Part shown: positions 1-64,000 of the stretch, in pieces
Numbering within the stretch: position 1 is the first letter of the stretch
Layout: every line of letters starts with the position of its first letter
From: Chryseobacterium sp. C-71
GTDB taxonomy: Bacteria > Bacteroidota > Bacteroidia > Flavobacteriales > Weeksellaceae
Assembly: GCF_020911865.1 (NCBI RefSeq)
Contig: NZ_CP087131.1
Location: 1,488,001 to 1,552,000 of the forward strand
Direction of reading: 5' to 3'
DNA length: 64,000 nucleotides
Made by a program: the position numbers and the translations under genes
Notes under the pieces: generated by a model
Told to the model about the DNA's origin: nothing
What the model saw: the letters and a program-made list of their open reading frames with translations, nothing else
The model's database searches: none

Positions 1-518
1 TTTTCATTAAAAGTGACTGAATCTTTTTCTTTAAATAAATAAGCGATTGAATCTGTTTTGTGATCAAGAATTGCGAATTCAACGTTCACACTTTCATCTT
101 CAAAAAGGAAATTTTGAGTTGTTGCCAATTCAAGATTCCAATGTGGTGGTCGAATTTTATAAATATTAATTTTTTCTTTTGAAATGATCTCTCTTATTTC
201 ATATTCAATCGCATTTTCATCAATTAAATTCCAAGTGTAAGATTTTAATCTTGCTTCAATTTGATGATGAATATTTTTCGGTCCGCAAATCACGATTTTT
301 TCTCCGCTTCCGATCTGATGTCTGAAAATTCCATCAAAATTTGAAAAATGATCAATGTGAGTATGACTGATGAAGATCGCTGAAACCGACTGCACTTCTT
401 TCACTGTCAGTAAACTCGCTTCACCGCAATCACACAAATAATGCTTTGCTGAATTCGGGATTTTTATTAATATACTGATGTCTTCTTTTAAAAGACTTTT
501 TATTTCTGCTTGTAACAT
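1..518 (-). CDS. RNase Z-like MBL-fold metallo-hydrolase (3' end cut by window)
   Basis: The first 172 codons of a metallo-beta-lactamase-fold protein are visible; the rest lies outside the window. The metal-binding motif SHTHIDH, a DCGEAS strand before it and a later ILDHKTDS segment resemble ribonuclease Z-type nucleases, which cut the 3' trailer from tRNA precursors. I chose the ATG at 516-518 because the reading frame is closed shortly upstream. It follows the RNA ligase operon on the same strand but is separated from it by a terminator at 694-724, so it is probably its own unit. It could also be another MBL hydrolase; the fold is sure, the tRNA role is inference. Confidence 0.7.
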   Translation of the reverse strand, partial: MLQAEIKSLLKEDISILIKIPNSAKHYLCDCGEASLLTVKEVQSVSAIFISHTHIDHFSNFDGIFRHQIGSGEKIVICGPKNIHHQIEARLKSYTWNLIDENAIEYEIREIISKEKINIYKIRPPHWNLELATTQNFLFEDESVNVEFAILDHKTDSIAYLFKEKDSVTFNE

Positions 519-693
519 TTCTTTTATTTTTTTAATCACAAAAATTCTACTCTCTGTTTGTCATTCTGAAAGAATTTAAGCTCGTTTTTTTTAACCATTA
601 TTTCTACAAGCATTGCTTAGATCCCTACGGAAAGACAAAACGAGTGTTTAATAAATAAAATTTTTGCGATTCTTATTGTTAAATTAAACTTAT

Positions 694-724
694 AAAAAAG
701 TTTCGATAATAAATTACCGAAACT
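694..724 (-). terminator. Terminator at end of RNA ligase operon
   Basis: Read on the minus strand, AGTTTCG pairs with CGAAACT and is followed directly by a run of six T. The stem overlaps the RNA ligase stop codon, so it closes the exonuclease-cREC-DinB-ligase unit. The rest of the spacer 519-693 holds only AT-rich sequence and a fragment resembling common intergenic repeats. Confidence 0.6.
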
Positions 725-1736
725 ATACTTTTAGAGTCATTAACTCTTCTTTTACAACGTCAATGACTAAAGAATTCAACTTTTTGTTGATCCTTTTCTG
801 TTCTTCTTTTTCTATGGTTGTGAAAACTTTCGGGAAATCTTTTTCAAAATCTTCCAAAATATCCTGTGAAAAAAGACCAATCACTTTGCCAATCATCTTA
901 GGTTCAAATTCACCAATTTTGCTGACAACATTATTTAACCTATTTACAGTTGCATATTTTTGGATTTCTTCCCAAATATTTTTGGCATTTTCACTGAAAT
1001 GAACTTCTTTTTGAATCGGTCTGTCTTTCCTAATCATTTTAGATTTCTCAGTCCACTTTTCATTTTTATTTTTCAAAATGACTCTTGAACCGTTTCCAAA
1101 ATATTTAGTTTTCAAAGTTTTGACGATCGTTCCTTCACACATATTATTCTCGATTTCCGGCAATCCCAACCAAGCCGGAATTTTAGAATCGAAAACATTA
1201 GGGAACTTCAAAGCCTCTTCCAAAGTCCCTTGAAATAAGATTTTAGCGTAGAAAAATCCGGTTTCCTCGAAAATTTGATTAACCAAATCTGTATCCAAAT
1301 AAGTTGTGCCGTTCAACTTGATGTCGAATGCGTAAAATTCGTTGTGAGGTGCATATTCAACACCTTTTTGAACTTTTATTGCATCTTTTACTGGCTCAAC
1401 TTCTTTATGTTTGTAACCGCCACCGAACAATTCACCGTAGATTACTACAGTTTCCAAATCCGGATGGATCGTTTTCACTTTTTCGAACAAATCAAATACG
1501 TTTTTTCTGTAACGCTCCAACATTTGATGGGCATTATAGAATTTTTCATCCTTATCGATGAAAGCGGTTCTTTTGGCTATTTTAATCTCCTTTCCATCGG
1601 TAATGAAAGAGAAATTAGCGCCATGAACCTTTTCCTGTATAATGAAAACCTCATCCCCAAAACCCTGCAACCTGATCTGATCGATCACGCGGGTTTGGTA
1701 AGCATTTTCTATAGAGTTATATGTTTTGAAAATCAT
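723..1736 (-). CDS. Rnl2-type RNA ligase
   Basis: A 337-residue ATP-dependent RNA ligase of the T4 Rnl2 family, which seals 3'-OH/5'-phosphate breaks in structured RNA through a lysine-AMP intermediate. Visible nucleotidyltransferase motifs are motif I EKVHGAN with the adenylated Lys36, motif III IYGELFGG near residues 99-106, motif IV CEGTIVKT near 200-207 and motif V VILKNK near 219-224. It is the last gene of a tight operon (5 nt after the DinB-like gene) downstream of a tRNA array on the same strand. The obvious substrates are cleaved tRNAs, or exons of the interrupted tRNAs at 5268 and 5617; this is inference. Family assignment is firm. Confidence 0.9.
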   Translation of the reverse strand: MIFKTYNSIENAYQTRVIDQIRLQGFGDEVFIIQEKVHGANFSFITDGKEIKIAKRTAFIDKDEKFYNAHQMLERYRKNVFDLFEKVKTIHPDLETVVIYGELFGGGYKHKEVEPVKDAIKVQKGVEYAPHNEFYAFDIKLNGTTYLDTDLVNQIFEETGFFYAKILFQGTLEEALKFPNVFDSKIPAWLGLPEIENNMCEGTIVKTLKTKYFGNGSRVILKNKNEKWTEKSKMIRKDRPIQKEVHFSENAKNIWEEIQKYATVNRLNNVVSKIGEFEPKMIGKVIGLFSQDILEDFEKDFPKVFTTIEKEEQKRINKKLNSLVIDVVKEELMTLKV

Positions 1737-1741
1737 TTTTT

Positions 1742-2305
1742 TTAATTTTTAATTGTTTCTAATTCGTTATTCCTCATCTGAGTAACGTGTCTTTGGGCGT
1801 GAAGCGATAGGAAATAAATGTATTCATACACATTGATTTTTCCTAGCTCATTCACCGTCATTGTTGTTTTGCAGAGAAGACCTTCGCCGTTTTTCATTAA
1901 GTCTAAATAGTTTAAACATTGATTATACTGCTGAGAAATTAAACTTCTGATTTTATTTAAATTTAATTCTCCTTTCGGCTCCATGTGTTCTGGTCTTATC
2001 CATTCAAAAGCTCCGTATTCACCTACTTTATCAAAGTTTTCTTTATTGAAACTGTAGTTTTTTATTTCAAGAGTTAAGTCAAGATTTTGATAATTACGCA
2101 TTGCTTTTTTTGAACCTTTTTCAATGAGAATTAACAAATAAAAGTTCGTCAGATAAATGTGTTCTAAAATTTGTTGAATCGTCCAACCTCCGTTTGAAGG
2201 CTGAAAGTTCAACGTTACATTATCTTTTTCAAACCATTTGTCGACCTCATCAAAACTGAGTTTCAAATGCGTTTTTATATCCTGAATTAATCTAAAAATG
2301 TCCAT
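1742..2305 (-). CDS. DinB-fold four-helix protein
   Basis: A 187-residue protein of the DinB/YfiT metal-binding four-helix superfamily. The typical GGWTIQQILEHI segment near residues 39-50 supplies one histidine, and the late LHAQRH motif supplies two more, matching the three-His metal site. DinB proteins often act as thiol-dependent transferases or hydrolases, but no substrate can be read from the sequence. The start codon overlaps the stop of the upstream cREC gene by one base, and the ligase gene begins 5 nt after its end, so it is translationally linked to the RNA-processing genes. Confidence 0.75.
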   Translation of the reverse strand: MDIFRLIQDIKTHLKLSFDEVDKWFEKDNVTLNFQPSNGGWTIQQILEHIYLTNFYLLILIEKGSKKAMRNYQNLDLTLEIKNYSFNKENFDKVGEYGAFEWIRPEHMEPKGELNLNKIRSLISQQYNQCLNYLDLMKNGEGLLCKTTMTVNELGKINVYEYIYFLSLHAQRHVTQMRNNELETIKN

Positions 2306-2676
2306 TATAATTTTTTAAAGTTGTTCAAAAGACCTTCAATATTTGCCTTTCCAACAGGATTCATTGAGTGACAGTAGAATTTTGGTAAGTCTAAATAGTT
2401 ATCCATACAATATTCTACCAACCATTTTGCACAATCGTAACCTGTTTTTTCAACAAATTCCTGAGAATCTGGGGTTAAATAATGTTCATCGGCAAGGTCG
2501 TGGTCAAAAGAGATCATTTCCGGAAGTCCTTTTTCCAAAATCCTGTTGACAAATTGCTCGTAATTTCGAACGGTATGCCAGTCTTTTCTGAGGAAAATAT
2601 CCTGTTTAGTGTACTTATGTGCCTCAATAGGATATCTTATATCATCCAGAAATAATAATCTTTTTGTTAGTTCCAT
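2305..2676 (-). CDS. cREC: cyclic-phosphate-processing receiver-like protein
   Basis: A 123-residue stand-alone receiver-fold protein. LLFLDDIRYP at residues 7-16 gives the acidic pair of receiver domains, and ISFDHDLADEH near residue 60 is the second acidic/histidine motif of the 'cyclic-phosphate processing receiver' family. That family has been predicted to handle 2',3'-cyclic phosphate RNA ends left by tRNA-cutting toxins. It lies 4 nt downstream of the exonuclease gene and overlaps the DinB gene. Alongside an Rnl2-type ligase, the natural reading is end-healing before ligation. Enzymatic activity is a family prediction, not proven here. Confidence 0.75.
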   Translation of the reverse strand: MELTKRLLFLDDIRYPIEAHKYTKQDIFLRKDWHTVRNYEQFVNRILEKGLPEMISFDHDLADEHYLTPDSQEFVEKTGYDCAKWLVEYCMDNYLDLPKFYCHSMNPVGKANIEGLLNNFKKL

Positions 2677-2680
2677 TGCT

Positions 2681-3226
2681 TTAATTTTTTAAAACTTGAT
2701 ACAATAATTTTGCTGTGTTAAAAGCGTCATCTGCACCATTATGATTACTCCCTTCAAATTCTATATTTCTTGTCTGAAGTTCTTTCAATAGTCCAATTGG
2801 CTTTTCACCAGTCATTAAACTTATCAAGACTTTTAAATCAAGATACGTTTCACTGAAAGGAAATTTAACATCAAATTCTTTACACTGACTTTCCACAATC
2901 GATTTGTCGAATCCGCCATAACCGGCGTATGTTCTTCGTAATGAATTATATCTGTTTTTGATATTCGAACAGGCTTCTTTAAAAGAAAATCCGTCTTTTT
3001 CTAATTTTTCAGAAGTGATTCCCGTAAGTTGTGTACAGTATTCACTTACCTCTGATTGTGTCGGTTTTATCAAGTAACTTCTTTTATCTTCGATACTTCC
3101 ATCCAACATATTGAGTTTGCAAATCCCGATTTCAATAATTTCTCTTTTTTGATTTTCAGGAGTTTGCCCTTTTTCCCAACACGTAGCTTCGATATCTATG
3201 ACTATTACTTTGTCGTATAAAAACAT
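2681..3226 (-). CDS. DEDDh 3'-5' exonuclease, Eri1/KapD-like
   Basis: A 181-residue DEDDh exonuclease. Motif Exo I is IDIEATCW with Asp11 and Glu13, a second aspartate sits in AGYGGFDKS, and the C-terminal HNGADDAFNTA holds the His and last Asp. The CW pair after IEAT and the overall pattern resemble the Eri1/3'hExo-KapD branch, whose members trim structured RNA 3' ends. It is the first gene of the tight exonuclease-cREC-DinB-ligase cluster; a 95-nt gap separates it from the YkuK-like gene. A role in trimming tRNA ends is likely but inferred. Confidence 0.8.
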   Translation of the reverse strand: MFLYDKVIVIDIEATCWEKGQTPENQKREIIEIGICKLNMLDGSIEDKRSYLIKPTQSEVSEYCTQLTGITSEKLEKDGFSFKEACSNIKNRYNSLRRTYAGYGGFDKSIVESQCKEFDVKFPFSETYLDLKVLISLMTGEKPIGLLKELQTRNIEFEGSNHNGADDAFNTAKLLYQVLKN

Positions 3227-3321
3227 TTTAATTTATTTTTTTTCAATGGAAGCTAGATGCAGGAAGTAAATATCATACTGTTAAAAAACTTCAAACTTCT
3301 CACATACCATTTCCCGCTTTA

Positions 3322-3807
3322 TTACACCATCATATCAGCACAATTTGAACTTGCAAATGCGTAAGGTTTTGCCTTAAACACGTATCCCATTCCAAGAATA
3401 TATCCCATTGCGTCTTTCAAAGCAACGTTGGATTTAAAATCCGGATCGGTGTTAATGTCTGCGTGTACCTCCATTTCCACATCATAAGTTTCCAGAATAG
3501 AGCAAATGGCGTAGGCGATTTCTACGGATTTGTTGACTTCGTTCAACATTCGCTCTTTGATACTGATATTCTGTATTTCTCTTTCTTTTCTGATAAAGGT
3601 AAACGCTCCTTTTCCCTCACGAATAAAGACAACTGCCGTAGCATAATTAATGGCGTCACCATAAACGTGGGAGTCTGAACCCACACACACTTTCAGTCGG
3701 TGTCCATTTGCCTGTTCGCGGATGATGGCTTCTTCTACCAAATGTGTGATAGAGTGTTGGAAAAATTTTCCGGTCATGTTTTGCCATGTTTGTTGTTGCG
3801 TTTCCAT
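3322..3807 (-). CDS. YkuK-family RNase H-like protein
   Basis: A 161-residue protein of the YkuK/DUF458 family with an RNase H-like fold. CVGSDSHVYGD near residues 42-52 supplies the first acidic residues, and the later VHADINTDPD segment supplies further ones. Function in other bacteria is not established. It begins about 90 nt downstream of the last tRNA of the array on the same strand, so it may be read from the array transcript. The next gene is the Eri1-like exonuclease. I see nothing broken in it. Confidence 0.75.
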   Translation of the reverse strand: METQQQTWQNMTGKFFQHSITHLVEEAIIREQANGHRLKVCVGSDSHVYGDAINYATAVVFIREGKGAFTFIRKEREIQNISIKERMLNEVNKSVEIAYAICSILETYDVEMEVHADINTDPDFKSNVALKDAMGYILGMGYVFKAKPYAFASSNCADMMV

Positions 3808-3897
3808 TTTTTCTACATGTTTTAAATTTGTTTTATTTAAATTTTAATTTGTTAGTTGTGAATCATCAATTTTTTAATTATTGACCATTCGGTTTTG

Positions 3898-3968
3898 CAC
3901 TCCGAACTGGATTCGAACCAATACCATCAGTTTTGGAGACTGAGATGCTGCCATTACACTATCGAAGC
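3898..3968 (-). tRNA. tRNA-Trp (CCA)
   Basis: A 71-nt cloverleaf. Acceptor GCTTCGA pairs with TCGGAGT, the anticodon stem TCAGT/ACTGA holds loop CTCCAAA, and the T-stem ATTGG/CCAGT closes loop TTCGAAT. The discriminator is G and CCA is not encoded. This is the last tRNA of the array, next to the YkuK-like gene. Confidence 0.85.
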
Positions 3969-3976
3969 AATTTTTG

Positions 3977-4049
3977 TTGATTCATCAGGACTCGAACCTG
4001 AACAACAAGAGTCAAAGTCTTGTGTGCTGACCAATTACACTATGAATCA
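3977..4049 (-). tRNA. tRNA-Gln (TTG)
   Basis: A 73-nt cloverleaf with perfect acceptor TGATTCA/TGAATCA, anticodon stem CAAGA/TCTTG with loop CTTTGAC, and A as discriminator. The first base pair is U-A, as is common for Gln tRNAs. It lies 8 nt from tRNA-Trp. Confidence 0.87.
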
Positions 4050-4055
4050 GTTTCG

Positions 4056-4128
4056 CGGAACAGACAGGAATCGAACCTGTACCTCTAGTTTTTCAGACTA
4101 ACGTGCAGACCTTCTACGCCACTCTTCC
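4056..4128 (-). tRNA. tRNA-Phe (GAA)
   Basis: A 73-nt cloverleaf. Anticodon loop CTGAAAA sits in stem TTAGT/ACTAG, and the T-arm is ACAGG TTCGATT CCTGT. The acceptor GGAAGAG/CTGTTCC has one G-G mismatch and the discriminator is G where Phe tRNAs normally have A, so charging may be altered. Confidence 0.8.
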
Positions 4129-4147
4129 AAGATTTTAAATACTTTTG

Positions 4148-4212
4148 TACGGAAAGAGGGAGTCGAACCCCCAAAACCTTGAGCCTAAATCAAGTGTGTC
4201 TACCATTCCCGC
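4148..4212 (-). tRNA. Leu-like (TAG) mini-tRNA without D-arm
   Basis: Acceptor GCGGGAA pairs with TTTCCGT over seven positions, the anticodon stem CTTGA/TCAAG holds loop TTTAGGC, and the T-arm GGGGG/CCCTC is sound. Only 11 nt lie between acceptor and anticodon stem, so no D-stem can form, and the long variable arm normal for Leu is replaced by 5 nt. Total length is 65 nt. It could be a decayed gene or a genuinely compact tRNA. Confidence 0.6.
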
Positions 4213-4234
4213 GGGTTTTTATAAATAATAATTG

Positions 4235-4255
4235 ATCAACTATCATTTATAAAAT
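4235..4255. repeat. 21-nt inverted repeat, left copy
   Basis: The 21 bases beginning ATCAACTATCATT are the exact reverse complement of 4600-4620. The two copies flank hairpin E1 and the Glu, Thr-like and Tyr tRNA genes. Confidence 0.8.
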
Positions 4256-4262
4256 TAGGTCT

Positions 4263-4338
4263 GAGAAAAGCTTGTCTATATTTATAAACTATGCCTGTTA
4301 TATTCGTAAAGATCTTCTGCGCTCGACAAACTTTTCTC
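4263..4338 (-). ncRNA. Hairpin RNA element E1 in tRNA array
   Basis: A 14-bp stem, GAGAAAAGTTTGTC with GACAAGCTTTTCTC (one G-U), closes a 48-nt loop containing GCGCAGAAGATCTTTACG on the minus strand. The same arms and loop motif recur at 4669, 4939 and 5089, always between tRNA genes on the same strand. There is no U-run, so it is not a standard terminator. Function unknown. Confidence 0.55.
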
Positions 4339-4356
4339 TTTTCCATTTAAACCTAG

Positions 4357-4429
4357 TACTCTATAAGGGAATCGAACCCTTGTTTTCTGCTCGAAAGGCA
4401 GGCGTCCTGAACCGTTAGACGAATAGAGC
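4357..4429 (-). tRNA. tRNA-Glu (TTC), copy 1
   Basis: A 73-nt cloverleaf: acceptor GCTCTAT/ATAGAGT, anticodon loop CTTTCGA, T-arm AAGGG TTCGATT CCCTT, discriminator A. It is closely similar to the second Glu gene at 5397, so one is probably a duplicate of the other. Confidence 0.88.
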
Positions 4430-4436
4430 GATAAAA

Positions 4437-4507
4437 CAAACTGACTAGGAATCGAACCTAAACAACAAGAGTACATTTCCTGCATGCTGCCATTACATTA
4501 TCAGCGG
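4437..4507 (-). tRNA. Aberrant tRNA, anticodon probably TGT (Thr-like)
   Basis: The anticodon stem CAGGA/TCTTG closes loop AATGTAC, which places TGT as anticodon but leaves A instead of the invariant U at position 33. The T-arm TTAGG TTCGATT CCTAG is good. The acceptor CCGCTGA/TCAGTTT lacks its two outer pairs. The 3' half closely matches the Gln tRNA at 3977, suggesting it arose from a Gln copy. It may be non-functional in translation. Confidence 0.55.
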
Positions 4508-4513
4508 TGTTTG

Positions 4514-4597
4514 TGGAAGTAGTAGGATTCGAACCTACTCAGCAATAAAGCAACAGATTTACAGTCTGCCCCGACTCTCCAACTTCGGCGTACTTCC
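4514..4597 (-). tRNA. tRNA-Tyr (GTA)
   Basis: An 84-nt class II cloverleaf: acceptor GGAAGTA/TACTTCC, anticodon loop CTGTAAA in stem GCAGA/TCTGT, a long variable arm, and T-arm GTAGG TTCGAAT CCTAC. Discriminator A. Confidence 0.9.
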
Positions 4598-4599
4598 GG

Positions 4600-4620
4600 A
4601 TTTTATAAATGATAGTTGAT
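4600..4620. repeat. 21-nt inverted repeat, right copy
   Basis: Exact reverse complement of 4235-4255. Confidence 0.8.
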
Positions 4621-4668
4621 AAATGATTCAAATCTTCATTCTAGCTTCTAACATCTAATTTCTCATTT

Positions 4669-4747
4669 GAAGAAAAACAAAGCCTGTCATTATTTTTTTA
4701 GTTTGATATAAGAACTTCTACGCTCGACAAACTTTTACTTTTTCTTC
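4669..4747 (-). ncRNA. Hairpin RNA element E2 in tRNA array
   Basis: Two stacked stems (GAAGAAAAA/TTTTTCTTC and AAAGTTTGTC/GACAGGCTTT with wobbles) close a 37-nt loop with GCGTAGAAGTTCTTATATC. This copy and E3 share AGAAGTTCTTATATCAAAC, while E1 and E4 share AGAAGATCTTTACG, so there are two subtypes. Confidence 0.55.
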
Positions 4748-4773
4748 GGAACTAATCTCATTTTAGTTATTTG

Positions 4774-4855
4774 AGATGGTTATGGGATTCAAACCCACTC
4801 AGCTCACGCAACGGTTTTGCAGACCGCCCCGACTCTTCCACTTCGGCGAACCATC
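4774..4855 (-). tRNA. tRNA-Cys (GCA) with long variable arm
   Basis: An 82-nt cloverleaf: acceptor GATGGTT/AACCATC, anticodon stem GCGGT/ACCGT with loop CTGCAAA, and a class II variable arm of about 13 nt. The body matches the Tyr tRNA at 4514 almost block for block (CGCCGAAGT, GAGTCGGGGC, GCTGAGT). The discriminator is U, the main CysRS identity base. The T-loop is TTTGAAT. Normal Cys tRNAs have a short variable loop. Confidence 0.8.
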
Positions 4856-4938
4856 GTTTTTTATGAGTAATCAATAATGGGTAATGAATAATTTCCACAA
4901 TATTGATTATTCTTTTTTATTTAAATTTTCATTAAAAA

Positions 4939-4996
4939 TAAAGCTTGTCTTAATTTTTTGTTTGATATAAGAACTTCTGCGCTTTGACAAACTTTA
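4939..4996 (-). ncRNA. Hairpin RNA element E3 in tRNA array
   Basis: An 11-bp stem TAAAGTTTGTC/GACAAGCTTTA (one G-U) closes a 36-nt loop containing GCGCAGAAGTTCTTATATC. It lies in the 332-nt tRNA-free stretch 4856-5187 together with E4; the rest of that stretch is AT-rich filler with no ORF. Confidence 0.55.
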
Positions 4997-5088
4997 ATTT
5001 AACCTAAAAATTTATATTATGTTTAAAGCTTTCATCTTTCTTCATCCATCTTCCAACCTTCATCTATTAATTTTCATTTTTTGAGTTA

Positions 5089-5152
5089 AGAAAAAGTCTG
5101 TCTATATTGTGTTTTTGGCGTAAAGATCTTCTGCGCTTGACAAACCTTTTCT
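5089..5152 (-). ncRNA. Hairpin RNA element E4 in tRNA array
   Basis: A 14-bp stem AGAAAAGGTTTGTC/GACAGACTTTTTCT (two wobbles) closes a 36-nt loop with GCGCAGAAGATCTTTACGC. Fourth member of the hairpin family. Confidence 0.55.
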
Positions 5153-5187
5153 CTTCTCTTTTGAAACAATTACCATTTAGTTATTTG

Positions 5188-5259
5188 CGATTCTGGAAAG
5201 GCTCGAACTTTCAACTTCTGGTTTAACAGACCAGCGCTCTACCATTGAGCTACAGAATC
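5188..5259 (-). tRNA. tRNA-Asn (GTT)
   Basis: A 72-nt cloverleaf: acceptor GATTCTG/CAGAATC, anticodon loop CTGTTAA in stem CTGGT/ACCAG, T-arm GAAAG TTCGAGC CTTTC, discriminator G as expected for Asn. Confidence 0.9.
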
Positions 5260-5267
5260 ATTTTTTG

Positions 5268-5391
5268 TAATTTCGGAAGGATTGTTCATAAATTTTATTT
5301 TTAATTTTTTGTATTCACGAATCCTTCGGATTTCGAACCTTTAACCTTCGGCTTATGAAACCGATACTCTAACCCATTGAGCTACGAAATC
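5268..5391 (-). tRNA. tRNA-Met (CAT) interrupted by a 50-nt T-loop insertion
   Basis: Joining 5391-5333 to 5282-5268 gives a 74-nt tRNA: acceptor GATTTCG/CGAAATT, anticodon loop TTCATAA in stem TCGGT/GCCGA, T-stem AAAGG/CCTTC (outer pair A-C) and T-loop TTCGA+AT, discriminator A. Without removing 5283-5332 neither T-arm nor acceptor forms. The resulting 3' end lies 8 nt from tRNA-Asn, the normal spacing of the array, which supports the exon assignment. Elongator Met and lysidine-type Ile cannot be told apart by anticodon. Confidence 0.75.
5283..5332 (-). other. 50-nt intron-like insertion in tRNA-Met T-loop
   Basis: It lies between T-loop positions 58 and 59. On the minus strand it starts with AATCCGAAGGATTCGTGAAT, in which ATCC/GGAT form a small hairpin, and ends with ATGAACA. 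The Asp insertion at 5632-5681 has the same length, position and ends. Confidence 0.7.
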
Positions 5392-5396
5392 ATTTG

Positions 5397-5469
5397 TACT
5401 CCATAAGGGAATCGAACCCTTATTTACTGCTCGAAAGGCAGCCGTCCTAAACCATTAGACGAATGGAGC
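5397..5469 (-). tRNA. tRNA-Glu (TTC), copy 2
   Basis: A 73-nt cloverleaf: acceptor GCTCCAT/ATGGAGT, anticodon loop CTTTCGA, T-arm AAGGG TTCGATT CCCTT, discriminator A. Near-duplicate of the gene at 4357. Confidence 0.88.
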
Positions 5470-5475
5470 AAATTG

Positions 5476-5547
5476 TCTGGAAAGCAGGGTTCGAACCTGC
5501 GACCTCCCGCGTCCAAGGCGGGTAAACAACCACCGTTATCTTTCCAG
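5476..5547 (-). tRNA. tRNA-Pro (TGG)
   Basis: A 72-nt cloverleaf: acceptor CTGGAAA/TTTCCAG, anticodon stem CCCGC/GCGGG with loop CTTGGAC, T-arm GCAGG TTCGAAC CCTGC, discriminator A. Confidence 0.9.
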
Positions 5548-5564
5548 TTTTGCAGATTCACTTC

Positions 5565-5602
5565 AAAAATCTTCTCCGAGAGACAGTCGGATCGGAAATT
5601 TT
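5565..5602 (-). other. Structured hairpin between tRNA-Pro and tRNA-Asp
   Basis: AAAAAT pairs with ATTTTT outside, and TCCGA with TCGGA inside, around loop GAGACAG. It fills the 69-nt gap between the two tRNA genes. On the minus strand it contains GAGAAGAT, weakly like the E-element loop motif. Possibly a processing or terminator-like hairpin. Confidence 0.35.
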
Positions 5603-5616
5603 TCCGTGAACCTTTG

Positions 5617-5738
5617 CGGTCTATGCGAGATTGTTCATCATCACATATATTTTTCTTTTGAATTCACGAATGCTTTGCATTTCGAACTCGCAGTGCCTGA
5701 GCGACAGGCAGGCAGGTTAGCCATTACCTCAATAGACC
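5617..5738 (-). tRNA. tRNA-Asp (GTC) interrupted by a 50-nt T-loop insertion
   Basis: Joining 5738-5682 to 5631-5617 gives a 72-nt tRNA: perfect acceptor GGTCTAT/ATAGACC, perfect T-stem GCGAG/CTCGC with loop TTCGA+AT, and anticodon loop CTGTCGC with stem CCTGC/TCAGG (one mismatch at the loop side). The discriminator is G, correct for Asp. Without removal of 5632-5681 the 3' half cannot fold. The anticodon region matches usual flavobacterial Asp tRNAs apart from a base change after the anticodon. Confidence 0.75.
5632..5681 (-). other. 50-nt intron-like insertion in tRNA-Asp T-loop
   Basis: Same T-loop position (58/59) and same length as the insertion in tRNA-Met. It starts AATGCAAAGCATTCGTGAAT and ends ATGAACA. 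Its hairpin is ATGC/GCAT where the Met copy has ATCC/GGAT, a compensatory change. The middle 20-odd bases differ. Confidence 0.7.
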
Positions 5739-5745
5739 TTTTTTG

Positions 5746-5830
5746 CGGAGAGCAAAGGAATTGAACCTTCACTACTGTCGTAGAACTCATTAGCAGTAAG
5801 CCGCAACAAACCAATATTTGCCTACTCTCC
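5746..5830 (-). tRNA. tRNA-Ser (GCT)
   Basis: An 85-nt class II cloverleaf: acceptor GGAGAGT/GCTCTCC, anticodon stem GCTTA/TGAGT with loop CTGCTAA, variable arm CTAC/GTAG, T-arm GAAGG/CCTTT with the unusual loop TTCAATT, discriminator G as expected for Ser. Confidence 0.85.
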
Positions 5831-5835
5831 TTTTG

Positions 5836-5909
5836 TGACCTCGACAGGGATCGAACCTGTAACCCTGGGTTTAGAAAACCCATGCTCTATCCAATTGAGC
5901 TACGAGATC
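5836..5909 (-). tRNA. tRNA-Arg (TCT)
   Basis: A 74-nt cloverleaf: acceptor GATCTCG/CGAGGTC, anticodon loop TTTCTAA in stem TGGGT/ACCCA, T-arm ACAGG TTCGATC CCTGT, discriminator A. Confidence 0.9.
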
Positions 5910-5913
5910 TTTG

Positions 5914-5987
5914 TAACCCCAGAAAGATTTGAACTTTCAACCCCCGGTTTAAAAGACCGGTGCTCTAACCATTTGAGCTATGAGATT
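5914..5987 (-). tRNA. tRNA-Lys (TTT)
   Basis: A 74-nt cloverleaf: acceptor AATCTCA/TGGGGTT with wobbles, anticodon loop CTTTTAA in stem CCGGT/ACCGG, T-arm GAAAG/CTTTC with non-standard loop TTCAAAT, discriminator A. Confidence 0.87.
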
Positions 5988-5994
5988 CTATTTG

Positions 5995-6068
5995 TAATCT
6001 TAGAAGGGCTCGAACCTTCAACCTTTGGTGTCGTAAACCAACGCTCTATCCAATTGAGCTACAAGATT
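5995..6068 (-). tRNA. tRNA-Arg (ACG)
   Basis: A 74-nt cloverleaf: acceptor AATCTTG/TAAGATT, anticodon loop TTACGAC in stem TTGGT/ACCAA, T-arm GAAGG TTCGAGC CCTTC, discriminator A. Confidence 0.9.
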
Positions 6069-6076
6069 ATCTTTTG

Positions 6077-6150
6077 TAATCTCAGAAGGACTCGAACCTT
6101 CAACCTTCGGCGTATCAGACCGATGCTCCAATCCATTGAGCTATGAGATT
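6077..6150 (-). tRNA. tRNA-Ile (GAT)
   Basis: A 74-nt cloverleaf: perfect acceptor AATCTCA/TGAGATT, anticodon loop CTGATAC in stem TCGGT/GCCGA, T-arm GAAGG TTCGAGT CCTTC, discriminator A. Confidence 0.9.
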
Positions 6151-6159
6151 TTCACTTTT

Positions 6160-6232
6160 GGGTATCTCCGGGGATCGAACCCTGTTCTCCGGTTCCACAG
6201 ACCGACGCTTTACCAAATAAGCTAAAGAAACC
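6160..6232 (-). tRNA. tRNA-His (GTG), first gene of the array
   Basis: A 73-nt cloverleaf: acceptor GGTTTCT/AGATACC (one T-T mismatch), anticodon loop CTGTGGA, discriminator C as in His tRNAs. The base before the 5' end is T, so the usual encoded G-1 is missing. A terminator ends only one base upstream. Confidence 0.82.
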
Positions 6233-6233
6233 A

Positions 6234-6264
6234 TAAAAAAAGCGCCTCTTTTCGGGAGGCGCTT
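6234..6264 (-). terminator. Terminator/attenuator abutting tRNA-His
   Basis: On the minus strand AAGCGCCTC pairs perfectly with GAGGCGCTT and is followed by seven T, ending one base before tRNA-His. Transcripts from the promoter near 6483 and the 41-codon ORF must pass it to reach the tRNA array, so it may act as an attenuator. Confidence 0.7.
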
Positions 6265-6289
6265 TATATATTTTTGACGTGTCGCTACA

Positions 6290-6415
6290 TTAGCTGACCC
6301 ATTTATATAAGCACCTTTTATCCACAAATTCACTATCAAGAATACATGCAAGTCCCATCGGCTCTTGTCCGTGTCGTCTTGAATACTGATTAGATATGTT
6401 ATGTAATTGTTTCAT
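6290..6415 (-). CDS. 41-residue ORF upstream of the tRNA array
   Basis: A short ORF starting MKQLHNISNQYSRRHGQEP and ending CLYKWVS. It has a near-consensus promoter about 70 nt upstream (6483-6514) and a strong terminator 26 nt downstream. I do not recognise the peptide. It could be a leader peptide whose translation controls read-through into the array, a small toxin or defence peptide, or chance. The tidy promoter-ORF-terminator layout is the main support. Confidence 0.45.
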   Translation of the reverse strand: MKQLHNISNQYSRRHGQEPMGLACILDSEFVDKRCLYKWVS

Positions 6416-6482
6416 TATATTCTTGTTGTTTAAAATTGTTTTTTGAAAAGATTAAAAACGTGTTGCTTTTAATTTTCGGTTG

Positions 6483-6514
6483 CAAAGTAAGTATGATTTT
6501 TTTTAACTCACAAA
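6483..6514 (-). promoter_or_regulatory. Candidate promoter of the small ORF/tRNA array
   Basis: On the minus strand TTTG is followed after 20 nt by TTACTTTG, close to the flavobacterial pattern TTTG-N20-TAnnTTTG. The rest of the 384-nt gene-free stretch 6416-6799 is AT-rich, apart from the terminator at 6742. Confidence 0.45.
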
Positions 6515-6741
6515 TTTATTTTTCAATTAACTATTTGAAAATCAATTAATTATAATTAAAATTTAGAGTAGAGTATTTCTGTCCGTAATATTTTACAGAT
6601 ATCTTAATTACCTAAATGACTGTCTCTCATCGGGTTATTGATCACGCTTTATTTTCTTATTAATTGTTCATTTTTGGTTAAATAATTTTCACTTTTATGG
6701 TTATTTTTTTTCATTCTAAATAATTTCTGCCCTAAAAACAC

Positions 6742-6768
6742 AAAAAACGCCCCGATCATCAAGGCGTT
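6742..6768 (-). terminator. Terminator of the 42-residue small ORF
   Basis: On the minus strand AACGCC pairs with GGCGTT and is followed by TTTTTG and further T-rich sequence. It lies about 31 nt after the small ORF at 6800. Confidence 0.6.
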
Positions 6769-6799
6769 TCTGCAGTATTTTGATTAAATTTTTACGATT

Positions 6800-6928
6800 T
6801 TACAGTAAATAATTTTCAAAGCAAGCACATTTCGCCTCATCTAATATCATCCATTCATATCCAAACGATCCCTTTAGTACAGGGCGATCGCATAGATTTA
6901 AACTGATATGTGCTCTTTGTATTGTCAT
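6800..6928 (-). CDS. 42-residue small ORF of unknown function
   Basis: Starts MTIQRAHISLNLCDRP and ends CFENYLL. The ATG at 6926 is preferred because a good -7 box (TATCTTTG, 6942-6949) lies just upstream, while a longer reading would start before the promoter. With the terminator at 6742 it forms a complete small transcription unit next to the tRNA array. No family recognised; it contains three cysteines. Confidence 0.45.
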   Translation of the reverse strand: MTIQRAHISLNLCDRPVLKGSFGYEWMILDEAKCACFENYLL

Positions 6929-6941
6929 TATTATATTGGTG

Positions 6942-6949
6942 CAAAGATA
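6942..6949 (-). promoter_or_regulatory. -7 promoter box TATCTTTG
   Basis: Exact match to the Bacteroidetes -7 consensus TAnnTTTG on the minus strand, 13 nt before the ATG of the 42-residue ORF. No clear TTG -33 box is seen. Confidence 0.55.
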
Positions 6950-6977
6950 AATGTTTTTCTTAATAGTTGTTAATTTT

Positions 6978-7066
6978 GTCATTGCGAGAAGCAAAGCTAG
7001 GAAGCAATCTTGAGCATAAAATGGGTTTATTTAATTTAGATTGCTTCACCTTCGGTTCGCAATGAC
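6978..7066. repeat. Imperfect inverted repeat (GTCATTGCGA type)
   Basis: GTCATTGCGAGAAGCAAAG...GAAGCAATCT on the left mirrors AGATTGCTTC...GCAATGAC on the right. This kind of palindromic intergenic repeat is widespread in bacterial genomes. It sits after the 3' end of the MoxR-associated operon. Confidence 0.7.
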
Positions 7067-7087
7067 AGAAGCGTATTTTTTTTACTT

Positions 7088-8107
7088 CTAATACCTAAAC
7101 ATTCTATTTCGTCCTGTTTTATACCTCGAAATATCTTTTAAAATCACATCATCATCAGGATTAAAATGTTTTAATTCATTGACGATTTCGGAACGGCTGT
7201 TGATATTTTCTGCAATGATATTGTAGGCAATATTTCTTGTGGATTTTTGTAGTCGCTGATCTTTTTTAAACTCAATTTTCATGGCTTCCAAATACACTAT
7301 TTTTTTATCAGGAGATGTATTTTCATATAAATACTGAATTTCCTTTTCTAGTTGACCGATTTCAGAAATATTTGCAAAATAATTTTGAAGACAATTGAAT
7401 GCTTCTTTATTTTCCTTCCAGCCTTGTAAAAGTATTTGTTGGGCTTCGTTCGGTTTATCCATTTTATTTCGATATACCAAAGAGGCTTTTACCATCTGAT
7501 GGCTCTGCAGATAATCATCTACTACCATTTGATAAAAGATCAATGCATTTTCAGAATCGTTAATTTCTTTGTATAAATCACCTACTTTTTCTTTTTGTTG
7601 AAGCTCTTTGTATAAAATAATCGCTTTATCATATTGTTTTGCTTTCACATAACAGTTGGCTGCATCTGCTTTGCTTAGTACTTTTTTCAAAAAAACAACT
7701 GCTGCTTCGTTATAAAAACCACCTTCCTCTAATGTTGCGGCAGCACGATAATTATCTTTTAAAAGATTCATGTAAACAATAGCCGCTTTTTTGTATTCGT
7801 TATCTTCAATGTGTTTTCTGGCTATATCTTCATATATACTTCGCAGTTTATCAAACAATGAAGTATCTATAGACAAACCACCGCCTCCATAATTTTTTGT
7901 TGGAGGAGGCTGAGGATCTTTCTCCTGATTTTGCAAAAGAACGATAAGCACAATGGCAGCTGCGGCAAAAAATATAAATTTGAACAAACTTCCTATAACA
8001 GTTGAGAGATCTGTTTGAGATAATTGTGCAAAAATCGCAATCAATTTAAAAATTACAAGAACAAAAAAGGCCGTCAAAAACTTTTCTATAAACTTTTGCT
8101 TTTTCAT
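7088..8107 (-). CDS. Membrane-anchored TPR-like repeat protein of MoxR operon
   Basis: A 339-residue protein with two N-terminal membrane segments (about residues 9-27 and 39-60), a proline/glycine linker, and then helical repeats resembling tetratricopeptide units (for example YKKAAIVYMNLLKDNY, FYNEAAVVFLKKVL, YDKAIILYKELQ). The start overlaps the end of the 560-residue gene by four bases, so the two are translated together. It is the last gene of the MoxR/vWA operon and probably a scaffold on the inner face of the membrane. Function within the complex is inferred. Confidence 0.65.
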   Translation of the reverse strand: MKKQKFIEKFLTAFFVLVIFKLIAIFAQLSQTDLSTVIGSLFKFIFFAAAAIVLIVLLQNQEKDPQPPPTKNYGGGGLSIDTSLFDKLRSIYEDIARKHIEDNEYKKAAIVYMNLLKDNYRAAATLEEGGFYNEAAVVFLKKVLSKADAANCYVKAKQYDKAIILYKELQQKEKVGDLYKEINDSENALIFYQMVVDDYLQSHQMVKASLVYRNKMDKPNEAQQILLQGWKENKEAFNCLQNYFANISEIGQLEKEIQYLYENTSPDKKIVYLEAMKIEFKKDQRLQKSTRNIAYNIIAENINSRSEIVNELKHFNPDDDVILKDISRYKTGRNRMFRY

Positions 8108-9786
8108 TTCTTTCCTGATTTTAAAATATCCATATCTTCACTGAATAAACGGTAAAGAAGAACCAATACGCCAATAATTAATATCCAAACCAGCCAATTG
8201 TATCCGAAAGCGGCAATCAAAGGATAAAAAATATACAGCAAGGTACTTCCCAATATAACAATCAAGATTAGTTTAATACTTTCCGAAACATAACTTCCTC
8301 CCATATCAAACGGCTTTTTCCTGATAAAGTAAGAATACACGCCCACAAGACCTACAACGGCAAGCAACAGCCAAACAATTTCGGAAAAGGAAATCTCTTT
8401 TTTAACATGAGCATCCTCTGTTGCTTTTAAAGCATCGTTTTGCAGATTATCATTAAAGACGATTTGAGGATCAGTTTCATGGTTTGTGCCATAAATCCTT
8501 GCAAGAGAATCACTGATCGTTGTTTTTCTCATTTCCAGAATATCATCAGCTAGAAGTTTTTTAGATATTTTAGACATCTTGTTTGAAGGGTCTTTCTGAA
8601 TAGAATCCAGAATTTTTTTATGGTAATTTTTTGTTTTAAGATCTACTACATATTCAATTTTTTTCAGGTACATTTTTTTTAATGAATCTCTGAATTTCTT
8701 TTCTTTGGCTCTGTATTCTTGAATTTTCCAAAGCATTGCTTCTTTTCCTCCTTCGCTATTGAACGTTTGTTTATAATCATTAACCAACCAGCGTCTTTCA
8801 TTTCCAAATACAGAATCAACCTTCATATCGATAGCGGTAAAACCGGATTGAAAAATCAGCCCATCGTTATTTTCTGTCTCTGGAGCCGTTTCAACAGTGT
8901 TCTCGTTATATAAATCTGTAGAAACCTGTTCTTTTGATGCCTGCTCTTTACCAAATTCAAAAGCGAAAATAATCACTACAATAAGTGCTAGGAAAACGGC
9001 AAACATCTTTTGTGCCCCTGTCATTTTCAATGGTGATCTTTCATTTTGCGCTCCATCACCTTTCTCACCTCCGGCACCACCAAACATCCCCCAATCGAAA
9101 TTCCCAAAACCGCCTCGCAATGTAGAATGAATATCCAATGGAATTCCTAAATAAACTGCCCGCTCAGGATACTTTGTAATGTATTCTATATATTTCAGAA
9201 TCTCAGCCTGATCTCCAGCTTTTAGCTTTTCCAAATCGAATGGCAGATTTTTCATCCAATCTTCATCTGTTGTAGGATTGAGAAGCTGCTCCAGCAATTC
9301 ATCATCATTCATATCCACTTTAAAACTTCTGATTCTTTGTGGAATGAAAACACTATTCGATGGCTTTTTTAATTTTGCTTCTGTTATTGGCGATTCCTGT
9401 AATAATGTTACCCAATCTATTGTTTCATTTAATTTAACTAATCCGAAATCAGGATGCATGATGATGTATTGAGCTTCAATATTTCTCCAGTCTTCTGAAT
9501 TTATTTTTGGATAAAAATCGGTGTTTTCAGGAATGAACAATTGATTATCAAAACATTGAAAATAAGAATTCTTTCCAATTTCTTCAGGAGCTTGACCTCC
9601 AAAAATAAGAAAGAAGCCATACAAAATATTCGGTTCAAGAGAAGGAATAGCAAAGGTCTGTACAACGTTAAGATCAATTCCCAATGATTCTATTTCACGA
9701 AACCATATCAAAGGTGAAGCACTTCTGATGAGAAGGCCTCTTTTGGGATAACTGTTTTTCGGAAAAGGTTTAATCTTCAACTCCAT
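8104..9786 (-). CDS. Multi-membrane-segment bpX-like partner of the MoxR/vWA system
   Basis: A 560-residue protein of no familiar enzyme class. A soluble N-terminal domain (to about residue 250) begins with KPFPKNSYPKRGLL. A glycine-rich stretch leads to a first membrane segment (near 258-275), then a charged coiled-coil-like region, and three more hydrophobic segments near 470-550. It overlaps the vWA gene by 17 nt and the TPR-like gene by 4 nt. Its position matches the variable bpX partners of MoxR-vWA-beta-propeller ternary systems. That assignment rests on gene context, not on a recognised domain. Confidence 0.5.
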   Translation of the reverse strand: MELKIKPFPKNSYPKRGLLIRSASPLIWFREIESLGIDLNVVQTFAIPSLEPNILYGFFLIFGGQAPEEIGKNSYFQCFDNQLFIPENTDFYPKINSEDWRNIEAQYIIMHPDFGLVKLNETIDWVTLLQESPITEAKLKKPSNSVFIPQRIRSFKVDMNDDELLEQLLNPTTDEDWMKNLPFDLEKLKAGDQAEILKYIEYITKYPERAVYLGIPLDIHSTLRGGFGNFDWGMFGGAGGEKGDGAQNERSPLKMTGAQKMFAVFLALIVVIIFAFEFGKEQASKEQVSTDLYNENTVETAPETENNDGLIFQSGFTAIDMKVDSVFGNERRWLVNDYKQTFNSEGGKEAMLWKIQEYRAKEKKFRDSLKKMYLKKIEYVVDLKTKNYHKKILDSIQKDPSNKMSKISKKLLADDILEMRKTTISDSLARIYGTNHETDPQIVFNDNLQNDALKATEDAHVKKEISFSEIVWLLLAVVGLVGVYSYFIRKKPFDMGGSYVSESIKLILIVILGSTLLYIFYPLIAAFGYNWLVWILIIGVLVLLYRLFSEDMDILKSGKK

Positions 9787-12169
9787 ACTCCAATACTTGA
9801 TCTATAAAAGGTTGTAAGTAAGCTTCGTACATTTCTGCAATCGTTTTTACTTTCAGCAGCGTATGATCTGGCAGGTAATATTCATAGCCTCCAAACTCCG
9901 CCTCAGAAGCTAAAGCCATCCCAGTATGCCTTGAAGTCGGCACATAAAATTCGGGAATATTGGCATTAATACTTCTGAAAGTAAGCATTCCGCGAGAGTC
10001 TGCAATAATTTCGCTTCCGTCTGAAAAAGTGAACTTATTTTTATTCTGATTGGCAACCATCACAATGGGAGATTGGTTTTTATACTGCGCCATTGAACTT
10101 CCCCAAAACTTTAATTCATATTTAGAAATCACCAAATTATTATTATCATTAATTCCAATCGTGGTAAAGTTGCTGGTAAATTTATAATTGTTCTGCTTTA
10201 ATTTATCGACTTCAATCTTTAATTTTTCTATATTTTTATGAATTTCAGGATCATTTTTCACCAAATCTACAGATACTTCACCTTCAAGATTAATCATAAA
10301 AATTGTAGGTAAATTATTTTGATGCAAATAAAAATATCTGTCGAAATAGACCAATTCCATATTTAACGGAATATCAAAACCGGAAACATTAAGCTCGGAA
10401 TATTCTTTAGTTTCAATATTCAGTTTTGAAATGAGTTTTTTATCCTGTTGATATTGACATAAAATAAACTGTTGCTGTTTATTTTTAGCCAAAGCAAATA
10501 TTCCTCTGTCTTTCACAGATATATTTTCAAACAAAACCTCGCAGCCACGAAGAATTTTATAAATTTCATAATAATCTCTATTGTAATAATTATCTGAAAG
10601 ATATGTTCTCAGCAATTGCTTTTTACTGCTTAAAATAAAAAATTCTCCTTCATACATAAACTTTGCAATCTGTTGCTGCGGAAGCGGGAAAAGTAAAGGA
10701 TAATTGAGAGGAACATCTGTTTTTTCACCTTTAATATTCTGGCTCACTGAACTTTTACTTTTTCGGTGCGGCGGATCTGCCCAAAGTTCCTTCAGTGGAA
10801 GTATAATCTTTTGAATGTGCTTTCTTGCTCCTAGATGGTGTTTATAAAAATTCAGTTCGCCATCTGCCGACGTGGTTACCAAAAACTTCAGTCGGTTTCT
10901 GTTTTCATGAATCACTTTTTGCAGATTTTCATTCGCTAAATTTTCATGATTGGTGATAAAGAAAACTTCCAGATCTTTTTCTGTACGTTCTTTTTTGAAG
11001 AATAAATCTAATGCTTCCGAAACATCTAATGTTCCGCTTACCAAATTCAGATTTTCAATAACCTCTTCCACACGGTCTAATGTCATAGCAATGCTTGATT
11101 GCCCCAAAGCATACACCTTACACTCCGAATGTGCTTTCGGATGTTTGATAACAGCAAGGGCTGAAGCGAAAGACAAAACTTTCGGGGTTCCCCAGTTTTT
11201 CAGAGAAGTATCTATTAAAATAATTCTTTCAAAAACATTTTCTTCGGGCGGAATTTCACGTTGAATATATAATGCTTCATTATTCGCCACACGATTTATA
11301 AAAACCTCATCTTCATTGGCAAATTCTGACAACAGCATTCTGTGAAGATCTCCTTTGTTGGTAATATCAGAAATGCCGCCAAACGGTTGTGCGCCGGGAG
11401 AAAGATGCCGCATCGGGATTTTCAGTCCGCTCCAGATTCTTTTAATTAAGCTTCCTATCTGAAAAGTTTTAGGCTCTTCAATAAGTTCCTGAATAAAGTC
11501 TTTTTCAGATTCTGTTGTGGTTTGTTGTTCTCCTATTTCTTCTTTAATTTCCGGTTCGTCAACTAAACCACGCATGGCTTTAATAATTGATTCTGTCGTC
11601 GGAAATTTTTTGTGAATAAATGATAGCGTCTCAATATCTTTATGGTAAACATCGTTTGTCAGCGGAAGCTTATGAGCAGCATCAGCAATCTTATGAGATC
11701 CTCTGAAATAAGAGGTCAAAATGTATTCTGAGTCTTTAGCAGAAACCGAGTAACCAGAATCTTTAAAAATAGTCTGAAAAAGATTGATCCTGTTTTGCCC
11801 TTTCTTCATCGAATTCCCTATTTTACTAAGATTTCCAAGCAATTGACAGGCGTTTTGAATATCAAGATTAAAGGTACTTTTTTCCTCAGTCCTATATTTT
11901 CTCAAAAAATAAAAAACTCCATCCAGATTCAGATAGCCGTCCTGAGTTGCATACATTGTCAGAAGAAAAGCCCCAAAATGTGGAAAACCCTGCGGTTGAA
12001 GTTCTTTTAAAACTTCAATAATGTACGGTCTGTAAGCAATCGCTCCTCCTCCATGAGGAACAGAAATCAGATTATTCTCAAGATATCCCGACAAGTCACG
12101 GACATCCTTATCTGTGATCCACTCCCAGAAATAATCTTCGTATGATTGAAAATATTCTTTTACATTCAT
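9770..12169 (-). CDS. vWA / beta-propeller protein of a MoxR ternary system
   Basis: A 799-residue protein. An alpha-helical N-terminal part (to about 200) is followed by a linker and a von Willebrand A-like domain beginning at about 313 with RIILIDTSLKNWG, where IDTS takes the place of the metal-site DxSxS motif. From about 470 the sequence is beta-rich with repeated short strands (FFILSSKKQ, GIFALAKNKQQ, YFYLHQNN), consistent with a propeller. It overlaps the 245-residue gene by four bases. vWA proteins usually work with MoxR AAA+ ATPases in assembly or remodelling. The vWA call is likely; the propeller is inferred from strand pattern. Confidence 0.65.
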   Translation of the reverse strand: MNVKEYFQSYEDYFWEWITDKDVRDLSGYLENNLISVPHGGGAIAYRPYIIEVLKELQPQGFPHFGAFLLTMYATQDGYLNLDGVFYFLRKYRTEEKSTFNLDIQNACQLLGNLSKIGNSMKKGQNRINLFQTIFKDSGYSVSAKDSEYILTSYFRGSHKIADAAHKLPLTNDVYHKDIETLSFIHKKFPTTESIIKAMRGLVDEPEIKEEIGEQQTTTESEKDFIQELIEEPKTFQIGSLIKRIWSGLKIPMRHLSPGAQPFGGISDITNKGDLHRMLLSEFANEDEVFINRVANNEALYIQREIPPEENVFERIILIDTSLKNWGTPKVLSFASALAVIKHPKAHSECKVYALGQSSIAMTLDRVEEVIENLNLVSGTLDVSEALDLFFKKERTEKDLEVFFITNHENLANENLQKVIHENRNRLKFLVTTSADGELNFYKHHLGARKHIQKIILPLKELWADPPHRKSKSSVSQNIKGEKTDVPLNYPLLFPLPQQQIAKFMYEGEFFILSSKKQLLRTYLSDNYYNRDYYEIYKILRGCEVLFENISVKDRGIFALAKNKQQQFILCQYQQDKKLISKLNIETKEYSELNVSGFDIPLNMELVYFDRYFYLHQNNLPTIFMINLEGEVSVDLVKNDPEIHKNIEKLKIEVDKLKQNNYKFTSNFTTIGINDNNNLVISKYELKFWGSSMAQYKNQSPIVMVANQNKNKFTFSDGSEIIADSRGMLTFRSINANIPEFYVPTSRHTGMALASEAEFGGYEYYLPDHTLLKVKTIAEMYEAYLQPFIDQVLEYGVED

Positions 12170-12903
12170 TCTCTGGCTTTTTGAGTCAAACGAAACGAGC
12201 TTACGGAGAGTTTTCGGAAATCAATTTTATCGATAGCCAAATAGCTTCCATTTTCGCTCCAGACTATTAATTTATCGGAATCTTCATTGTATTTTTTCTG
12301 TAATAATGAGCTCAGATTTTTAAATTCAAAATCAAATCCGCTTGGTAAAAGATGACCGTCTTTCATCCAAAAAGTTTTCCCCGGAAAACCTAGTAAAGGA
12401 GTTCCTAAAAATAACGCTTTGTCATCGATGATCATCCATTGCAATTTTTCAAGCTTAAATTTTGGAAGTTCAATGATTTTATCTTTAACATCATCAATTA
12501 AACATAAAAGTGCCGCTGCAGGATGTTCATTTTCTCCTTTCTTTAGATAAACTTCAATCTTTTCCTCAATTCCGAAAAAATTATTATTTGAAACAGGAAA
12601 AGTTAGCTTTAATGCCTTATCAATCGGTGACCAAAGTAAGCCTGTTCTCACTTTTTTACTTGGAACCAACGCATTTTTTCTCAATAAAAGTCCGTTTTTT
12701 AATTCATACAATATAAAATTAGGAAGCTGTCTCAATTCCGAAGAAACGGCTTGTTCAGCTGTAAAGGCTTTCAGCCAGATTACATCATCGTCTCCTGCAA
12801 TCTGAATATTTTTCCAATTGCGGATCGCCCCTAAAGAATATTCATCTTTACGGGGAATCTCAGCCCAAAATTCTTTTAAGCGCTCTGAAGAATCTTCTGC
12901 CAT
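12166..12903 (-). CDS. bpX-type partner protein of the MoxR/vWA system
   Basis: A 245-residue protein, mostly beta-strand in character. The region GTPLLGFPGKTFWMKDGHLL (about 167-186) is distinctive and resembles partner domains of MoxR-vWA-beta-propeller systems. It overlaps the ATPase gene by 28 nt and the vWA gene by 4 nt, so it is certainly part of the unit. No catalytic motif is visible; a role in substrate or partner binding is inference. Confidence 0.55.
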   Translation of the reverse strand: MAEDSSERLKEFWAEIPRKDEYSLGAIRNWKNIQIAGDDDVIWLKAFTAEQAVSSELRQLPNFILYELKNGLLLRKNALVPSKKVRTGLLWSPIDKALKLTFPVSNNNFFGIEEKIEVYLKKGENEHPAAALLCLIDDVKDKIIELPKFKLEKLQWMIIDDKALFLGTPLLGFPGKTFWMKDGHLLPSGFDFEFKNLSSLLQKKYNEDSDKLIVWSENGSYLAIDKIDFRKLSVSSFRLTQKARE

Positions 12904-14009
12904 AAGCTTTCAATTTCTTTTTGAATATACTGTTTCTGTTCTCCATTGGCGATCCAATCGCAACGGGTTTGAAGATATCTCAGTTTGTCTTTTATAACAT
13001 TTTGCTCTTCGAAGCTCAAACTCCCGTTTTCCCATTGATCAAACAGTATCTTCACATCTTTCATCACTTCTTCAGGATTCGGAGTTTTGTTCTGCAATGC
13101 CTGCGGATGAGATTGTGGATTTTCATCTTTTTCAATAACTCTATTGATGATTCCTTCAAGAATTTCAATCTGTTCTTCGGTATCCCAAATATGTTTCAAC
13201 ACCCATAAATCTGAAAGAATGGCTTCATTTCTACCACAGATTAATGCACTTGCGGCGATCAAATTCTGCATTTTTACCGCTCTACGATCCGAAATAGTAA
13301 TTCCTGTATTGCGAAGGTTGATAATGGTATTAAGATATGCTTCATAAATTGGCTTTAAATCTACAGTTTTGCATAATCCCTGAAGTTCTTTTATCTCATG
13401 AGCCAAAATTTCAGGAATGTCTGAATCTATATTGTTTTCAAGTTTTCTTCCTGCCAAAAGAACCTGCTGAAGAAGATCAGGATGTACGTAATCTACATTG
13501 ATTCTTACCAAAAAGCGATCGAATAATGCATTCAAAGCTTCATCTTCGGGAAGAACATTGCTTGCGCCCACAAACATTAACGCCGGCAAATGTTTTGTTT
13601 CTTTTCCTCTTTTGAAAATCTTTTCGTTCAAAGCCATTAAAAGGGAATTCAGAATCGCCGAGTTCGCATTGAAAATTTCATCAAGAAAAACCAGCGATGC
13701 TTCCGGCATCATCCCGTCTGTATTCGTAAAAAGCTCTCCTTCTTTCAGTTTTCTGATATCGAAGGGACCGAAAATCTCGTTCGGTTCTGTGAAACGTGTT
13801 AAAAGATATTCGAAGTTTTTGCCATCTTTTAAGGTTTTTGCTAAAGTTCTTACCAAAACGGACTTTGCTGTTCCCGGAGGTCCGTACAAAAATGCATTTT
13901 CCCTTGCCAGCAAGCAGATTCCAAGTAAATCTACGACATCGTTTTTACCAACGAAAGTGTCTTTTACGTAGTTAAGAACCTTATTTAGTTTTTCAATATT
14001 TTGAGTCAT
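12876..14009 (-). CDS. MoxR-family AAA+ ATPase
   Basis: A 377-residue AAA+ ATPase of the MoxR/RavA group. Walker A is GPPGTAKS at residues 43-50, Walker B is LVFLDEIFNANS, sensor 1 is FVGASNVLPED, and the arginine-finger region follows in ALFDRFLVRI. The C-terminal 100 residues are helical. These ATPases remodel or activate partner vWA proteins. It lies at the head of the overlapping group of genes running to 7088, after a 102-nt gap from the helical protein at 14112. Confidence 0.9.
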   Translation of the reverse strand: MTQNIEKLNKVLNYVKDTFVGKNDVVDLLGICLLARENAFLYGPPGTAKSVLVRTLAKTLKDGKNFEYLLTRFTEPNEIFGPFDIRKLKEGELFTNTDGMMPEASLVFLDEIFNANSAILNSLLMALNEKIFKRGKETKHLPALMFVGASNVLPEDEALNALFDRFLVRINVDYVHPDLLQQVLLAGRKLENNIDSDIPEILAHEIKELQGLCKTVDLKPIYEAYLNTIINLRNTGITISDRRAVKMQNLIAASALICGRNEAILSDLWVLKHIWDTEEQIEILEGIINRVIEKDENPQSHPQALQNKTPNPEEVMKDVKILFDQWENGSLSFEEQNVIKDKLRYLQTRCDWIANGEQKQYIQKEIESLWQKILQSA

Positions 14010-14027
14010 TGTTTCTAATTAATTTTT

Positions 14028-14101
14028 AACGCAAAGAGCGCAAGATTTTTTTTAATATTGATTAGCATATTTTTTTTCGCAAGCGTTCTACTCAGCTAAG
14101 A
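14028..14101. repeat. Intergenic repeat (AACGCAAAG...CTCAGCTAAG type)
   Basis: AACGCAAAG, GCGCAAGATTTTTTT, TTCGCAAGCGTTCTACTCAG. Similar modules occur at 31379, 35201 and, inverted, at 49476. Common filler between genes of this genome. Confidence 0.6.
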
Positions 14102-14111
14102 AATACAGAAA

Positions 14112-14750
14112 TTAGTTTTCTATTATTTTTAATTGTCTCCAGAAAACATCTTTATACCATCCGAATTCTGCGGTCAGCAAAGCGTTGATGTATGGAATTT
14201 CTGCTAGTCTGTAGACTTTATTTTCTACAATTCTTTCGAGATAAAGTTTCCTGTATGTTTTATCTTGCAGCTCTTCTTCCCAATTGAGTTTTTCTAAATC
14301 TAAATCTGCATCAATCCCGGAATAATGAAACTGTTGTAAAATATTTTCAAGAAGTGGAATCAGCGGATCATCAGCATCCAAATTTTTCAGAGCTATGATA
14401 ATCTGTGGCAAAAATCTCAGTGACAAATCCGCAGATAATTTTGATGAAAGCGTAAGTTTTCCTTTAAATGTCGGAATCAACCGAGCAAGATCTTTTTCTG
14501 TATTTTCACGAACAAGATAAAGCTGCACGCTGTGATACAAAATTTTTGCTGCCCAAACTGCAGAATCTCTATCAAACGCAATCTGATCAGATAAAAATTC
14601 AAGTCTTTCTTTTTCAAATTCGGTTTCAAAATATGCTGCCGCTTCCTGCTCCTCTTTGGGAGAGATCTTTTTTACTTCTTCAAAAATAGTAATACATTCT
14701 TCTTTCCGAAGCAGAAATAAAGTGTCTAAAAATGGGGATTTCATTTCCAT
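14112..14750 (-). CDS. Helical protein heading the MoxR/vWA operon
   Basis: A 212-residue, strongly alpha-helical, acidic protein beginning MEMKSPFLDTLF. No signal peptide, membrane segment or catalytic motif is seen. It precedes the MoxR ATPase by 102 nt on the same strand and is probably the first gene of the operon and another bpX-like partner of the ternary system. The assignment is by neighbourhood only. Confidence 0.5.
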   Translation of the reverse strand: MEMKSPFLDTLFLLRKEECITIFEEVKKISPKEEQEAAAYFETEFEKERLEFLSDQIAFDRDSAVWAAKILYHSVQLYLVRENTEKDLARLIPTFKGKLTLSSKLSADLSLRFLPQIIIALKNLDADDPLIPLLENILQQFHYSGIDADLDLEKLNWEEELQDKTYRKLYLERIVENKVYRLAEIPYINALLTAEFGWYKDVFWRQLKIIEN

Positions 14751-14924
14751 GATATGACAAAAATATAATTATTTTGCTGAGAATAAAATTTTAAATCAAG
14801 GATTAAGAATTAAATATTATTTCATTTGCTTTAATTTATCGAAATATTTATAATTTGGAAATAAGTTTCTGAGAATACTGATTTTGCCTTTTCCTAGCCA
14901 TGATCGCAACATTTGTTTGAGCTC

Positions 14925-14978
14925 ATTTTTCGTGTTTCGGCTGCGGCGGCAAGCCGCTGCAGCCGAAACACGAAAAAT
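14925..14978. repeat. 54-nt GC-rich near-perfect palindrome
   Basis: ATTTTTCGTGTTTCGGCTGC on the left is matched by its exact complement on the right; the centre GGCGGCAAGCCGC adds more pairs. It is strikingly GC-rich for this window and lies between divergent genes, so it is not a terminator. It may be a REP-like mobile palindrome or a regulatory hairpin. The rest of 14751-15084 holds no gene I can support. Confidence 0.75.
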
Positions 14979-15084
14979 AGCGAGTGCGGAGAGCAGGAAA
15001 TAGCTCCTAATTATGAGTAATTGGTCATGAATAGTTGTAATTGGTTTACTATTTTGTTTCATGCAATGCCATTTAAAAAGTTTT

Positions 15085-15092
15085 TATCTTTG
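15085..15092 (+). promoter_or_regulatory. -7 promoter box of deoD
   Basis: TATCTTTG matches TAnnTTTG and lies 20 nt before the deoD start codon. Confidence 0.6.
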
Positions 15093-15112
15093 CTGAAATT
15101 TAAAACAAAAAT

Positions 15113-15823
15113 ATGAGTGTACACATCAGTGCCAAAAAAGGAGAGATCGCAAAAGTTGTTTTGCAGCCTGGAGATCCGCTTCGTGCGCAGTATATTGCAG
15201 AAAATTTTCTTGAAAATGCAAAACTGGTAAGTAAAACGAGAGGTATTTTCTATTACACCGGAACATACAAAGGCAAAGAAATCTCTGTGGGAGCAAGCGG
15301 AATGGGTTTCCCGAGCATCGGAATTTATTCTTTCGAGTTGTACACAGAATATGAGGTTGACACGATCATCAGAATCGGAACTTGTGGCGGATATTCGAGT
15401 GATGTGAAATTATTTGACATTCTCAATGTTGAAAATGCGGCCAGCGAAAGTACATATGCGAAATACGCTTGGGGATTTGAAGAGGAAGTTATGTCTCATC
15501 AGGGAAATATTTTTGACATCATCAATGAAACGGCTGAAGAATTATCGTTAAAAGCTAAGGCAACCAACATCCACAGCAGTGATATTTTTTACAGAAAAGA
15601 TCCTGCAACACCTGCAATTGCGACGAAATACAATTGTCCTGCAGTAGAAATGGAAGCTTTCGGATTGTTTGCCAACGCAAAATATTTAGGTAAAAATGCA
15701 GCGACTATTCTTACGGTTTCTGATATAATTCCGACCAAAGAATTTATTTCGGCAGACGAAAGAGAAAAAGCGTTGAAACCGATGATTGAATTGGCTTTGG
15801 AAGCTGCTTTGAAAGTAATTTAA
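15113..15823 (+). CDS. deoD: Purine-nucleoside phosphorylase DeoD
   Basis: A 236-residue hexameric-type purine nucleoside phosphorylase, the usual length of the family. It cleaves purine (deoxy)ribonucleosides with phosphate to free base and (deoxy)ribose-1-phosphate in salvage. The N-terminal HISAKKGEIAKVVLQPGDPL segment holds the phosphate/nucleoside site, RIGTCGGY is the central phosphate motif, VEMEAFGLFA binds the sugar, and VSDI carries the aspartate acting on purine N7. It has its own promoter and a terminator shared with tatD. Confidence 0.93.
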   Translation: MSVHISAKKGEIAKVVLQPGDPLRAQYIAENFLENAKLVSKTRGIFYYTGTYKGKEISVGASGMGFPSIGIYSFELYTEYEVDTIIRIGTCGGYSSDVKLFDILNVENAASESTYAKYAWGFEEEVMSHQGNIFDIINETAEELSLKAKATNIHSSDIFYRKDPATPAIATKYNCPAVEMEAFGLFANAKYLGKNAATILTVSDIIPTKEFISADEREKALKPMIELALEAALKVI

Positions 15824-15845
15824 TAAGAAAGAATCGCTATAAATA

Positions 15846-15882
15846 AAAAGAGCTTTACTTGATCAGTAGAGCTCTTTTTTAT
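15846..15882. terminator. Bidirectional terminator between deoD and tatD
   Basis: AAAGAGC...TTACT pairs with AGTA...GCTCTTT, with T-runs on both strands. It overlaps the last codons of tatD slightly. Confidence 0.7.
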
Positions 15883-16664
15883 ATTCTGAAAAAATTTCTT
15901 GCGACTTCTGTAGTTTCATCTGCAACCTCTGAAATACTTATTTTTTTGAGATTTGCGATTGTCTGGGCAACATAGGATAAAAATTGCGGTTCGTTTCGGC
16001 GGTTTTGCATTCTCGGCATATTTTTCGGAAGCATAAAAGGCGCATCGGTTTCAATCATCATTCTGTCGAGCGGAACATATTTAATCACTTCTTCCAAATG
16101 TTTGAATCTGTTGGTATCGCTTATTGCTCCAGTAAATCCTAAGTAAAATCCTTTATCCAGATAATTTTTTGCTTCATTTAAAGTTCCGGTAAAACAATGA
16201 ACCACGGCTTTTGGAAGTTTGGATAGATATTCGTCGGTGATTTCGTTAAATCTTTTGAAAGCTGATCTTTCGTGAAGAAAAAGAGGTTTATTTATTTCAA
16301 TGGATAATTCGAGTTGGGCGCAATAACATGTTTCCTGAATGGATCTTGGTGAAAAATCTCTGTCGAAATCCAGTCCACATTCTCCGACTGAAACGACGTG
16401 GTCTTGTTTTAATAATCTCCTTAATTCATTAATACTTTCATTGTTATAAGATTTTGCGTCGTGAGGATGAATTCCGGCCGTTGAAAATAAAATTTCAGGA
16501 TAATCTTCTGCGATTTCAGCTGATTCTTTGCTTCCACGGACGCTTGTTCCTGTAAGAATCATTTGTTCGACTCCATTGTCGAGAGCTCGATTGATGATTT
16601 CTTCGTGTTCGTTGTTAAATTGTTTATTGGTCAGATTAATGCCAATATCTATAAATGTGTTCAT
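15879..16664 (-). CDS. tatD: TatD-family metal-dependent nuclease
   Basis: A 261-residue TatD hydrolase, a TIM-barrel 3'-5' exonuclease acting on DNA/RNA. Metal ligands are visible as a degenerate N-terminal start IDIGINLTN in place of DxHxH (as in E. coli TatD), GECGLDFDR, the histidines in LFLHERSAF and VVHCFTGT, and IETDAPFMLP at the C-terminus. The N-terminus DIGINLT and STAGIHPHD favour TatD proper over YcfH/YjjV. Its start overlaps the stop of the upstream hypothetical gene (ATGA). Confidence 0.85.
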   Translation of the reverse strand: MNTFIDIGINLTNKQFNNEHEEIINRALDNGVEQMILTGTSVRGSKESAEIAEDYPEILFSTAGIHPHDAKSYNNESINELRRLLKQDHVVSVGECGLDFDRDFSPRSIQETCYCAQLELSIEINKPLFLHERSAFKRFNEITDEYLSKLPKAVVHCFTGTLNEAKNYLDKGFYLGFTGAISDTNRFKHLEEVIKYVPLDRMMIETDAPFMLPKNMPRMQNRRNEPQFLSYVAQTIANLKKISISEVADETTEVARNFFRI

Positions 16665-16978
16665 TTTTTGTTTGTTTTATTGATTAAAAAATATCTTGTT
16701 ACATGTGCTCTGTTTATTGAATCTTTAAAAGATTTTTCTGAATTGAAACTTCTGTAATCAGAATCCGTTCTTCCATTAATTTCTCTTGTGATTTTAACCC
16801 AGATTAGTTTTCGATTTTTTCTTCTTTGCTTAAAAAATTTAATGGTTTCACTAAGTTGATTTTCGATTTCAGATTTTTCAGTTCTCCTCCATTTTTTATT
16901 TCCATGCTTTTTTAAATAAGGTCCGATTTTACCATATTCGAAGCTTCTGAAAGTTCCTTTGTTGTAAATATTTTTCAT
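16661..16978 (-). CDS. Hypothetical basic protein coupled to tatD
   Basis: A 105-residue protein starting MKNIYNKGTFRSFEYGKIG; I chose this ATG because the upstream extension looks like a non-coding shadow. It is rich in Lys/Arg (KKHGNKKWRRTEKSE, FFKQRRKNRK), so it may bind nucleic acid. The stop overlaps the tatD start, implying coupled translation. No known domain recognised. Confidence 0.45.
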   Translation of the reverse strand: MKNIYNKGTFRSFEYGKIGPYLKKHGNKKWRRTEKSEIENQLSETIKFFKQRRKNRKLIWVKITREINGRTDSDYRSFNSEKSFKDSINRAHVTRYFLINKTNKK

Positions 16979-17078
16979 TTTAGCAGAAATGGAAGATGAT
17001 ATTCTAAAATTCGGGATCAAAATTATCAATAAGGTACGCAATCTTTTTACGCAGTATTTTTTTTATTTAATATTTACA

Positions 17079-17729
17079 TCATTCATTAATAAAACCCTCC
17101 AAAAAGCCAATCAGATTTTTTCCACCGTGGCTCCACCGGATTCCGTGACCATTTATTTCTCTGACTTCAAAAACCAATTCGTGTTTGTAATGATAGAAAA
17201 CATTCCACCATGTTTTCTGATCTAAAATAAAATTAATTTTCTCCATGACCATTTGCCTTTTTTGTTCATTATTTCCTTTTACTTCGCCCCAAAATTGGTC
17301 TTCCATTCTTCCTACATGCTTTTCCCAGGCTCTTTGTGCGATGGTAATTTCATTATTGAAAGGCTTTTCACAGGCTTCAATTAACATCTTTTTTGATGGC
17401 GGGATGGCATTTTCATCCCGCAAACTTGCCGAAGTTAGTCTTTGCCCTAAAATATTCAGCCAATATTCAAATGGAATTTCTTCTAATTCCTTGGCTTTAA
17501 TTTTATCTGAATTTTGCGAATTAAAAACATCGATGAACTGATTAAAACTTTCATCTCGGTCAATTTTTATTTCCTCATTAAAAACAGGAAGACTTAAATC
17601 TAAAGTATTGTCTTTAAATTTTTGAATATTTTCACTTAAACTATTGAGGTGTTCACAAGCTAAAATCGATTGATATCTTTCTTTCCATTCATCTGAAAAG
17701 AATGTAATATAATCTTCAAATACATTCAT
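17079..17729 (-). CDS. Hypothetical protein
   Basis: A 216-residue soluble protein without signal or membrane segment. The C-terminal NGHGIRWSHGGKNLIGFLEGF is distinctive and probably conserved. No function recognised. It stands alone on the minus strand, 101 nt upstream of the gene at 16661, with the usual AT-rich spacers on both sides. Confidence 0.6.
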   Translation of the reverse strand: MNVFEDYITFFSDEWKERYQSILACEHLNSLSENIQKFKDNTLDLSLPVFNEEIKIDRDESFNQFIDVFNSQNSDKIKAKELEEIPFEYWLNILGQRLTSASLRDENAIPPSKKMLIEACEKPFNNEITIAQRAWEKHVGRMEDQFWGEVKGNNEQKRQMVMEKINFILDQKTWWNVFYHYKHELVFEVREINGHGIRWSHGGKNLIGFLEGFINE

Positions 17730-17860
17730 AATTAAATTTTTCCTACTTGATTTTTAAATTAAAAAATGTTGAATTCTTAGAACACTTTCATTTCTTTTAA
17801 ACACAAATTGCACGAATATTTTCACAAATATCACAATAAATTATTTGTATATTTTTTATC

Positions 17861-18583
17861 TCAATCAAACATTTTCACAACGTTGACTGAAAGTTTTTCT
17901 TCATTAATTAAATATCCCACAAGATTGAACCAATTTCTACAATTATCTAAAATCCAGGCATCGGAAGAAACCATTATTTCTGCATTTTCAACTAAATATT
18001 TATCCGGATTAAACTCTAATTCTACTTTCCAGTTGAGGTCATTTTCTTGAGCAAAATCTACAATCATTTCTTTAATCCTTCCGCTGTTTGAAACAGGTTT
18101 GTCGAAAATCCAGATCAGGTTTTCAGCGTGTGATTTATTGAAAAATACAGCAACCAATTCAATTGACTTTTGTGTTTGATTCACTCTTTTATAAGTTCCG
18201 TGAACGCCGGACAGATCACGAAAACAACCATCAGTTCCTTCAAAAATATAAGCCTCGGAAAGTACACTTTCCAACAAAATCAAAACATTAAAACCATCCA
18301 GATAAATCGTTTTGTTTTTTAAATCTGAAATTACCAGCTCCTTTAATTTTCTATTCTGAATCTGAAGTTTAGAAGCCGAGGCTCCTCGCAATGCCTGAAT
18401 CTGACGGGCTTTTAATCGGTAATGATTTCCCACCAAATCTGACGAAGCCTTTTCAGCATAGCCCCGGTTCAGTAAATACTGCATATCCTGAAGAGCTAAT
18501 TTCAGTTTGTCGCTCTGCTTTTGTGAAGAAAATAATATATCGTCGCCTGTATTTTTCCCGCAATTTCTGTTGTTCATATTCAA
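17861..18583 (-). CDS. DUF434 / PIN-like DUF5616 protein
   Basis: A 240-residue protein. The N-terminal half has the DUF434 pattern (LQDMQYLLNRGYAEKASSDL, NHYRLKARQ), and the C-terminal half begins IYLDGFNVLILLES, an acidic start typical of PIN-like nuclease folds, with further aspartates near IFDKPVSNSG and SSDAWIL. It may be a nuclease, but this has not been shown for the family. No operon partners are evident. Confidence 0.65.
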   Translation of the reverse strand: MNMNNRNCGKNTGDDILFSSQKQSDKLKLALQDMQYLLNRGYAEKASSDLVGNHYRLKARQIQALRGASASKLQIQNRKLKELVISDLKNKTIYLDGFNVLILLESVLSEAYIFEGTDGCFRDLSGVHGTYKRVNQTQKSIELVAVFFNKSHAENLIWIFDKPVSNSGRIKEMIVDFAQENDLNWKVELEFNPDKYLVENAEIMVSSDAWILDNCRNWFNLVGYLINEEKLSVNVVKMFD

Positions 18584-18877
18584 AAATAATATTTTCAGCT
18601 CGAATCCTGGAATTTATTTCTAAAATCTCATTTTTTACAGGAGATTAACCCATTTTGCAGATTCACTCGCCTTTTTCGGTAAAATTCTTAGAGTACAAAA
18701 TACGAAAAGCAAACTACCTTATCATAAAAAATAAGATAACAAGAATTTTAAAAAACTTTGTGAAACAGGCATTTAAAATAGAGATTTATCATAAAAAATT
18801 ATGAATTTAAAATAAAAATCTCATTTATATTATAAAATTATTACATTTAGTCTCTAACAAATATTAAATCAAAAAAA
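18584..18877. other. AT-rich intergenic stretch
   Basis: Nothing recognisable beyond AT-rich filler; no tRNA, strong hairpin or promoter consensus was seen. Confidence 0.5.
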
Positions 18878-19470
18878 ATGTTTACAGGGTATGATGTTGG
18901 AAGTTCTTCGCTGAAAGCTTCAATTGCTGACGAACAAGGAAAAGTAACTGCGGTAAAACCTAAGAATTCTGAATCATCATTCTTCGGAAATGATACTGAA
19001 ATTCTAATGAATGACGGTTTGAGAAAACGAATCATCAAAGCAGAAGGTAAAAATTCATTCCTTTTATCTTTCTTTTGCGCAATCGATTGCATATTTGTTA
19101 GATACTGAGATGAAAATTTTTGGCACCACCGATTTAATCCGGAATGGCACGAGCAGCGGCAATGAAAGTGGCAGTGTTAGACAGGTAGAATAATATTTTA
19201 ACAGCAAAAGATATTATCCCGACCTACATTCCTGATTTAAAAATATGGATCAGTACAGAAAAAGTTATGGTCATCGAAAACAAAACTTGAACAAGTGATT
19301 GATGAATCTTAGTTTATTACTACGATGAATTAGAGTTCATTTGGTATAATGACAAACTCGCAGCCCGACTTGAACGGAGCTCTTTTTCTGAAAAAAAACA
19401 ATTGGAAATGCGCTGGCTTTTTCAGAAAAAAGCGGGAGTGGAAGGCGGAAAAGCTGCCATAAAAAAATAA
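18878..19470 (+). pseudogene. Decayed remnant beginning like xylulokinase
   Basis: The first codons (FTGYDVGSSSLKASIADEQG) resemble the N-terminal phosphate-binding loop of FGGY kinases such as xylulokinase, which would be expected next to xylA and the xylose permease. After about 35 codons the similarity is lost. The rest has frame breaks, a short piece reading SGMARAAAMKV, and an open frame without start at about 19313-19462 (DELEFIWYNDKLAARLE). A full xylB would need about 1.5 kb; less than 600 nt remain. The tail may stem from another gene. Confidence 0.5.
19079..19090. promoter_or_regulatory. LacI-type operator core GCAATCGATTGC (xyl side)
   Basis: A perfect 12-bp palindrome in the context GCGCAATCGATTGCA. 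The same core occurs at 39268, and with one change at 38578. It lies inside the xylulokinase-like remnant, about 465 nt upstream of xylA. Confidence 0.6.
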
Positions 19471-19554
19471 TAAATAGCTTTCGATCTATTCAAAAGCTGC
19501 CCAAATAAAAATATAGAAAATTCAAAAAATCAATAAAAATATAAAATCAAAATA

Positions 19555-20883
19555 ATGGCAATTACGACAGGAAACAAAGAGTACTTTAAAGGAATAGAAA
19601 AAATTAAATTTGAGGGAAGAGAATCAGACAATCCGTTGGCATTCAAATTTTATGATGAGAATTTGGTGGTTCGTGGAAAAACAATGAAAGAATATTTCAA
19701 GTTTGCTTCTGCTTATTGGCACACGTTCTGCGCAACCGGTGGCGATCCGTTTGGTGCAGGAACTCAGCAATTTGATTGGTTAACAGCTTCTGATGCAAAA
19801 CAAAGAGCAACAGAAAAAATGGATGCCGCTTTCGAATTTTTCACAAAATTAGGCGTTCCTTATTACTGTTTCCACGATTATGATTTGATTGATGAGGCAG
19901 ATAATTTCACAGAATCTACAAAAAGATTAGAATTCATCACTGATTATGCTAAAGAAAAACAAGCTGCTTCTGGTGTAAAATTACTTTGGGGAACTTCGAA
20001 CTGTTTCTCAAACCCAAGATTTATGAACGGTGCGGCAACCAATCCTTCATTTGACGTTTTGGCTTACGCTGGTGGACAGGTGAAAAATGCTTTGGATGCG
20101 ACCATCAAATTAGGTGGAGAAAATTATGTATTCTGGGGCGGTCGTGAAGGTTATATGTCACTTCTAAATACGAATATGAAGCGTGAGCAGGAACATATGG
20201 CTAAGTTTTTACATTTGGCGAAAGACTACGCAAGAGCTCAGGGATTCAAAGGGACTTTCTTCATTGAGCCAAAACCGATGGAGCCTACAAAACACCAGTA
20301 CGATTTTGATGCTGCTACGTGTCTGAATTTCCTTCGTCAGTATGATTTACTGAATGATTTTAAATTAAATCTTGAAGTAAACCACGCTACTTTAGCACAA
20401 CACACTTTTGAGCACGAACTTCAGGTAGCTGCTGACAACAATGTCTTGGGAAGCATCGATGCGAACAGAGGAGATTACCAAAACGGTTGGGATACAGATC
20501 AGTTCCCGGTTGATTTATATGAAATGACTCAGGCGATGTTGGTGATTATTCAGGCTGGAGGTTTCCAAGGTGGAGGTGTTAATTTTGATGCTAAAATCAG
20601 AAGAAACTCTACAGATTTAGAAGACATTTTCATCGCTCACATCAGTGGAATGGACAATTTTGCAAGATCATTCTTAGCTGCTGACAAAATTTTAGAAAAA
20701 TCAAAATATTCTGAGATCAGAACCAACAGATATTCTTCTTTCGACAGTGGAAAAGGTAAAGATTTCGAAAACGGAAACTTATCTTTAACTGATCTTGCCA
20801 TTTACGCTCAGGGATTGGGAGAAGTTGGTAGAGAAAGCGGAAAGCAGGAATATCTTGAGAGTATTATTAATCAGTATTTATAA
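19555..20883 (+). CDS. xylA: Xylose isomerase
   Basis: A 442-residue xylose isomerase (D-xylose to D-xylulose, two divalent metals). [20 protein letters not shown] and the active-site region [15 protein letters not shown] are typical of the longer class II enzymes. The active-site histidine is in CFHDYDL, and metal ligands are in [18 protein letters not shown] and [16 protein letters not shown]. It is followed by the permease after a 111-nt spacer. It probably handles xylose from xylogalacturonan or xylan; the expected kinase gene beside it is ruined. Confidence 0.95.
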
Positions 20884-20884
20884 T

Positions 20885-20967
20885 CTCTTTAAACACAAAT
20901 GACACGAACTTATCGCACGAATTTCACAAATTCATTAGTGTTATTTGTGAAATTCGTGTTTAAATCA
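20885..20967. repeat. Inverted repeat of CACGAATTTCACAAAT type
   Basis: TTTAAACACAAATGACACGAA...CACGAATTTCACAAATTC mirrors TTATTTGTGAAATTCGTGTTTAAA. Related sequence is at 17798-17835. It may serve as a processing or termination hairpin between xylA and the permease. Confidence 0.65.
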
Positions 20968-20994
20968 TTTTAACAATCAAAACTAAATCAAACT

Positions 20995-22416
20995 ATGCAA
21001 ATAATAGATTCCGGTCCTAAATATTCTTCAGGAACAAAGGCGCAGATCAATATGTTGTACGTTACTGTACTCACGTTGGTCGCCACTTTGGGAGGACTTT
21101 TGTTTGGATATGACACCGCCGTGATTTCCGGAGCTGAAAAATCGATTCAGGAATATTTAATTATTCCTTTGGGATTGAGCTCATTGGCACACGGAGCGAC
21201 CATTTCGAGTGCATTGATCGGATGCATCATCGGTGGCGCTATTTCCGGGATAATCTCCACAAAGCTGGGAAGAAAAAAATCATTGATGCTTTCGGCATTT
21301 ATGTTCTTCATCAGTGCTTTGGGAGCGGCGTATCCTGAATTTTTATTCTTCAAACACGGCGAACATTCTATGGGTGTTTTGCTGGCATTTAATTTTTATA
21401 GGATCATTGGTGGAATCGGCGTAGGACTCGCTTCGGCGGTCTGCCCGATGTACATTGGTGAGATTGCACCTGCCGAAATACGTGGTAAACTGGTATCATT
21501 AAATCAGTTTGCCATTATTTTCGGGATGCTCGTGGTTTACTTTGTGAACTGGGGCATCGCAAGCGGACAAACCGTAGAATGGATCAACGAGATCGGATGG
21601 AGATATATGTTTTTATCTTTGACAATTCCTTCTGCCTTATTCGGAATTCTATTGTTTTTCGTTCCTGAAACACCGCGTTATCTGACGTTCATTAATAAAG
21701 ATGAGGAAGCGTTGAAAATTTTAACCAAAATCAATGGTGAAGCGCGTGGGAAAGAAATTTTCTCTGAAATTAAAAGCACTGTTGTTGAGCATAAAAGTGA
21801 AATTTTCGCCTTCGGGAAAACTGTGATCGTAATTGGAATCTTGCTTTCTGTTTTCCAGCAATTTGTGGGAATTAACGTGGCTTTATACTACGCTCCAAGG
21901 ATTTTTGAAAGTATGGGTGTTCACAAAGATTCATCAATGCTGCAGACCGTTGTGATGGGATTGGTGAATGTTGTTTTTACCGTCATCGCAATCTTCACAG
22001 TTGATAAATGGGGAAGAAAACCATTATTGATAGTTGGTTCAGTCGGGATGGCGATTGGAATGTTTGCGATTGCGATTTTGTCGTACTATCAAATCATCGG
22101 AACTTTAACTTTGGTATTTATCATCGTTTATACGGCTTCATTTATGATGTCATGGGGCCCGATTTGCTGGGTTTTAATCTCAGAAATTTTCCCTAACAAA
22201 ATCAGAGGAAGTGCGATTGCAATTGCTGTTGCCGCTCAATGGGCAGCGAATTATTTAATTTCATCCACCTACCCTTTTATGATGGAATTCAGTGGCGCAT
22301 TTACTTACGGATTTTATGGTGTGATGAGTGTTTTATCGCTGTTCTTCGTCTGGAAATGGGTACCTGAAACCAAAGGAAAATCTTTAGAGGAGATCGAAAA
22401 GGTTTGGAAAAAATAA
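20995..22416 (+). CDS. xylE: D-xylose:H+ symporter-type MFS permease
   Basis: A 473-residue sugar porter with 12 predicted membrane segments. Family signatures are GGLLFGYDTAVISGA in helix 1, LGRKKS after helix 2, PETPRYL before the central loop, WGRKP, and VPETKGKSLEEIE at the C-terminus. Placed directly after xylA, it most likely imports xylose; arabinose or another pentose/hexose is possible. A terminator follows at 22446. Confidence 0.85.
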   Translation: MQIIDSGPKYSSGTKAQINMLYVTVLTLVATLGGLLFGYDTAVISGAEKSIQEYLIIPLGLSSLAHGATISSALIGCIIGGAISGIISTKLGRKKSLMLSAFMFFISALGAAYPEFLFFKHGEHSMGVLLAFNFYRIIGGIGVGLASAVCPMYIGEIAPAEIRGKLVSLNQFAIIFGMLVVYFVNWGIASGQTVEWINEIGWRYMFLSLTIPSALFGILLFFVPETPRYLTFINKDEEALKILTKINGEARGKEIFSEIKSTVVEHKSEIFAFGKTVIVIGILLSVFQQFVGINVALYYAPRIFESMGVHKDSSMLQTVVMGLVNVVFTVIAIFTVDKWGRKPLLIVGSVGMAIGMFAIAILSYYQIIGTLTLVFIIVYTASFMMSWGPICWVLISEIFPNKIRGSAIAIAVAAQWAANYLISSTYPFMMEFSGAFTYGFYGVMSVLSLFFVWKWVPETKGKSLEEIEKVWKK

Positions 22417-22445
22417 ATATACTTTAGTTTTATAATTAGTTTGTA

Positions 22446-22480
22446 GGGCATCGAATTTTTTCGGTGCTCTTTTTATTTTT
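22446..22480 (+). terminator. Terminator after the xylose permease
   Basis: GGGCATCGA pairs with TCGGTGCTC (nine pairs, two wobbles) and is followed by a T-rich run. Confidence 0.75.
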
Positions 22481-22672
22481 TAGGCCTAAATATCCTTTGT
22501 TTCAAAAAGACTTTTATAATAATAAATTTTAATTAAATTTATCGCTGTAATTTGTCATTTAAAAAAGCTTAGAAAATATTCATATCTAAAATATATTTCT
22601 ACGTTAAATGATTAAATTCACATCAATAATGATGAAGAAACATTCATTGTTTTAAACAATAGAAAACGAGGT

Positions 22673-23701
22673 ATGACAAAGAAAAACGCCACTATTTATG
22701 ATATTTCCAGAAAGCTAAACGTAAGTGTGGCAACGGTTTCGAGAGCATTGAATGATAACCCGAGAATAAGCCAGGCTACAAAGGATTTGGTAGTGAAAAC
22801 TGCGAAGGAAATGAACTACAAACAGAATAATCTCGCCAAAGCTTTAAAAAGTGGTGAAACCAAAAATGTAGGCATCATTGTTCCTTTTGTAAACACCAAT
22901 TTCTTTTCGTCTGTCATTCGTGGAATTGAGGAAGAACTCTCTGCTTATGGTTATCACGTCATTATTTGCCAAAGTCATGAAGATGTTTTAATTGAAAAAA
23001 AGCACCTCAATACCTTGTTAAACGCACAGGTGGACGGAATTTTCATGTCGGTTTCCAGAACGACAGTGGATACAGAACATATTCAGCATATTTTAAATAC
23101 GACGAATACTCCAATTATTTTCTTTGACAGAAAGAAAGATATTCCGGGGATAAGTACGGTGACGGTTGATGATTACCGTGGTGGTTACATGGCAACAGAA
23201 CATCTGATTGATGAAGGCTACAAGAATATCTGTCACTTTTCGGGAGACCAAAATCTTGAAATCTATCAAAACCGTCTGAACGGTTATAAACAAGCCTTAA
23301 TAGATCACAACTTTCAGGTAAAGGAGGAAAACATTATCTATACCGGAAGTTCGATCGATGCCGGAATTGAAGCCATCAAAACTTTATGGGAAAGCAAATC
23401 GATTCCAGATGCGATATTTTCTGCCAGTGATTTTGCTGCTTTGGGTGCTTGTCAGGAATTAAAAAAACGAAAGATCAAAATACCTCAGGAAGTTGCTGTA
23501 ATCGGTTTCTCAAATGAACCTTTTACCCAATTTATGGAACTTCCGATGAGTTCGATGGATCAGACTCCTCTCATTATGGGAAATATGGCAGGACAGGTTT
23601 TTTTGGATAATATTAAAGATAATTCTTCCGGAGTTTCTATTGAAAAGAGGGTTGTGCTTGCGCCTAAAATTTGTGTGAGGAAATCTTCGAAGAGGAAATA
23701 A
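22673..23701 (+). CDS. LacI-family transcriptional regulator
   Basis: A 342-residue LacI/GalR regulator. The N-terminal helix-turn-helix is TIYDISRKLNVSVATVSRAL (residues 7-26), with the hinge near KALKSGETKNVGIIVP; the rest is a periplasmic-binding-protein-like sugar sensor. It sits between the xylose genes and the pectin region. LacI proteins bind palindromes with a central CG, which fits the AATCGATT sites at 19079, 38578 and 39268. Which sugar acid or sugar it senses cannot be read from sequence. Confidence 0.88.
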   Translation: MTKKNATIYDISRKLNVSVATVSRALNDNPRISQATKDLVVKTAKEMNYKQNNLAKALKSGETKNVGIIVPFVNTNFFSSVIRGIEEELSAYGYHVIICQSHEDVLIEKKHLNTLLNAQVDGIFMSVSRTTVDTEHIQHILNTTNTPIIFFDRKKDIPGISTVTVDDYRGGYMATEHLIDEGYKNICHFSGDQNLEIYQNRLNGYKQALIDHNFQVKEENIIYTGSSIDAGIEAIKTLWESKSIPDAIFSASDFAALGACQELKKRKIKIPQEVAVIGFSNEPFTQFMELPMSSMDQTPLIMGNMAGQVFLDNIKDNSSGVSIEKRVVLAPKICVRKSSKRK

Positions 23702-23740
23702 ATGTTTTGTTTTAACAACTTTTATATCTTAATACTTTCA

Positions 23741-23800
23741 TAACCACCCCGTCAAAAATTCTTTCGAATTTTCGCCACCCCTCCAAGGGAGGGGAATTTT
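23741..23800. repeat. ACCACCCCGTC repeat, copy 1
   Basis: AACCACCCCGTCAAAAATTC...CGCCACCCCTCC...GGAGGGGAATTTT. Three further copies lie at 25719, 26221 and 26359 (two inverted). Confidence 0.75.
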
Positions 23801-23851
23801 ACATTTTGCAATGATACCACTATCTTACCGTAGCGACTCAACGTTCACTCC

Positions 23852-24238
23852 TCATTCTTCCAAGCGAAGCGACTCGCTTTCTGCGTTCAAACGTTTTAAA
23901 ATAACAGTACGTAAATGCGTTTCGTTTTGATCACCCCAGATTCCCAACTGCAAAATTACCGGAATAACGCTTTTGCCCAATTCAGTAAGACTATATTCTA
24001 CTTTGGGCGGCACTACAGGATAAATTTTCTTGGTAATCAATTCATGATCTTCCAGTTCTTTTAGCTGAATATTCAAAACCCTCCTTGTAGCATCAGGAAT
24101 TTTGCGCTGCAATTCACTAGGTCTTTGATGTCCCTGATCGATAAACCAGAGCAGACGTATTTTCCATTTGCCGTAAAGTACCTCACCGATCAGATCGAGA
24201 CCGCAATTTAGGTTCGGGATTATTTTTCTCTCATACAT
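23852..24238 (-). CDS. HxlR-family transcriptional regulator
   Basis: A 128-residue winged-helix HxlR regulator. It has the family start (NCGLDLIGEVLYGKWKIRLLW), the recognition region RPSELQRKIPDATRRVLNIQ and a wing in VEYSLTELG. HxlR proteins respond to reactive electrophiles or redox changes and are usually divergent from the gene they control. Here that is the SDR gene at 24367, 128 nt away. The box TAAATTTG (24243-24250, minus strand) lies almost on the start codon, suggesting a very short leader. Confidence 0.88.
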   Translation of the reverse strand: MYERKIIPNLNCGLDLIGEVLYGKWKIRLLWFIDQGHQRPSELQRKIPDATRRVLNIQLKELEDHELITKKIYPVVPPKVEYSLTELGKSVIPVILQLGIWGDQNETHLRTVILKRLNAESESLRLEE

Positions 24239-24366
24239 AAAGCAAATTTAAACGTATGTTCCGATTTGCACAATAGGGGAATAATTTATCCCTATCTGAA
24301 TCGTAATTCCGTACTTGTACAAACTGTTTTTATCCCCCAATTTTGTCCTATAAACAAATTATCAAA

Positions 24367-25158
24367 ATGGAACAATTTAATTTCAACAATGAGTTATCAG
24401 GCAAAATTGCTTTGGTAACAGGAGGTACAAAAGGAGCCGGAAAAGCTATTGCAGAAAGACTATTGAAAGCCGGGGCAACTGTTATTATTTCCGCAAGAAA
24501 TGCGCCGGAAGAAGAAAACAGCAATCTGCATTTCATAGCTGCCGATTTGAGTACTGCAGAAGGAACACAGAAGGTAATCAGTGAAATAATGTCTACGTAT
24601 GGCCGACTGGATATTCTGATTAACAACCTCGGCTCATCCACAACACCTGCCGGTGGTTTTAATGCATTATCAGATGAAGACTGGGAATCTACATTAAAGG
24701 CTAATTTACTTGCTCCCGTAAGACTGGACAGAGGATTTTTACCTCAAATGATTGAGAGAAAAAGTGGAGTTATTATCCACATTGCTTCCATTCAGGGTAA
24801 ACTTCCTCTGTATGATTCTACTTTGCCTTACGCCGCTTCGAAAGCAGCATTGAGAAATTACAGTAAAAGTCTGTCGAATGAAGTGACTCCAGAAGGTGTT
24901 CGTGTTTTGGCTGTTTCACCGGGGTGGATCAATACGACAGCATCGAAAGACTGGCTGGGCGAAATTGCGAGAAACGCAAACAGCACTGTAGAAGAAGCGC
25001 AACAGGGCGTTATGGATGCACTGGGCGGAATTCCTTTTGGAAGACCTGCCGAACCGAAAGAGGTCGCTGAATTTGTAGGATTTCTTGTTTCGCCAAGAGC
25101 CAGCTATTTAACAGGAACCGAATATGTCATCGACGGAGGAACCGTACCAACTATTTAA
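24367..25158 (+). CDS. SDR-family oxidoreductase
   Basis: A 263-residue short-chain dehydrogenase/reductase from the ATG at 24367; the upstream in-frame extension is not needed for the fold. The NAD(P) loop TGGTKGAGKAIAE and the catalytic YAASK are clear, with the NNLG strand and a C-terminal GTEYVIDGGT end. It is divergent from the HxlR regulator, which probably controls it, and 22 nt before the SnoaL-like gene. Substrate unknown. Confidence 0.88.
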   Translation: MEQFNFNNELSGKIALVTGGTKGAGKAIAERLLKAGATVIISARNAPEEENSNLHFIAADLSTAEGTQKVISEIMSTYGRLDILINNLGSSTTPAGGFNALSDEDWESTLKANLLAPVRLDRGFLPQMIERKSGVIIHIASIQGKLPLYDSTLPYAASKAALRNYSKSLSNEVTPEGVRVLAVSPGWINTTASKDWLGEIARNANSTVEEAQQGVMDALGGIPFGRPAEPKEVAEFVGFLVSPRASYLTGTEYVIDGGTVPTI

Positions 25159-25180
25159 TAACTCAAAAAAATATAATAGT

Positions 25181-25498
25181 ATGAACTTACCTAAAGTAAT
25201 TGAAGAATTAGTTAAAAGCCAAAATGAATTTGACAGTGTAGCTTATGCAGACTGTTTCGCAGAAAATGCCCATGTATTTGATGAAGGCAAAACCCATATC
25301 GGAAAAGCAGAAATCGAAAAGTGGATCGATAAATCCAACAGAGACTATAAAGCAACGATGGATCCGGTAGCTTATGATGAAAAAGAAAATATTTTGTCGG
25401 CAAAAATTGCAGGAACATTTCCGGGAAGTCCTCTGACTTTGAAATTTCATTTTAAAATTGCTGACGGAAAAATTAAGAACCTTAAAGTAACAGGATAA
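25181..25498 (+). CDS. SnoaL/NTF2-like protein
   Basis: A 105-residue protein of the NTF2-like superfamily (FDSVAYADCFAENAHVFDEG, then three strands ending GKIKNLKVTG). The ATG at 25181 is chosen because it follows the SDR stop by 22 nt. Such small cone-shaped proteins can be isomerases, cyclases or carriers; substrate unknown. It shares the SDR transcript and is followed by a terminator. Confidence 0.75.
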   Translation: MNLPKVIEELVKSQNEFDSVAYADCFAENAHVFDEGKTHIGKAEIEKWIDKSNRDYKATMDPVAYDEKENILSAKIAGTFPGSPLTLKFHFKIADGKIKNLKVTG

Positions 25499-25531
25499 AA
25501 TAATCTGTCTGGACACCTAATGTTTTTCTGT

Positions 25532-25565
25532 AAAGGGCTGAAGTAAAATTTCAGCCTTTTGTTTT
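25532..25565 (+). terminator. Terminator after the SDR/SnoaL-like unit
   Basis: AAAGGGCTGAA pairs with TTTCAGCCTTTT, followed by GTTTT. Confidence 0.75.
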
Positions 25566-25718
25566 AATCTTATTAAACACTTCTCATCTTAAACTCTATC
25601 CGTTTCCAGTCTGAAACAGTAAACCGAAGGAGCGGAATTATTGTGGCGCATCAATCTGAAATTGTAATCCAAATAAAAAAAACATGGTTACATTTTCGAC
25701 AAGAGACTATGTGTAGAA

Positions 25719-25776
25719 ATTCCTCTCTTCTGGAGGGGTGGATCAATTTTCACAGAAAATTGAGACGGGGTGGTTT
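25719..25776. repeat. ACCACCCCGTC repeat, copy 2 (inverted)
   Basis: TCCTCTCTTCTGGAGGGGTGG...AGACGGGGTGGTT, the reverse orientation of the copy at 23741. The rest of 25566-25718 holds no gene. Confidence 0.7.
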
Positions 25777-26192
25777 TAGCAGCTATAATTCTCAACAATA
25801 AAATCCTCCAAATCTTTCATTACCTTACCCAGATTATTCTTCACATCAAAATCAATAACTCTAAATATTTTCAGTCCTAAAGATTCTAAATACTTCTGCC
25901 TTACTTCATCATAATTTTTTTTAACATCATGACTCCAACCATCAATTTCAATAACCAATCCTAATTTCTTAACATAAAAATCAACGATATAATTTCCTAT
26001 AATTCTTTGTCTGTCAAAATCTATCTGATGAAAACTTTTTGCCCTCACTTGCTTCCAAAAAATTACTTCACTTAAAATTCCTGCTTTTCGCTTTCCGTGT
26101 AATAATGGCTTTAATTTGGGATTGTATGGTAGATTTTCTAAGTAGTTTTCACTGATGGGAATTCCGCTGATATGGGTTAATATTTCTTTCAT
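25776..26192 (-). CDS. DUF559 endonuclease-like protein
   Basis: A 138-residue DUF559 protein, related to Vsr/very-short-patch-type nucleases. GNYIVDFYVKKLGLVIEIDG and the following histidine (GWSHD) hold the acidic catalytic core (D, E-x-D), preceded by FWKQVRAKSFHQIDFDRQ. Small DUF559 genes flanked by repeats are common as orphans in Bacteroidetes. It is enclosed on both sides by ACCACCCCGTC repeats, so it may move with them. Confidence 0.8.
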   Translation of the reverse strand: MKEILTHISGIPISENYLENLPYNPKLKPLLHGKRKAGILSEVIFWKQVRAKSFHQIDFDRQRIIGNYIVDFYVKKLGLVIEIDGWSHDVKKNYDEVRQKYLESLGLKIFRVIDFDVKNNLGKVMKDLEDFIVENYSC

Positions 26193-26220
26193 TATGTTGT
26201 GTTTTTTGTTTTGTGCTGTT

Positions 26221-26276
26221 TAAACCACCCCGTCTTCTTTCTTCGAAAAAATCCACCCCTCCGAGGGAGGGGAATT
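26221..26276. repeat. ACCACCCCGTC repeat, copy 3
   Basis: AAACCACCCCGTCTTC...CCACCCCTCCGAGGGAGGGG, same orientation as the copy at 23741. Confidence 0.7.
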
Positions 26277-26358
26277 ATAGTCTGTGTAAGAAAATAAGAC
26301 TTTAATTCAAATTTAGAAAATGTTAGCCAAATATTCAATAAAAAGCAAAAAGTGAAAA

Positions 26359-26417
26359 ATTCCCCTCCTCCGGAGGGGTGGCGAAAATTCGAAAGAATTT
26401 TTGACGGGGTGGTTTGT
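26359..26417. repeat. ACCACCCCGTC repeat, copy 4 (inverted)
   Basis: TTCCCCTCCTCCGGAGGGG...GACGGGGTGGTTTG, almost the exact reverse complement of the copy at 23741. With copy 3 it forms a large inverted repeat around 26277-26358. Confidence 0.75.
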
Positions 26418-26527
26418 TTTCGCAGGAATGTAGAAATTGTTTTTGTTTTTCGCTGGTGCAAGCGTGGGTAATTCATTTTCATAAAATTAATGTTTAAGTT
26501 TAATTATATTTGATTAAATATTAGATT

Positions 26528-27371
26528 ATGAAGAACTACGATTTTGTAAATGCTATTAACAATATAATTAATGATATTAACATTGCTTGTATAAGAGCTA
26601 AACAAATACATTCCGCTTCAAATATTGATGAATCTGGTAGGGAGGTAGAATCAATTATTAGAGAAAAAATCAGTCTCTTTCTTCCAGAAAGATATTTAAG
26701 TGAAACAAGGACAAATAATAGATCATTTAGGAAATGTAAGCAATCAATTTGATATAATTATTTTTGATAGATTGAGTACACCTAAATTTTTCGAAAGCAT
26801 GAACGGTTCGGTTTATTATCCAATAGAAACAGTTTTGGCTGTTGGAGAGATAAAAAAAACTCTTAAGCCTAATCATTCAGTAGAATTTGCAAATAAACTA
26901 ATTCACTTGAGGGACAATATGACCAATTGCTTAGTTGAAAACACAGCATATAATCAAATAGACAACATGTCAGATGTAAGAGATATACTATCTTTTAGTC
27001 TAGATCAAAAATATAAGAATCCATTGTTCACTTTTATTTTTGCTGTTGATGGCAATATTGATAAAGTTGATTCAGTTCGACCTGTACAATATTTTGCAAA
27101 TGATATAGTGGTGCTAAATAGTGGATATTTAACGATTGGAACATTTAAAAACAATATAATTAAACCTTTAGCTTTCGATGATGCAGAAACTATTGATAAT
27201 CTATTTATAATAAAATCAGAAAGCTCAGATATTTTATCTCGTTTTCTTGACCGATTAATTACACACTTAAATAAGTGTCAAGTCAGTCCATTAAATATAA
27301 CGAAATATATTACCAAAGGTGAAGTCTTAAAAGCACATACTGACAAAATCACTATTAAAAAATTTGAATGA
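26528..27371 (+). pseudogene. DUF6602-like PD-(D/E)XK nuclease gene with a frameshift
   Basis: Two overlapping frames make one protein. Frame one (from 26528) gives the helical start and GREVESIIREKISLFLPERYL. Frame two takes over near 26700 with GQIIDHLGNVSNQFDIIIFD and later VGEIKKTL, which are the D and E-x-K positions of a restriction-type nuclease fold. The shift is one base near ATTTAAGTGAAAC. Joined length would be about 280 residues. It could be a real mutation or a sequence error; no partner methylase or other defence gene is adjacent. Confidence 0.6.
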
Positions 27372-27447
27372 AATTTACCAAATAAGAAAATAATGCATGA
27401 ATGTGAAACATCAATTTTATTATTTTTCCTAAAAAAAATTACGCTTA

Positions 27448-27591
27448 ATGAAAAGTTTAATTTTACTTTTTACTTTACTATCTACTTTTACCTTCGAACA
27501 AGTAGAAAATTTTGATATAATAAATGATAAAATAAAGTGGGAGAAAATATTCTACACAAAAGATCCGATGTCGCGGATTTGCAATCCGTGA
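27448..27591 (+). CDS. 47-residue secreted-peptide-like ORF, probably a truncated gene
   Basis: Starts MKSLILLFTLLSTFTF, a plausible signal sequence, followed by EQVENFDIINDKIKWEKIFY. The stop falls inside a palindromic repeat (27568-27594). It is most likely a secreted protein cut short by the repeat. Confidence 0.3.
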   Translation: MKSLILLFTLLSTFTFEQVENFDIINDKIKWEKIFYTKDPMSRICNP

Positions 27592-27594
27592 CAT
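27568..27594. repeat. 27-nt palindrome ATGTCGCGGATT/AATCCGTGACAT
   Basis: Twelve-base arms with one mismatch and a TGC centre. It truncates the small ORF at 27448. Confidence 0.7.
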
Positions 27595-27643
27595 TTTCAA
27601 TTTAGAAATAAAAGAAGAAATTGAGACTTATCTCTATAAAATT

Positions 27644-28114
27644 CTACTTATAGCTTTCTAGTGACTGATACAATTCATTTTTTAATTCAATAATAATTCT
27701 GTTCAAATTCTCATTATCCAATTTGCATTCAATACAATCTTTTTGCAAAGAATCATCTATATACTCTGAGCATCCTCCTATTCCTGGTACTGGCAGTGTT
27801 CCATCATATTCTATTCGGATAGTTTTAAAATCAGCATTATTCTGGAGTAATTCGAATGTCAATTGATTATGAAGAACAAAGAGTTTATACTCAACTGATT
27901 TTTTCACATGTAAACCATCAAACCATTGAATCATTTTATTAACATCAGAAATAAATATACTTGTAAGCACTTCAATCTTAACCATATCTAATCTAAGACC
28001 AATATCATATGGTTCTGTTATAGTCGTTGAACCTGTCATAAGTTCCCATTCATCTCGATCAAAAAGTAATAATTTAAATTCTATTTTTTGATTATTAATT
28101 CCATTAAATATCAT
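27644..28114 (-). CDS. Hypothetical protein
   Basis: A 156-residue soluble protein starting MIFNGINNQKIEF, with a cluster of cysteines near the C-terminal third (GGCSEYID, KDCIECKLD). No domain recognised. It lies alone on the minus strand after the terminator of the uronate operon. Confidence 0.55.
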   Translation of the reverse strand: MIFNGINNQKIEFKLLLFDRDEWELMTGSTTITEPYDIGLRLDMVKIEVLTSIFISDVNKMIQWFDGLHVKKSVEYKLFVLHNQLTFELLQNNADFKTIRIEYDGTLPVPGIGGCSEYIDDSLQKDCIECKLDNENLNRIIIELKNELYQSLESYK

Positions 28115-28163
28115 ATATCTTACTTATAGTACAATTTCTAAATATACAAAGTTTTAGATGTAT

Positions 28164-28203
28164 AAAAAGAAAATGCTCCCTACACAATGTAGAAAGCATT
28201 TTC
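28164..28203 (-). terminator. Terminator of the uronate catabolism operon
   Basis: On the minus strand GAAAATGCT pairs with AGCATTTTC, with inner TACA/TGTA, followed by TTTTTATA. It is 28 nt after uxaA. Confidence 0.8.
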
Positions 28204-28231
28204 AACCCTAATATTTAATATAATTAACCCA

Positions 28232-29845
28232 TTACAGAGAGACACCTCGTCTCCATGGAATGAAATCATTCTGATTCAGAACGTGCGCTTTGGTTTTTAC
28301 CTCGCCGCTGGCCACGTTGATGATGAGTTCCATAAGTTCGTCTGCCGCTTCGGGAATTGTTTTTTCTCCGCTGATTACGGTACCTGCATTGAAATCAATA
28401 ATGTCTGACATTTTTTCCGCCAAAATTGTGTTGGAAGAAATCTTCACAACCGGCGTGATAGGATTTCCCATCGGAGTTCCAAGACCTGTAGTAAAAAGAA
28501 CAACTGTTGCTCCGGAACCAACCAAAGCGGTTGTACACTCGGCATCATTTCCGGGAGTACACAAAAGATTCAGACCTGGTTTTGTGGCGTATTCTGTAAA
28601 ATCGAGAACTTCCACGATGGGTGCAGCGCCGCCTTTTTTGGAAGCTCCTGCAGATTTCATGGCATCGGTAATTAAACCGTCTTTGATGTTTCCGGGAGAC
28701 GGATTCATATCAAATCCTGATCCTGCCGCAACCACAGAGGCTTCAAAATCTTTCATCAGTTTCAGGAACTTTACACCGTCTTCATCGTTGATGCAACGGT
28801 TGACCAACTCCTGCTCTACTCCACACAATTCAGGGAACTCGGCCAACATGGTTGTTCCGCCAACGGCTGCCATAATATCAGAAACTTCACCCAAAACAGG
28901 GTTCGCAGAAATTCCTGAGAAACCGTCTGAACCACCACATTCCAGACCAATGTTCAGTTTGGTGATCGATGCTGGTTTTCTTTCTATTTCATTGGCTTTT
29001 TTAATGCCTTCGTATGAATCTTTGATAACGCCGGTCAGCATTTCATCGATGGTACCCGATTTTTGCTGTTCGTAAACGACGATTGGTTTTTTATTATTTG
29101 GAGCCAATGCATGAAGTGAATCCATGAAAATCTGAACCTGAAGATTCTGACACCCTAAGCTGAGAACCGTAGCTCCGGCAACATTCGGGTTGTTGACATA
29201 TCCTGCAAACAGTCTTCCTAATGCTTCAGCGTCCTGACGGATTCCGCCACAACCGCCTTGGTGTGTGATGAATCTTGCATCGATGTTTTTAAACACTCTT
29301 GTATCCGCTTGTTCTTCTTCAACTTCAACAGTTGCACCGCCGTTCAATAAAGAACGCAGTAATAACTGATGTTTGCTGGCTTTATCGTGAAGCAGTTCTT
29401 TTTCAAAAATATCCTTCAGCGTTTCGATATTCTTGTTTTCGCAGAATACCAACGGGAAAAACAGCCAAACGTTTTCTGTTCCCACCTGTCCGTCTTCACG
29501 GTGATATCCCATGAAAGTGCGGTCTTTCCATTTATCTACATTCGGAGGAGTCCAGCCTAAAGTTTCGGTTTTCCCGACTACTTTTGCACTTTGGTGCTTT
29601 ACGTTTTCGGTGGTAATCACTTCGCCCTGTCTGATGGATTGGTTGGCTTTTCCAACGATTACGCCATACATGATGATATGGTCGCCATCCTCAAAATCTA
29701 TGGCAGCGAATTTATGTTTTGCTTTAATATCTTTAAGAATCGTATAATCTGTACCGTCTAAGTGCACCGATTCTCCGGCAGGCAAATCTAACAGCGCTAC
29801 AATAACGTTGTCTTTGGGATTTACTTTCAGTACTTTCTTTTGCAT
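28232..29845 (-). CDS. uxaA: Altronate dehydratase
   Basis: A 537-residue enzyme from the ATG at 29845; the longer frame adds a poor N-terminus. It converts D-altronate to 2-keto-3-deoxygluconate. The N-terminal SAF domain (LPAGESVHLDGTDYTIL) is followed by the dehydratase domain with GGCGGIRQD, SLGCQNLQ and ECGGSDGFSGI, the Cys-containing metal sites of the family. It is 7 nt downstream of uxaB and is the last gene of the minus-strand uronate operon. Confidence 0.92.
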   Translation of the reverse strand: MQKKVLKVNPKDNVIVALLDLPAGESVHLDGTDYTILKDIKAKHKFAAIDFEDGDHIIMYGVIVGKANQSIRQGEVITTENVKHQSAKVVGKTETLGWTPPNVDKWKDRTFMGYHREDGQVGTENVWLFFPLVFCENKNIETLKDIFEKELLHDKASKHQLLLRSLLNGGATVEVEEEQADTRVFKNIDARFITHQGGCGGIRQDAEALGRLFAGYVNNPNVAGATVLSLGCQNLQVQIFMDSLHALAPNNKKPIVVYEQQKSGTIDEMLTGVIKDSYEGIKKANEIERKPASITKLNIGLECGGSDGFSGISANPVLGEVSDIMAAVGGTTMLAEFPELCGVEQELVNRCINDEDGVKFLKLMKDFEASVVAAGSGFDMNPSPGNIKDGLITDAMKSAGASKKGGAAPIVEVLDFTEYATKPGLNLLCTPGNDAECTTALVGSGATVVLFTTGLGTPMGNPITPVVKISSNTILAEKMSDIIDFNAGTVISGEKTIPEAADELMELIINVASGEVKTKAHVLNQNDFIPWRRGVSL

Positions 29846-29852
29846 GATTTTT

Positions 29853-31316
29853 TTAAGAATAAGATTGAATAAAATTTTTGTAGGCAGTTTCCATTTCATT
29901 GTGGTCGATTTCGTACAATGCTTTTGCAACTGCGGCTTTCAGGCCTTCCAACTGTGTAAGGTCGGTATCCCAAAACAGTTTTTCGCTTAACGCCTGTTCT
30001 GAAACCACTTCGTAATCTTCGTTTTTCCAGATTTCCCTGAATCTGTTTACGATGGCTTCTTCGTCATTCAGAGGAAGAGATTTTTCACCAAAACTTCCCT
30101 GATAGAATCTGATTAAACTTGCCAGAGAGAACGTTAAGTTCAATGGAAGTTTGTTATTTCTTTCAACATAAGTCAGTAAACTCGGAAGGACTCTTACTTT
30201 AAATTTAGAAACAAAATATAAAGCGATACTTGCCAAATGATGCTTGATAAAAGGATTTCTGAATCTGTCGAATACTTCTTCCGCAAATTCTTTCAGTTCA
30301 TTTTCATCTAACCCTAAAGTCTGGTTGACTTCATTAAATATCGATTCGCTTAAAAAAGTTCCGATAAACTGGTCATCAATCGCTTCTTTTACGATTTCTT
30401 TTCCTGCTAAAATGGCCGGAGCCAACATCAAAGTATGTCCGCCATTCAGAATTCTGACCTTTCTTAAACGGTATGGCTGGATATTATCCACCACCAAAAT
30501 CTGTTCGTTGATCTGATCAAAAGGAATTCTCTGTTTTAAATCTTCACCTCCCTGAATCACCCATAAAAGGAATGTTTCTGAAACCACCATCATCGGGTCT
30601 TCATAATCCAACTGGTCTTCATACGTCGCAGCATCATCTTTCGGATAGCCCGGAACAATTCTGTCGACCAAAGTATTGTGGAAGTGATTACTGTTTTCAA
30701 CCCATTCTGCAAAACCTTCATCTAAATTCCAAAGTTGGGCATATTTTAAAATAATTCCTTTTAAAACAACCGCATTTTCTTCAATCAGCTCGCAAGGAAT
30801 AATTCTTAAACCTTTGTCTGCTGCCCCATTGAAATGCTTGTATCTTTCGTGAAGTAAAACCGCTACTTTCGCAGGGAAATTTTTGTGCGGACCTTCGTAG
30901 GTATTTTCAGTTTCGTCGTAGGCAATTCCAGTTTCGGTTGTATTTGAAAAAACAAATTCAAGTTCTTCTTCTTTTGCCAACTCCAAGAAACTGTTGTAAT
31001 CTGAATAAGGATTTACCGACTTCTGAATCGCCGAAATCACGCATTTCTCATCGATGATTTCTCCTTTCTTAATTCCCCTTGAAAATAAAGTATAAAGATT
31101 CCCCTGTTCTTCAAGTTTGTGAACTGAACCGTTGGGTGTCGGCTGAATATTGACAATTCCTGCGTTGAAATCTGCTTCTTTGTTTAATTTATCAATTACA
31201 TAATCTGTAAATCCACGCATGAAGTTTCCTCCCCCGAACTGTACGATTTTGATTGGTAATTTTGTATCTATACCGCTATTTTGACGGTTTAATTTTTGTT
31301 TTGTCTGATTTTCCAT
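29853..31316 (-). CDS. uxaB: Tagaturonate reductase (altronate oxidoreductase)
   Basis: A 487-residue long-chain mannitol-dehydrogenase-family enzyme reducing tagaturonate to altronate with NADH. The N-terminal nucleotide loop FGGGNFMRGF and the catalytic region LNGGHTLMLAPA, whose lysine/histidine pocket continues in the following helices, fit UxaB. It is placed between the hexuronate transporter and uxaA. Confidence 0.92.
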   Translation of the reverse strand: MENQTKQKLNRQNSGIDTKLPIKIVQFGGGNFMRGFTDYVIDKLNKEADFNAGIVNIQPTPNGSVHKLEEQGNLYTLFSRGIKKGEIIDEKCVISAIQKSVNPYSDYNSFLELAKEEELEFVFSNTTETGIAYDETENTYEGPHKNFPAKVAVLLHERYKHFNGAADKGLRIIPCELIEENAVVLKGIILKYAQLWNLDEGFAEWVENSNHFHNTLVDRIVPGYPKDDAATYEDQLDYEDPMMVVSETFLLWVIQGGEDLKQRIPFDQINEQILVVDNIQPYRLRKVRILNGGHTLMLAPAILAGKEIVKEAIDDQFIGTFLSESIFNEVNQTLGLDENELKEFAEEVFDRFRNPFIKHHLASIALYFVSKFKVRVLPSLLTYVERNNKLPLNLTFSLASLIRFYQGSFGEKSLPLNDEEAIVNRFREIWKNEDYEVVSEQALSEKLFWDTDLTQLEGLKAAVAKALYEIDHNEMETAYKNFIQSYS

Positions 31317-31609
31317 TTTTCTAATTTGAATTAAATTGTGATTTTAATTCGATGAAATCTTGATGCTGAATGCTTTTTTAAACGCAAAGTCCGCGAAGAT
31401 TTTTTTAATGCTTGATGTATATATTTAAGTTCGCAAAGGCGTTTTACTTAGCTAAGAACTCAAAGTTTTATATTTGAACCATTAAGATTTATTAAGGAGT
31501 TAAGGTTATTTGAGAGAAATAAATTTCTTAAGGTCGCACTTCAATTTGCTTGCAAAATCTTACTTTTTCTTAACTTCTTAATTCTCCTTAATGGTTTAAA
31601 TTTTATTTT
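31317..31609. repeat. Repeat-filled gap between uxaB and the transporter gene
   Basis: It holds an AACGCAAAG-type module (31379-31466) and a 120-nt inverted repeat (31477-31596) whose ends are AACCATTAAG...CTTAATGGTT. The same inverted repeat occurs at 35332 and 49331. Confidence 0.7.
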
Positions 31610-33139
31610 CTATTTACTGATTACCTTATATTTAGGAACCAATGATTTCATTACGACCCATGCAATCAGATAAGCGACTGCGCAAATTGAGAAAATGATC
31701 ATGTATCCTTTGTCAATTCCGTCTGAAACTACGGCTCCTGACTTTTCCAACTGCTCAAAAAATCCATCCGGCAAACGATCGTTTACGTATTGAGGATATT
31801 TTTCCAATAACGGAACTCCATCTACTGTTGACCAGGCTTTGTGGGCGTGATCGAATAAAACTCCTGAAGATTTATTAATGATAAATGATCCGATTCCCCC
31901 TGCCATTCCGCCAATTCCTGTGATCGTTGCGATGGCTTTTTTCGGGAACATATCGCCTACGGTTGAGAAAATGTTTGCCGACCAAGCCTGATGTGCCGCT
32001 CCTGCAACTCCGATAATTAAAACAGGTAACCAATACGTAATTGTTCCTAAAGGTTGTGCTAAAAGTGCTAATAGAGGGAAAAATGCGAAAATCAACATCG
32101 CTTTCATTCTCCCGTTGTAAGCGTTCATTCCTTTCTTTTCAACAAAATATTTTGGAAGCCATCCGCCGATGATAGACAATAAAGTAATCATGTAAAGTAC
32201 GAATAGTGGCAATGCACTTTCTGTGGAATCCATTCCGTAAACCGAACTTAAATAAGCCGGTGTCCAGAATAAAAAGAACCACCAAACGCCGTCTGTCATG
32301 AACTTTCCGAAGGCAAAAGCCCAGGTCTGTCTGTAGCTGAAACATTCTTTGAACGTAAATACTTTTTCAGGAACTGAAGTGTCTTCATTCGGAAGATCAT
32401 CCTGATCCTGATTGATGTAAGTTAGTTCGTGCTCGTTAACTCTCTTGTGTAAATGAGGTTTTTTGTAAACGAAAACCCAAAGTCCCATCCATACAAATCC
32501 TAAAGCACCAATGATAATAAATGCCCATTCCCAACCCATTGATTTTGCAATGAATGGAATGGTAAGCGGTGCTGCCAATGCTCCAACAGTTGCTCCTGCG
32601 TTCCAGATACTTGTAGAAAATGCTCTGTCTTTTTTAGGAAAATATTCTGCCGTAGTTTTGATCGCTGCCGGGAAATTTCCTGCCTCACCAATCGCCAATA
32701 CGAAACGTGCAAAAACAAATAAAGTAACACTCGTACTGATGATTGCAGAAGTGTTGGAAACTGTTCCGATCAATTCTTTAGAACCATGAAAACCGGCCGT
32801 CCAAGTTCCTGTAAGAATTCCTGAAGTTGCGATTCCACAGAATGCGTGTAGAACTGCCCCCACAGACCAAACTCCGATTGCCCAAAGGAAACCTTTTTTG
32901 GTATCCATGAAATCCACAAACTTTCCTGCGAAAAGCATTCCCACTGCATAAAATATAGAAAATAATGCGGTGATGTTTCCGTAATCATTGTTATTCCAGT
33001 GAAATTCCGGTGCGATAAAATCTTTCCATGTCAAAGATAAAACCTGACGATCCAGATAATTGATCGTGGTGGCGAGAAATAAAAGAAGACAGATCGTCCA
33101 CCTGTATTGTGTCGGCTTAATAGATTTAACTGAACTCAT
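31610..33139 (-). CDS. exuT: Hexuronate MFS transporter (ExuT-like)
   Basis: About 509 residues with 12 membrane segments. The start region WTICLLLFLATTINYLDRQVLS is the signature of the anion:cation symporter group that includes ExuT/GudP. It most likely imports galacturonate or glucuronate across the inner membrane after outer-membrane and periplasmic breakdown of pectin. An inserted segment near residues 115-135 and one near the C-terminus are somewhat longer than in enteric ExuT. It is 11 nt from kdgA. Confidence 0.85.
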   Translation of the reverse strand: MSSVKSIKPTQYRWTICLLLFLATTINYLDRQVLSLTWKDFIAPEFHWNNNDYGNITALFSIFYAVGMLFAGKFVDFMDTKKGFLWAIGVWSVGAVLHAFCGIATSGILTGTWTAGFHGSKELIGTVSNTSAIISTSVTLFVFARFVLAIGEAGNFPAAIKTTAEYFPKKDRAFSTSIWNAGATVGALAAPLTIPFIAKSMGWEWAFIIIGALGFVWMGLWVFVYKKPHLHKRVNEHELTYINQDQDDLPNEDTSVPEKVFTFKECFSYRQTWAFAFGKFMTDGVWWFFLFWTPAYLSSVYGMDSTESALPLFVLYMITLLSIIGGWLPKYFVEKKGMNAYNGRMKAMLIFAFFPLLALLAQPLGTITYWLPVLIIGVAGAAHQAWSANIFSTVGDMFPKKAIATITGIGGMAGGIGSFIINKSSGVLFDHAHKAWSTVDGVPLLEKYPQYVNDRLPDGFFEQLEKSGAVVSDGIDKGYMIIFSICAVAYLIAWVVMKSLVPKYKVISK

Positions 33140-33150
33140 AGTCAATGTAT

Positions 33151-33810
33151 TTATTTTAAAGTCTGAATGATATCCAGCACTTTTTTGGTTTCAATTTCTA
33201 TTGTCGCATAGTCTTTCGCAAGCATTAATTCTTTGCTTACCAGCTTGCTTCCCATTCCTACAGCAGAAACTCCGGCCTTAAACCAGCTTTCAATGCTTTC
33301 CTTCGTGGTATCAACCCCTCCGGTCGGCATAAATTTCAGATTCGGGAAAACATCTTTGATGGCACTCATAAATCCTGGTCCCAAAGCATTTCCTGGGAAT
33401 AATTTAATGAAAGTTACCCCAGCAGTTTCCGCCGCAATAATTTCGGTAGGTGTCATACAACCCGGACTGTACAATAAGTCTTTCGGAATTAAAAATGCTG
33501 CAACTTCCGCCACAAACCCCGGACTGATAAAGAAATCTGCTCCTGCCCTGTAATATTCTTCTGCTTGTTTTACATTTTTAATAGTTCCGATACCGAGAAG
33601 CATTTCAGGCATTTCTGCATTACGAACTTCTACCATTTTTGTGAAATTGCTCAACGCAGCTGCTCCACGGCTGGTATATTCTACCGCACGGATTCCTGCT
33701 TTGTAAAGCGATTTTAATATTTCTAAAGTTACCGTTTCATCAGCATTGTAATACAGAGGCAAAGCTCCCTGATCAATAATGGTGTTTGTAACCAATTGAA
33801 TTTTTGTCAT
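33151..33810 (-). CDS. kdgA: KDPG aldolase
   Basis: A 219-residue class I aldolase splitting 2-keto-3-deoxy-6-phosphogluconate into pyruvate and glyceraldehyde-3-phosphate. The Schiff-base lysine is in TFIKLFPGN, the phosphate pocket in MPTGGVDTT, and GIGTIKNVKQAEEY carries the catalytic region before it. It is the final step of the uronate route. Confidence 0.92.
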   Translation of the reverse strand: MTKIQLVTNTIIDQGALPLYYNADETVTLEILKSLYKAGIRAVEYTSRGAAALSNFTKMVEVRNAEMPEMLLGIGTIKNVKQAEEYYRAGADFFISPGFVAEVAAFLIPKDLLYSPGCMTPTEIIAAETAGVTFIKLFPGNALGPGFMSAIKDVFPNLKFMPTGGVDTTKESIESWFKAGVSAVGMGSKLVSKELMLAKDYATIEIETKKVLDIIQTLK

Positions 33811-34153
33811 TTTGTTTTAATTATTTTGTTAAAATAATCTTTGATGGGGTTTTATCCATCCTTTGGTATGCTGTCCCGTTGAGGACTTTGTTAAAATTTG
33901 GTTTTCTTCTACCAATTTAGGTTGAGAAGAAATGTATTATTTGATAGGATTTTATCCTATCCTTTGATAAATCGTCCCGTTGGGACTTTCTATGCTGTTT
34001 TTTTGAACACAGAGTTCACAAAGGTTTTTTCTTACTAACTGTTCTTTGGTTTCACAAAGCCGCTTCGCTTATAAAAGACCATTAAAATTTTAATTAATAA
34101 ACTTTTTTATTTCGAAGAACTTCCTGAGCCAATTGCCAAAAGCTAACAGCGAA
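33811..34153. repeat. Repeat-filled gap between kdgA and kdgK
   Basis: Two related modules, GGGGTTTTATCCATCC...GTCCCGTTGAGGAC (about 33845-33882) and GGATTTTATCCTATCC...GTCCCGTTGGGAC (about 33957-33996), are followed by a CACAAAG-rich module (34012-34070). An inverted relative of the first lies at 53169-53210. No gene seen. Confidence 0.65.
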
Positions 34154-35161
34154 TTACCTTTTGATGCGTCCTCCGGAATTTCCGACCATTACTTCGAGGA
34201 TATCTTCTGCGCTGCAGTAATTGATGTCGCCTAAAATGGTGTGTTTGATGGCACAGGCTGCGTTGGCAAAATTTAAAGCTTTTTCGTCATCGAAATTTAA
34301 TAAACCATAAATTAAACCTGCTGCAAAAGCATCTCCTGTCCCGATTCTGTCGACAACGTTGTCTATTTCTAAAAATTTGGTTTCAAAATAATTTCCGTTG
34401 ATCAATGCCCTTCCCTGCGTTTGCTGAGAACTTGCCGTAACCCCGATTCTTATTTTGTCGAAAATTTTATGAATGGAAGGACATTGCTTTTTTAATTCTT
34501 CACAAGCTTCCATGAAACCTTGCTGATCTGATGAAAACTGAGTTCCCAAAATTTCATTGATCTCATTCACTCCACCGATGAAAATCGTTGAGTAAGAAAC
34601 CAATTCCTTTAAAACTTCGTTTCCATTTTTACCGTATTTCCAAAGGTTGGAACGGTAAGCAGGATCGGTTGTTACTTCAATTCCCATTTCTCTGGCGGTC
34701 AACAAACCTTCTTTCAAAGTTTCATAAGCACCTTCGGAAATTCCGGGACTGATGCCTGTCCAGTGGAAATAGTCGCAACCTTCAAGGGCTTTTTTCCAGT
34801 CGATCTGTTTTGGTTTGATGTTGGCAAAAGAACCGTTCAGTCTGTTGTAAGCAATTCTGCTTGCACGAACGGATGCTCCGACTTCAAGGAAATATAAACC
34901 TAAAGGATGTTCATTTTTATTGATGAAAGTCGTGTCGATCCCAAAACTTTTGATGAAAGATAATGCTGATTCTCCCACAAAATCATCAGATACATTGCTG
35001 ATGTGCGTTACGTCGCAACCCATTGTTGCCAATGAAGAAGCTACGTTGAGCTCAGTTCCGCCGAAAAAGAATTCCATCTCGTGGCTCTGTTTCATTGTTT
35101 TATTTCCGGGAGGTGAAAGCCTCATGATTACTTCACCGAAAGTAAGTATTTTGTTAGCCAT
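34154..35161 (-). CDS. kdgK: 2-keto-3-deoxygluconate kinase
   Basis: A 335-residue PfkB-family sugar kinase phosphorylating KDG to KDPG. The substrate-side signature GGTELNVASSLATMG and the ATP/catalytic motif RIGTGDAFAAGLIYG are clear. It joins the altronate branch (UxaA) and the unsaturated uronate branch (KduD) before KdgA. Confidence 0.9.
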   Translation of the reverse strand: MANKILTFGEVIMRLSPPGNKTMKQSHEMEFFFGGTELNVASSLATMGCDVTHISNVSDDFVGESALSFIKSFGIDTTFINKNEHPLGLYFLEVGASVRASRIAYNRLNGSFANIKPKQIDWKKALEGCDYFHWTGISPGISEGAYETLKEGLLTAREMGIEVTTDPAYRSNLWKYGKNGNEVLKELVSYSTIFIGGVNEINEILGTQFSSDQQGFMEACEELKKQCPSIHKIFDKIRIGVTASSQQTQGRALINGNYFETKFLEIDNVVDRIGTGDAFAAGLIYGLLNFDDEKALNFANAACAIKHTILGDINYCSAEDILEVMVGNSGGRIKR

Positions 35162-35477
35162 ATTTTAAATACTCTGTTTAATATCTGCTGTTATTTAAAC
35201 GCAAAGTGCGCTAAGATTTTTTTAAACTACTAACTGTTTCTAAGTTCGCAAAGGCGTTCCACTCAGCCAAGCTCACAAAGATTTTTCAGGTTTAGAAAAA
35301 TTGCAGATATGTAAATTATTGTTATGATTTAAACCATTAAGATTTATTAAGGAGTTGAGAATAGTTAAGTTGAGCTTCGCTCTAAGCAATCTGCTTAATA
35401 AAATCTAAGATTTTAAGCTTAAAAAACCTTAACTCCTTAATCATCCTTAATGGTTCAAATTTTATTTAATTCGAAAT
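35162..35477. repeat. Repeat-filled gap between kdgK and uxaC
   Basis: It carries an AACGCAAAG-type module (35201-35285) and a 124-nt inverted repeat (35332-35455) with AACCATTAAG...CTTAATGGTT ends. No gene seen. Confidence 0.7.
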
Positions 35478-36875
35478 TTAAAAATCGAAATAATTTTTAG
35501 CATTATGATAACAAATATCGGAAATAGTTTTCCCAATCAGTTCCATATCATCCGGCAATTCGCCGTTTTTCATTTCTTCTCCGAAAAGATTACACAACAC
35601 TCTTCTGAAGTATTCGTGTCTCGGGTAAGATAAGAAACTTCTTGAATCTGTCAACATTCCTACGAAACAGCTAATCAATCCCATGTTTGAAAGGGCATTC
35701 ATCTGCTTGATCATTCCGTCTTTCTGATCCAAAAACCACCAGCCCGATCCGAACTGTACCTTTCCTTTGATACTGCCGTCATTGAAATTCCCTATCATTG
35801 TAGCGAAAATTTCGTTGTCGGCAGGATTTAAGTTATATAAAATTGTTTTGGTCAGTTTGTCTTTTCCGTCTAAAGCGTTTAGCAATTTAGACAAAGTTTC
35901 AGCCTGAACGAAGTCACCGATAGAATCCCAGCCTGTATCAGGACCTAAAATTCTGTGCATTCTTTCGTTGTTGTTTCTCAATGCTCCCAAGTGGAACTGC
36001 TGAACCCATCCGAATTTGTGATATGTTTCGCCTAAGAATAATAAAATCGCAGTTTTGAACTGATTTACCTGCTTTTCAGCAATCACTTTTCCTGAAATTT
36101 TATCATTGAAAATTGCGCTCACTTCAGCTTCTGAAGCTTCCTCGAAAGAAATATTGTTCAATCCGTGGTCGCACAATCTGCATCCGTTTTCGTGGAAATA
36201 TTCAATCCTCTTGATTAAAGCATCGCATAAAGTCTGGTAAGAGTTGATTTCAATTCCAGCTGACTCACCCAATTTAGAAATATAGTCTGCGAAGTTGTGG
36301 TTTTCAATTAAAATTGCTTTATCTGGACGGAAAGCTGTACTTACTTTGATGCTGAAATCACTTTTTGCCAAATCCTGATGATAATTTAAAACATCAATCG
36401 GATCTTCAGTCGTGCACAAAGATTCTACGTTCATCATTTTCAGCAAACCTCTTGTCGACTTTTCAGGAGTCTGAAGCTGTGCCGTGATGTTGTCGTAAAT
36501 ATCTGATGCGTTTTTTTCGTTTAATAATTCATCGATTCCGAAATAACGCTTTAATTCTAAATGCGTCCAGTGGTACAAAGGATTTCTTAATGTATAAGGA
36601 ACTGTTTTTGCCCAAGCCTCGAATTTTTCTTTGTCTGTTGCGTCACCTGTGATGAATCTTTCGTTCACACCCATCGTACGCATTGCACGCCATTTGTAAT
36701 GATCGCCCGCAATCCAAACTTTAGAAATATTTTCGAAAACCGTATCTTCAGCAATATCTTTAGGAATCAAATGATTGTGATAATCGATGATTGGCTGTTT
36801 TTCTGCGAAATTGAAGTATAATTCTTCCGCGTATTTATTTTGTAATAAAAATTGATCTGTAATAAAAGATTTCAT
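35478..36875 (-). CDS. uxaC: Glucuronate/galacturonate isomerase
   Basis: A 465-residue amidohydrolase-fold isomerase turning galacturonate into tagaturonate (glucuronate into fructuronate). The metal motif DYHNHL near residue 31, the pair HWTHLELKRYFGI, and the C-terminal TDSRSFLSYPRHEYFRR are family hallmarks. It is 18 nt after kduD. Confidence 0.93.
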   Translation of the reverse strand: MKSFITDQFLLQNKYAEELYFNFAEKQPIIDYHNHLIPKDIAEDTVFENISKVWIAGDHYKWRAMRTMGVNERFITGDATDKEKFEAWAKTVPYTLRNPLYHWTHLELKRYFGIDELLNEKNASDIYDNITAQLQTPEKSTRGLLKMMNVESLCTTEDPIDVLNYHQDLAKSDFSIKVSTAFRPDKAILIENHNFADYISKLGESAGIEINSYQTLCDALIKRIEYFHENGCRLCDHGLNNISFEEASEAEVSAIFNDKISGKVIAEKQVNQFKTAILLFLGETYHKFGWVQQFHLGALRNNNERMHRILGPDTGWDSIGDFVQAETLSKLLNALDGKDKLTKTILYNLNPADNEIFATMIGNFNDGSIKGKVQFGSGWWFLDQKDGMIKQMNALSNMGLISCFVGMLTDSRSFLSYPRHEYFRRVLCNLFGEEMKNGELPDDMELIGKTISDICYHNAKNYFDF

Positions 36876-36893
36876 TTCTGTAAAATTCTTGTG

Positions 36894-37676
36894 TTATTCA
36901 TTAGCAGGTTTCCCGATGGTCGCCAAAATACCTCCATCCACATAGATAATGTGTCCGTTGATAAATTTACTTGCGTCTGAAGCTAAGAAAATAGCTGTCC
37001 CTGCAAGATCTTCAGGGTTCCCCCATCTTCCTTCCGGAGTTCTACTGATGATAAATTCGTTAAACGGATGACCATCTACTCTGATGGGTTCTGTCTGGGT
37101 CGTCGCAAAATATCCGGGACCGATACCATTCACCTGAATATTGTGTTTTGCCCATTCTGTTGCTAAATTTTTGGTAAGCATTTTCAGTCCGCCCTTTGCA
37201 GAAGCGTATGCCACTACATTATCACGGCCAAGCTCGCTCATCATAGAGCAAATATTAATGATTTTACCGGATTGTCTTTTGATCATGTGTTTCCCAACCA
37301 GTTGAGACATGATGAAAGGACCGGTAAGATCTACATCGATTACTTTTCTAAAGTCTGCAACATCCATTTCCAAAGCCGGAACACGTTTAATGATTCCCGC
37401 ATTGTTGACTAAGATGTCTATTTTCCCATGTGTAGCAAGCATTAATGCTACTTTCTGAGCGGCTTCAAGCTCGTCTGTCACATCAAAAAGATAACCTGTA
37501 GCGTTATATCCTTTACTGCGATAATATTCTAAGGCTTCATCTAATTTTGAGGGAGTTGTACTTGTGATTGCCAGTTCAGCACCTGCAGAGGCAAGGCCTT
37601 CAGCCATTGCCATTCCTAATCCGTGAGTACCGCCTGTTACAACAGCTACTTTTCCGGATAAATCGAATAAATTCAT
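36894..37676 (-). CDS. kduD: 2-keto-3-deoxygluconate oxidoreductase KduD
   Basis: A 260-residue SDR. The cofactor loop is TGGTHGLGMAMAEG, the catalytic tyrosine/lysine is YASAKGG, and the NNAG strand is NNAGII. KduD reduces 2,5-diketo-3-deoxygluconate to KDG, the step after KduI for unsaturated galacturonate made by pectate lyases. It is 10 nt after kduI. Confidence 0.9.
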   Translation of the reverse strand: MNLFDLSGKVAVVTGGTHGLGMAMAEGLASAGAELAITSTTPSKLDEALEYYRSKGYNATGYLFDVTDELEAAQKVALMLATHGKIDILVNNAGIIKRVPALEMDVADFRKVIDVDLTGPFIMSQLVGKHMIKRQSGKIINICSMMSELGRDNVVAYASAKGGLKMLTKNLATEWAKHNIQVNGIGPGYFATTQTEPIRVDGHPFNEFIISRTPEGRWGNPEDLAGTAIFLASDASKFINGHIIYVDGGILATIGKPANE

Positions 37677-37686
37677 GTAGAAAAAA

Positions 37687-38523
37687 TTACTTTAGTTCGT
37701 TAGTTTTAACAGCGTCCATGTCGCCATAATCCATATTTTCTCCTGCCATTCCCCAGATAAAAGTGTAGTTGGAAGTACCAACCCCTGAGTGAATAGACCA
37801 TTCCGGAGACAAGACTGCTTCATTGTTTTTCATAAAGATATGACGGGTCTCATTCGGCTGGCCAAGAAAATGACTTACCGCCTGCCCTTCTTCAAGATCG
37901 AAATAAAAATAAGCTTCCATTCTACGGGTATGCGTGTGAGAAGGCATCGTGTTCCAAACACTTCCTTCGTGCAACTCGGTCATTCCCATTTGCAGCTGGC
38001 AGGTTTCCAATACGCTGTTGACAATCAATTTGTTGATTGTTCGTCTGTTTGCGTATTTTGCTTCTCCCAATTCTACAATTTCAGCTTCGTTTTTAGTGAT
38101 TTTCTTTGTAGGGAAAGTGTGATGCGCAGGAGCTGAATTGAAATAGAATAAAGTCTGACCTTCATTTCCGTTTTCAAAAACAACATCTTTTGCTCCTTTT
38201 CCTATGTATAAAGCTTCCTTATTTTCAAGCTCGAAAACCTCTCCATCAACGGTTACCTTTCCGGCAGCACCTACGTTGATGATTCCCAATTCTCTTCTGT
38301 CTAGAAAGTTTTCTGCCTTCAGATCATCAGTAGGCTCCAGTTTCAATACGCTTTTTACAGGCATTGCACCACCCACGATCATTCTGTCGTACATAGAATA
38401 CACTACATTGATTTGATCTTCATTGAATAAATCATTCATTAAAAACTCCCTTCTCAGGTCTTCAGTTGTATATTTTTTTACATCTTCGGGATGATGGGCG
38501 TAACGAAATTCTGATTTTGTCAT
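37687..38523 (-). CDS. kduI: 5-keto-4-deoxyuronate isomerase KduI
   Basis: A 278-residue zinc cupin isomerising 5-keto-4-deoxyuronate to 2,5-diketo-3-deoxygluconate. The metal site MPSHTHTRRMEAYFYF contains the His-His-Glu set, and a later histidine is in WSIHSGVG. It is the first gene of the minus-strand uronate operon, with a LacI-type operator 55 nt upstream. Confidence 0.93.
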   Translation of the reverse strand: MTKSEFRYAHHPEDVKKYTTEDLRREFLMNDLFNEDQINVVYSMYDRMIVGGAMPVKSVLKLEPTDDLKAENFLDRRELGIINVGAAGKVTVDGEVFELENKEALYIGKGAKDVVFENGNEGQTLFYFNSAPAHHTFPTKKITKNEAEIVELGEAKYANRRTINKLIVNSVLETCQLQMGMTELHEGSVWNTMPSHTHTRRMEAYFYFDLEEGQAVSHFLGQPNETRHIFMKNNEAVLSPEWSIHSGVGTSNYTFIWGMAGENMDYGDMDAVKTNELK

Positions 38524-38577
38524 ACTCTAGATTTTAAACTTAAATTACGGTTTCTAAAAAAACCTGTTAAACATTGC

Positions 38578-38589
38578 GTAATCGATTGC
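38578..38589. promoter_or_regulatory. LacI-type operator core GTAATCGATTGC (kduI side)
   Basis: It differs by one base from the perfect palindrome at 39268 and 19079. The shared context is CG[C/T]AATCGATTGCA. It lies 55 nt upstream of the kduI start, where it would block or overlap the promoter. Confidence 0.65.
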
Positions 38590-39267
38590 ATTAAATTACA
38601 CTAAAATTGCACAGAAATACTTTTCGATAAATATATAGATAATATGTATTCCATTAACAAAAAATTAATTTAAAGTTTTAATCAACTGATTAACAATAAA
38701 ATAAAATTATTATTTTGAGAAAAATTAAGAAAATTTAAGAATATAGAGCGTGTTTTTTTGACCAAATTAGGCGTAAGTACTTACCGAAATAAAAATCATG
38801 CCACAAAATGCTCTTATGACAACAGTCATATCATATATATAAAGATAATTTAAAATTAATCAGAGCAAGATGTTAAAATATGACAATTTATCAATAATTA
38901 GAAAATACACATTTTTTCTGAGGCCAAAAAACTGATAAAAATCACGTTAATTTCAAAAATTGAAGACTTGAGTATCAATTTTGGGAATTTTTGAAAGGTA
39001 AAAATCCTTGAATTTCGACCCGTTTTTCATCAATTTAAACCCTAAACAGTAAATATTCGAATATTTTTTTCATACCATTTATAAAAATAGAAATAACAAT
39101 TCATCTAATTGAATATCAGTATTTTAAATATATTTTAAAATCCAATATTTTGTCATTTTAAACAAATTAAACAGATAAGTTCACGAAAAAATAATATTTT
39201 TTTCTTTGTGTAATGGAAAATAATATTAGTTTAGAAGCCACGATAAATATGTTTCGTGAAAAATTAC

Positions 39268-39279
39268 GCAATCGATTGC
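39268..39279. promoter_or_regulatory. LacI-type operator core GCAATCGATTGC (susC side)
   Basis: A perfect palindrome with a central CG step, 118 nt upstream of susC. Same core as 19079. Confidence 0.65.
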
Positions 39280-39396
39280 ACAAGAAGAGCGTAATTTGAC
39301 ATAAAATCAAACAGAGTACTTAAAATCCACAAAAAACTAAGCGGAAAGCTTTAAAATGCTTTCTGACCACACTTTAAACTATATAAGGATATAATA

Positions 39397-42300
39397 ATGA
39401 ATAAAAAAGTACAATCGATAAAGTGGTTATATTTAACTGTTTTCCTGCTTCCCGTACTTGGCTTTGCGCAGGAGAAAGGTAAAGAAAAAGAAACCAACAT
39501 TGACGAAGTGGTTTTGGTAGGTTATACCAAGGTTTCTAAAAAAGACGTTACGAATGCCGTATCTTCTGTAAAAGCTGAAGCTTTAAAAGATATGCCGGTA
39601 AACAGTGCTGCTGAAGCAATTCAGGGTAGATTAGCCGGGGTACAGGTTCAGACGAGTGAAGGTTCGCCAGGTGCAGAGGTGGACATCAAAGTAAGAGGTG
39701 GTACTTCTATCACAGGAAGTAATGCACCCCTTTACATTGTAGACGGTGTGCAGATGGATAATGCAATGTCTCTTTTAACCCCAAAAGAAATTGAATCAAT
39801 CGAAGTTCTGAAAGATGCTTCATCTACATCCATCTACGGTTCCAGAGGAGCGAATGGTGTAGTTTTGATCACAACAAAAAGTGGTAAAAAAAGAGCAACT
39901 ACTTCAATTAATTACAACGGATTTACAGGAGTAAGAAAAATCATGAACACATTGGATGTTCTTGATCCTTACGAATTTGTAATGTATCAGTACGAATTGT
40001 ATAACAAAAATGGTGTAGAAGCTGACGTATTGGCTTTCGCAACAAGATATGGTACTTACAACGAACTAGGAACTAAGTACAGCAACGTTAAAAGAAGAGA
40101 CTGGCAAGACGAATTATTCGGTAAGGAAGCTTTTAACTTTACGCACAACCTTACGGTAAATGGTGGTTCTGAAAAATCTGCTTTTGCATTAACATTAAAT
40201 CATGTGGACGAAGATGGTATCATGCTGAAATCAGGCTTTAAAAGAAGCATGGTTAACTTTAAATATGATTACGACATCAGCAAGAAACTGAAAATCGGAT
40301 TTAATGCAAGATACAGCAGATCATTAATCAATGGTGTGGGTACATCAAGCTCAGGCTCTCAAAGTAATAATAGACTAAGAAATGCTGTAAGGTATCAGCC
40401 TTTCGAAGGTGGATCTAATATTCCTGTTGATGATTTTGATCCTAACTACGCTACAAATACCAACTTGGTTAATCCTTTGATTTTAAATGACAACGAAGTA
40501 AGAGACAACAGATCAAACGATTTACTATTAAATGGTTATATCAACTGGAACATTTCAAAAGATATTACTTTCAGAAGTGTAATCGGTTACGTTCAGAGAG
40601 ACATCATTACCAACCAGTTTTGGGGTACGGTTACATCACAGGCAAGAGCTAATGCTGATATGCCAATCGTACAATTAGATAGATCTCAATCTAGAAGAAT
40701 TACCAATACCAATACATTAAACTATACTAAAAAATTTGGTAAGCATAAATTAGATGTTTTATTAGGTCAGGAGATCATTCAGACAGATGGTGAAACAAGT
40801 AACACTTATGTAAAATGGTTCCCAAAATCTATCCTTCCTGAAGAAGCATTTGCGAACATTGCCGCAGCTACTCCCCCAGCCGGTTTAATTCAAGATGCTG
40901 CAAGAACAGGAGTCTTGGCACCAGACCGTTTGGCTTCATTTTTCGGACGTGTAAACTATATTTTTGATAACAAATACATCCTTACAGCATCAGTAAGAGC
41001 TGACGGATCTAATGTATTTATGAAAGGAAACCAGTGGGGGTATTTCCCGGCGGCTTCCCTAGCTTGGAAAATCAAAGAAGAAAAATTCCTAAAGGATGTT
41101 AATTGGTTAGATGAATTAAAACTTCGTGTGGGTTACGGTCTTTCCGGAAACAACAGAATAACGTCTTATCTTTGGGCCAACTTCTACAATATCAATGCAA
41201 ACAACGGGTATGTATTTGGAACTTCAGTGACACCGGGAGCTGCAATTTCTACTACACAGGCTAACCCTAATGTAAAATGGGAGGCTACCGTATCTAAAAA
41301 TGCAGGTATTGATTTTGAATTGTTCAACGGAAGACTATATGGTAGTGTAGACGGATATATTACTGACACAAAAGATCTATTGGTTTTAGCAAAAGTTCCT
41401 TTCCCTGGATATTCAAACCAATTTCAGAATTCAGGTAAGACTCAAAACAGAGGGTTAGAATTTACTCTTGGTGGAGTGATCGTTAACAAAGAAGACTTCA
41501 CATGGAAAACAGATATTAACCTTTCTGCTAACAGAAACAAAATTTTGAGTTTAGGGAGCGGTGTTCGTCCGGGACAAGATTCATATTTGGTTCAATCGGG
41601 AGGTATCGGAGGTTTCGACTTTATCGCTAAAGTAGGAAGCTCTGTAGGAACCTATTACGGATATGTAACTGAAGGAAGATACGAAATCAGTGATTTTGAT
41701 TACAATGCTGTAACACAGGTTTACACTTTAAAAGCAGGAGTTCCTAGCAGCAGCGCAATAGCATTAGGCGCAAAAGCCGTACAACCCGGAGATCTTAAAT
41801 TAAAAGATTTAAATGGTGACGGACAGATTACTGATGCAGACAGAGAAGAATTAGGAAGTGCTCAGCCTAAGTTTTATGGAGGTTTTAATCAAACTTTCCG
41901 TTACAAAAACTTCGATATGAGTTTATTCTTTAATTTCTCAGTTGGAAACAAAGTCTATAACGCTAATAAAATAGAGAACACCACTCAATACTTATACAGA
42001 GACAACAACATGGCTGCAGAAGTGGCAGACAGATGGAGATGGTTTGATAACAACGGGGTAAAAGTGAACGATCCTACTGCTTTGGCAGCATTGAACGCAA
42101 ACACTACAATGTGGACGCCACCAACTGGACAATACATTTTACATTCTTACGGAATCGAAGACGGTTCTTTCTTGAGACTGAACAACGTTACTTTAGGATT
42201 CACATTACCAAAAGGTTCTTTGGAAGCTGTAGGGGTTAAAAATTTCAGATTGTACGCAACAGTTAACAACGTATTTGTTATTACAAAATACTCAGGTTAT

Positions 42301-42405
42301 GATCCTGAAGCGAGTACAAGAAGAAATCCGTTAACTCCGGGAGTTGATTATTCAGCCTATCCTAGAAGCAGATTTTTTGTAACAGGTGTAGATATCACTT
42401 TCTAA
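39397..42405 (+). CDS. SusC-like TonB-dependent outer-membrane receptor
   Basis: A 1002-residue SusC/RagA-type porin. A signal peptide (KWLYLTVFLLPVLGFAQ) is followed almost at once by a TonB-box-like stretch (IDEVVLVGY) and the plug domain (SSVKAEALKDMPVNSAAEAI, IKVRGGTSI, GSRGANGVVLITTKSG). The rest is the 22-strand barrel ending in an aromatic C-terminus (GVDITF). The N-terminal carboxypeptidase-like domain found in many SusC proteins is absent. With the SusD partner it should import pectin oligosaccharides. Confidence 0.93.
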   Translation: MNKKVQSIKWLYLTVFLLPVLGFAQEKGKEKETNIDEVVLVGYTKVSKKDVTNAVSSVKAEALKDMPVNSAAEAIQGRLAGVQVQTSEGSPGAEVDIKVRGGTSITGSNAPLYIVDGVQMDNAMSLLTPKEIESIEVLKDASSTSIYGSRGANGVVLITTKSGKKRATTSINYNGFTGVRKIMNTLDVLDPYEFVMYQYELYNKNGVEADVLAFATRYGTYNELGTKYSNVKRRDWQDELFGKEAFNFTHNLTVNGGSEKSAFALTLNHVDEDGIMLKSGFKRSMVNFKYDYDISKKLKIGFNARYSRSLINGVGTSSSGSQSNNRLRNAVRYQPFEGGSNIPVDDFDPNYATNTNLVNPLILNDNEVRDNRSNDLLLNGYINWNISKDITFRSVIGYVQRDIITNQFWGTVTSQARANADMPIVQLDRSQSRRITNTNTLNYTKKFGKHKLDVLLGQEIIQTDGETSNTYVKWFPKSILPEEAFANIAAATPPAGLIQDAARTGVLAPDRLASFFGRVNYIFDNKYILTASVRADGSNVFMKGNQWGYFPAASLAWKIKEEKFLKDVNWLDELKLRVGYGLSGNNRITSYLWANFYNINANNGYVFGTSVTPGAAISTTQANPNVKWEATVSKNAGIDFELFNGRLYGSVDGYITDTKDLLVLAKVPFPGYSNQFQNSGKTQNRGLEFTLGGVIVNKEDFTWKTDINLSANRNKILSLGSGVRPGQDSYLVQSGGIGGFDFIAKVGSSVGTYYGYVTEGRYEISDFDYNAVTQVYTLKAGVPSSSAIALGAKAVQPGDLKLKDLNGDGQITDADREELGSAQPKFYGGFNQTFRYKNFDMSLFFNFSVGNKVYNANKIENTTQYLYRDNNMAAEVADRWRWFDNNGVKVNDPTALAALNANTTMWTPPTGQYILHSYGIEDGSFLRLNNVTLGFTLPKGSLEAVGVKNFRLYATVNNVFVITKYSGYDPEASTRRNPLTPGVDYSAYPRSRFFVTGVDITF

Positions 42406-42416
42406 AATTTATTATC

Positions 42417-44240
42417 ATGAAAAAAAGCAAATCAATATTTATTTTATCTTTTCTGGCAGGTGCACTTTTCCTTAATTCGTGCAGCGATTTTCTTGAGCCG
42501 GAAAACCTTTCAAGTATTTCTGAAGCACAGCAGTTTGACAGTACTGCAGATACATTTTCAGCTTTAGTGGGAGTGTATGCTCAATTGGGAGGAGATGACG
42601 GATATGGACAAAGATTATCTTTGATTATACCACAATCCGGAGACGACTTCAGAACTTCAGGAAGCTATAATTGTAATGACAGAAGAGGTGTAGCAACTTT
42701 CGGTGCTTGTACAACCAATACAGAACTTAATGGACCTTTTTCAAAACTATATACAGGAATTGAGCGTGCAAATCTTGTCATTAAAAATATTCCTCTATCT
42801 CCTGTAATGCAAACCGGATCTGCTGAAGATAAAAAACTAATGAACAGATACTTAGGAGAAGCCTTAACGTTAAGAGCTCAATATTACTACGAGCTTATCA
42901 GAAACTGGGGAGATGTACCTTTCTATTTAGTACCGGCTTCTGATTTGGCAGAGCAAAACCAGCCAAAAACAGACAGAGATATTATCTATGATCAAATGAT
43001 TATCGATCTGGAGAAAGCTGCAACCTTAGTTCCTTGGAGATCTGAAGGTAGTACTACCAGCAACAGAATTTCTAAAGGTTTTGTGAAAGGTCTTAGAGCA
43101 AGAATTGCATTGGCAAGAGCAGGATATTCTTTAAGAAGAAGTCCTCAAATCATGGCTCAGGGATCAAATCCTCAGAAATATTACCAAATAGCTTTAGACG
43201 AATGTAAAGATATTATGAATCATTCGGGCGAGCACAGTCTGAACCCAAGCTACGAAAACGTATTCAGAGCTTTACATACCAATGCTCAGGATGCAACCAA
43301 TGAAGTTATTTTCGCAGTAGGAGCTTTTGGTGGTGGTACCAGAACAGACTCTAAAATCGGATATTACAACGGTCTTAAACATCATGACAACTCTGTATGG
43401 AAAGGAGGCGGCGGTATCAATGCGTTGCCAACGTATTTCTATGAGTTTACAAAATATGACTTAAGAAGAGATATGAATGTAGGAATTTTCACCATTAATG
43501 CAACGAATCAGGCTGATTTAGCTGCTTCAAACGCATGGACAGATTCTAAATACAGAAAATCTTGGACGAGCATCACAGGACCATCTCAAACACTTGCGGT
43601 TGACTGGCCTCTACTTCGTCTTTCAGATGTAATGTTGATGTTTGCAGAAGCGGATAATGAAATTCACGGAGCACCATCACAAGAAGCAAAAAATGCTTTA
43701 TTAGCAGTAAGAAACAGAGCTTATACAGGAAATCTTGGACAAGTAGGAACAATTCCTTCTGATAAAGTTGGTTTCTTCAATGCAATTGTAAAAGAAAGAT
43801 TGCTGGAATTAGGTTCTGAAGGAATTAGAAAATATGATTTGATTCGTTGGAATTTATTAGCTTCAAAAATTATCGAAACTAAACAAAAACTGACAGATTT
43901 TATCAACGGAACAGGAGCTTATGCCAATGTCCCTTTAAATATCTACTATAAATCTTCTGTTTACGATCCAACTAAAACAGCTCAACAAAACATTGCAGCA
44001 ATCGACGTTTACACTACAGGAACAGACAAAAGCCAGGTATTTTATCTTCCTAATCAGTCTGCAACGACTCCTTCAGGTTACAAATCAATTGCCTGGAGAT
44101 CAGGAATTTCTGCTACGTATGTAAATGATCCATCTGCAGGATACGCACAATATTTTGAAGCCAATAAGAGAGAATTATTGCCTATTTATTTCGAATATAT
44201 TCAAAATAACTACAATCTTACTCAAGATTACGGTTATTAG
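42417..44240 (+). CDS. SusD-like surface glycan-binding lipoprotein
   Basis: A 607-residue RagB/SusD protein. The lipobox LFLNSCS puts Cys22 as the lipidated residue. The helical TPR-like core includes RGVATFGAC, LTLRAQYYYELIRNWGDVP and the C-terminal ERLLELGSEGIRKYDLIRW, which is typical of SusD proteins. It follows susC by 11 nt and forms the lid of the import complex. A terminator follows. Confidence 0.93.
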   Translation: MKKSKSIFILSFLAGALFLNSCSDFLEPENLSSISEAQQFDSTADTFSALVGVYAQLGGDDGYGQRLSLIIPQSGDDFRTSGSYNCNDRRGVATFGACTTNTELNGPFSKLYTGIERANLVIKNIPLSPVMQTGSAEDKKLMNRYLGEALTLRAQYYYELIRNWGDVPFYLVPASDLAEQNQPKTDRDIIYDQMIIDLEKAATLVPWRSEGSTTSNRISKGFVKGLRARIALARAGYSLRRSPQIMAQGSNPQKYYQIALDECKDIMNHSGEHSLNPSYENVFRALHTNAQDATNEVIFAVGAFGGGTRTDSKIGYYNGLKHHDNSVWKGGGGINALPTYFYEFTKYDLRRDMNVGIFTINATNQADLAASNAWTDSKYRKSWTSITGPSQTLAVDWPLLRLSDVMLMFAEADNEIHGAPSQEAKNALLAVRNRAYTGNLGQVGTIPSDKVGFFNAIVKERLLELGSEGIRKYDLIRWNLLASKIIETKQKLTDFINGTGAYANVPLNIYYKSSVYDPTKTAQQNIAAIDVYTTGTDKSQVFYLPNQSATTPSGYKSIAWRSGISATYVNDPSAGYAQYFEANKRELLPIYFEYIQNNYNLTQDYGY

Positions 44241-44266
44241 AACAAAGATACATTCATATTAATTTC

Positions 44267-44308
44267 AATACAGACTTACTCCTTCACAGGAGGAAAGTCT
44301 GTATTTTT
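44267..44308 (+). terminator. Terminator or attenuator after susD
   Basis: AATACAGACTT pairs perfectly with AAGTCTGTATT around CCT...AGG, followed by TTTT. It separates susCD from the enzyme genes and would let the transporter be made in excess. Confidence 0.8.
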
Positions 44309-44327
44309 CCAATGAAAATTAAAATCT

Positions 44328-45353
44328 ATGAATATTTCAGATTTTTACAAAAAAATAAAGTTCCTATCCTATTTTTCAGTAGTTGTTATCAGTCTTCTTT
44401 CTTTCAAGATGAATGAGGGTAAAACCATCATCGTTTCGAAAGACGGAAAAGGAAATTTCACTACCATTCAAGAGGCCATCAATTCTGTTGAAGAAGGAAA
44501 AAAAGTAAGAACAAAAATCATTGTAAAACCAGGAACTTACAGAGAAAAAATCACAGTAGATGCTGCAAAAAGCCCGATTAGCTTAATTGGAGAAAATACA
44601 GAAAACACGATTTTAGTTTATGGCGATTATGCATCCAAGCAGAATGCTGAAGGTAAAAATATTGGGACAACAGGTTCATCAAGCGTTTTTATTTTCTCTG
44701 ATGATTTTTCAGCTAAAAATATCACTTTTCAAAATGATGCAGGCCCGGTCGGACAGGCCGTTGCCGTTTTAACAACTGGCGACAGAATCGCTTTTGAGAA
44801 TTGTAAATTCTTAGGATTTCAGGATACCCTTTACACCAAAGGAGCTCAGGATGCTTTAGATAAAACTAAAGTTTCCAGAAACTATTTTAAAAACTGCTAT
44901 ATCGAAGGAACTACCGACTATATTTTCGGAGCAGGAACTGCTGTTTTTGAAAACTGCACGATTTATTCTAAAAAAAATGCATCTTTCGTTACCGCTGCTT
45001 CTACAATTGAAGGAAATGAGTTCGGATATGTGTTTATTAACTGTAATTTAACAGGCGATGCTGATGCAAATTCTGTATATTTGGGTCGTCCGTGGAGACC
45101 ATTTGCAAAAACTGTTTATTTGAATTGTGCAATCGATTCCACAATAAAACCTGAAGGTTGGCATAACTGGTCTAAACCTGATGCAGAGAAAACAACTTTC
45201 TATGCAGAATACAATTCAAAAGGTTCAGGAGCTAATTCTGAGAAACGCGTTTCATGGTCTCATCAACTTACTAAAGAACAAAGTAAAAAGTATACATCAA
45301 AAAATATTTTAAAAGGAAAAGACAACTGGAATTTTAACAGGAGTTTTAAATAA
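44328..45353 (+). CDS. Pectinesterase, family CE8 (first copy)
   Basis: A 341-residue pectin methylesterase with an N-terminal hydrophobic export segment (about residues 13-27). Family motifs in order are GQAVAVLTTGDR, FQDTLYTKG with the catalytic aspartate, IEGTTDYIFGAGTAVFENC with the second aspartate, and YLGRPWRPFAKTV. It removes methyl esters from homogalacturonan so that lyases and GH28 can act. A second CE8 gene is at 54395. Confidence 0.92.
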   Translation: MNISDFYKKIKFLSYFSVVVISLLSFKMNEGKTIIVSKDGKGNFTTIQEAINSVEEGKKVRTKIIVKPGTYREKITVDAAKSPISLIGENTENTILVYGDYASKQNAEGKNIGTTGSSSVFIFSDDFSAKNITFQNDAGPVGQAVAVLTTGDRIAFENCKFLGFQDTLYTKGAQDALDKTKVSRNYFKNCYIEGTTDYIFGAGTAVFENCTIYSKKNASFVTAASTIEGNEFGYVFINCNLTGDADANSVYLGRPWRPFAKTVYLNCAIDSTIKPEGWHNWSKPDAEKTTFYAEYNSKGSGANSEKRVSWSHQLTKEQSKKYTSKNILKGKDNWNFNRSFK

Positions 45354-45575
45354 ATCATTTTTCCAGATAAGAATTAGACAAAGTCACCAATTCACTCTTT
45401 TAGAACTTTAATACTATTAGCAAATTTCATAATGAATAGTTCGCTGCTTATGCAACTGTGAATAATCCCATCGGGATTTACTGTTAATAGAAAATGAATG
45501 CAAAAAAATTAAAGCTCCGTAGGAGCGACCTGTTAATAAATGGACAGACCTTCAAAATAATGAAATAACATCTAA
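45354..45575. repeat. Spacer with CCCATCGGGAT / GCTCCGTAGGAGC modules
   Basis: About 45469-45540 contains AATCCCATCGGGATTTACTG and AAAGCTCCGTAGGAGCGACC, short palindromic modules common in this kind of genome. No gene. Confidence 0.55.
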
Positions 45576-46997
45576 ATGAAATTCAATCTGAAACATAAAA
45601 TCTTTGCAACAGGCATTCTCGCAATGCTCTCTCTGCAGGTATCAGCTCAGGAAAAAACGCTGAGTTTCCCCGGTGCTGAAGGTTTCGGAAGATTTACATC
45701 AGGTGGACGAGGCGGAAAAGTCTTGTTTGTTACTAAATTGAAAGATGATGGTTCAGAAGGAACTTTAAGACATGCTTTGGAACAAAAAGGCGCAAGATAT
45801 ATCGTTTTTAAAACTGCCGGAACTATTTATTTGGAATCTCCTTTAAGAATAAAAGAAGGCGACGTCACCATTGCCGGACAAACCGCTCCCGGAGACGGAA
45901 TTACTGTTGCCAACTACGAAACTTTTGTCGCAGCAGACAATGTGATCATCCGTTATATGCGTTTCAGAATGGGTGATAAGAAAAAGTATGAAGGTGATGC
46001 TTTAGGCGCAAGATTTATCAAAAATCTGATTGTCGACCACTGTTCGATGAGCTGGTCAACAGACGAGACAGTTTCCATTTATGTTAATGAAAATACTACG
46101 CTTCAATGGTGTGTAATTACAGAAAGCCTTAGAAATTCGGCCCATCAGAAAGGCGCTCACGGATACGGAGGAATTGCCGGTGGAAAATTCGCATCTTTCC
46201 ATCATAATATCTACGCTAATCACGACAGCAGAAATCCGAGATTAGGAGAATATGCGGGAAGTAAATTTGCTCTGACCAATCTGACCGATTTTAGAAATAA
46301 TGTCATTTACAATTGGGGACACAATAATATCTACGGAGGTGAAGGAATGAATGTGAATATGGTCAATAATTACTACAAACCAGGTCCTGCGACAATGACC
46401 AATAAGAGAATTGTTGCAATTGATAAAAATGAAAAAGAGGGCACTGAGGTTTACAACATCTGGGGGAAATATTACATCAACGGAAATGTGGTCGAAGGAA
46501 GCCCGGAGGTTACTGCAGACAACTGGAATTTAGGCGTTTTTAATCAGATGAAACCTGCTTATAAACTGACAGATGCTGATAAAAACTCAATTAAAATAAA
46601 TCAGCCACACGATATTCAGAATAATGTAAAAACTGATTCCCCAAAACAAGCCTACGAAAAAATATTAAAAATCGGAGGTGCGAGTTTGGTGAGAGATGCT
46701 GTTGATGTACGAGTTTTGGAACATGTAAAAAAGGGAACCTTCTCTCACAAAGGTTCGCTCGGCAGTGACAACGGAATCATAGATTCTCAGGAAGATGTAG
46801 GCGGATTACCTGTTTTAAAACCAGGAAAGGCTCCTCTTGATTCAGACAATGACGGAATGCCCGATGATTGGGAAATTAAAAATAATCTTGATCCGAAAAC
46901 GGCCAATGCCAACGGAAAAGATTTAGATAAAAACTATGATAATATCGAGGTGTATATGAATGACGTCGTGAAAAAAATAACCGAAAATCAACGGTAG
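45576..46997 (+). CDS. Pectate lyase, family PL1
   Basis: A 473-residue secreted lyase. A signal peptide ends near SLQVSAQ, then a right-handed beta-helix domain with GGRGGKVLFVTKL, TIAGQTAPGDGIT, IVDHCSMSWSTDETVS and the arginine region HDSRNPRLGEY. The C-terminal DSDNDGMPDDWEIKNNLDP is a calcium-binding thrombospondin-3/dockerin-like segment. It cuts polygalacturonate by beta-elimination, giving unsaturated products for GH105, KdgF and KduI. Confidence 0.9.
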   Translation: MKFNLKHKIFATGILAMLSLQVSAQEKTLSFPGAEGFGRFTSGGRGGKVLFVTKLKDDGSEGTLRHALEQKGARYIVFKTAGTIYLESPLRIKEGDVTIAGQTAPGDGITVANYETFVAADNVIIRYMRFRMGDKKKYEGDALGARFIKNLIVDHCSMSWSTDETVSIYVNENTTLQWCVITESLRNSAHQKGAHGYGGIAGGKFASFHHNIYANHDSRNPRLGEYAGSKFALTNLTDFRNNVIYNWGHNNIYGGEGMNVNMVNNYYKPGPATMTNKRIVAIDKNEKEGTEVYNIWGKYYINGNVVEGSPEVTADNWNLGVFNQMKPAYKLTDADKNSIKINQPHDIQNNVKTDSPKQAYEKILKIGGASLVRDAVDVRVLEHVKKGTFSHKGSLGSDNGIIDSQEDVGGLPVLKPGKAPLDSDNDGMPDDWEIKNNLDPKTANANGKDLDKNYDNIEVYMNDVVKKITENQR

Positions 46998-47040
46998 TCA
47001 CTGAACTTTCAGACTCAAAGGTTATCTAAAATTAAAAATA

Positions 47041-48051
47041 ATGTCAGTACAGATAAAATCAAACCTATTCAAAATAATACTAGCGGGAGCAATTTTCGCA
47101 AGCGGTTCATCTTTCGCACAGAAAAATGTGATTGAGAAAATCCGCAAAAACCCGAAAGCACCTTTTTCTTACGCAGAATTATCAATAAAAGACGGCGGAA
47201 AATGGCAGGGCAACGAGTACATCGGCGGAGCATTCAAAAACATTAATGAATTACAACTTCCGGCCGAACACACCGACCATTCTTACTACATCAGATACGA
47301 AGGAATCGGTTTGGAAAACAATCATATCGGTTACAGATTATACCTTGACTGGAGAAATGCCACAGATATTTTTGGTAAAAAAGTGAATACTCTGGTGTTG
47401 CCGGATGTTGGACAGGACGGCTTTGAAACCTATCATCACGATGCACCTTGGGGACAGGATATTTTGAAATCAGGCCGTACCATCGGAGTCGGTTCTTATG
47501 GAAGATATGATGATCAGAATGATTTTGTCGAAACTTTTAAAACGGTAAAAACCACCACTGCAAAAGTTGTTAATGAAAGCGATAAATCTTTCGCAACCAT
47601 AGATTACAAAGGCTGGAAAACATGGGGAAAAGCAGTTGACCTTCAGTCGAAGCTGACAATTTTCAACAGAGACCGTTTTGTGAAAGTTGATTTAAATTTA
47701 AATGAAACAATTTCAGGATTATGTACCGGAATTGTCGCTTTTAAAGAAATTCCCATGAAAGAGGCGGTCAGTAAAAACAAAAAATGGGGCTACATTGCAA
47801 CATACGGAATGCAGACTTTGGCAAAAAAAGAAGATAATCTGGGAATGGTCATCTTCTACCCTATCGGAAATTTAGATAAAATTGTAAAAACCAAATCGAC
47901 TCACGTGGTGGTTTTCAAAAAGACCAAAAATGTTTCGTATTACTTTATGGGAGCCTGGTCACAGGAACCGAACGGAATTAAAACTGAGGAAGAATTCTAC
48001 AAAGATTTAGACAAAAAATTAGAAATTTTAGATAATAACAATCAACTTTAA
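47041..48051 (+). CDS. DUF4861 protein (first copy)
   Basis: A 336-residue secreted protein with signal peptide (about 1-26, ending SSFAQ). The sequence is beta-rich; conserved-looking motifs are YIRYEGIGLENNHIGYRLYL, YHHDAPWGQDIL and VGSYGRYDD. DUF4861 proteins recur beside GH105 enzymes in rhamnogalacturonan loci, and this gene lies 12 nt before a GH105 gene. The enzyme activity is not established to my knowledge. A second, frameshifted member is at 62801. Confidence 0.8.
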   Translation: MSVQIKSNLFKIILAGAIFASGSSFAQKNVIEKIRKNPKAPFSYAELSIKDGGKWQGNEYIGGAFKNINELQLPAEHTDHSYYIRYEGIGLENNHIGYRLYLDWRNATDIFGKKVNTLVLPDVGQDGFETYHHDAPWGQDILKSGRTIGVGSYGRYDDQNDFVETFKTVKTTTAKVVNESDKSFATIDYKGWKTWGKAVDLQSKLTIFNRDRFVKVDLNLNETISGLCTGIVAFKEIPMKEAVSKNKKWGYIATYGMQTLAKKEDNLGMVIFYPIGNLDKIVKTKSTHVVVFKKTKNVSYYFMGAWSQEPNGIKTEEEFYKDLDKKLEILDNNNQL

Positions 48052-48063
48052 AATTGACTTACA

Positions 48064-49323
48064 ATGAGTTTTATTAATCAAAAATTAAAAATATACGCTG
48101 TTGCGATTTTAGGTTCAGGAATGTTCCTTGCCTGTGCACAGACAAAAACAGCAACGGCTGCAAAGGCTACAACCCAAACAGCAAAATCAGGAAAAGTAGT
48201 TCCAACAAATCTGAAATGGTCTGAAAGAATGATGCTTTCTGAAATGCAGAGATTTCCGGAAGCGTGGATGCTTGATTTCAGCAAAAGCCCGAAATGGACG
48301 TATCCATCAGCGATTGTGTTGGACGGAGCTGAGCAGCTTTACATCAAAACAGGTAAAAAAGAATATTACGACTACATCAGCGGTTTCGGTGAAACTTTGA
48401 TCAAAGAAGACGGTACAATCGCTACTTACGATCTTGACAAGTACAACATCGACATGCTGAATAGTGGAAACGTATTGCTTTATCTTTACGAAAAAGAGAA
48501 AAAAGACAAGTACCTGAAAGCGCTTCAAACGCTTCGTCTGCAAATCGACGGACAGCCAAGAACGAATGAAGGTTCTTTCTGGCACAAAAAAATCTATCCT
48601 TATCAGGTTTGGCTGGATGGTTTGTACATGGGAATGCCTTTCTACACGCATTATACGAAAGATTTCACAAAAGGTGCGGATGCAGCAAAAGCATATGATG
48701 ATATCGTAATGCAGTTCGACTCAGTTCAGAAAAATCTTTTAGACATAAAAACAGGATTGTTGTATCACGCTTGGGACGAAAGTAAAGAACAGGCATGGGC
48801 AGACAAACAAACCGGACTTTCACCAAATTTCTGGGGAAGAGCAATGGGTTGGTACGGAATGGCAATGGTCGATGTTCTTGATTATCTACCTAAAGATCAT
48901 CCCGGAAGAGTCAGAATTATTTCTTACTTAAAATCTTACGCCGATGCCGTAATCAAAGTTCAGGATAAAAAATCCGGTCTTTGGTATCAGGTTTTGGATA
49001 AGCCATTGGCAAACGGTAATTATGAAGAAGCAACTGCATCCGCAATGTTTGTTTATACAATGATCAAATCAGTAAATAAAGGATATCTTCCAAATTCATA
49101 TAAAGCTGCTGCTAAAAAAGGCTACGACGGAATCATCAAAAACTTAATTACAGTTGATGAAAACGGAGTGGTAAACTTAAATAAATGTTGCGCCGTTGCC
49201 GGTTTAGGAGGGAAACCTTACAGAGATGGCTCTTACGAATATTATGTAAATGAAGAAATCCGTTCGAATGACGGAAAAGGTACCGGACCATTTATTTTGG
49301 CAAGTTTGGAATTTGAAAAATAA
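48064..49323 (+). CDS. Unsaturated rhamnogalacturonyl hydrolase, family GH105
   Basis: A 419-residue (alpha/alpha)6-barrel hydrolase with a lipoprotein-type start (GSGMFLACAQ, Cys near residue 24). VWLDGLYMGMPF carries the catalytic aspartate, followed by YHAWDESKEQAWAD and LSPNFWGRAMGWYGMAM, all typical of GH105/GH88. It removes the unsaturated uronic acid left at the non-reducing end by pectate or rhamnogalacturonan lyases. Confidence 0.92.
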   Translation: MSFINQKLKIYAVAILGSGMFLACAQTKTATAAKATTQTAKSGKVVPTNLKWSERMMLSEMQRFPEAWMLDFSKSPKWTYPSAIVLDGAEQLYIKTGKKEYYDYISGFGETLIKEDGTIATYDLDKYNIDMLNSGNVLLYLYEKEKKDKYLKALQTLRLQIDGQPRTNEGSFWHKKIYPYQVWLDGLYMGMPFYTHYTKDFTKGADAAKAYDDIVMQFDSVQKNLLDIKTGLLYHAWDESKEQAWADKQTGLSPNFWGRAMGWYGMAMVDVLDYLPKDHPGRVRIISYLKSYADAVIKVQDKKSGLWYQVLDKPLANGNYEEATASAMFVYTMIKSVNKGYLPNSYKAAAKKGYDGIIKNLITVDENGVVNLNKCCAVAGLGGKPYRDGSYEYYVNEEIRSNDGKGTGPFILASLEFEK

Positions 49324-49590
49324 AAATTTAAACCATTAAGTGGATTTAAGAAGTTAAGGTTCATTAAGATTTAAATCTAAAATTTTCATTAAGCTATCTG
49401 CTTAAAGCGAGGCTCAACTTAACTATACTTAACTACTTAATAAATCCTTAATGGTGAAAAAATCTCAAGGTCTTTCTAAACAATAGCCTTTGCTGAGCAG
49501 AGCGCCTTTGCGAACGAAAAATATGCAGAGTAACAATAAAAAATCTTCGCGCCCTTTTGCGTTTAGAACCCAGACTAAAAATCTGATTTT
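49324..49590. repeat. Repeat-filled spacer before the GH43 gene
   Basis: A 125-nt inverted repeat with AACCATTAAG...CTTAATGGT ends (49331-49455) is followed by an inverted AACGCAAAG-type module (about 49476-49565). Confidence 0.7.
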
Positions 49591-51231
49591 ATGACAAACA
49601 AATTTTTAAATATACTTTCAATCACCGCATTTTCCATTGCATCTTCTTATCTGAATGCACAGGAAAAACCATACGTTTCAGAAGTCTGGACTGCCGATCA
49701 GGGAAAAAATTTCAGAAACCCGATCTTATACGCAGATTATTCAGATCCGGATGTTACGCGCGTTGGCGATGATTTTTATATGACCGCTTCAAGTTTCAAT
49801 GAAGCTCCGGGATTGCCTATTCTTCATTCAAAAGATATGGTCAACTGGAAATTGGTCAATTACGCAATCCAGGATGTTTTGCCGAAAGAACATTTCGCTG
49901 TTCCAAGAAGAGGTGATGCTGTTTGGGCACCAAGTATCCGTTTCCACAAAGGTGAATTCTACATTTACTGGGGCGACCCAGATTTCGGGATTTACATGGT
50001 AAAAACCAAAGATCCTCTTGGAAAATGGGACGAACCCGTTTTGGTAATGGAAGGAAAAGGTTTAATTGATTCTTGTCCGTTTTGGGATGAGGATGGACAG
50101 GCCTATTTGGTTCACGGTTGGGCAGGAAGCCGTGCCGGTGTGAAAAGTATTTTATCTTTAAACAAAATGAATCCCGAAGGAACGAAAGTTTTGGATAAGG
50201 GCGTTCATATTTTCGACGGTCATGATGCACATCCGACAGTTGAAGGTCCAAAAATGTACAAAAGAAACGGCTATTACTACATTTTCGCTCCTGCGGGAGG
50301 TGTGGCGACAGGTTGGCAATTGGTTTTAAGATCAAAAAACATTTACGGTCCGTACGAAGAGAAAATTGTTCTCGAGCAGGGAAAAACAAAAATCAACGGT
50401 CCGCATCAGGGAGCTTGGGTAGATACGCCATCAGGTGAAGACTGGTTCTACCATTTTCAGGATGTGGATGCAGGAGGAAGAATCGTGCATTTGCAGCCGA
50501 TGAAATGGGAAAAAGACTGGCCTGTCATGGGAATCGATAACGATAAAAACGGAATTGGCGAACCGGTTCTTACTTATAAAAAACCAAACGTTGGAAAAAC
50601 CTATCCCGTTGTAACTCCAGCGGAAACGGATGAGTTTGATGGTGAAAAATTAGGTTTGCAGTGGCAATGGAGCGCCAACGAAAACATCGTTTGGTCATCT
50701 AAACTTCCCGGACAGAAATTCCTGAGACTATTCTCCATGAAAATGGGCGAAAACGATAAAAACCTTTGGAATGTTCCGAATCTTTTAACTCAAAAATTTC
50801 CGGCTCCGAATTTTGTGGCTTCCACCAAAGTTAAATTGACTCCCGAAGATGCCAAGGAAGGAAAAACTGCCGGACTTTTGGTTATGGGAATGGATCACAC
50901 ATCGCTTGTTATCACCAATAAAACCGATGGATATTATGTTCAGTTGAGAAAAGCTGAAAAGGCTGAAAAAGGCGGCGAGGAAAAAGTTTTATTTGAAACC
51001 AAATTAAAAGGAAACGAAGCTTATTTTAAAGTCAATGTCAGCGAACCGAACGGAATTTGCACCTTCAGCTACAGCGAAAATGGTAAAAATTTCATCAAAG
51101 TTGGCGAAGCATTTCAGGCAAAACCTGGGAAATGGATTGGCGCCAAAGTAGGATTATATTCTGTAAGCACGCAGAAAGCAAACCGTGGTGGCTATGCAGA
51201 TTTTGAATATTTTAGAATAACAAAAAATTAG
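49591..51231 (+). CDS. Secreted glycoside hydrolase, family GH43
   Basis: A 546-residue protein: signal peptide to about residue 23, a five-bladed propeller domain with the nucleophile-side aspartate in YADYSDPDVTRVGDDFYM, a middle aspartate in LIDSCPFWDEDG and the catalytic glutamate in HPTVEGPKMYKR. From about residue 350 there is a beta-sandwich domain (DEFDGEKLGLQWQW) usual in xylosidase/arabinofuranosidase-type GH43. In a pectin locus it probably trims arabinan or galactan side chains; the exact linkage is unknown. Confidence 0.88.
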   Translation: MTNKFLNILSITAFSIASSYLNAQEKPYVSEVWTADQGKNFRNPILYADYSDPDVTRVGDDFYMTASSFNEAPGLPILHSKDMVNWKLVNYAIQDVLPKEHFAVPRRGDAVWAPSIRFHKGEFYIYWGDPDFGIYMVKTKDPLGKWDEPVLVMEGKGLIDSCPFWDEDGQAYLVHGWAGSRAGVKSILSLNKMNPEGTKVLDKGVHIFDGHDAHPTVEGPKMYKRNGYYYIFAPAGGVATGWQLVLRSKNIYGPYEEKIVLEQGKTKINGPHQGAWVDTPSGEDWFYHFQDVDAGGRIVHLQPMKWEKDWPVMGIDNDKNGIGEPVLTYKKPNVGKTYPVVTPAETDEFDGEKLGLQWQWSANENIVWSSKLPGQKFLRLFSMKMGENDKNLWNVPNLLTQKFPAPNFVASTKVKLTPEDAKEGKTAGLLVMGMDHTSLVITNKTDGYYVQLRKAEKAEKGGEEKVLFETKLKGNEAYFKVNVSEPNGICTFSYSENGKNFIKVGEAFQAKPGKWIGAKVGLYSVSTQKANRGGYADFEYFRITKN

Positions 51232-51235
51232 ATAT

Positions 51236-51310
51236 TTCCCACAGATCTCACGGATTTTCACAGATGAATTTTAAATAAAAATCTGTTTGATCTGCTTAAT
51301 CTGCGGAAGT
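51236..51310. repeat. CACAGATTTTCACAGAT-type intergenic repeat
   Basis: CCCACAGATCTCACGGATTTTCACAGATG and AATCTGTTTGATCTGCTTAATCTGCGG. Similar text occurs at 56381-56455 and 61551-61680. Confidence 0.6.
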
Positions 51311-51324
51311 AAATTAAAATAAAA

Positions 51325-51356
51325 AACCTAACGGGTTTTAAAAACCCGTCAGGTTT
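51325..51356 (+). terminator. Palindromic terminator (ACCTAACGGGT/ACCCGTCAGGT)
   Basis: AACCTAACGGGTTTT mirrors AAAACCCGTCAGGTTT. Such palindromes are common between flavobacterial genes. Confidence 0.65.
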
Positions 51357-51395
51357 GAAACGAAAAAGATCAACAAAAAAATAAAAGATAACTAC

Positions 51396-53057
51396 ATGAA
51401 GAAGTCATTCAAAATAATAGGTCTGGTCGCAGCAATGATGTTTTCGGGACAGTTCTACGCTCAAAATACAGATATTTATAAAGGAATTGAGTTTAAAATG
51501 CCTAAAGTGACAGAAACTTCTTTCGCAGCAAACACCGTATCGATCAAAGATTTTGGAGGTGTTGCAGGTGGAAGTGTGAAAAATACAGAAGCTTTCAAAA
51601 AGGCAATCGACGCTTTGGTAAAAAAAGGTGGTGGTAAACTGGTGGTTCCAAGAGGACTTTGGTTAACCGGACCCATCGTTTTGCAAAGCAACATCAACCT
51701 TCATGTGGAAGATGGTGCGATGATTATTTTCAGCACAGACAAAAGCGATTATCCTTTGGTAGACGTGAGTTTTGAAGGTTTAAATACCATCCGTTGCCAG
51801 TCACCGATTTCGGCAAGAAATGCCAAAAATATTGCGATTACAGGAAAAGGCGTGATCGACGGAAGCGGTGACACATGGAGAGCTGTAAAAAAAGGAAAAT
51901 TATCTGAAACTGAATGGAAAAAATTTGTTGCATCAGGCGGAATCGTTTCTAAAGACGGAAAGACTTGGTACCCTTCAGAAAGCTATAAAAAAGGATTTGA
52001 AAGCAGCTCAAGTTTCAACGTTCCCGATAAAATCAACAAATCTGAACTGGAATCTGTGAAAGACTTCCTTCGTCCGGTAATGGTGAGCATCGTAGGTTGC
52101 GATCAGGTACTTTTGGATGGCCCGACTTTCCAGAATTCTCCGGCATGGAACCTTCATCCATTGATGACTTCCAATTTAATTTTAAGAAATCTTACCGTTA
52201 GAAACCCTTGGTATTCTCAAAACGGTGACGGTGTAGATTTGGAATCTTGCAAAAATGTTCTGATCTACGACAATACTTTCGATGTGGGTGACGATGCGAT
52301 CTGCATTAAATCAGGAAAAAACGAAGACGGAAGAAAAAGAGGAATGCCAACTGAAAACGTAATCATCAAAAATAATATGGTTTATCACGGTCACGGAGGT
52401 TTCGTAATCGGAAGCGAAATGTCTGGTGGTGCGAGAAATATGCATGTTTCAGACTGTACTTTTATCGGAACTGATATCGGACTTCGTTTCAAAACGACTC
52501 GTGGAAGAGGTGGTGTTGTTGAAAATATTTATATCAAAAACATCGACATGATCAACATTCCGACGCAGACAATTGGTTTTAATATGTTCTACGAAGGAGC
52601 TTCTCCGGTTTTGGAAGACGGACAAAAAGCGGAAGGAAATAAAGCTTCTGAAAAAGTATATCCAGTAACGGAAGAAACGCCGGTTTTCAGAAATATTTAT
52701 TTTAAAAATATTACCGCAACCAATTCTGATGAAGCCATTACGCTTTTCGGTTTGGCAGAAATGAATCTTAAAAATATCGTGATTGAAGATTCTCAGTTTG
52801 AAACTAAAAAAGGCTTAACCATTGTAGACGCAGACGGAATTCAGTTGAAGAATGTAAAATTAAAATACACTGAAGGAACAGGAACAACCATCTTGAACAG
52901 TAAAAATATAGATCTTTCTACCTTAAAACTAGAATCAGATCAAAAACCAACCATCAAAGTTCTGGGAGCAAAAACCACATCGGTAAAACTTCCAAAAGAT
53001 GTAAAAGGTGAGCAACTGAGCATTTCGAAAGAGATTGCGAAGAATGCGGTGAAGTAA
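51396..53057 (+). CDS. Polygalacturonase, family GH28
   Basis: A 553-residue secreted beta-helix hydrolase (signal peptide to about residue 22). All four GH28 motifs are present in order: NGDGVDLES, VGDDAICIKSG, GHGGFVIGSEMSG and RFKTTRGRGG, giving the three catalytic aspartates, the histidine and the RxK pair. It hydrolyses galacturonan oligomers released by the surface enzymes. The insert between residues about 165 and 220 is longer than in many GH28 enzymes. Confidence 0.93.
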   Translation: MKKSFKIIGLVAAMMFSGQFYAQNTDIYKGIEFKMPKVTETSFAANTVSIKDFGGVAGGSVKNTEAFKKAIDALVKKGGGKLVVPRGLWLTGPIVLQSNINLHVEDGAMIIFSTDKSDYPLVDVSFEGLNTIRCQSPISARNAKNIAITGKGVIDGSGDTWRAVKKGKLSETEWKKFVASGGIVSKDGKTWYPSESYKKGFESSSSFNVPDKINKSELESVKDFLRPVMVSIVGCDQVLLDGPTFQNSPAWNLHPLMTSNLILRNLTVRNPWYSQNGDGVDLESCKNVLIYDNTFDVGDDAICIKSGKNEDGRKRGMPTENVIIKNNMVYHGHGGFVIGSEMSGGARNMHVSDCTFIGTDIGLRFKTTRGRGGVVENIYIKNIDMINIPTQTIGFNMFYEGASPVLEDGQKAEGNKASEKVYPVTEETPVFRNIYFKNITATNSDEAITLFGLAEMNLKNIVIEDSQFETKKGLTIVDADGIQLKNVKLKYTEGTGTTILNSKNIDLSTLKLESDQKPTIKVLGAKTTSVKLPKDVKGEQLSISKEIAKNAVK

Positions 53058-53160
53058 TTTGAGATTTGAGATTTGACGTTTGAGATTTGAGATTCGGGAT
53101 GCGAGTTTCGGGATTCGAGATTCGAGATTCGAGATTTGAATTTGAAGTTTGGGATTCAAA
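53057..53160. repeat. Tandem seven-base repeat GAGATTT/GAGATTC
   Basis: Fourteen or so imperfect copies of a heptamer (TTTGAGA, TTCGAGA, TTCGGGA) run directly from the GH28 stop codon. It is a slippage-prone microsatellite. The remaining 53161-53486 holds an inverted copy of the GTCCCGTTGGGAC-type repeat (53169-53210) and AT-rich filler, without a gene. Confidence 0.85.
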
Positions 53161-53486
53161 GTCTCAAAGGGACGATTTTCTAAAGGATAGGATGCAATCC
53201 TATCAAGATAGAATATTAGATTTGAAATTTTGATGAGAATTCAGTGCAAAGGAAAAATTTTAATTTTTCAACTGATGTGTTCTAAATATTCTCAAACATT
53301 TAAGCTTGAAGTTAACTAATGTGTCAAAAAACTTTTGTGGTTAGATCAAACTTTTTTGAACTTGTATTTTCAAAGTTTTAAACTTAAAAATTGCAAGAAC
53401 CTTTTGTGACTTTTGACTTCGTCGAATCTGGCGATTTGTGGTTAAACTAAAAAGTTGCGGTTGAACAAAACCAAATTAATTTAAAA

Positions 53487-54389
53487 ATGAGTTTTCACAA
53501 ACTATATTTTCTTTTTGTTTTTTTTGTAGGAGCAACAGCATTCGGTCAGACAAAGCCGAATGCTACTCCTTACACAAACGAAGCAACGTATGAAAAACTT
53601 AAGAAAAAACATCCGTTCATCACTCCGCTGAACAGACCGGTTCCGCCCAACATCGGGATTGATAAAGATGTAGAATATTCCAACGTCAACGGACTTTCCC
53701 TGAAAGCCGACATCTACTACCCTCTTGATAAATCCAAAAAACATCCGGCGATCGCACTGGTTCACGGTGGTGGCTGGATCTCAGGAAGTAAGGAAAACGA
53801 AAAATATATGGCGCAGGAATTGGCTTCAAAAGGTTATGTGGCGATTGCTGTCGGCTACCGTTTAAGTGAAGTCGCAAAATATCCTGCAGCGATTGATGAT
53901 GTGAATAATGCTATTGAGTTTTTAAAGAAAAACAGAAAAAAATATGCTGTTGATACCAAGAAAATTGGAATCTTAGGCGAATCAGCAGGTGCTCAGATTG
54001 CAACGTTGGTAGGTGTGAAATCAAAAGGAAAAATTAAAGCGATTGTGAATGTTGACGGAATTGTTTCGTTCATCCATCCCGAAGCTGAGGAAAGTACGTA
54101 TGCTTCTTTTTTGTTGGGTGGCGACAGAAATGTTAATCTAAAAAACTGGACTGAAGCTTCACCGTTGGAATTTGTCGACAAAAAAACACCTCCTACCCTA
54201 TTCATCAATTCTTCGCAACCCCGCTTTCATGCAGGAAGAGACGACATGATGAAAAAACTGAAAAGCTATGAAACGTTCACAGAATTTCACGAAATCAAAG
54301 ATACACCTCATTCATTTTGGTCTGCAGAACCTTGGTTTAGCGAAACTTTAGATTTGACGGTTAACTTTTTAGATAAAACTTTAAAATAA
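53487..54389 (+). CDS. Secreted alpha/beta-hydrolase, probable carbohydrate esterase
   Basis: A 300-residue esterase of the hormone-sensitive-lipase-like group, with signal peptide to about residue 20. The oxyanion motif HGGGWISGS, the nucleophile elbow GESAGA and the C-terminal histidine in DTPHSFW complete the triad. In this locus it probably removes acetyl or methyl groups from pectin. It precedes the second CE8 gene by 5 nt. Confidence 0.82.
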   Translation: MSFHKLYFLFVFFVGATAFGQTKPNATPYTNEATYEKLKKKHPFITPLNRPVPPNIGIDKDVEYSNVNGLSLKADIYYPLDKSKKHPAIALVHGGGWISGSKENEKYMAQELASKGYVAIAVGYRLSEVAKYPAAIDDVNNAIEFLKKNRKKYAVDTKKIGILGESAGAQIATLVGVKSKGKIKAIVNVDGIVSFIHPEAEESTYASFLLGGDRNVNLKNWTEASPLEFVDKKTPPTLFINSSQPRFHAGRDDMMKKLKSYETFTEFHEIKDTPHSFWSAEPWFSETLDLTVNFLDKTLK

Positions 54390-54394
54390 ATTTT

Positions 54395-55372
54395 ATGAAG
54401 AAGTTTCTTTTCATCGTATTGGTTTTATGTGTTCAATTATTGTTAGCGCAAAAAAATCCATATATAACGATTACGGTCGCACAAGACGGAAGCGGACAAT
54501 TTACCACCATTCAAAAAGCGATAATATCTATCAGAGATCTTGGTCCGGGTGAAGCTTTGGTTAAAATAAAAGCCGGAACGTATAATGAGAAGATCGTTAT
54601 TCCATCTTCAAAACATAAAATCACTTTACAGGGCGAGAGTAAAGAAAATACAATCATTACCAACGACGATTATTCAGGCAAGATGGATGCTTTAAACCAA
54701 AAAATGACGACTTTCAATTCGTACACGCTTTTGGTAATGTCTGATGATGTGAAAATTTCAAACCTTACCATTCAAAACTCATCATGCAATCAGGGACAAG
54801 CTGTTGCGTTACATGTGGAAGGTGACCGTTTTACCGTCAAAAATTCTAATATTTTGGGATGTCAGGACACAGTTTACACTGGCGGAAATCACAGCAGGCA
54901 ATATTATGAAAACTGTTTCATTGAAGGAACAACCGACTTTCTTTTTGGTTCGGCAACCGTTGTTTTTAAAAACTGCACGATTAAAAGTTTAGCCAATTCT
55001 TATATCACTGCTGCATCCACAGACCAAAGTAAAGAATTCGGATATGTATTTTTAAATTGTAAATTGATCGCCAAAGAAGGCATCAACAAAGTTTTTTTGG
55101 GCAGACCTTGGCGACCATATGCAAAAACAGTTTTTATCAATACCGAAATGGGAAATCACATCGTTCCCGAAGGCTGGAATCCGTGGAAAGGCGACAAAAT
55201 GTTTCCCGACAAAGATAAAACCGCTTACTACGCAGAGTTCGGAAGCAAAGGGGAAGGCGGAAAAACCGACAACCGTGTTGCCTGGTCGCATCAATTGACA
55301 AAAAGAGAAGCAAAAAAATATACCATTAAAAATATTTTAGGCGACTGGAAACCGGAGATGAGTAGTAAGTAA
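54395..55372 (+). CDS. Pectinesterase, family CE8 (second copy)
   Basis: A 325-residue CE8 enzyme with a clear signal peptide (FLFIVLVLCVQLLLAQ). Motifs are GQAVALHVEGDR, CQDTVYTGG, IEGTTDFLFGSATVVFKNC and FLGRPWRPYAKTVF. It is clearly related to, but divergent from, the enzyme at 44328, so the two may act on different methyl-ester patterns. Confidence 0.92.
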   Translation: MKKFLFIVLVLCVQLLLAQKNPYITITVAQDGSGQFTTIQKAIISIRDLGPGEALVKIKAGTYNEKIVIPSSKHKITLQGESKENTIITNDDYSGKMDALNQKMTTFNSYTLLVMSDDVKISNLTIQNSSCNQGQAVALHVEGDRFTVKNSNILGCQDTVYTGGNHSRQYYENCFIEGTTDFLFGSATVVFKNCTIKSLANSYITAASTDQSKEFGYVFLNCKLIAKEGINKVFLGRPWRPYAKTVFINTEMGNHIVPEGWNPWKGDKMFPDKDKTAYYAEFGSKGEGGKTDNRVAWSHQLTKREAKKYTIKNILGDWKPEMSSK

Positions 55373-55640
55373 TTGATAATGAGCAATCTAAAGCTATATA
55401 AATATAACAGCTAGTATTCGCAATGTCATGCTGAGCTTGTCAAAGCATTTCACAAAAATAAAACCATACAATGAAAAGCTATTTACCGCAAAAGAAACAA
55501 AAGACGTTTGAGAATGATGGATAATCAAAAGTTTGCAAAATGAAACTTTTACATTTTGTAAACTTTTGACAGTCTTATTTTTAATTATTTCTTTTGATTC
55601 TTTTGCGGTTTAAAATTTTTCACATTAAATAAAAATTAAA

Positions 55641-56378
55641 ATGAAAAAAATACTTTTACTTCTAAGCATCATAATTTCAGCATTATCGATAGCACAAAAA
55701 AAACCAACCTTATTCCTGATTGGTGACTCCACAATGTCAAATAAAGACAATCCTGACAGAAATCCTGAACACGGATGGGGACAGGTTTTAGGACAGTTTA
55801 TGACCACCGGAATTGAAATTCAGAACCACGCTATGAACGGCAGAAGTTCAAAGAGTTTCAGAACAAAAGGACGATGGGATAAAGTAGAAAAACAATTGAA
55901 AAAAGGTGATTTTGTCATCATTCAGTTCGGTCATAATGATCAGAAACTGAAAGATTCAACAAAATTCACCAATCCACATACGCAGTACAGAGCCAATCTG
56001 GAAAGATACGTGAACGAAACCAGAGCAAAAGGAGCAACCCCCATTCTGATGACTTCAATTACAAGAAGAAATTTCAATGAAAATGGTGTTTTAATCGATA
56101 CTCACACAGATTATCCTTTGGTGGTAAGAATGGTTGCAGACGATATGAAAGTTGCTTTTGTTGATATGCAGTTACTGACCGAACAAATGGAAATTGCAGC
56201 TGGTCCTGAGAAATCGAAACTGTTGCATCTTCACTTTAAAGCTGGCGAAAACCCGTACTATGATAAAGACAAAGCTGATGATACCCACTTATCAAAATTA
56301 GGAGCAGAAACTGTTGCTAAACTGGCAACAAAATCTTTGAAAGATTTAAAAACCGGCTTGGAAAGGTATATTAAATAA
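55641..56378 (+). CDS. Rhamnogalacturonan acetylesterase, family CE12
   Basis: A 245-residue secreted SGNH esterase (signal peptide to about residue 18). The nucleophile block is LIGDSTMSNKD, the conserved Asn/His block is IQFGHNDQK, and DDTHLSKLGAE carries the catalytic Asp/His. It removes acetyl groups from rhamnogalacturonan I. The 268-nt gap before it has only filler, with a fragment GTCATGCTGAGCTTGTCAAA of a common repeat. Confidence 0.9.
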   Translation: MKKILLLLSIIISALSIAQKKPTLFLIGDSTMSNKDNPDRNPEHGWGQVLGQFMTTGIEIQNHAMNGRSSKSFRTKGRWDKVEKQLKKGDFVIIQFGHNDQKLKDSTKFTNPHTQYRANLERYVNETRAKGATPILMTSITRRNFNENGVLIDTHTDYPLVVRMVADDMKVAFVDMQLLTEQMEIAAGPEKSKLLHLHFKAGENPYYDKDKADDTHLSKLGAETVAKLATKSLKDLKTGLERYIK

Positions 56379-56571
56379 ATGTCCCACAGATCGAACAGAT
56401 TTTCAAATACTTAAGTACAAAAAATTATCTGCTCTATCAGCAAAATCTGCGAGAGAAATCAACAGTTATTTTGTCATCCTGAAAGGATCTCTGCGTACTT
56501 TTCACAGTTAAAATGCTTACATTATGACAAAGTAGTTACAGACAAGTTTAAAATTCAAAAAAATCAATACA

Positions 56572-56913
56572 ATGAATTTCAAAAAAGAACCATTTTTCGA
56601 CGGCAGTTCCGAATGGGAAAATTTAGGAGACGGCGTTTCCAGACAATTTGTAGGATACAATTCTCAGGTCATGATGGTCATCGTTCAATTTGAGAAAGAT
56701 GCGATCGGAACTTTACACCAACATTTTCATTCCCAAATCACCTACGTTGCCGAAGGAAAATTTGAAGTAACCGTCGACGGCGAAACCAAAACTTTAAAAA
56801 AAGGCGACGGATTTTTTGCCCAACCCAATATTTTTCATGGGGTAAAATGTTTAGAATCAGGAAAATTGATTGATGCTTTTACACCTTTTAGAGAAGATTT
56901 TTTGAAAGATTAA
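56572..56913 (+). CDS. kdgF: KdgF-like cupin
   Basis: A 113-residue single-domain cupin without signal peptide. The two cupin motifs (GTLHQHFHSQITYVAEGKFE and the GVKCLE segment after PNIFH) supply the metal histidines. It matches KdgF, which helps convert 4,5-unsaturated galacturonate to 5-keto-4-deoxyuronate, the substrate of KduI. Placement among pectinolytic genes supports this. Confidence 0.82.
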   Translation: MNFKKEPFFDGSSEWENLGDGVSRQFVGYNSQVMMVIVQFEKDAIGTLHQHFHSQITYVAEGKFEVTVDGETKTLKKGDGFFAQPNIFHGVKCLESGKLIDAFTPFREDFLKD

Positions 56914-56926
56914 ACTTTACAAAATC

Positions 56927-56959
56927 AAACCTCATAGGTTTTAAAAACCTGTGAGGTTT
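56927..56959. terminator. Palindromic terminator after kdgF
   Basis: AAACCTCATAGGTTTT mirrors AAAACCTGTGAGGTTT. Confidence 0.65.
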
Positions 56960-56974
56960 ATAATTTAGCCACCA

Positions 56975-57871
56975 ATGAAAAAAATATTTTTTTTACTCAT
57001 CATCTTCCTTTTCAGTGAATTTTCCGCACAGGAAAAGCTTATGTTCTGGCCGAAAGGTGAAATGCCCAATTCAAAAATATTAGCTTCAAAAACCAAGAAA
57101 AAGAAAATCCTTGCAGAACTGAAAGAACCTGAACTTTTCGCATTTCTTCCTCCCATAAAAGAAAGAAAACAGATGTCAGTTATTATCATTCCAGGTGGCG
57201 GATATTCAAAACTGACTTACGATGAGGGTGCATTTCAGATCGCAAAATGGATGAATACTCAGGGAATTTCTGCATTCGTTTTAAACTATAGATTGCCAAC
57301 CTCTACCGATTTAATTCAAAGAGAAATTGCTCCGTTGCAGGATATTCAGGCTGCTATCAAATACATCAGAAAAAGCTCGGCTCAATGGGGAATTTCTCCC
57401 GATCAAGTGGGCGTTGTCGGAACGTCAGCAGGCGGACATTTGGCAACAATGGCCAGCAATATTTCTAAAGATTACACAGAATTAAAAGGCGATTGGGAAA
57501 ACATTTCCCTGATTCCGGATTTTGCAATTCTCTTTTGTCCGGTCATTGATCTGGGCGAATATGCTCACAAAGGAAGTCGCGACAGTTTGTTAGGAGAAAA
57601 CGCTTCTCCCGAAAAAATCAAGGAATATTCCATGCAAAATCTCGTGACCGACAAAACGCCACCAACGATTTTGTTTCATAATCAGGATGATACAGCCGTT
57701 CCGCCGATGAACAGCATTTTGTATTTCAAGGCAATGACAAAAAATAAAGTGAAAGGAGCGATGTTTATTTTTCCTAAAGGCGGGCATCGGTTTTTTGTCA
57801 CCGATAAAGATCCTCTGAACGAAAACTGGAAAAAACTTTGTGCAGACTGGCTTTTCACTATTAGTAAATAA
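56975..57871 (+). CDS. Secreted alpha/beta-hydrolase, tandem copy 1
   Basis: A 298-residue esterase with signal peptide (to about residue 18). It has IIPGGGYSKLTYDEGA for the oxyanion hole, VGTSAGGH as nucleophile elbow, DDTAVPP for the acid and GGHRFF for the histidine, resembling acetylxylan esterases of the BD-FAE group. It is a close paralogue of the next gene (same blocks throughout), 42 nt away. Target acetyl or feruloyl esters are not defined. Confidence 0.82.
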   Translation: MKKIFFLLIIFLFSEFSAQEKLMFWPKGEMPNSKILASKTKKKKILAELKEPELFAFLPPIKERKQMSVIIIPGGGYSKLTYDEGAFQIAKWMNTQGISAFVLNYRLPTSTDLIQREIAPLQDIQAAIKYIRKSSAQWGISPDQVGVVGTSAGGHLATMASNISKDYTELKGDWENISLIPDFAILFCPVIDLGEYAHKGSRDSLLGENASPEKIKEYSMQNLVTDKTPPTILFHNQDDTAVPPMNSILYFKAMTKNKVKGAMFIFPKGGHRFFVTDKDPLNENWKKLCADWLFTISK

Positions 57872-57913
57872 TTGGTAATGAGTAATAAAATTCTGCCCCT
57901 TAATTTTTTAACT

Positions 57914-58819
57914 ATGAAAAAGTTCATTTTAATTTTCAGCATATTTATTAGAATTCAAATTTCAGCTCAACAGAATATAGCGGTTTGGGAAAAAGGAACA
58001 ATGCCCAATTCCAAGGGTTTAAAATTAAACATTATTGAAGAAAAAGAAGGACGGATTACGCAGATTCAGGAAGCTGAACTGTTCGCTTTTCTGCCTGCCA
58101 AAGAAGAGAGAAAAAAGATGGCTATCATCGTCATTCCAGGCGGTGGATACAGACATCTGACCTATGATTTGGGTGGATATTCTTATGCAAAATGGCTCAA
58201 TACTTTAGGAATTTCAGCTTTTGTCCTAAATTACCGTTTGCCTACTTCTCCGGATTTAAAGAAAAGAGAAATCGGTTTGTTACAAGATATTCAGGGTGCG
58301 ATAAAATTGATCAGAAAAAATGCGGAACAATATGGAATTTCACCTGATCAGATTGGAGTTTTAGGAACTTCAGCGGGTGGACATTTGGCGGCCATGGTAA
58401 GTAATATTCCGATTGATTATACTGAATTGAAAGGCGATTGGCAAACAATTTCCACAGTGCCAAATTTTGCAATTTTAGTTTCCCCGGTCATTGACTTGGG
58501 TGAATTTGCGCACAAAGGAAGCCGAGATAATCTATTGGGAGAAAACGCTTCTGCAGAAAAAATCAAAGAATATTCCATGCAAAATTCGGTAACTGAAAAA
58601 ACGCCACCCACGATTCTATTTCATGCTCAAAATGACAAAGCCGTTCCCGTCATCAACTCAATTTTATATTACGAAGCGATGATTAATAATAAAGTGAAAG
58701 GTGCAATGTTTATCTTTCCAGAAGGCGAACACAACATCGGGATTTCCAACAAAACTGTGCTGACGGATAACTGGAAAAAAGTTTGTGCAGACTGGTTGGG
58801 GAATATGGGTAATAAGTGA
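57914..58819 (+). CDS. Secreted alpha/beta-hydrolase, tandem copy 2
   Basis: A 301-residue paralogue of the preceding gene; the ATG at 57914 gives a proper signal peptide (KKFILIFSIFIRIQISAQ). The blocks IPGGGYRHLTYDLGG, LGTSAGGH, NDKAVPV and EGEHNIG mirror those of copy 1. Long shared stretches (GENAS, EKIKEYSMQN, KVKGAMFIFP) show a recent tandem duplication followed by divergence at the N-terminus. Confidence 0.82.
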   Translation: MKKFILIFSIFIRIQISAQQNIAVWEKGTMPNSKGLKLNIIEEKEGRITQIQEAELFAFLPAKEERKKMAIIVIPGGGYRHLTYDLGGYSYAKWLNTLGISAFVLNYRLPTSPDLKKREIGLLQDIQGAIKLIRKNAEQYGISPDQIGVLGTSAGGHLAAMVSNIPIDYTELKGDWQTISTVPNFAILVSPVIDLGEFAHKGSRDNLLGENASAEKIKEYSMQNSVTEKTPPTILFHAQNDKAVPVINSILYYEAMINNKVKGAMFIFPEGEHNIGISNKTVLTDNWKKVCADWLGNMGNK

Positions 58820-59073
58820 TGGGTAATGAAGAAAATATAACGCAAAGATTTTATTTAAAACTGAACTAAGTTTAAGGAGCAAAGGTTGCGATAAATCGCT
58901 GATGAAGCTTGAAAGATATTCTTTGTCAAACTTTTTTCTTTTTAATTAAAAGAAATTATACATTAGCTTAAAATCAATTCATTGATTATCCTTTGCTCCT
59001 TAAAATTATGCAGACTAAAACAAAATCTTTGCGTAAAAAAACAACGAATCAAATCATCAACAAAATTTATAAA

Positions 59074-61548
59074 ATGCTAAAAATCATTCAACATAAAATC
59101 ATTTTACTGACTTGCGGAACATTGATTTCTGTTTCAACATTTTCACAGCAGAATCTCAAATTAACCTACAGCAAACCTGCAGAAAACTGGAACGAAGCTT
59201 TACCCATCGGAAACGGAAGATTGGGAGCCATGGTTTTTGGGGGCGCGATTCAGGAACATCTTCAGCTGAATGAAGAAACAATTTGGGCAGGCGAGCCGGG
59301 GAATAATGTTCCGAAAAATACGTTTGACAGCATTCAGAATATAAGAAAATTATTGAATGACGGTCAGTTCGAAGAAGCCCAAAATCTGTCCAACAGAACC
59401 TATCCCAGAGCTGCTCCAAAAGATTTAAACTATGGAATGCCGTACCAGACAATGGGTGATTTGTTTCTGGATTTTAAAGGTCATGAAAATTTTAAGAATT
59501 ACAACCGTTCTTTAGATATTGAAAAAGCGTTAAGCACAGTTTCTTACGAGGTAAATGGCGTGACTTACAAGCGTGAAATTTTCTCATCTTTTGTCAATAA
59601 TGTGATTATGATTAAGTTGACTTCCAGCAAAAAAGGAAGTTTAAATTTTTCTGTCAACGCTTCTACTCCACACAAGGTTCATTCGGTTTTTACAGATAAA
59701 AACCAGTTGATTATTAGCGGGACAGGTGGCTCTGTGGATAACAAGATCGGAAAAATTAGATTTAAAACTGTTGCCGTTCCAATTTTAAAAGGTGGAAAAT
59801 TAACATCAACAAAAGACAAACTCAATATTTCCGGGGCTGATGAAGTGGTTCTGTATGTTTCGATTGCTACCAATTTCAAAAAATACGATGATCTTTCGGG
59901 AAATCCTGATGCAAGAGTTTCAGAATATTTAAAATCAGCTTTAAACAAAAAATATGACGCTGAATTAAAAGCACACATCGAAAATTATCAGAAATATTTT
60001 AAACGTGTAAGTTTGAATTTAGGAACAACCGGGCAGGCAAAAAAAACAACTGACGTTAGAATTAAAGAATTCGGAAATTCACAGGATCCTGATTTGGTGG
60101 CTTTATATTTCCAGTTTGGGCGTTACCTTTTGATCTCCTCATCTCAACAGGGAACTCAGCCCGCCAACTTGCAGGGAATCTGGAATGATCAGCTGAATCC
60201 GGCTTGGGACAGCAAATATACAGTCAACATCAACACCGAAATGAACTATTGGCCTGCGGAAAATACCAACCTCAGCGAAATGCACGAGCCTTTGTTTGAT
60301 ATGATTCAGGATTTATCGGTGACAGGAAAAGAATCTGCCAAGGAAATGTACCATGCAAGAGGCTGGAATATTCATCACAACACCGATCTGTGGCGAATAA
60401 CGGGAGTTGTTGATGGCGGCTTCTACGGAATGTGGCCGATGGGAGGAGCGTGGCTGACCCAACACGTCTGGAACCATTATTTATACACCGGAGATAAAGA
60501 ATTTTTAAAGAAAAACTATGAAGCTTTGAAAGGTTGTGCTTTGTTTTACTTAGACGTTCTGCAACAGGATCCTTCCAAGAAATATCTGGTGGTTTCACCA
60601 TCAATGTCGCCGGAAAATAAATACTTCAAAAATGTAAGCATCACTGCAGGAACGACGATGGATAACCAATTGGTTTTTGATGTTTTTAATAATTTCATCA
60701 ATGCTTCAAAAATTTTAAATTCAGATAAAGATCTTTCCGATGAAGTAAAATCGGCTTTATCTAAACTTCCGCCAATGCAGATCGGGCAACATGGTCAGTT
60801 GCAGGAATGGCTTACTGATATGGATAAAACCGATGATAAACACAGACATATTTCGCATCTATACGGCTTATTTCCATCAGGACAGATTTCACCTTTCAGA
60901 AATCCTGATTTGACGGCAGCAGCAAAAAATTCAATGATTTTCAGAGGAGATAAATCCACAGGCTGGTCGATGGGCTGGAAAGTGAACTGGTGGGCAAGAT
61001 TATTGGACGGAAACAGGGCTTTTAAATTAATTTCAGATCAATTATCACCTGCTCCTACCGATAATAAAGGGGAATCCGGCGGAACATATCCTAATCTTCT
61101 GGATGCACATCCGCCTTTCCAGATTGATGGAAATTTTGGATGTACTTCAGGAATTGCTGAGATGCTTTTGCAAAGTTATGACGGATATCTTTACCTTTTG
61201 CCTGCCCTTCCCGATGCTTTGCCAAACGGTTCTGTGAAAGGTCTGAAAGCAAGAGGCGGTTTTGAAATCGATATGGACTGGAAAAATTCCAAGCTGACGA
61301 AACTGGTTGTAAAATCGGATTTGGGTGGAAAGGCAAGAATCAGAGTGGCAAAAGGTTTAAATTTAAAATCCAAAACAAATTTCACCTCAGCAAATGGATC
61401 AAATTCCAACGAATATTATCAGGTGGATGTGATTAAAACGCCTTTAAAATCGGACAAAACAGAGCTGAAAGATTTTGCAGTTCCGGAAACAGAAATGTTT
61501 GATTTTAAAACTGAAAAAAGCGGAGTTTATAGTTTTGAAGTGAAGTAG
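59074..61548 (+). CDS. Glycoside hydrolase, family GH95
   Basis: An 824-residue secreted enzyme. The ATG at 59074 starts a signal peptide ([19 protein letters not shown]); the longer frame upstream adds a basic stretch that would not export. Conserved parts are [52 protein letters not shown] and the C-terminal [21 protein letters not shown]95 enzymes remove alpha-L-fucose or alpha-L-galactose; both occur on rhamnogalacturonan side chains. Specificity unknown. Confidence 0.9.
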
Positions 61549-61550
61549 AT

Positions 61551-61680
61551 TCGCACAGATTTCCCGTTTTCTCACAGATTTTAGTTTGCCACGAATACAC
61601 GAATTTTTGGTCTAATTTTAGGTAAAAGTAATCGAAGAAAAAATCAGCACAATCCGCAAAATCTGCGTGAGCTGGAAACA
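61551..61680. repeat. CACAGATTT/CACGAAT-type intergenic repeats
   Basis: TTCGCACAGATTTCCCG...CTCACAGATTTT, CCACGAATACACGAA, and AATCCGCAAAATCTGCGTGAG. Related to 51236 and 56381. Confidence 0.6.
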
Positions 61681-61681
61681 T

Positions 61682-61718
61682 AAAAATCCTGATGCAGTCT
61701 ATAAGCGTCAGGATTTGT
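61682..61718. terminator. Terminator between convergent GH95 and PL10 genes
   Basis: AAAATCCTGA pairs with TCAGGATTT, followed by GTTTTT on the plus strand and T-rich sequence on the minus strand. Confidence 0.65.
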
Positions 61719-61727
61719 TTTTAGATC

Positions 61728-61760
61728 AAACCTCATAGGTTTTGAAGACCTATGAGGTTT
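61728..61760. terminator. Second palindromic terminator before PL10
   Basis: AAACCTCATAGGTTTTG mirrors GACCTATGAGGTTT. Confidence 0.7.
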
Positions 61761-61766
61761 CTTCGT

Positions 61767-62792
61767 TTACTGCATAAGTTTATTTCTCTTAAGCCATTTC
61801 GGAAATTCATTTTCAATCAGCTTCGTTCCTGATTCGTTGTACCAGCTGTAACCCATTCTGCGTTCTTCGGAAACATCTTCGTAATTAAATTTCACACTTC
61901 CGTCACGATCCCCGAAAACAGGTTTGTTTGTTGGAATATCATAAAATCTCGCCCAAACCGATGATCCTTCTTTTTTGCTCAGTGTACGGATTAGTTTATC
62001 ATTTTCTTTCGAAACACTGTAGGTGTACCCTTCAATTTTACTCACCTTAAACCATTCCACTGCCGCTCTAACAGATTTTTCAATTTCCGGAGTTACGGGC
62101 TGCATCATCAGAAACTTCACAATGTTCACAGATTCTCCGGTTGCCAGAGACATCGGCTCAAAAGCTCTCGCTTTTTCAGGAACCAAAGTCACTTCGTTGT
62201 ACTGGTCTGCCCAGATGGAAAGTTTACCGTTTTGAAGAACCTGTGTTTTCAGAATACAGGCAATTCCTTTTTGCAAAGCAACTTTCGACTTTTCCTTTAA
62301 TTGAGAACCTACGGCATCAAAACCCTCTTTTCCTTCAGCAACATTGTACAAAATAGTCAAGGCGTTGATCATCGCATTATCATTGTACGTTACCTGTTTT
62401 CTGTAAATTGAAGCATTTGGAAAATACTGCGGAAATCCACCGTTTTCATACTGCATAGAGAGCAAATATTCAATTCCTTTTTCAGCAGATTTTAAATAAG
62501 CTGGATTTTTAGTGGTGCTGTATGCTTTAATTAAACCATTGATTTCCCTTGAGGTGGCGTTGTTATCGATGGTAGCAAGATCATTGTCGTTGGCTTTGAT
62601 TATCTTTAAAAGTTTAGAGTCTATTTCTAAAGTATAATCAACATTTTTTTTATCGCTGTTATGTTTGCCCCACCCGCCGTTCGGAAGCTGATAAACCATC
62701 ATTTTTTCGGCCAAAGGATCTTTTACCTGTGCTGTACAAGCCGTTGTTGAGGCTAGGCACAATGAGAATAGGATAAGCTTAAAATTCATCAT
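61767..62792 (-). CDS. Pectate lyase, family PL10
   Basis: A 341-residue secreted lyase with a lipoprotein-like start (CLASTTACTAQ). The (alpha/alpha)3 toroid motifs MVYQLPNGGWGKH, NNATSREINGLIKAY, MQYENGGFPQYFPN and WARFYD are those of PL10. It cleaves polygalacturonate. It is transcribed toward the GH95 gene and, with the DUF4861 gene upstream, forms a separate minus-strand unit. Confidence 0.9.
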   Translation of the reverse strand: MMNFKLILFSLCLASTTACTAQVKDPLAEKMMVYQLPNGGWGKHNSDKKNVDYTLEIDSKLLKIIKANDNDLATIDNNATSREINGLIKAYSTTKNPAYLKSAEKGIEYLLSMQYENGGFPQYFPNASIYRKQVTYNDNAMINALTILYNVAEGKEGFDAVGSQLKEKSKVALQKGIACILKTQVLQNGKLSIWADQYNEVTLVPEKARAFEPMSLATGESVNIVKFLMMQPVTPEIEKSVRAAVEWFKVSKIEGYTYSVSKENDKLIRTLSKKEGSSVWARFYDIPTNKPVFGDRDGSVKFNYEDVSEERRMGYSWYNESGTKLIENEFPKWLKRNKLMQ

Positions 62793-62800
62793 TTTTACTA

Positions 62801-63986
62801 TTATTTAATTGTAATTACTAAAGGATTGGCAACCATCTGAGCCTTTTTCTGCAAAAGTTTTTCCCAATCATTCTTTGTTTGAATCTGTCCGCTTTTCTGC
62901 CATGCAAACCCTGCGTAATAAGTCAGTTTTTTCTGAGGTTTCGTTACAACCAGCAAATTACTCTGGTCCGGAGTTTCAGATTTGTGAGCTACAGATCTCT
63001 GAACAATTTTAGGATCTAATACAATTCCTTCTCCTACAAATGCATCATCAATTTTTTCCCAATGAAGATAATATCCGGCTTTATCATTCAGCTTTGATTC
63101 GCCTTCATTTTTATGTAAAGTAATTCCGACCGTATAATTGGGAACTGGCTTTTCAGCTTCAAAAGTCGATTCAAACTTAGAAAAATTCGAACCTAAATCA
63201 AGAGAAATTCTTTTTGGTTTCTTTCACTCCAAATTCGCTCCAAGGCGCGTATGTCAGTTCAAAAACCGTTCTCAGCGGACCTTCCGCAATCGTTTTTGAA
63301 GTTACAAAGTTTTGGGAAACCTGCAGTTTTTCATCTTTCCAGATTCCGATTCCTCCCGTTCCGCGGCTGTCACCGACGTGATATGGATCGTAGCCTTCAC
63401 CTCTCGTGTCTTTGTGATAATACATTGGATCCGTCAGATACCCTTTGTACCATTCGTCGATAACAGATTTTTCAGTTCTTTTAAACCAGATATCAACACC
63501 GCTGGAAAGTGTGCTTCCTTTCACTTTAGCCAAAGCTTCAGCCTGACCTTTTGGGCCATACACCCTGAACGCAACCTTATCATTTTCCCAGGTGTAATCG
63601 TCTACTCTTTCCGGAACCAGTCTGGAATACGTTGTCACTTTACTTTCAGGAACTGGTGTATTCGGATCTGCAATAATTTTATACGAATTCGTTTTATTTG
63701 CATCCAGTTTTGTCTGAAAAAGAAGCTCATCATTTTTCCCGTCACTGTCATTATCGATCCACTGAATCGGCAGATATTGGTTTTGGGCGTCTTTTATTCT
63801 TAAATCTTCCGCTTTATTTTTCTCTAAAAATGCTTTCAACTGCTTTGTTGAAACAGAAACGATTTCATTTCTTGCAAAATCCTGAGTATTTTTAACCTGA
63901 ATTGAGGTCTGCGCACTCATAAGATTCGCAGTAGTGCAAACGATTGCACAACTTAAACTCAGTTTTGATTTATTTGATCCGAACAT
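62801..63986 (-). pseudogene. DUF4861 protein (second copy), frameshifted
   Basis: The first 257 or so codons (signal peptide ending NLMSAQ, then VRVYGPKGQ-like core with YYHKDTRGEGYDPYHVGDS) read in one frame, which stops at 63198. The homologous C-terminus (RISLDLGSNFSKFES... to NPLVITIK, stop at 62801-62803) continues in another frame. Removing one base from the run of five T at 63211-63215 restores a single ORF of about 394 residues. This is either a real indel or a homopolymer sequencing error. It is followed by PL10 after 8 nt. Confidence 0.75.
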
Positions 63987-64000
63987 AAATGTTGTTTTCT

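Follow-up and report, generated by a model that had tools for sequence, protein, structure and literature searches.

A putative hairpin-guided miniature mobile element of Bacteroidota with copies in the tRNA T loops of an RNA-repair locus

Introduction

The closest described systems each share part of the features of the element reported here. IS200/IS605 insertion sequences and REP elements resemble it in that a hairpin is recognized and guide pairing picks the ends and the target; REP elements are similarly small, at 21-65 nt, and the Bacteroidetes TnpA of subclass 2.6 is described as atypical, with undetailed structures nearby (excerpts of PMC6006769 and PMC8266576). Noncanonical tRNA introns of archaea and algae, including those at 59/60, are likewise small and located in the T loop, and bacteria are said to lack protein-spliced tRNA introns (excerpt of PMC4090602). 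Blocks of nucleotides are also inserted in genes as the byps of Magnusiomyces mitochondria (81 positions), and T4 gene 60 has a 50-nt gap with a stem-loop (excerpt of PMC5009743). Rsr-Y RNA-RtcB operons combine Rsr/TROVE, tRNA-mimicking Y-like RNAs and an RNA ligase, as does the locus examined here (excerpt of PMC7790460), and beta-propeller MoxR-vWA systems have been described in an article that mentions tRNA and TROVE once each (PMC7159879).

The locus compared with these systems lies in a window of 64,000 nt (the whole stretch of DNA analysed) from Chryseobacterium sp. C-71, where two tRNA genes carry 50-nt inserts in their T loops. From sequence comparison, the insert is judged to be a Bacteroidota-wide miniature non-autonomous mobile element that is hairpin-guided, and its mobility and fold are well supported. 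A literature search, largely without subscription papers, found no description of the element.

Methods

Copies were sought with two covariance models and with pattern scans. The model R1 was made from 10 copies and built on sense T arms; R2 is a general model. The pattern scan covered one genome per species for 84,980 species with a pattern that requires TGAA before the element, so most T loops escape it. The element length of 44-55 nt holds for 90 of 101 parsed rows, 11 rows with an end outside the strict pattern having been dropped. Among matches in other genera, 47 of 49 rows were read, and two weak rows (L153) were omitted. The dS set for tRNA-Cys was drawn from the RNaseH_like gene found near most of its loci (Table 1) in 12 species with at least 99 ungapped codons, giving 66 pairs.

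Results

The tRNA-Met and tRNA-Asp genes form cloverleafs only once 50 T-loop nucleotides are set aside in each, as originally observed. In tRNA-Asp, the stems GGTCTAT/ATAGACC and GCGAG/CTCGC enclose TTCGAA-[50 nt]-T, and the corresponding stems of tRNA-Met are GATTTCG/CGAAATT, with one G-U pair, and AAAGG/CCTTC, with four of five pairs. ARAGORN places the 3' end of tRNA-Met wrongly. Coordinates first given as 5283-5332 and 5632-5681 describe the same removal as those in Table 1, shifted by one nucleotide, a difference left undecided by the flanking A's. The common insert ends and the compensatory hairpin pair between Met and Asp are real by sequence; both inserts are indeed 50 nt, an identity of size that is coincidental, the element being 44-55 nt elsewhere. 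The source genome (4.22 Mb) holds two element copies at no more than three mismatches, and R2 gives a third, weaker match at the start of another gene (row L239).

Identity with an Rfam ribozyme or intron was rejected, given the element's length of 44-55 nt and the lack of an Rfam match: no group I or group II intron catalytic core matched in the window at the gathering score or in eight loci at an E-value of 0.1. Bacterial self-splicing introns are far larger than the element. Elsewhere in the array, the tRNA-Cys (GCA) at window positions 4773-4855 is 83 nt long by ARAGORN and has a long variable arm, which is unusual for tRNA-Cys.

Table 1. Features of the array, its inserts and their neighbours, in window positions
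Feature	Position	Strand	Remarks
50-nt putative mobile element, T loop of tRNA-Met	5282..5331	-	Between TTCGAA and T; R1 match 5276-5342, 86.3 bits
50-nt putative mobile element, T loop of tRNA-Asp	5631..5680	-	Between TTCGAA and T; R1 match 5625-5691, 85.3 bits
tRNA-Met (CAT) gene with insert	5268..5391	-	Shortened version in ARAGORN and Rfam
tRNA-Asp (GTC) gene with insert	5617..5738	-	Missed by ARAGORN and Rfam
tRNA array	3897..6232	-	17 by ARAGORN; Asp and a degenerate Thr-like stretch added by eye
T4 Rnl2-type RNA ligase	723..1736	-	Pfam PF09414, PF18043
cREC cyclic-phosphate processing receiver domain protein	2305..2676	-	PF20274
RNase_T-type exonuclease	2681..3226	-	PF00929
RNaseH_like protein, array neighbour in relatives too	3322..3807	-	PF04308; 20/23 tRNA-Cys loci
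MoxR-vWA-beta-propeller ternary system: bpX3, bpX0/bpX1, bpX2, bpMoxR	7088..14009	-	Weak TPR match in first ORF

Related Chryseobacterium genomes, proposed at the outset as the place to look for further T-loop insertions, were searched with R1, which finds 68 places in 48 of 173 genomes, 63 of them in a T-loop-like context, so a chance origin of the insert is excluded. By eye, the tRNA hosts in the genus are Met, Asp, Gln, Pro, Cys, Tyr, Phe and Arg(TCT), with tRNA-Cys as the largest insert-bearing group, and permuted tRNA-like RNAs are hosts as well. These T-loop copies lie in tRNA arrays of 3 to 16 tRNAs by ARAGORN; the loci without an ARAGORN tRNA are the permuted-RNA loci and L007, an insert-bearing tRNA-like RNA between an RtcB-like ORF (named from its translation) and another ORF. 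The T stem retains all five pairs in 57 of 64 rows (L098:1536 included), four in five rows and three in two. Five genus rows fall outside the T-loop set, namely L094 (in an IS), L095 (degenerate Cys), L098:1536 (degenerate Ile), L096 and L099; L097 and L100:1558 are counted as T-loop-like, yet lie within degenerate tRNAs. L099 (a gene start), L096 and L165/L196 (a longer repeat) are probably something else than the element.

All 68 T-loop copies read (63 of the 68 genus rows and 5 of the 47 from other genera) are in sense orientation, as found with a model itself built on sense arms. Empty T-loop alleles exist for several tRNAs: in tRNA-Pro, GCAAG TTCGAAT CTTGC has the counterpart GCAAG TTCGAA[...]T CTTGC, and most intact Met and Asp alleles differ by one loop base (TTCGAGT, TTCGATT).

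Taken together, the covariance models and pattern scans place the element in tRNA T loops, permuted Y-RNA-like RNAs, IS transposase genes, start codons and intergenic DNA. R1 at 0.001 matches 58 of 296 family genomes and 21 of 395 order genomes, samples that overlap the genus sample, and R2 at 0.01 matches 41 of 395 phylum genomes. Among the 47 rows from other genera, a clean T loop is seen in five (by eye Gln, Glu, Asn, Leu and His), the remainder being transposase genes, degenerate tRNAs and intergenic sites; one genome (G310) has 11 matches, several amid AT-rich text such as cttgaaacttgaaac. The pattern scan yielded 52 stretches, or 56 parsed matches, and we take all 52 to belong to members of Bacteroidota. 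Among 51 further rows, many in Flavobacteriaceae-like genomes sit at gene starts (ATGAA/element/A..), where the element end ATGARYAA supplies an in-frame start. An insert class confined to tRNA, as first proposed, is therefore abandoned, since transposase genes and dispersed intergenic copies hold the same element; a transposable repeat at many unrelated sites had been named as the finding that would speak against such a class, and many unrelated sites were found. IMG/VR gave no exact matches to one strict element pattern, and a plasmid search with the insert-carrying IS as query gave a single match, at 16%.

Several individual sites deserve mention. At L221, L228, L231, L232, L233, L252 and others, genes starting ATGAAA are interrupted by the element in their second codon, and ATGARYAA restores an in-frame start. 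Two elements occur inside one transposase gene at L145, L116 and L121. L241 (G511:C5:28500-38000) is a repeat array built of hairpin units (CTTTTGTTTCTTTTGCATCAAGGCAAAAG), and the loop of several units holds the element; at L162, L168, L186 and L195 (Pleomorphovibrio, Lunatibacter) the element lies, by eye, within an apparent group II intron RNA.

Its presence at many unrelated sites, transposase genes among them, indicates that the element is mobile. Empty sites place the gain point directly after (Y)GAA, precisely and with no target duplication. The clearest is an IS in G237, of which eight copies read tatgaa/tttggg with a gap of 0 and one copy has 52 nt there. The same 52-nt insertion point is occupied in IS copies of G315, G198 and G189 (98-100% alike in pieces), and an older IS relative in G053 (81% and 76% in pieces) has 51 nt at that point. 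The IS flanks of L197, L169 and L114 are dissimilar beyond a common left end; the IS therefore carried the insert along when it moved, using its own transposase or that of another copy. Around PF01797 matches, none of 30 loci (13 genomes; a subset of the matches) has the element beside a Y1 transposase, the best R2 E-value there being 0.11, and G491 and G876 hold several element copies each and no PF01797 match.

The fold consists of a TNC/GNA hairpin whose 3' foot, TTC, is able to pair with the flanking GAA, with the 5' junction, by eye, at a bulged A of the hairpin stem. Within the guide TTC-RY, the RY covaries with the RY of the element's own 3' end, RY-AA. The pairs GAA(flank)/TTC, TNC/GNA and RY/RY are formed in 99.6% of cells across 35 diverse copies. 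Because motif searches supplied the copies and an RY-AA end was a condition for entry into the 35, the invariant columns are partly imposed, and what was free to vary is the matching of one RY to the other. As a control, pairing drops to 13-41% when slid by 1-3 columns. Changes on both sides are present at the two RY pairs in 15 and 13 of the 35 copies, and the nucleotide preceding GAA is compatible with the first guide position in 33 of 35 (UA 19, CG 8, UG 6, other 2). Under a looser parse, 81 of 93 unique elements have complementary dinucleotides; two of the other 12 are wobble and several seem misparsed.

Conservation was followed in tRNA-Cys, whose insert has 23 distinct sequences. Over the 66 pairs, the median dS of the neighbouring gene is 0.90 (mean 0.93), and median divergence is 6.5% for the tRNA body (mean 8.3%), 4.8% for hairpin and guide (8.0%), 0% for the last 8 nt (7.2%) and 33% for the middle (31%). 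This drift of the middle argues against a very recent spread; exchange of arrays between species could make the true age of the Cys inserts shorter. One copy (L093) has GC/GC in place of the majority GT/AC. The bodies of insert-bearing tRNA-Cys vary by 4.7% (14 distinct sequences) versus 5.3% for intact ones (16), and acceptor and T-stem pairs are complete in all 14 insert-bearing sequences, which were selected for at least four T-stem pairs, a conserved start and the strict pattern.

In coding genes, antisense inserts occur in a GxxExxY-like gene (L188, L192, L207), an IS1182-like transposase (L254) and an IS3 orfA (L118/L225), the gene names being read from sequence. Three of four near-identical insert-bearing IS copies are otherwise damaged, L308 being without its 3' part and L309 and L310 gapped in the left piece. 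These antisense and damaged copies make routine mRNA splicing unlikely, and removal of the element from messenger RNAs is probably absent or infrequent. A sense-only bias was rejected as proof of splicing: the listed coding sites comprise 11 sense and 3 antisense types against a background of 124 sense and 83 antisense YGAA sites in the pieces examined, so the bias is not significant. Purifying selection in transposases was likewise rejected as proof, because recent insertions recurring at one site would also give low ratios. The IS256 copies of L116 and L155, which share the insertion point, have dS 0.79 and dN 0.055 over 125 codons; L175 and L182, in one genome and with identical inserts, have dS 0.14 and dN 0.018; and near-identical transposase pairs have ratios of 0.7-0.85. 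Many matches of that IS256 have open frames near 410 aa, and G220 has a single match. Insert-bearing RIE/TNIS copies are separated by no more than about 14 kb in G198 and 5 kb in G313 and may therefore be local duplications.

The tRNA array is part of an RNA-repair locus with an Rnl2-type ligase, Rsr/TROVE, Y-like RNAs and MoxR-bpX. The RNA ligase that had been noted near the tRNAs is of the Rnl2 type, and roughly 3.5 kb separate it from the Met gene; its link with the element is one of proximity only. The array neighbours also include a DinB gene, on the RNaseH_like/cREC/ligase side, and MoxR-bpX lies on the other side. Farther along the genome are Rsr/TROVE and, by eye, two exonuclease-like ORFs and a metallo-hydrolase-like ORF. 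Against Rfam YrlA the permuted RNAs score 35.7-40.3 bits, below the cut-off of 69, and several ordinary tRNAs also score 29-32 bits; the position of the permuted RNAs next to Rsr supports YrlA kinship. In the source genome the two permuted RNAs compared have intact T loops, and their counterparts in relatives carry the insert.

At L043 6700-7560 (-) (C1:1480700-1481560), permuted tRNA-like RNAs, with the T arm before the D arm, stand in a row near Rsr/TROVE, each preceded by a motif like AAGTGTCGTAGA..ACTTCG, with weak YrlA matches at 7196-7305 and 6807-6894. A Flavo-1 RNA at L043 8973-9063 scores 65 bits, above its cut-off, beside Rsr/TROVE. In the window, the repeat GTTTGTC..AGCG(C/T)AGAAG..GACARRC has four copies in array gaps (-), at 4270-4331, 4682-4732, 4943-4992 and 5096-5145, each with a 7-bp outer stem and, by eye, the look of a Y-RNA hairpin.

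Discussion

Insert conservation and sense orientation in tRNAs suggest that the RNA form of the element matters and that it is handled at the RNA level. The reading preferred here, to which somewhat less than an even chance is given, is that a mobile guided element, lying sense in T loops, is removed from tRNA precursors at the RNA level. Counting against it, the array tRNAs are not known to function in translation. The TTC-RY guide would select the target and hold both element ends together, and this guided holding would let the element enter and leave precisely; in the tRNA precursor, the same RNA fold would place both junctions side by side, and removal would restore TTCGAAT. The Rnl2-type ligase of the locus is one candidate among possible nucleases and ligases for the excision. 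Excision offers the simplest account, since conservation extends beyond mere arm shape to the end and guide signals. Of the new tiny tRNA introns originally predicted, the tRNA-only class does not survive, and an intron-like fate gains indirect support from the sense T-loop copies, the kept cloverleafs and the conserved hairpin and ends. A fuller version is proposed more tentatively: the copies may be mobile bacterial mini-introns of about 50 nt, with one hairpin and a five-base guide pairing in turn with YGAA and RYAA, which would be excised from the tRNA precursors of the repair locus and move by the same pairing.

The main rival to excision is retention as a structured T arm, an account considered somewhat less likely, in which the element is mobile DNA that stays in the RNA and the array RNAs are tRNA-like decoys, Rsr ligands or damage sensors whose enlarged T arm is tolerated or useful. 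The locus itself lends this some weight, as it contains Rsr/TROVE and permuted Y-RNA-like RNAs, some insert-bearing in relatives; YrlA has been proposed as an anticodon-nuclease competitor (excerpt of PMC7790460), and removal in coding genes looks unlikely. However, the unpaired end sequence (ATGA..AA) is conserved in place as well as the stems, and the hairpin would lock the CGAA of the T loop in pairing with TTCG. Selfish DNA only, with spare tRNAs hit as losable, no RNA-level event, and orientation and conservation due to chance, recent spread or array recombination, is unlikely. The element is mobile in many dispensable sites and arrays do decay (L095, L097, L098:1536, L100:1558), but hairpin and ends are kept over a dS of 0.90 with the middle drifting, no antisense copy is found among the 68 T-loop rows, and insert-bearing and intact Cys bodies vary equally. 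Translational bypass, with ribosomes hopping over the insert in protein genes, is very improbable: its last triplet is CAA or TAA, with no match to GAA, antisense inserts occur and bypass is inapplicable to tRNAs, even though the insert lies between codons in 10 of 11 listed sense coding sites, after GAA in nine, and phase 0 accounts for 73 of the 124 sense YGAA sites in the pieces examined.

If, as the preferred reading of excision has it, the insert leaves the RNA, bacteria would have tRNA introns far below self-splicing size, at a T-loop position reported so far from archaea and algae, with about 30 defined signal bases, each testable. If it stays, covariation would still disclose how a widespread miniature mobile element recognizes its target and its ends, and the element would be a marker for an RNA-repair locus that has received little study and contains a spare set of tRNAs.

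Insertion without target duplication is a property of IS200/IS605. The element shares it, as seen in the gap of 0 in the eight empty copies versus 52 nt, and it has guide pairing of the kind found in IS200/IS605 and REP, in the form of RY/RY and flank-base covariation, a likeness of pairing and not of enzyme. In contrast to IS200/IS605, with a hairpin at each end and the guide 5' of the hairpin, the element has a single hairpin and the guide 3' of it, and it has no GTAG, unlike REP, in which GTAG/GTGG stands 5' of the hairpin (excerpts of PMC6006769 and PMC8266576). A Y1 transposase gene is associated with IS200/IS605 and REP, whereas no copy of the element was found in the 30 Y1 loci examined. 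The element differs from archaeal and algal tRNA introns in occurring outside tRNAs too, and from byps and gene 60 in occurring in tRNAs, in having no matching landing codon and in its antisense copies. Compared with Rsr-Y RNA-RtcB operons, the locus has a near-complete tRNA array, an Rnl2-type ligase and MoxR-bpX, and its YrlA matches are below the Rfam cut-off.
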